Below are positions 1 through 17,808 of a stretch of DNA of 17,808 nucleotides, one piece after another. The notes beneath the pieces are model-generated. The model was given only the letters and a program-made list of their open reading frames with translations, did no database searches and had not been told where the DNA came from. This DNA is from Oscillospiraceae bacterium. Its GTDB lineage: Bacteria > Bacillota > Clostridia > Oscillospirales > Oscillospiraceae. Position numbers and translations under genes: made by a program. The stretch is taken from assembly GCA_017458025.1 (NCBI GenBank), contig JAFTGG010000021.1, forward strand, positions 1 to 17,808, given 5' to 3'. How positions within the stretch are numbered: the stretch's first letter is position 1; every line of letters begins with the position of its first letter.

Positions 1-648
1 CCGCTGCCGCTGTGGACGCTGGCTGTCGCAGCGCCTCTGCTGTGCCTCGCCGCGTTTGGGCGGACGGGCCGCTTCGTGAAGCTGGCGCTGCTGTTTTTGC
101 TGCTTGCCTGCGCGCTCGGCGGCGGCGTGCTGCTGCTTGGGCGCGTGACCGGCGGCATGGAGCGGCTTGGACGCGCGATGGTCTACGCGGAGCTGCCGTG
201 GGGCGTGTTCTTTACGGCGTCGGGGCTTGCGTATTTGCTGCTGACGCTGATCTTTCGCGGCGGCGCGAAGCACGGCGCGGACGACTTTGCCGCCGCCTGC
301 ATCGAGTATGGCGGCAGACGCGCCGAGGTGCGGCTGTTTCGCGACACGGGCAACGCGCTGACCGATCCGCTGACCGGCGAGGGCGTGCCGGTGGTGGAAA
401 AAAGCGCGGTGAAAGTTTTATTTTCAGAAGGAAACGATCCGGAAACGGCGCATGGGTCTTTTACCGCGCTGCGCGTCGGCACGGTGGGCGGCGCGGCGGC
501 GCTGGACGCGTTCCGCTGCGACAAGCTGACCGTGGACGGGCGCGACCTCGGCGCGCGGCTCATTGCCGTATCGTCGGAGCCGCTGGGCAGCGGCGGGTAT
601 CAGGGGCTTTGGTTCAGCGACCGCGATGCGGCCGACGAACCGATTTGA
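1..648 (+). CDS. spoIIGA: SpoIIGA, sporulation sigma-E factor processing peptidase (3' part)
   Basis: Membrane-embedded aspartic protease that removes the pro-sequence of SigE in the mother cell after a forespore signal. The reading frame is open from the first base of the window, so the N-terminus is missing: 215 residues are visible against roughly 300 in the family. The first ~80 visible residues are very hydrophobic, with about three membrane segments. The soluble protease domain follows and carries the active-site DTGN (bases 343-354), then LTDP and a VPVVEK strand, as expected for SpoIIGA. An internal GTG at base 76 should not be taken as the start, because coding continues upstream through hydrophobic sequence. 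The next gene is sigE, which confirms the assignment. The gap to sigE (383 nt) is unusually long and holds a repeat element. Confidence 0.93.
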   Translation, partial: PLPLWTLAVAAPLLCLAAFGRTGRFVKLALLFLLLACALGGGVLLLGRVTGGMERLGRAMVYAELPWGVFFTASGLAYLLLTLIFRGGAKHGADDFAAACIEYGGRRAEVRLFRDTGNALTDPLTGEGVPVVEKSAVKVLFSEGNDPETAHGSFTALRVGTVGGAAALDAFRCDKLTVDGRDLGARLIAVSSEPLGSGGYQGLWFSDRDAADEPI

Positions 649-700
649 TCGCCATTTCGCCCGTCCCCTGCGGGGACAACCGGGAAAATGTGGCTGATAC

Positions 701-867
701 TAGGCCTTGTTTGAAAAATGGGCAACGTGACCAACGGCGAGGGATTTTTTTGCCAGACAAGGCCGATTTGACGCAGCAATACTTTGTGTATTGCAAGAAG
801 AAGTGCCGCGGTATGGCGGAAAAAGACCCGCCGTTTGGGCATGTCGGCATTTTTCAAACAAGGCCTA
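701..867 (+). repeat. 167-bp palindromic repeat element, family 1, copy A (MITE-like)
   Basis: Perfect 20-bp terminal inverted repeats bound this element: it starts TAGGCCTTGTTTGAAAAATG (701-720) and ends with the reverse complement (848-867). A smaller inverted repeat GCAATAC/GTATTGC sits near the centre (776-794). A second copy in opposite orientation lies at 6328-6494. Both copies are exactly 167 bp and I count about 12 mismatches between them (roughly 93% identity). The outermost TA on each side could be a target duplication of the kind made by IS630/Tc1-mariner transposases (inference). No open frame in it looks like a real gene. It lies between spoIIGA and sigE. Confidence 0.88.
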
Positions 868-876
868 AACACTGTT

Positions 877-972
877 AAAAAGCTTTAGCTTTTTATAGCG
901 CCGCAGGCGCGTCAGTGTTTGCATGAGACGGCGTGACGCGCTGAAAGCGCGGCGCGAGCGTGCGAAGCACGC
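877..972. repeat. Cluster of four small perfect hairpins between spoIIGA and sigE
   Basis: Directly after repeat copy A come four short stem-loops with tiny loops: AAAAAGC-TTTA-GCTTTTT (877-894), GCGCC-GCA-GGCGC (898-910), CGCGCT-GAA-AGCGCG (937-951) and GCGTGC-GAA-GCACGC (958-972). The first, ending in a T-run, resembles a weak intrinsic terminator. The function of the set is unknown. It may be remains of palindromic repeats or RNA structure in the spoIIG transcript. Confidence 0.6.
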
Positions 973-974
973 GC

Positions 975-1004
975 GATCTCAAATTAAAGTTTTAACTTGA
1001 GATC
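975..1004. promoter_or_regulatory. 30-bp palindrome just upstream of the sigE ribosome binding site
   Basis: GATCTCAAATTAAA (975-988) and TTTAACTTGAGATC (991-1004) form 14-bp arms with one mismatch around a 2-base centre. The palindrome ends about 9 bases before the sigE Shine-Dalgarno sequence. It could be a protein operator, or an RNA hairpin affecting sigE translation. No T-run follows, so it is not a standard terminator. Confidence 0.5.
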
Positions 1005-1012
1005 AGTATGAA

Positions 1013-1020
1013 AAGGAGGA
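1013..1020 (+). promoter_or_regulatory. Ribosome binding site that fixes the sigE start at 1032
   Basis: AAGGAGGA lies 11 bases before ATG 1032. The upstream in-frame ATG at 1008 lies before this sequence and would make the Shine-Dalgarno part of the coding region, so it is very probably not used. Confidence 0.8.
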
Positions 1021-1031
1021 CGCGGAGAACG

Positions 1032-1748
1032 ATGGGCTTAAAGGAGTTGTGGGGTAAGGTCTGGATGTTCCTCGTGCGGCAGGGGCTGCTGCCGCAGGAC
1101 AAGATATATTACATCAGCGGGAGCGATACGCTGCCGCCGCCGTTTACGCGGGAGGAGGAAGCGGAAAAGCTCGCGCGGCTCGACGCGGGCGACGCAGCGG
1201 TACGCCAGGAGCTCATCGAGCACAACCTGCGCCTCGTCGTTTACATCGCGCGGCGGTTTGAAAACACGGGCATCAACATCGAGGATCTCATCTCCATTGG
1301 CACGATCGGGCTCATCAAGGCGATCAATACCTATAAAAGCGACAAAAACATCAAGCTCGCGACCTACGCCTCGCGCTGCATCGAGAACGAAATCCTGATG
1401 CATCTGCGCAAGACCGCGAACCAGAAGTCTGAGGTCAGCTTCGACGAGCCGCTCAACACCGATTGGGACGGCAACGAGCTGCTGCTCTCCGATATCCTCG
1501 GCACGGAGGAGGATCTGGTGATGAAGCCCATCGAGGACGACGTGGACCGGACGCTGCTGCGCGACGCGATCGCGACGCTGGGCGAGCGCGAGCGGGAGAT
1601 CATCACGCTGCGTTTCGGACTCGACGGGCGCGACGAGCTGACGCAGAAGGAGGTCGCGGACAAAATGGGTATCTCGCAAAGCTACATCTCGCGCCTCGAA
1701 AAGCGCATCATTGTGCAGCTAAAAAAAGAAATCCTGCGTATGAGTTGA
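1032..1748 (+). CDS. sigE: RNA polymerase sporulation sigma factor SigE (pro-SigE)
   Basis: Mother-cell-specific sigma factor, first made as an inactive, membrane-associated precursor and activated by SpoIIGA cleavage. From ATG 1032 the product is 238 aa, matching the ~239 aa of Bacillus SigE. Residues 1-25 form the amphipathic pro-sequence, followed by the conserved processing region ([12 protein letters not shown]). Region 2 contains [16 protein letters not shown] and [36 protein letters not shown] stretch typical of SigE follows, and region 4 ends with the helix-turn-helix [14 protein letters not shown]. It follows spoIIGA as in other spore formers. The usual next gene sigG is absent; a YcxB-like gene and valS follow instead. 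Confidence 0.96.
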
Positions 1749-1773
1749 TTCTATTCAAATTTTATGGTACAAT
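1745..1773 (+). promoter_or_regulatory. SigA-type promoter after sigE
   Basis: TTGATT (1745-1750), a 17-base spacer, then TACAAT (1768-1773). It overlaps the sigE stop codon and would start transcription near 1780, ahead of the YcxB-like gene and valS, giving these vegetative genes expression independent of the sporulation operon. Confidence 0.7.
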
Positions 1774-1826
1774 ACACGCTCCGGGTATATGCCAGGAGCA
1801 TTTTTGCATCATTGGAGAAATCAGCA

Positions 1827-2336
1827 ATGTTCACAATCGAGCAAGCCTACGACCTCGCGTCGCTGACGGCGCTGTGCCGCGCGGCGCGCAAGACGGTACA
1901 GAAGTGGAGAAACGTGATCCGCGCAGTCTGCTGGGTGATCTTCGCGCTCGGCATCGTGATCCTTGCGGCGTCGCTGCTGCTGGACGGTCGGGTGGAATTC
2001 GAGCTGCTGGCGGCGGCAGCGGTCTTGCTGCTGTTGCTCCTGTTCGAGGACAGGCTGAACGGGTGGATATCGCTCAAACGCATGATCCCCGGTACGGCGC
2101 GCTCGGTGACAGTGTTTGCCGGCGACGCCTATACGGTGACGACCGACGCGCTGGAAACGCGATATCAGTATGAGAACATCACGGCCCTTTGTGAGTCGGA
2201 ACGATACTTTTTCCTGTTTCTCGGCAAGAAGCACGGACAGATTTTCGACAAACAGGGCTTCCGACAGGGCGATCCCGACGCGTTCCGAGTATGGCTGGAG
2301 CAAAGGACGGGAAAAACATTTCAAACGATAAAATAA
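1827..2336 (+). CDS. YcxB-like membrane protein
   Basis: 169-aa protein of unknown function. ATG 1827 was chosen because GGAGAA lies a few bases upstream and the sequence before it is not protein-like; in-frame ATG 1764 lies inside the promoter. After a basic N-terminal ~30 residues ([14 protein letters not shown]) come two membrane segments, around residues 30-50 and 57-74. A cytoplasmic C-terminal domain resembles the YcxB-like domain: tyrosine-rich [20 protein letters not shown], then a [15 protein letters not shown] helix. Proteins of this type are common in Firmicutes and are not biochemically characterised. It lies 25 bases upstream of valS and probably shares its transcript. Confidence 0.75.
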
Positions 2337-2361
2337 TCATTTCACATACAAGGAGACAACC

Positions 2362-5007
2362 ATGAAAGAACTACCCAAGGTCTACGAGCCCCAGCAGGTC
2401 GAGGGGCGCATCTATAAAATGTGGGAGGACAACAACTGCTTTCGCGCCGAGGTCGACCCCAGCAAGAAGCCGTTCTCCATCGTCATGCCGCCGCCGAACG
2501 TCACCGGCCAGCTCCACATGGGCCACGCGATGGACGCGACGCTGCAGGATATCCTGACCCGCTTCAAGCGCATGCAGGGCTACAGCGCGCTGTGGCTCCC
2601 CGGCACCGACCACGCGGGCATCGCGACGCAGATCAAGGTCGAGGAGGACCTGCGCGTCAACGAGGGCAAGACCCGCTACGACCTCGGCCGCGAGAAGTTC
2701 CTTCAGCGCGTCTGGGAGTGGAAGGAGAAGTACGGCAACCGCATCGTCGAGCAGCAGAAGAAGATGGGCTCGTCGTGCGATTGGTCGCGCCAGCGCTTTA
2801 CGATGGACGAGGGCTGCTCCAAGGCGGTGCGCGAGACGTTCTGCGAGCTCTACGACAAGGGCCTTATCTACAAGGGCAGCCGCATCATCAATTGGTGCCC
2901 GCACTGCCTCACCGCGCTGAGTGACGCGGAGGTCGAGTATGTAGACAAGCCCGGACACCTGTGGTATATCCGCTACCCGCTCGCGGACGGCAGCGGCGAC
3001 ATCGTCGTCGCGACGACGCGCCCCGAAACCATGCTGGGCGATTCGGGCGTAGCGGTCAACCCCGAGGATGAGAAGTTCAAGCACCTCATCGGCAAGACCT
3101 GTATTCTGCCGCTTGTGAACCGCGAGATCCCCATCGTGGGCGACGAATACTGCGAGATCGGCTTCGGCACGGGCGCGGTGAAGATGACGCCCGCCCACGA
3201 CCCCAACGACTTTGAGGTGGGCCTTCGCCACAACTTAGAGGTGATCCGCGTCATCGCGGACAACGGTACCATCAACGAGAACGGCGGCAAATACGAGGGC
3301 ATGGACCGCTACGAGTGCCGCAAGCAGATCGTCGCCGATCTCGACGCACAGGGCTACCTCGTCAAGACCGAGGACTACAGCCACAATGTCGGCACCTGTT
3401 ACCGCTGCCACAACGACGTGGAGCCGCTGATCTCCGCGCAGTGGTTCGTCAAGATGGAGCCGCTCGCCAAGGAGGCGCTGCGCGTCGTCAACGACGGCAC
3501 GATCAGGTTCGTGCCGGAGCGCTTTGCCAAGACCTACACCAATTGGATGGAGAACTGCCACGATTGGTGCATCTCCCGCCAGCTCTGGTGGGGCCATCAG
3601 ATCCCCGCGTGGTACTGCGACGAGTGCGGCCACATCAACGTGAGCCGCGAGGACCCCGCAAAGTGCGAGAAGTGCGGCTGCGAGAAGCTGACGCGCGAGG
3701 AGGACGTGCTCGACACATGGTTCTCCTCCGCGCTCTGGCCGTTCTCCACGATGGGCTGGCCCGACAAGGACGCCGCCGACCTCAAGTATTGGTATCCGAC
3801 CTCCGTCATGGTCACGGGCTACGACATCATCTTCTTCTGGGTCGCGCGCATGATCTTCTCCGGCATGGAGCAGATGAAGAAGGAGCCGTTCAAAACCGTG
3901 TTTATCCACGGCCTCGTGCGCGACGACAAGGGCCGCAAGATGTCCAAGTCGCTCGGCAACGGCATCGACCCGCTGGAGATGGCGGAGAAGTACGGCGCGG
4001 ACGCGCTGCGCTTCAACCTCATCACCGGCAACAGCCCCGGCAACGACATGCGCTTTTACGTCGAGAAGTGCGAGGCGATGCGCAACTTCGCGAATAAGAT
4101 ATGGAACGCGAGCCGCTTTGTTATGATGAACCTCACCATCGACAAGGTGGAGCTGCCGGAAAAGCTTGAGCTGGAGGACAAGTGGATCTTGTCCAAGCTC
4201 AACACGCTGATCCGCGAAGTCACCGACAACATGGACGCCTTCGAGCTGGGCGTGGCGTCGGCGAAGGTCTACGACTTCATCTGGGACGACTACTGCGATT
4301 GGTATATCGAGTTGACGAAGGCGCGCCTGAACGGCGAGGACGAGCAGGCGAAACGGAACGCGCAGAACGTGCTGTGCCATGTGCTGATCGAGACGCTCAA
4401 GCTGCTCCACCCGTTCATGCCGTTTATCACCGAGGAAATCTGGCAGGCTCTGCCGCACGGCGAGCGCGACGAGGGCGCGAAGTTCCTGATGCTCACGAAG
4501 TGGCCGGAGGCGAGCGACGCGTTCTCGTTCCCCGCGGAAGAAGCGGCGATGGGCAACGTCATCGAGGCGATCACCGCGATCCGCGCGCGCCGAAGCGAGA
4601 TGAACGTCGCGCCGTCGAAGAAGGTGCGCTACACTGTCGCGACCGCGCATGAGGACGCGTTCCGCGCGGGTATCCCGTTCTTCCGGCGGCTCGCGTCGGC
4701 GAGCGACGTGGCGATCACGCCCGCGGACGCTCCGACGGCGGACGGCACGGTCGAGGTCGTGACCCATGCCTGTCGCGTGCTGATGCCGCTGGCGGAGCTG
4801 GTTGACTTTGAAAAGGAACTCGCCCGTATCGCCAAGGAAAAGGCGAACGCCGAGAAGCAGCTCGCGGGCATCGAGGGCAAGCTCGCGAACGAGAATTTTG
4901 TGAGTAAGGCGCCGGAGGCGGTCGTCAACGCCGAGCGCGAAAAAGCGGCGAAGCTGAAAGCGCTCCTTGAAAAGCTGGACGCCTCCGCGAAAGCGATGCA
5001 AAAATAA
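2362..5007 (+). CDS. valS: Valyl-tRNA synthetase
   Basis: Cytoplasmic class I aminoacyl-tRNA synthetase charging tRNA-Val. At 881 aa it has the length of bacterial Val[15 protein letters not shown] at residues ~43-56 is the HIGH signature, and [11 protein letters not shown] has KMSKS at residues 526-530. Between them lie the editing domain ([17 protein letters not shown]) and a four-cysteine zinc-ribbon-like insert (CDECGH...CEKCGC). A DALRF-led anticodon-binding helical domain follows, and the last ~65 residues form the Lys/Glu/Ala-rich coiled-coil arm of ValS. An AAGGAGA ribosome site precedes ATG 2362. Only 25 bases separate it from the upstream gene and ~80 from a promoter, leaving no room for a T-box leader, although valS is often T-box controlled in Firmicutes. 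Confidence 0.98.
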
Positions 5008-5008
5008 G

Positions 5009-5169
5009 GACAATACCGCGTAATTCTGGCGCGCAGATTGTGCCGCCGGAAATTTCGGCAGATGGCACAAAATTCCGTAGGTCATGCCGGCGCATGGTCA
5101 AGGAATTTTGGGGCTTATGACGAACATTTGTGCAAGCAAGATGTGTGTCATGAATTGTGCGGTATTGCC
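5009..5169 (+). repeat. ~160-bp palindromic repeat element, family 2, copy C
   Basis: Bounded by imperfect 18-bp inverted ends (GACAATACCGCGTAATTC at 5009-5026 and the complement of GGCAATACCGCACAATTC at 5152-5169; 15 of 18 match). It contains an internal palindrome around GCCGGAAATTTCGGC. A related copy in opposite orientation lies at 6951-7110, sharing an exact 23-base core (CATCTGCCGAAATTT and the following CCGGCGGC, read on the minus strand here). Overall similarity is about three quarters by eye. It begins two bases after the valS stop and ends just before the ribosome site of the next gene. Confidence 0.75.
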
Positions 5170-5195
5170 TAAGGATAAAAGAGGAGGATTTCGCG

Positions 5196-6218
5196 ATGAA
5201 ACGCATGCAACTCGGCGCCACCGGCATCGAGATCGAGAAGAACGGCTTCGGCTGTTTGCCGATTCAGCGCATCTCCAAAGAGGACGCGGCGCGTTTGCTC
5301 CGCAAAGCCTATGACGGCGGCATGAACTACTTCGACACCGCCCGCGCCAATTCCGACAGCGAGGAGAAAGTCGGCTACGCGTTCGCCGGCATGCGCGACA
5401 AGATCGTCATCGCCACCAATTCCGGCGCTCAGGACGCGGCTGGCATGCGCCGCGATCTCGAAACGAGCCTTCGCACGCTGCAAACCGACTACATCGACGT
5501 CTACCAGTTCCACAACCCGCCGTTCTGCCCGAAGCCGGACGGCGCGGACGGACTGTACGAGGAGGCGCTCAAGGCAAAGGCGGAGGGAAAGATCCGCCAT
5601 ATCTCCATTACGAATCACCGCCTCGCCGTGGCGCAGGAGGCGATCGACTCCGGACTCTACGCGACGCTGCAGTTTCCGTTCAGCTATCTCTCCGGCGAGC
5701 AGGAACAGAAGCTCATTGACGGCTGCCGCGAAAAGGGCATGGGCTTTATCGCCATGAAGGGCATGGCGGGCGGCCTGATCCGCGACGGCTACGCCGCGGC
5801 GGCGTTCATGGAGACGCAGGATATCGTCGTGCCCATCTGGGGCGTGCAGCACGAGTGGGAGCTGGATCAATTCCTCGACTGCGTCAAAAACGGCGCGGCG
5901 CTGACGGACGAGCGCAAAGCGACCATCGAAAAGGACCGCGCCGAGCTCTGCGGCGAGTTCTGCCGCGGCTGCGGTTACTGCATGCCATGTCCGATGGGGA
6001 TCGAGATCAACAACTGCGCGCGCATGTCGCTGATGCTGCGCCGTGCGCCGGCGAAGGCATGGCTGACGGAGGCGTGGCAGGAGAAGATGAAGAAGATCGA
6101 GACCTGCCTGCACTGCAACTCCTGCGCGTCGAAGTGCCCCTACGGGCTCGACACGCCGAAGTTGCTGCGGGAAAACTATGACGACTATTGGAAGGTCCTC
6201 GCGGCGAGCGAGGGCTGA
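5196..6218 (+). CDS. Aldo/keto reductase-ferredoxin fusion protein, catalytic tetrad degenerate
   Basis: 340-aa two-domain protein. Residues 1-~235 are an aldo/keto reductase TIM barrel (MQLGATGIEIEKNGFG start, NYFDTARA, LRTLQTDYIDVYQFHNPP, GKIRHISITNH, GFIAMKGMAGG). Residues ~250-320 carry two cysteine clusters, C256/C259/C262/C265 and C304/C307/C310/C314, of the 4Fe-4S ferredoxin type seen in anaerobe members of this group. Of the usual Asp-Tyr-Lys-His tetrad, Asp47 and His106 are present. The Tyr position (five after the Asp) is Asn52, and the Lys position in the IATK motif is Asn75. Normal hydride transfer to a carbonyl is therefore doubtful. ATG 5196 follows a strong GAGGAGG (5181-5187). 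A GTG at 5157 lies in repeat C and is not the start. The physiological substrate is unknown. Confidence 0.88.
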   Translation: MKRMQLGATGIEIEKNGFGCLPIQRISKEDAARLLRKAYDGGMNYFDTARANSDSEEKVGYAFAGMRDKIVIATNSGAQDAAGMRRDLETSLRTLQTDYIDVYQFHNPPFCPKPDGADGLYEEALKAKAEGKIRHISITNHRLAVAQEAIDSGLYATLQFPFSYLSGEQEQKLIDGCREKGMGFIAMKGMAGGLIRDGYAAAAFMETQDIVVPIWGVQHEWELDQFLDCVKNGAALTDERKATIEKDRAELCGEFCRGCGYCMPCPMGIEINNCARMSLMLRRAPAKAWLTEAWQEKMKKIETCLHCNSCASKCPYGLDTPKLLRENYDDYWKVLAASEG

Positions 6219-6236
6219 GCGCAAATAATAACGAGC

Positions 6237-6272
6237 GTCCCGCGTGTTTCGACAGGATCGGACACGCGGGAC
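6237..6272. repeat. Perfect 11-bp inverted repeat after the aldo/keto reductase
   Basis: GTCCCGCGTGT (6237-6247) and ACACGCGGGAC (6262-6272) are perfectly complementary around a 14-base loop. No T-run follows, so on its own it is not an intrinsic terminator. It precedes the true terminator by 12 bases and may help stop transcription or act as a binding site. Confidence 0.5.
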
Positions 6273-6283
6273 AAACTATAATC

Positions 6284-6313
6284 ATTCCGTACCGATGGGT
6301 ACGGAATATTTTT
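6284..6313 (+). terminator. Intrinsic terminator of the aldo/keto reductase gene
   Basis: ATTCCGTACC-GATG-GGTACGGAAT gives a perfect 10-bp stem with a 4-base loop, followed by ATTTTT. It closes the aldo/keto reductase transcript before the spoIIA locus. Confidence 0.85.
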
Positions 6314-6327
6314 ATGCCGATTGAGAC

Positions 6328-6494
6328 TAGGCCCTGTTTGAAAAATGCCGGCATGCCAAAACGGCGGGCCTTTTTCCGCCATACTGCGGCAATTTTTCTT
6401 GCAATACACAAAGTATTGCTGCGTCAAATCGGCCTTGTCTGGCGAAAAAATCTCGCGCCATTGGCCACGTTGCCCATTTTTCAAACAAGGCCTA
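6328..6494 (-). repeat. 167-bp palindromic repeat element, family 1, copy B (inverted)
   Basis: Same length as copy A at 701-867 and the reverse complement of it, with about 12 differences. The ends are TAGGCCCTGTTTGAAAAATG (6328-6347) and the complement of TAGGCCTTGTTTGAAAAATG (6475-6494), one mismatch in 20. The central CAATAC/GTATTG hairpin is retained. It lies between the preceding terminator and spoIIAA, where the spoIIA promoter would be expected. Confidence 0.88.
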
Positions 6495-6506
6495 GTATAA
6501 GACGCG

Positions 6507-6582
6507 TTTTGCGCCATCGGCGCAAAAATGGCAGCGCGGGTCACCGCGATGCCTCGCTGATAAAATGGAAGCATTTTATCAG
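6507..6582. repeat. Small-hairpin leader upstream of spoIIAA
   Basis: Two perfect stem-loops follow repeat B: TTTTGCGCC-ATC-GGCGCAAAA (6507-6527) and CTGATAAAATG-GAAG-CATTTTATCAG (6557-6582, 11-bp stem). A weaker CGCGG-GTCA-CCGCG lies between them. The region from 6219 to 6611 contains no gene: only the terminator, repeat B and these hairpins. I could not recognise a SigH promoter for the spoIIA operon here. Confidence 0.6.
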
Positions 6583-6611
6583 AAAATCGTATGACAAGAG
6601 AGGAACGCACG

Positions 6612-6920
6612 ATGGAAGTACAGACAAAAACCATAGACTGTACGCTGACCGTCAGCTTCCGCGGCGAGTTGGACCACCACGCCGCGCGGGAGACCGTGAC
6701 GGCGCTTGAGCGCGCGGTGGACGCGGCGCTGCCGATGCATCTGACGCTCGACTTCGGCGGCGTGACATTCATGGACAGCTCCGGCATCGCGGTGGTCATG
6801 CGCGCATTCCGGCGCATGAGCGCGCTCGGCGGCAGGCTGGAGCTGATCAACGTGCCGGCGCAGGCAAAAAAGGTATTCGACGCGGCGGGCATCACTGCCC
6901 GCGTACCGATGGGGACATAG
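6612..6920 (+). CDS. spoIIAA: Anti-sigma F factor antagonist SpoIIAA
   Basis: Small cytoplasmic STAS-domain protein (102 aa) that in its unphosphorylated form binds SpoIIAB-ADP and frees SigF in the forespore. The N-terminal strand has GELDHHAA (residues 18-25), as in Bacillus SpoIIAA. FMDSSGIAVVMRAF carries the phospho-acceptor Ser56, equivalent to Ser58 of Bacillus, after Asp55. A GGRLELINVPAQAKKVFDAAGI segment completes the fold. ATG 6612 is preferred over in-frame ATG 6591 because GAGAGGA (6598-6604) lies seven bases before it. It heads the spoIIA operon, but a repeat element and a hairpin separate it from spoIIAB. Confidence 0.96.
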   Translation: MEVQTKTIDCTLTVSFRGELDHHAARETVTALERAVDAALPMHLTLDFGGVTFMDSSGIAVVMRAFRRMSALGGRLELINVPAQAKKVFDAAGITARVPMGT

Positions 6921-6950
6921 GGCGTTCCCGCCAGGACAAGAAGAATATAC

Positions 6951-7110
6951 GGCAGCATCGCACAATTCGACGCGCGTATCTTGCTTGCAGAAATTTTCGT
7001 CATATATTCAAAAATGCCTTGCCGTGCGTCAGCATGCCCTGCGAAATTTTATGTCATCTGCCGAAATTTCCGGCGGCGCAATTTGCACGCGCGAATTATG
7101 CGGCGTTGTC
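6951..7110 (-). repeat. ~160-bp palindromic repeat element, family 2, copy D (inverted)
   Basis: Homologous to the reverse complement of copy C (5009-5169), with the strongest identity in the CATCTGCCGAAATTT core and in the ATCTTGCTTGCA and TTCGTCATA stretches. The ends are GGCAGCATCGCACAATTC (6951-6968) and the complement of GACAACGCCGCATAATTC (7093-7110). It sits inside the spoIIA operon between spoIIAA and spoIIAB, genes normally adjacent. Confidence 0.75.
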
Positions 7111-7116
7111 ATAAAA

Positions 7117-7152
7117 CGCTATTGCGCAGCCGCGCGCCGCCGCGCAATAGCG
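7117..7152 (+). terminator. Possible terminator or attenuator hairpin between spoIIAA and spoIIAB
   Basis: CGCTATTGCGC (7117-7127) and GCGCAATAGCG (7142-7152) make a perfect 11-bp stem with a very GC-rich 14-base loop, followed by CTATTTT. The T-tract is short and interrupted, so termination would be partial at best. It begins seven bases after repeat D and ends about 20 bases before the spoIIAB ribosome site. Confidence 0.45.
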
Positions 7153-7184
7153 CCTATTTTACGCATACAGCGTGGAGGTTTATT

Positions 7185-7631
7185 ATGAAAGTCAAACCGA
7201 ATAACTACATAGCGCTCGAATTTTTGAGCCGCAGCGTCAACGAGGGTTTTGCCCGCACGGCGGCGGCGGCGTTTGCAACCCAGCTCGACCCGACGCTCGA
7301 TGAGCTCGGCGACATCAAAACCGCCGTCAGCGAAGCGGTGACAAACGCCATCGTCCACGCGTATCCCGACGCGTTGGGCAAGATCTCGCTCCGCGCGAGC
7401 GTCTTTGACGGAAACGTGCTGGAGATTGTCGTGCGCGATTGGGGCTGCGGCATCGCGGACGTCGACAAGGCGCGCGAGCCGCTTTACACCACCGGCGGCG
7501 AGGAACGCAGCGGCATGGGCTTTACCATCATGGAGAGCTTCATGGACGCGTTGATCGTGCGCTCGAAGCCGGGGAAAGGCACGGTCGTGACGATGAAGCG
7601 GCGCATCGCGCAGCGCAGCGGGAGAAAATGA
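7185..7631 (+). CDS. spoIIAB: Anti-sigma F factor / serine kinase SpoIIAB
   Basis: 148-aa GHKL-type protein kinase that holds SigF inactive when ATP-bound and phosphorylates SpoIIAA. The ATP-binding Bergerat fold is clear: N-box IKTAVSEAVTNAIVHAYP (residues ~44-61), G1 box RDWGCGIAD (~84-92), and G2 region TGGEERSGMGFTIMESFMD (~103-121). ATG 7185 follows GTGGAGG (7172-7178); frame extensions upstream run through repeat D and are not coding. Its TGA overlaps the sigF start (ATGA), indicating translational coupling. Confidence 0.96.
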   Translation: MKVKPNNYIALEFLSRSVNEGFARTAAAAFATQLDPTLDELGDIKTAVSEAVTNAIVHAYPDALGKISLRASVFDGNVLEIVVRDWGCGIADVDKAREPLYTTGGEERSGMGFTIMESFMDALIVRSKPGKGTVVTMKRRIAQRSGRK

Positions 7632-8332
7632 GCGCGGACACCTTCGCGCTGCTCGAACGCGCGCAGCAGGGCGACGAATCCGCCTGCGAGCGCGTGCTGA
7701 CGGAGAACACGGGCCTCATCTGGAGCGTCGTCAAGCGCTACTACGGCCGTGGCGTCGAGCCGGACGACCTGTATCAGCTCGGTTGCCTCGGGTTCCTGAA
7801 AGCGGTGCGGGGCTTTGACCTCAACTATGGCACGCAGTTCTCGACCTACGCGGTGCCGAAGATCGCGGGCGAGATCCGCCGCTTCTTGAGGGACGACGGA
7901 CCGGTCAAGGTGGAGCGCAGCGTGCGGGAGAGGTCGTTCGCCGTCTACGCCGCGCGAGAAAAGCTGTGCGCGGAGCTTGGGCGCGAGCCAGCGCTCTCGG
8001 AGCTGTCGGAGGCGACGGGGCTTCGGGCGGAGGAGATCGCGGAGCTGGAGCTTGCGACCGCCGCGCCGGAGTCGCTGCAGCAGGAGCTCGGCGACGGGCT
8101 GACGCTGGAGAATACGCTCGGCAGCGAGTCGCCGGAGGACGGCATGGTGGAAAAGATCGCGCTTCGCGCGGGCATCGACGCGCTTCCGGAGCGCGAGCGC
8201 ATGACAATCCTGCTGCGGTTTTACAAGGGGCTGACGCAGGAGCAGACGGCGCGGGTGCTGGGCGTGTCGCAGGTGCAGGTGTCGCGGCTGGAGCGTCGGG
8301 CCTTGCAAAGCCTGCGGGAAACTTTGGGCTAG
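7628..8332 (+). CDS. sigF: RNA polymerase sporulation sigma factor SigF
   Basis: First forespore-specific sigma factor; 234 aa. Region 2 has NTGLIWSVVKRYYGRG, DDLYQLGCLGFLKAVRGFD and the -10 recognition helix FSTYAVPKIAGEIRRFLRDD. Region 3 includes VKVERSVRERSFAVYAAREK. Region 4 includes LPERERMTILLRFYKGLTQ and the helix-turn-helix RVLGVSQVQVSRLERRAL. SigG is the closest alternative by sequence type, but the position directly behind spoIIAA-spoIIAB identifies SigF. It starts four bases inside spoIIAB and ends 25 bases before the stop of a convergent gene; no clear terminator was seen between them. Confidence 0.96.
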   Translation: MSADTFALLERAQQGDESACERVLTENTGLIWSVVKRYYGRGVEPDDLYQLGCLGFLKAVRGFDLNYGTQFSTYAVPKIAGEIRRFLRDDGPVKVERSVRERSFAVYAAREKLCAELGREPALSELSEATGLRAEEIAELELATAAPESLQQELGDGLTLENTLGSESPEDGMVEKIALRAGIDALPERERMTILLRFYKGLTQEQTARVLGVSQVQVSRLERRALQSLRETLG

Positions 8333-8338
8333 GGGCAT

Positions 8339-8358
8339 GCAGGCGGCGCTTCGGCGCT
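8339..8358. repeat. 20-bp direct repeat, copy 1
   Basis: GCAGGCGGCGCTTCGGCGCT occurs here and again, identically, at 8443-8462. The unit contains a GCGC-TTCG-GCGC hairpin with a stable UUCG-type loop. This copy overlaps the stop codon of the minus-strand DUF4130 gene and lies just after sigF, where it could weakly terminate either transcript. Confidence 0.7.
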
Positions 8359-9206
8359 CACACCGTTGCGGCATGGTCGAGTCGGCCGCCGCCGCGTCCG
8401 AGCCTCCCGCCGCTGCCTCGAAAGCGCCTCGCTTCTTCCGCCGCAGGCGGCGCTTCGGCGCTTTCCTCCTGAAACTCCGTCATCGTTCCCCAATATCGCT
8501 TCGGCATGTTCGACATGCGCCGTTTGGGATTCTCGCGCTCGGGGATCGCAATCGTATCGTAAAACCGCTTCCACAGCCTGCGATAATCCGCTTCCTCCGC
8601 GTCCGGCGCCGCTATTTCAAACGATTCCAACGGCACGATGCGTGACACGCCGTTTGCGTAGAGCAGCGCTTCGCGGTGCGTACGGTCGTAGATAAAAAAC
8701 GTCTCGTTGTAGCAGCGGTCGCAAAAGTGCCCGCGCAGCAGCGGCAGCACACGGTTTTTCGGCTCGATCTCCGCGCCGAGCATGCCGTCGAACACCGAGA
8801 AGCGCAGAAACCCGCGCAGGTGCTCGACCTCCGTCGAGAGCTGATGCACCGCGCGCAGCAGCGGCTGATACGCGTCGTCGGACAGGCGCGTGAGGTAACG
8901 AGGCCCCTCGCGGTAGAGCTTTGCGACAAAGCGGTATATCGCCATCTCCTTGTTCGGCAGGCATGTCAGATGCACGCGCCGAAGCAGCGGTATCACATCG
9001 GGCGAGAGCCTGCGCAGGCTCCGGCTGACACGCTCGGCGTGCGCGCGTACGGTCGCCACGGTGCGCACTTCAAAAAAGCAGGGCTCGGCGTCCCCATCGC
9101 AGACGATCGCGGTGGGACGCTCTTTTTGCGTGTAGCTTTCGTAAATACAGCTGAGCAGCCCGTCGAAGCTGCCGTCGTACTGATAGATGATCTCTCGCCA
9201 TGCCAT
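8358..9206 (-). CDS. DUF4130 / TIGR03915-type DNA metabolism protein, partner of the radical-SAM protein
   Basis: 282-aa protein almost always encoded beside the radical-SAM protein found upstream here; the pair is predicted to act in DNA modification or repair (a uracil-DNA-glycosylase-linked family; the reaction is unknown). The N-terminal IIYQYDGSFDGLLSCIYESY and the HFCDRCYNETFFIYDRTHREALLY region are family features. The usual conserved end is MPKRYWGTMTEF. Beyond it this protein has an extra ~36-residue Gly/Arg/Ala-rich tail lying between two copies of a 20-bp direct repeat, so the tail may be a recent accretion. ATG 9206 follows GAGGGG. The gap to the upstream gene is 113 nt, with nothing recognisable in it. 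Confidence 0.85.
   Translation of the reverse strand: MAWREIIYQYDGSFDGLLSCIYESYTQKERPTAIVCDGDAEPCFFEVRTVATVRAHAERVSRSLRRLSPDVIPLLRRVHLTCLPNKEMAIYRFVAKLYREGPRYLTRLSDDAYQPLLRAVHQLSTEVEHLRGFLRFSVFDGMLGAEIEPKNRVLPLLRGHFCDRCYNETFFIYDRTHREALLYANGVSRIVPLESFEIAAPDAEEADYRRLWKRFYDTIAIPERENPKRRMSNMPKRYWGTMTEFQEESAEAPPAAEEARRFRGSGGRLGRGGGRLDHAATV
8443..8462. repeat. 20-bp direct repeat, copy 2
   Basis: Identical to 8339-8358. It lies inside the DUF4130 gene, immediately after the codons for the conserved end of the domain, and marks the start of the low-complexity tail. Confidence 0.7.
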
Positions 9207-9319
9207 GATTGCCCCTCGCTCTTTTGCCTATATGCGGCGTCGCCGCCCTCTCGACAGACGCAAAGCCGCCTTTGGCGCTCCGACGCAGCCGCGCCCTCAA
9301 TCGCCGCGAAGCCGGCGGA

Positions 9320-10588
9320 TTATCCCACTCTGTCGAACAGCGATAGCTGCTCAAACTGCGCGGCGGGCAGCGCGGCGCGCTCGATTGCCATCAGGTTCGC
9401 CATGACGCCCGCATAGCTGAGCCGCAGCGGCGTTGCCAACTGTCCCGAACAGGTCAGAAAGTACTGCGCCCGCTTCATTACGACGCCGAGCTTGCGGAGG
9501 TCGTCGGCGTGGAGCGGGCCCGTGCGCCGAGCGACCAAAATGCGCTTTGCCGACACGACGCCGACGCCGGGTACGCGAAGCAGCGTTTCATAGTCCGCGC
9601 GGTTGACCTCGACGGGGAAGAACTCCGGATGCCGCAGCGCCCAACAGCATTTGGGATCGAGCCGCGGGTCGAAATCCGGCTGCGCTTCGTCGAGCAGTTC
9701 ACACGCGCGAAAGCCATAGAACCGCAGCAGCCAATCCGCCTGATACAGCCGATGCTCGCGAAGAAGCGGCGGTTTGGTGTCGAGCGACGGCAAAAGCGCG
9801 TTTTCGACCACCGGCACATAGGCGGAGTAAAACACGCGCTTCAGACGATATTGCCCGTAGAGCGATTCGGTCAGGTTCAAAATATGCCGGTCGCTCTCGC
9901 CGGACGCGCCGACAATGAGCTGCGTGCTCTGTCCCGCGGGCGCGAAACGCGGCGCGGAGCGGTACTTCACCAGCTCCGCCTTGCTTTCGGCGACTCCGTA
10001 GCGGATCTGCCGCATCGGCGCCAAAATGGCGCGCTTGGTCTTGTTTGGCGCAAGGCTTTTGAGCGACGCCTCGCTCGGCAGCTCAATGTTGACGCTCAGA
10101 CGGTCGGCGAGCAGCCCAAGCTGATAGACCAGCTCCGGCGAGGCGCCGGGAATCGCCTTGGCATGGATATAGCCGTTGAAGCGATACTCGCCGCGCAGAA
10201 GAGACAACGTGCGGATCATCAGCTCCGTCGTGCGGTCGGGAGAACCGAGCACGGCGGAGGAGAGGAACAGCCCCTCAATGTAGTTCCGGCGATAGAAACC
10301 TATGGTCAGCTCAGCCAATTCCTTTGGCGTAAAGGAAGTTCGCCTTACATCATTGGAGCGCCGGTTGACACAGTATTTGCAGTCGTACACGCAGTCGTTG
10401 GAGAGCAGGACCTTGAGCAGCGTTACGCAGCGCCCGTCGGCGGAGAAGGTGTGGCAGCATCCGGCGATAGACGACGACGTAGAGCCGATCATGCCCTCGA
10501 CGTGCCCGCGCCTTGCGCCGCTGGACGTACAGGCGGCGTCGTACTTTGCCGCGTCCGCGAGGATCGTGAGCTTGTCCAACAGCTCCAT
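9320..10588 (-). CDS. Putative DNA modification/repair radical SAM protein (TIGR03916 type)
   Basis: 422-aa radical-SAM enzyme. CVYDCKYCVNR at residues 66-76 is the CxxxCxxC motif that binds the SAM-reducing 4Fe-4S cluster. Upstream lie other family features (TILADAAKYDAACTSSG, GCCHTFSADGRCVTLLKVL). The C-terminal part contains a helix-hairpin-helix DNA-binding motif, LLRVPGVGVVSAKRIL. Members co-occur with a DUF4130 protein, here the next gene, and are thought to act on nucleic acid; the reaction is not known. ATG 10588 fits the family N-terminus, although its ribosome site is poor. A TTG at 10621 would overlap the upstream small gene. The start is seven bases after that gene's stop, so translation may be coupled. 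Confidence 0.9.
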   Translation of the reverse strand: MELLDKLTILADAAKYDAACTSSGARRGHVEGMIGSTSSSIAGCCHTFSADGRCVTLLKVLLSNDCVYDCKYCVNRRSNDVRRTSFTPKELAELTIGFYRRNYIEGLFLSSAVLGSPDRTTELMIRTLSLLRGEYRFNGYIHAKAIPGASPELVYQLGLLADRLSVNIELPSEASLKSLAPNKTKRAILAPMRQIRYGVAESKAELVKYRSAPRFAPAGQSTQLIVGASGESDRHILNLTESLYGQYRLKRVFYSAYVPVVENALLPSLDTKPPLLREHRLYQADWLLRFYGFRACELLDEAQPDFDPRLDPKCCWALRHPEFFPVEVNRADYETLLRVPGVGVVSAKRILVARRTGPLHADDLRKLGVVMKRAQYFLTCSGQLATPLRLSYAGVMANLMAIERAALPAAQFEQLSLFDRVG

Positions 10589-10595
10589 GAGCGTG

Positions 10596-10787
10596 TTATG
10601 CGGCGTAGAGCACGCTCTCAAGCTCCAGCTCGGCGCGCGGGAACTCGACCGTATTATCGCGTGCCGCGGCGTGACGCGCGCGGCGGCGCGTGGGCCGCGG
10701 CGTGTCGAGCCATTCGACGAGCTTCATGAGGTTTGCCGACGCAACGCCGACGCCGATGAAAACAAAACATAAGGTCATTCCGGTCAT
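10596..10787 (-). CDS. Small single-span membrane protein under SOS-like control
   Basis: 63-aa protein with no family I recognise. Residues ~1-23 form one hydrophobic segment (MTGMTLCFVFIGVGVASANL), followed by a linker, a very basic patch (RPTRRRARHAAAR, ~31-43) and an acidic end (EFPRAELELESVL). The gene is supported by a strong ribosome site (GGAGG ~9 bases before ATG 10787), a consensus promoter, and seven-base spacing to the radical-SAM repair gene. A short membrane protein behind an SOS-type operator recalls YneA or SidA, which block division after DNA damage, but there is no sequence similarity I can see. The role as a division inhibitor is a guess from context. Confidence 0.75.
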   Translation of the reverse strand: MTGMTLCFVFIGVGVASANLMKLVEWLDTPRPTRRRARHAAARDNTVEFPRAELELESVLYAA

Positions 10788-10805
10788 GTTGATTACCTCC
10801 GTAGA

Positions 10806-10870
10806 ATTTTTGTTCGAGTTTTATTATAAATCGAACATTCGTACTTGTCAAGAAAAAATCGAACAAAAAT
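10806..10870 (-). promoter_or_regulatory. Consensus SigA promoter with SOS-like operator and flanking inverted repeats
   Basis: On the minus strand TTGACA (10851-10846), a 17-base spacer and TATAAT (10828-10823) form a near-perfect promoter for the small membrane protein and the repair genes. The spacer holds GTACGAATGTTC (10844-10833), a one-mismatch form of the GAAC-N4-GTTC LexA-type box, with an inner CGAA-CA-TTCG symmetry. Two further GTTCGA/TCGAAC half-sites flank it inside a perfect 12-bp inverted repeat: ATTTTTGTTCGA at 10806-10817 and TCGAACAAAAAT at 10859-10870. The arrangement fits tight repression by a LexA-like protein. Confidence 0.75.
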
Positions 10871-10914
10871 TTGAAAAAAGTTTTAGACAGATCGGAGAAG
10901 CGTTTATCGCGCTA

Positions 10915-10943
10915 TTGAAAAAAGCCTTCCCTTCCGCTATAAT
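10915..10943 (+). promoter_or_regulatory. SigA-type promoter of the helicase gene
   Basis: TTGAAA (10915-10920), 17 bases, then TATAAT (10938-10943). Transcription would begin near 10950, with AGAGAGGG acting as ribosome site for ATG 10973. It diverges from the SOS-like promoter; the nearest TCGAAC site lies about 45 bases upstream of the -35. Confidence 0.85.
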
Positions 10944-10972
10944 GTGCAGCGGAAAGAGAGGGCTTACCAGAT

Positions 10973-13438
10973 ATGGACGATTTTACCTCCCGCTACTGCG
11001 CGGCGCGGCGCGCCGCCATAGCGCGGGATTTTGCGAGACTGAACCCCGAGCAGCGCAACGGCGTGTTGACGACCGAGGGCCCGCTGCTGCTGCTCGCCGG
11101 CGCGGGCAGCGGCAAGACGACGGTGCTCATCAACCGCGTCGCGAACATTCTGACCTACGGCCGCGGCAGCGACTGTGACACGGCGCCGGACTTTGCGACG
11201 GAGGACGACCTCGCGTTTTTGGAGAGCTACCCGCAGCATCCGACGCCGGACGAGCGCGGCCGCATGCTGCGCCTCTGCGCGGTGGAGCCGGCGAAGCCGT
11301 GGCAGGTGCTGGCGGTGACGTTTACGAACAAGGCGGCGAGCGAGCTGCGCGACCGCCTCGACGCGTTTGGCGTCGAGGGCGCGCGGGACGTGTGGGCGCT
11401 GACGTTCCACTCGGCCTGCGTACGCATTTTGCGCCGCGACATCGACAAGCTGGGCTTCTCGCTGGATTTCACCATCTACGACGCCGATGATTCCCGCCGC
11501 GTCGTGCGCGACATCGTGCGGGAGATGGACCTCGACGAAAAGGCCTTCCCGCCGCGCGAGGTGCTGGGCGTTATCTCCAAGGCGAAGGACGCGATGGAGA
11601 CCGCGCGCGACTTCGCGGCGCATTGGTCGGGCAGCGGCGATTGGCGCAAGGAGCGCATCGCGAAGATCTACGCCGCCTACGACCGGACGCTGCGCGAGGC
11701 GAACGCGCTCGACTTCGACGATATTTTGCTCCACGCCGTGACGCTGCTGCAAAGCGACGGGGAGGTGCGCGATTACTACCGCCGCAAGTTCCGCTACGTG
11801 CTCATCGACGAGTATCAGGACACGAACCGGCTGCAATATTTATTGATGAAGCAGCTCGTCGGGCCGAAAGGCAACATCTGCGTCGTGGGCGACGACGATC
11901 AGAGCATCTACCGCTTCCGCGGCGCGGATATCTCGAATATCCTCAACTTTGAGAAGGAATACAAGGGCACGCGCACGATCCGTTTGGAGCAGAATTACCG
12001 TTCGACGCAGCATATCCTCGACGCGGCGAACGCCGTCATCAGGAACAACGCCGGGCGCAAGGGCAAGACGCTGTGGACGGACGCGGGCGACGGCGATAAG
12101 GTGACGATCAAGACCGTGTTCAATGAGCAGGACGAGGCGAACTACGTCGTGTCGTCCATCATGAGCGACTTCGGCCGCGGCAGGAATTGGCGCGACAACG
12201 CGATCTTGTACCGCATGAACGCACAGTCGAACGCGCTCGAATACGCGTTCAAGCGCAACGGCGTGCCGTATCAGGTCGTGGGCGGCATGAATTTTTTCGA
12301 GCGCGCCGAGGTCAAGGACATGCTCTCGTACCTCGCGGTGCTGAACAATCCCGCGGACGACCTGCGCCTGCGGCGTATCATCAACAACCCGCCGCGCGGC
12401 ATCGGCGCGTCCAGCGTCGAGAACGTGCAGCGGCTTGCAACGGAGCAGGGCGTGCCGATGATCGAGATCGTCCGCCGCGCCGACGAGTACGCCGACTTGA
12501 GCCGCGCGGCGGCGAAGCTGCGGCAGTTCGCGGCGCTCATCGACGACCTGCGCGACGCGGCGGAGGACACGCCGCTGCCGGAGCTGTACGACCTCGTGTG
12601 CGACAAGAGCGGCTATACCCGCGCCTTGCGGGAGAAGAACGACATGGAGAGCCGCGGGCGGCTTGAGAACGTGCAGGAGCTCAAATCCAACATCGCCGCG
12701 TTCCTCGAAAACGACCCCGAGGACGCGACGCTTTCGGGCTTCCTCAACGAGATCGCGCTCTACACAGACCTCGACAGCGCGACGACGGACAACGCCGTCA
12801 CGATGATGACGATGCACAGCGCGAAGGGCTTGGAGTTCCCGTGCGTCTATGTCGTCGGCATGGAGGAAGGCGTGTTCCCCGGCCAGCGCGTCTACGGCGA
12901 CGACGAGGAGCTGGAGGAGGAGCGCCGGCTTTGCTACGTCGCGATGACCCGCGCGAAGGAGAAGCTGACGCTCACGAACGCGCGCCAGCGTATGCTGTTC
13001 GGACACACGACGCCCAACGCGCCCTCGCGCTTTTTGCGGGAGGTGCCGGAGGACGACGCCGATTGGCAGGGCAAGAGCGACCCCAACGCCCGCGCGTTTG
13101 GCACGCTCGCCGAGCACGGCTACGACGATTACGAAAACCATTTCGGCAGTTCGGGCTTCGGCTCCGCGCGAACGTCCCGCGCGAGCGCGGTCCATACGTC
13201 CTACGCCGCGCCGCGCAGAGAGCGCAAGCAGGCTGCCGCTCCCGCGCAGCGACCTGCGGGCGCGCCGCTGCCGCAGCTCAATCCCGGCGACCGCATCAAC
13301 CATAAGAGCTTCGGCGACGGCATGGTGACCGATGTGACGCCGACCGGCGGCGACGTGCTGCTGGAGGTGGCGTTCGACGACGTGGGCACCAAGAAGCTTC
13401 TGCTCAAATTTGCAGGGCAGCACATTACCAAGCTGTAA
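10973..13438 (+). CDS. pcrA: ATP-dependent DNA helicase PcrA/UvrD
   Basis: Superfamily 1A 3'-5' DNA helicase for excision repair, replication restart and removal of stalled complexes; 821 aa, slightly longer than the typical ~740. Motifs in order: Q-motif LNPEQ (23-27), Walker A AGAGSGKT (42-49), Ia VTFTNKAASEL, Walker B IDEYQDTN (~278), motif III VVGDDDQSIYRFRGA, motif IV LEQNYRST, motif V TMHSAKGLEFPCVYVVG, motif VI RRLCYVAMTRAKEKL. An acidic insert of ~50 residues lies between Walker A and motif Ia. The final ~45 residues (PGDRINHKSFGDGMVTDV onward) form the Tudor-like C-terminal domain that in PcrA contacts RNA polymerase. It is followed 12 bases later by an aroE-like gene. Confidence 0.96.
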   Translation: MDDFTSRYCAARRAAIARDFARLNPEQRNGVLTTEGPLLLLAGAGSGKTTVLINRVANILTYGRGSDCDTAPDFATEDDLAFLESYPQHPTPDERGRMLRLCAVEPAKPWQVLAVTFTNKAASELRDRLDAFGVEGARDVWALTFHSACVRILRRDIDKLGFSLDFTIYDADDSRRVVRDIVREMDLDEKAFPPREVLGVISKAKDAMETARDFAAHWSGSGDWRKERIAKIYAAYDRTLREANALDFDDILLHAVTLLQSDGEVRDYYRRKFRYVLIDEYQDTNRLQYLLMKQLVGPKGNICVVGDDDQSIYRFRGADISNILNFEKEYKGTRTIRLEQNYRSTQHILDAANAVIRNNAGRKGKTLWTDAGDGDKVTIKTVFNEQDEANYVVSSIMSDFGRGRNWRDNAILYRMNAQSNALEYAFKRNGVPYQVVGGMNFFERAEVKDMLSYLAVLNNPADDLRLRRIINNPPRGIGASSVENVQRLATEQGVPMIEIVRRADEYADLSRAAAKLRQFAALIDDLRDAAEDTPLPELYDLVCDKSGYTRALREKNDMESRGRLENVQELKSNIAAFLENDPEDATLSGFLNEIALYTDLDSATTDNAVTMMTMHSAKGLEFPCVYVVGMEEGVFPGQRVYGDDEELEEERRLCYVAMTRAKEKLTLTNARQRMLFGHTTPNAPSRFLREVPEDDADWQGKSDPNARAFGTLAEHGYDDYENHFGSSGFGSARTSRASAVHTSYAAPRRERKQAAAPAQRPAGAPLPQLNPGDRINHKSFGDGMVTDVTPTGGDVLLEVAFDDVGTKKLLLKFAGQHITKL

Positions 13439-13450
13439 GGAGGGCGGCAC

Positions 13451-14320
13451 ATGGACAAGGCGATCACCGGACATACCGGCCTGTACTGCCTGCTCGGCAG
13501 TCCCGTGGCGCACAGCGCCAGCCCGCAAATGCACAATGAGGCGTTCCGCCTGCTCGGCGTCGACGCGCGGTATCTTGCCTTCGACGTGACGCAGGAGACG
13601 CTTCGGACCGCCGTCGACGGACTGCGCGCGATAGGCGCGCGCGGCTGGAACCTTACCATGCCCTGCAAGACCGCGATGGCGCCGCTCTGCGACGAGCTGA
13701 CGCCGGTGGCGCGGCTGTGCGGCGCGGTCAACACCGTCGCGAATCGCGGCGGCAGGCTTGTCGGCACGACGACCGACGGGCTCGGCTGGGTGCTCAGCGC
13801 GAAAGAGGCGGGCGTCGGCGTCGCGGGCAAGCGCATCGTCCAGCTCGGCTGTGGCGGCGCGGGAACGAGTATCCTCGCCCAATGCGCGGTGGACGGAGCG
13901 GCGGCGATCGACGTGTTCAAGCGAAAAAACGCGTCCTGGGACGATACGCGGGCGTTCGCGGAGCGCGTAAAAGCAGAGACTTCCTGTCAAGTGGTTTTAC
14001 ATGACATAGAGGAAAAAACCGAGCTTTGCGCTTGCATCGCGGAGGCGGACGTGCTGCTGAACACGACGTCGGTCGGCATGCGCGGCGCCGGGGGCTGTCT
14101 GATTCCGGACGCGTCGTATCTGTACGCCGGCCTCGCCGTTTCCGACATCATCTACGAGCCGCGCGAGACGGAGCTGCTGCGCATGGCGCGCGAGGCGGGC
14201 TGCCGGACCGTGGGCGGCATGTACATGCTGCTCTGGCAGGGCGCGGCGGCGTTTGAGTTCTGGACGGGGCGGAAGATGCCCGTCGGGGAGATTCGGGCGA
14301 AATACTTCGCCGAGGCATAA
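13451..14320 (+). CDS. aroE: Shikimate 5-dehydrogenase family protein
   Basis: 289-aa NAD(P)-dependent dehydrogenase of the AroE family, which reduces 3-dehydroshikimate in aromatic amino acid synthesis. The substrate-binding N-domain has LLGSPVAHSASPQMHN (Ser22, Ser24) and the catalytic lysine in NLTMPCK (Lys73). The second catalytic residue is Asp109 in TTTDGLGW, where the usual Asn before TDG is Thr, as in some quinate/shikimate paralogues. The Rossmann nucleotide loop is QLGCGGAGTS (~131-140). Conserved C-terminal features include NTTSVGM and GGMYMLLWQGAAAFEFWTG. AAGGAGGG overlaps the end of pcrA and serves as ribosome site, so the two genes are co-transcribed. A quinate/shikimate or YdiB-like role cannot be excluded. 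Confidence 0.9.
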   Translation: MDKAITGHTGLYCLLGSPVAHSASPQMHNEAFRLLGVDARYLAFDVTQETLRTAVDGLRAIGARGWNLTMPCKTAMAPLCDELTPVARLCGAVNTVANRGGRLVGTTTDGLGWVLSAKEAGVGVAGKRIVQLGCGGAGTSILAQCAVDGAAAIDVFKRKNASWDDTRAFAERVKAETSCQVVLHDIEEKTELCACIAEADVLLNTTSVGMRGAGGCLIPDASYLYAGLAVSDIIYEPRETELLRMAREAGCRTVGGMYMLLWQGAAAFEFWTGRKMPVGEIRAKYFAEA

Positions 14321-14341
14321 TACTGCATTGCAAAATGGCAT

Positions 14342-14375
14342 AAAAAAGAGCGCATCGCCAGATGCGCTCTTTTTT
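14342..14375. terminator. Bidirectional intrinsic terminator between aroE and the hydrogenase cluster
   Basis: AAAAAAGAGCGCATC-GCCA-GATGCGCTCTTTTTT: a perfect 15-bp stem with a 4-base loop and T-runs on both strands. It ends the pcrA-aroE transcript rightward and the hydrogenase transcript leftward; its last two bases overlap the stop codon of the small minus-strand gene. Confidence 0.93.
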
Positions 14376-14547
14376 ATTTCTTCCCCGCGAGGAAGTAGTC
14401 GCTGTTTCCCGGGTGATAGAACGGGCAGGCATCGCGGCGCTTTTCCATCAGCGCGGCGTACTCGTCCTCGTCGAGGTCCTGCTCGCAGATATAGTCGTCG
14501 TACTCCTCGTCATAGGCGTAGTAGACGCAGTCTTCGCAGATGCTCAT
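14374..14547 (-). CDS. Small four-cysteine acidic protein coupled to the hydrogenase (DUF6472-like)
   Basis: 57-aa protein starting MSICEDCVYYAYDEEYDDYI and ending SDYFLAGKK. Cysteines are at residues 4, 7, 21 and 41, spacing that suggests a small metal site. The middle is strongly acidic (EQDLDEDEYAALMEKRRDACP). The pattern C-x2-C...C...LDEDEY...CP.. resembles the small Clostridia family I recall as DUF6472; this is from memory, not a search. Its ATG overlaps the hydrogenase stop codon (ATGA), so translation is probably coupled. Its stop lies in the terminator. It is short enough to be missed by gene callers. The function is unknown; a role in hydrogenase or Fe-S handling is only suggested by position. 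Confidence 0.8.
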   Translation of the reverse strand: MSICEDCVYYAYDEEYDDYICEQDLDEDEYAALMEKRRDACPFYHPGNSDYFLAGKK

Positions 14548-16268
14548 TTGCCGGACGCTTCCTCGTGGCCCTCGCCGGCGTAGGAGTGGTGCAGCAGCTC
14601 GTGCCGCCGCTCGGTGAGGTCCTCGGCATACATCGTGTTGAGCACGGGGTTGCGCTCGCTGCGCTTGAACATCGCGCTCTTGTCGATTTCATACAGGCCC
14701 GCCGCGCGCTTGAGCTTGGTGGACATCAGCGCATAGGGCTGTCCGGCACCGCCGACGCAGCCGGAGCGGCAGGACATGACTTCGACGATGTCCACCTGCA
14801 CCTCGCCCGACTCGATCTGGTCGAGCAGGGTCTTGGCGTTGCCGAGTCCGTTGACGACCGCGACGCGCACGTCGCGCTCGCCGATCTTCACGGTGGCGAA
14901 GCGGATGGGGTCTGTGCCGCGCAAGCCGCTGTGCTCGATCATGCGCAGCGCGTTCTTGGACTTGTCGGGCAGGCAGTGGCGCACCACCGCTTCGGCGACG
15001 CCGCCGGTGGAGCCGAAAATCTCCGCCGCGCCGGAGCCCATGCCGTAGGGGAGGTCGGGGGACTCCTTTTCGAGCTGCTCAAACAGGATACCGGATTCCT
15101 CCATCATGCGGATGACCTCCTGCGTCGTGAGCACAAGGTCGACGTTCGGCACGCCGTCGCGGCTGAACTCGGGGCGCGCCGCCTCCATCTTCTTTGCCGT
15201 GCAGGGCATGATGGCGATGTGGAAGGTCTTGCGGCCGTCCTCGCTGTCCTTTTTGGCGTAGCGGTCCTTGAGCACCGTCGCGAACATCTGCATGGGTGAA
15301 AGCGCCGAGGAGAGGTTCTTCAAAAACTGCGGGCGCTCCTGCTCGACATAGCGTACCCACGCGGGGCAGCAGGAGGTCATCAGCGGCAGGTTCTCGCCGG
15401 ACTCGAGGCGGCGCATGAACTCGTCGCCTTCCTCGCGCACGGTCAGGTCCGCGCCGAAGATGGTGTCGTACACCTCGTCCGCGCCCATGATCTTGAGCGC
15501 CGAAACGAGCTGGTCGAGCACGTTTTGCCCGGGCGGGATACGGTACGCTTCGCCCAGCGCGACGCGCACGGCGGGCGCGATCTGGACGACGACGCGCTTG
15601 GTGGGGTCGTGCAGCGCCTTCCACGCGAGGCCGATCTCGTTTTTGACCGTGATCGCGCCGGTGGTGCAAACCGCCGAGCACTGCCCGCAACTGACGCAGT
15701 GCGTCGCGGAGAGCTTGGCGTCGCCCGCGGTGGCGATGCGCAGGTTCGGCCCGCGGCCGACGAAGCGCAGGATGCTCATGCCCTGCATCTCCTCGCACAC
15801 GCGCACACAGTCGCCGCAGAGGATACACTTGCTCATATCCACGCTGATCGCCTTGGAGGAGTGGTCTTCCTCGTACTTCGGGCGCGTGTCGTCGAAGCGG
15901 ATATCGTGGATACCGAAGCGCACCGCCATGTTCTGCAGACGGCAATCGCCGTTTTTCGGGCAGGTGGTGCAGTCGCGGCAGTGCGCCGCAAGAATCAGCT
16001 CAAGGATCGTGCGGCGGTAACGCAGCAGGCGCGAGGTGTTGGTGCGGATCCTGAGCCCGTCGCGCGGCGCCATCTGGCATGCCGCCTCGATGCCGCCCTT
16101 GTCGTCCTCGACCATGCACATACGGCACGCGCCGTAGACCGACAGGTCGGAATGGAAGCAGAAGTTCGGCATTTCGACGCCCGCCTTCTGGCAGACCTCG
16201 AGCACGCTCTTGTGGCTGTCGTCGAACTCCACGCGGATATTGTCCACATACATGATGCCGTTAGCCAT
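14544..16268 (-). CDS. hydA: [FeFe] hydrogenase catalytic subunit (HydA/HndD type)
   Basis: 574-aa cytoplasmic hydrogenase for reversible proton reduction to H2. N to C: a 2Fe-2S domain (Cys at ~37, 48, 51, 64); the His-Cys3 4Fe-4S motif HCRDCTTCPKNGDC (~96-109); two 4Fe-4S motifs CILCGDCVRVC and CVSCGQCSAVC (~148-201); then the H-cluster domain with L1 TSCCPAW (~298-304), L2 MPCTAKKMEA (~354-363) and L3 EVMSCRSGCVGGAGQP (~496-510). In L3 one of the usual glycines is Ala. The C-terminal HELLHHSY resembles the small-subunit tail. ATG 16268 follows GAGGAGGTGA and overlaps the upstream gene by eight bases; a TTG one codon earlier is less likely. No maturases (HydE, F, G) are in the window. Confidence 0.95.
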   Translation of the reverse strand: MANGIMYVDNIRVEFDDSHKSVLEVCQKAGVEMPNFCFHSDLSVYGACRMCMVEDDKGGIEAACQMAPRDGLRIRTNTSRLLRYRRTILELILAAHCRDCTTCPKNGDCRLQNMAVRFGIHDIRFDDTRPKYEEDHSSKAISVDMSKCILCGDCVRVCEEMQGMSILRFVGRGPNLRIATAGDAKLSATHCVSCGQCSAVCTTGAITVKNEIGLAWKALHDPTKRVVVQIAPAVRVALGEAYRIPPGQNVLDQLVSALKIMGADEVYDTIFGADLTVREEGDEFMRRLESGENLPLMTSCCPAWVRYVEQERPQFLKNLSSALSPMQMFATVLKDRYAKKDSEDGRKTFHIAIMPCTAKKMEAARPEFSRDGVPNVDLVLTTQEVIRMMEESGILFEQLEKESPDLPYGMGSGAAEIFGSTGGVAEAVVRHCLPDKSKNALRMIEHSGLRGTDPIRFATVKIGERDVRVAVVNGLGNAKTLLDQIESGEVQVDIVEVMSCRSGCVGGAGQPYALMSTKLKRAAGLYEIDKSAMFKRSERNPVLNTMYAEDLTERRHELLHHSYAGEGHEEASGK

Positions 16269-17055
16269 CAATCGTCACCTCCTCGATGGCGCCGAAGGCG
16301 CACAGCTCGATACATGTGTAGCACTTGACGCACTTCTCCGGATCAATGTGGAACGGGCTCTTGAGCTCGCCGGAAATCGCCTCCGCGTGACAGGAGCGCG
16401 CGCAGCGCGAGCAGCCCTTGCACTTCTCGGGGTCGATGACGATGCGCTTCCTGTCGTACGGCACGCCGTCGCCGGGGGCGATGGGGAGCCTCGTTTCCTG
16501 CTTGCACAGCGGGCAGTTGCCCTCGATGTGGTTCTGGAAATCGTCCGCGAACGCGCTTGCCGCGACGTTCATCGTCGAGGCGCAGCCTTTGCCGAGCGAG
16601 CAGAACGCGGTCATGTGCACGACCTCGCCGAGTTCGAGCATCATGCCGACGGCCGCGTCGTCCGCCTTACATTCGACGAGGCTGCCCATCAGCTCCGCCA
16701 TGCGCTTCGTGCCCTCGCGGCAGGAAACGCACTTGCCGCAGAAATCCGCCTGCGTCGCGCGCAGAAAGCTGTAAGTCACGTCGACCATGCAGCGGTCCTC
16801 GTCGAGCACGGTGATGACGCCGTCGCCGCGGCGGCAGCCCCAGGGCGCGAGCGCCTTGAAGTCCAGCGGCAGGTCCAGCTCGTCCGCGGTGACAAGACCG
16901 CCGGACGGGCCGCCGATCTGCATCGCCTTGAACGCCTTGCCGTTCGCCATGCCGCCGCCGAGCTCCTCGACGATCTGACGCAGCGTCGTGCCTTTTTCGA
17001 CCTCAATGCGGCCGGGGCGGGCGACGTCGCCTTTGAGTAAGTATGTTTGTGCCAT
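16261..17055 (-). CDS. Flavin-free NuoF/HydB-like iron-sulfur protein
   Basis: 264-aa protein matching only the C-terminal part of NuoF/HydB/HndC (normally ~540-630 aa). It starts right at the SLBB domain (TYLLKGDVARPGRIEVEKG, residues ~4-65; GGPSGGLVT). The 4Fe-4S domain follows (FCGKCVSCREGTKRM, Cys106/109/112, plus Cys152 in AFCSLGKG). Then comes an extra CPLC pair (~181-184) and two ferredoxin-type clusters (CKGCSRCARSC ~212-222; CVKCYTCIELC ~242-252). The thioredoxin-like 2Fe-2S domain and the FMN/NAD(H)-binding domain with its GRGGAGFP loop are absent. An in-frame TAG one codon before ATG 17055 and a GGAG ribosome site show the short form is intended. It probably passes electrons between the hydrogenase and a soluble carrier such as ferredoxin. 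Confidence 0.88.
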   Translation of the reverse strand: MAQTYLLKGDVARPGRIEVEKGTTLRQIVEELGGGMANGKAFKAMQIGGPSGGLVTADELDLPLDFKALAPWGCRRGDGVITVLDEDRCMVDVTYSFLRATQADFCGKCVSCREGTKRMAELMGSLVECKADDAAVGMMLELGEVVHMTAFCSLGKGCASTMNVAASAFADDFQNHIEGNCPLCKQETRLPIAPGDGVPYDRKRIVIDPEKCKGCSRCARSCHAEAISGELKSPFHIDPEKCVKCYTCIELCAFGAIEEVTIDG

Positions 17056-17101
17056 AATCTACTCCGTATATGTATGAGTATGGTGTTTTTTGCGTACGTC
17101 C

Positions 17102-17130
17102 ACTTTATCATTGATTCGGAGGAATGTAAA
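17102..17130 (-). promoter_or_regulatory. Weak candidate promoter of the hydrogenase cluster
   Basis: On the minus strand TTTACA (17130-17125), 17 bases, then TAAAGT (17107-17102). The -10 match is poor. A start near 17095 would leave a ~40-base leader before ATG 17055. No other better SigA-type pair was seen in this AT-rich divergent spacer. Confidence 0.35.
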
Positions 17131-17169
17131 TAGAAGAATGTGTGTATACCGCCTTTTATTTCCCGTGCC

Positions 17170-17198
17170 TTGACACCCATTCGCGCTTTTGCTATGAT
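17170..17198 (+). promoter_or_regulatory. SigA-type promoter of galE
   Basis: TTGACA (17170-17175), 17 bases, then TATGAT (17193-17198), a near-consensus vegetative promoter about 35 bases before the galE start. Confidence 0.88.
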
Positions 17199-17234
17199 AC
17201 ATAAAACGAAATATAGGAATATGAGGTAAATTTT

Positions 17235-17808
17235 ATGAATATTCTTGTCACCGGCGGCGCCGGTTATATCGGCTCTCACACCGTCGTTGAGCTGTTGCTC
17301 GCGGGCCACGAGGTCGCCGTGGTCGACAACCTCTCCAACGCGTCGGAGGAATCGCTGCGCCGCGTGCTGGAGATCGTGCGCAAGGACCGGCCCGAGGTCC
17401 GGACGATCCCGTTCTACAACGCCGACCTGCGCGACCGCGCGGGGCTGGAGAAGGTATTTGCCGAGAGCAAGCCGTTTGACGGCTGTATCCATTTTGCGGG
17501 CCTCAAGGCGGTCGGCGAGAGCGTGGTGAAGCCGTGGGAGTACTATGAGAACAACATCGGCGGCACGCTGACGCTGCTCGACGTCATGCGCGCTCACGGC
17601 TGCAAGAGTATCATTTTCTCGTCGTCCGCGACGGTTTACGGCGATCCGGCGACGGTCCCCATCACCGAGGAGTGCCCCAAGGGACAGTGCACGAACCCCT
17701 ACGGCTGGACGAAGTCGATGCTCGAGCAGATCATGACCGACCTGCACACCGCCGACGTCAAGAACGGCGACGCGCAGCCGTGGAACGTGGTGCTGCTGCG
17801 CTACTTCA
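17235..17808 (+). CDS. galE: UDP-glucose 4-epimerase (5' part)
   Basis: Extended short-chain dehydrogenase that interconverts UDP-glucose and UDP-galactose; 191 residues are visible before the window ends. The NAD-binding loop is VTGGAGYIGSHT (residues ~5-16), followed by VVDNLSNAS. HFAGLKAVGESV is typical of GalE. The catalytic SSSATVYG serine/threonine strand and the YGWTK (YxxxK) motif are present. ATG 17235 follows GAGGTAAATTTT. It is transcribed divergently from the hydrogenase cluster and has its own promoter. Confidence 0.94.
   Translation, partial: MNILVTGGAGYIGSHTVVELLLAGHEVAVVDNLSNASEESLRRVLEIVRKDRPEVRTIPFYNADLRDRAGLEKVFAESKPFDGCIHFAGLKAVGESVVKPWEYYENNIGGTLTLLDVMRAHGCKSIIFSSSATVYGDPATVPITEECPKGQCTNPYGWTKSMLEQIMTDLHTADVKNGDAQPWNVVLLRYF

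Follow-up and report, generated by a model that had tools for sequence, protein, structure and literature searches.

What kind of operon carries a 63-aa membrane protein directly in front of a radical-SAM/DUF4130 gene pair, and what controls it? The question is raised by a 17,808-nucleotide stretch of DNA from an Oscillospiraceae bacterium (assembly GCA_017458025.1, contig JAFTGG010000021.1), hereafter called the window, which is contig C24 of a 2.01-Mb assembly comprising 282 contigs and 89% complete. A first-pass annotation, made from the letters of the window, had proposed an SOS-controlled operon in which the small protein may delay division while the enzyme pair acts on DNA. Elsewhere in the window, ORF reading alone indicates sporulation-type genes, a sigE-like factor (1008-1748) and a spoIIAA-spoIIAB-sigF-like set (6591-8332), and [FeFe]-hydrogenase-type subunit ORFs were recognised by reading on the minus strand (14544-17055). 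Two pairs of inverted intergenic repeats lie near gene borders, at 685-867/6328-6510 (183 nt, 91% complementary) and at 5009-5110/7009-7110 (102 nt, 79%); both are possibly copies of a dispersed element.

The promoter described in the first-pass annotation, TTGACA-17-TATAAT on the minus strand, was recovered at 10851-10823 with 12/12 matches, and GTACGAATGTTC indeed stands inside its spacer (Table 1). GTTCGA/TCGAAC half-sites are likewise present on both sides, but they do not decorate one operator, as had been thought; they are parts of two further LexA-type boxes, which rules out a single operator with decorative half-sites. The inverted repeat reported as perfect over 12 bp actually spans 18 nt with 94% complementarity (10805-10822/10854-10871) and appeared because its arms fall in the outer boxes 1 and 3. 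The consensus of Gram-positive LexA boxes was used to recognise these 14-mers; box 2 here has the form GTAC-N4-GTTC, and several relatives have GAAC-N4-GTTC or AAAC-N4-GTTC in its place. A GAAC-N4-GTTC-like box that overlaps the promoter is the mark of a Gram-positive LexA operon, and three such boxes are found at this locus. A promoter scan of the window detected no promoter-like site between the radical-SAM and DUF4130 genes, and gave the divergent PcrA/UvrD-type helicase gene a site of its own, TTGAAA-17-TATAAT.

Table 1. Features of the operon and its divergent neighbour, in window positions
Feature	Position	Strand	Basis or remark
LexA-type operator 1 (CAAATTTTTGTTCG)	10860..10873	-	upstream of -35; box score
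-35 hexamer TTGACA	10846..10851	-	promoter scan; identical in 27/27 loci
LexA-type operator 2 (AGTACGAATGTTCG)	10832..10845	-	in spacer; pattern match and box score
-10 hexamer TATAAT	10823..10828	-	promoter scan; exact in 22/27 loci
LexA-type operator 3 (CGAACAAAAATTCT)	10803..10816	-	about the expected start point (inferred); box score
Shine-Dalgarno GGAGG of small ORF	10796..10800	-	sequence
63-aa single-span membrane protein, conserved small ORF	10596..10787	-	ORF, conservation
TIGR03916 radical-SAM/helix-hairpin-helix protein, 422 aa, putative DNA modification/repair	9320..10588	-	profile match
TIGR03915/DUF4130 protein, 282 aa	8358..9206	-	profile match
Divergent PcrA/UvrD-type helicase, outside operon	10973..13438	+	profile match; own promoter-like site 10915-10943

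The triple operator is a conserved arrangement. A TIGR03916 search of 60 genomes, including that of the window, matched 39 at E <= 0.001 (34 of them above the cut-off), and upstream DNA was examined at 37 TIGR03916 loci (30 + 7). A search with the small protein contributed eight more loci from three more genera, where the N-terminal sequence served to identify the TIGR03916-type gene. The full promoter set comprises 27 loci from 27 genomes and five genera, and box scoring took the best 14-mer at most a few bases away from its expected position, with a threshold score of at least 11. At all 27 loci TTGACA and the 17-base spacing are retained, the promoters matching at 12/12 or 11/12 positions, and box 2 starts six bases past the first base of the -35 hexamer with a score of at least 11. 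Box 1 precedes box 2 by 27 (nine loci), 28 (17 loci) or 29 bases (one locus) and scores at least 11 in 25/27 loci; box 3 follows box 2 by 29 bases and reaches this score equally often (25/27). The triple box at fixed spacing occurs in 23 of the 27 loci, the exceptions being a weak operator 1 in G002 and G004 and a degraded or displaced operator 3 in G008 and G010. Within the genus, LexA-type 14-mers stand in threes upstream of TIGR03916 loci. First-order Markov resampling of the 27 promoters produced the triple in 0 of 27,000 trials and two of the three boxes in 33 (score at least 11).

LexA represses SOS genes, and RecA-driven cleavage of LexA induces them. Looking for the same arrangement before lexA and recA, as the first-pass annotation had proposed, gave different answers for the two genes. 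At lexA, AAAC-N4-GTTGC lies over the -35 hexamer at all 18 genus loci examined (17 genomes, that of the window included); the window organism's own lexA carries GAAACGAATGTTGC across -35, and the 9-mer ACGAATGTT is common to it and box 2. Overall, an AAC-N4-GTT box is present at 24 of the 27 lexA loci examined, and in G045, one of the three that lack it, the gene start is uncertain; these 27 were taken from 30 loci, with the weak matches L066, L067 and L069 left out, as were weaker second PF01726 matches and further weak matches without a locus. At recA, the patterns tried found no box before the organism's own gene (L001), which sits close behind another gene; a LexA operon of this type does not require one there. 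The Clostridioides difficile recA operator known from LexA binding work contains GAACAAATGTTT, with the same core, according to the accessible part of that report (PMC4234289). The lexA promoters of G007 (L052) and G009 (L054) do not differ over the 130 bases compared, and a further lexA locus of G007 (L068) is unlike them; assembly G007 is possibly contaminated.

Operator 2 is the sole match to the pattern MRWACRWWYGTTYG in the 2.01-Mb assembly and the reversed control pattern gives two; the uniqueness of this match alone is not significance. In eight genus genomes, the strict pattern gave 18 strand-matches versus 23 for the reversed control. A loose pattern gave 404 forward and 403 reverse matches versus 329 and 301 for its control. 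Genome-wide counts with no excess for the strict pattern and a modest one for the loose pattern do not define a regulon, and the argument therefore rests on where the boxes are placed. The strict matches fall at 16 places, of which five are this operon, two precede Y-family polymerase genes (L098; L107, where the place is divergent from a gene judged SRAP-like by reading), one precedes a YpsA gene (L109), four are near phage- or ICE-type genes as judged by reading (L094, L099, L102, L108), and four, inside unrelated genes or where such genes begin, resemble chance matches (L100, L101, L105, L106). At L109, the promoter of the YpsA/SLOG-family gene (1537-2040) has a LexA-type box in its spacer, in the layout of box 2.

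At the threshold used, the boxes also follow the presence of lexA. A box scoring at least 12 stands at TIGR03916 loci in 11/13 genera with a lexA match versus 1/7 without one (p 0.0044; 37 loci), and in 24/29 versus 2/8 when counted by genome (p 0.0041), an association that disappears when the threshold is raised to 13 (p 0.11 for genera and 0.40 for genomes); in this test the score of G017 comes from an intragenic 14-mer and not from its operator, and G002, G004 and G005 fall below the threshold though their promoters align. The boxes might instead bind another regulator or arise by chance, as the pattern counts equal to control would allow, and G036 and G003 carry boxes without a lexA match in assemblies that are 80% and 68% complete; this is highly improbable in view of the same core at every genus lexA locus examined, which is found before polymerase genes as well, and of the absence of the triple from the resamplings. 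The lexA core, the conservation of the operators, the lexA-box association at the threshold used and the core of the C. difficile recA operator together give good support to SOS control of the operon. From established SOS biology, it is very probable that LexA represses the operon and that damage would induce it.

The two larger genes are firmly assigned to their families. The radical-SAM protein matches TIGR03916 (rSAM_link_UDG) with 633.6 bits against a curated cut-off of 343.5, and its neighbour matches TIGR03915 with 208 bits (cut-off 112.25) and PF13566 with 148.9 (27). Homologues of the small protein lie beside the same pair, as the first-pass annotation would have it: the order small ORF - TIGR03916-type gene - DUF4130 gene is found at 27/27 loci. 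The DUF4130 gene comes next in 42/45 loci, among them all 27 with the small ORF, several loci being cut by their end, and 4-15 bases separate the small ORF from the radical-SAM ATG in the 17 loci, of 19, at which this gap was located. In other genera, the pair occurs with one or two boxes and without the small ORF (L004, L008, L012, L014, L032); therefore, the small protein has either joined an SOS-controlled pair or disappeared from one, and it is not essential to the pair. On the basis of family annotation, the radical-SAM/DUF4130 pair is predicted to act on DNA. We take COG4277 to correspond to TIGR03916 and the COG1573-COG4277 pair to be related to the present one. According to the accessible portions of the sources, DUF4130 is an enzyme predicted to have a role related to mutagenesis, with links to uracil glycosylases and to radical-SAM proteins resembling SplB (PMC3765255), and the COG1573-COG4277 pair is SOS-regulated in other phyla (PMC8565304). 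Like the present pair, these are putative DNA repair pairs; the same portions mention no small membrane protein, and their LexA type and box differ from those described here. A literature search, with subscription journals mostly outside it, found no paper on the small protein or the triple operator, and none on TIGR03916/TIGR03915 by name. The new elements here are the small protein and the three operators that precede it.

The small ORF, at 10787-10596, ends seven bases ahead of the radical-SAM ATG at 10588, exactly as claimed, and it is conserved as a protein in 18/18 genus genomes, with pN below pS, invariant residues and a database family, so that a chance ORF is ruled out. A Shine-Dalgarno-like sequence precedes it in all 18 genus genomes and in G022. 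Over codons 4-31, pN is 0.32 versus a pS of 0.59, with pN below pS in 166 of 171 non-independent pairs; the ORF is under purifying selection. M1, G12, M21 and D28 are invariant across the 19 members compared, and among 128 relatives (120 of 160 database matches plus eight) G is kept in 128, D or E in 128, and M and P in 123 each. The database holds 160 relatives, and none of the 120 listed bears a functional name. The basic patch and acidic tail noted in the first-pass annotation fared unequally: the tail is real in the window protein but is a variant feature, since 13 of the 19 members (the window protein being one of the 19) finish after the basic patch, at 37-43 aa. The 120 listed of the 160 database relatives include 68 forms shorter than 50 aa and 50 long forms of at least 56 aa; 46 of these 50 long forms end in -AA, a C-terminus that in our own reading is a candidate degron.

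In the 19 members, the best 19-residue hydrophobic stretch starts at residue 5-9, no charged residue precedes the span and the net charge after it is 0 to +6; the positive-inside rule predicts a cytoplasmic C-terminus. An AlphaFold2 model (mean pLDDT 78.1, pTM 0.34), taken for helices only, has a confident helix at 2-28 and weaker helices at 36-44 and 48-62. The 19 members have no significant family match in Pfam (best E 0.045) or PHROGs (best E 0.012), and the window protein has none in NCBIfam (best E 0.058). LysM is not among the Pfam families found in the 19 members at E up to 10, nor is any toxin family; only DUF1656, Tom6 and EMC3_TMCO1 appear (E at least 0.045, one member each).

Thirteen of 250 family genomes drawn match the small protein; they represent five genera, and each has a copy before a TIGR03916-type gene. 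Among 245 genomes drawn across the order, only the window's own genome and G004 match. Both of these searches scored at most 25 candidates per genome, so that absence in either is not firm. Four named database loci with the small protein come from Oscillospiraceae/Ruminococcaceae MAGs, one of them titled as goat rumen, and are probably the loci of G007, G009, G013 and G017. Eight of the 21 small-protein matches from family genomes sit outside the operon, and seven of these eight, all but the paralogue L133, have no box in the 200 bases scanned upstream. L127, L132 and L130 adjoin genes matching RecE-like/Gp157-type phage families, L128 adjoins replication genes, L131 resembles L130 by reading, and L129, L133 and L134 lie elsewhere. 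The match stands near 1501 in L127, L130, L131 and L132 and at 219 in L128, a box-free relative that belongs to the window's own genome. L133 and L134, also matched near 1501, contain weak relatives whose ending, LLMR-x-IIWLDGA, sets them apart from the operon copies in the part beyond the span; they possibly form a separate group of small membrane proteins. A viral reservoir was considered and set aside, as none of 117 IMG/VR pattern matches was confirmed as a relative (one scan), yet phage-type neighbourhoods do occur.

A LexA-type operator combined with a single transmembrane helix, here a predicted one, is what characterises SidA, YneA and SosA, and both are found at this locus. These three are SOS-induced single-span division inhibitors (PMC4211646, PMC13396833, PMC6851548), described here from the accessible parts of the cited papers. 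SidA of Caulobacter is a 29-aa, LexA-regulated inner-membrane protein whose partner is FtsW (PMC4211646); like the small protein, it is tiny, SOS-induced and single-span, without a large domain, whereas it comes from a different phylum with no demonstrated sequence relation, and the small protein is the first gene of a three-operator repair operon. YneA of Bacillus subtilis, likewise an SOS-induced single-span membrane protein of a Gram-positive bacterium, binds FtsW via its span (PMC13396833) but requires an extracellular C-terminal LysM; the small protein lacks a LysM and is predicted to have its C-terminus in the cytoplasm. SosA of Staphylococcus aureus (77 aa) is also small, SOS-induced and single-span, and its extracellular C-terminus is needed for activity and turnover (PMC6851548), in contrast to the basic, predicted cytoplasmic C-terminus of the small protein.

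Promoter, operators, operator conservation, protein family and gene order, as read from the sequence, are probably best explained as a whole by an SOS operon that couples a damage-induced small membrane protein to an enzyme pair. In an undamaged cell, LexA bound before -35, in the spacer and about the start point would keep the promoter shut; upon DNA damage, RecA-stimulated cleavage of LexA would free it. One message would then yield the tiny single-span membrane protein first, followed by the radical-SAM/helix-hairpin-helix protein and the DUF4130 protein, for both of which repair or modification of DNA is predicted. With three operators placed on a consensus promoter, silence would be tight and induction strong, a pattern to be expected where the product is harmful or costly. 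The phrase "three SOS boxes" also occurs in the accessible text of a paper on RecN (PMC10714372). The small protein would insert into the membrane with its basic tail in the cytoplasm and transiently slow division while the enzyme pair works. By analogy with SidA, YneA and SosA, the chances appear evenly balanced that a protein so inserted transiently slows division or growth. The lack of LysM, the predicted C-in topology and the boxed pairs without the small ORF elsewhere count against an inhibitor role; the box-free relatives beside phage-type genes fit an inhibitor and prove nothing.

TisB is an SOS toxin, and Fst has the general form of a small membrane toxin. A short single-span peptide with a charged tail under tight LexA control could also be a toxin of this type, SOS-induced and lowering the proton motive force, so that dormancy would replace a block of the divisome. 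TisB is likewise a small peptide of the membrane with a link to the SOS response, and the box-free relatives near phage-type genes would suit a toxin. Such a role is nevertheless unlikely: the 19 members match no Pfam toxin family at the permissive E-value limit given above, and the stretch of about 29 bases from the inferred start point to the start codon leaves no room for a TisB-like structured leader, the small protein differing from TisB in its short untranslated leader, its operon partners and its lack of a family match. To our knowledge, type I toxins are not usually co-expressed with a repair pair, which further weakens this reading.

Alternatively, the small protein may serve the enzyme pair as a membrane anchor or regulator, or be a short upstream cistron translationally coupled to the radical-SAM gene. 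Every boxed copy found directly precedes a TIGR03916-type gene (13/13 genomes), and the short gap to the radical-SAM ATG also speaks for such a role. This role is rather improbable when set against the boxed pairs that manage without the small ORF and the box-free relatives that lie away from the pair, and protein-level conservation argues against a mere leader. The reading as a damage-induced inhibitor of division or growth extends to a more tentative proposal, which we hold at somewhat less than even confidence: the small proteins may constitute a new family of SOS-induced membrane inhibitors in gut bacteria of Oscillospiraceae type, distinguished by three-operator control at fixed spacing, co-expression with the enzyme pair, clearance after repair by way of the conserved C-terminus, and sharing with phage-type elements that may stall the host by means of it.

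As far as the literature search showed, the pause in division that follows DNA damage has been little described in gut and rumen Clostridia. The compact, conserved three-operator cassette is a concrete candidate for such a damage-induced division pause. Through its constant association with TIGR03916/DUF4130, it also connects that enzyme pair with the response to DNA damage.
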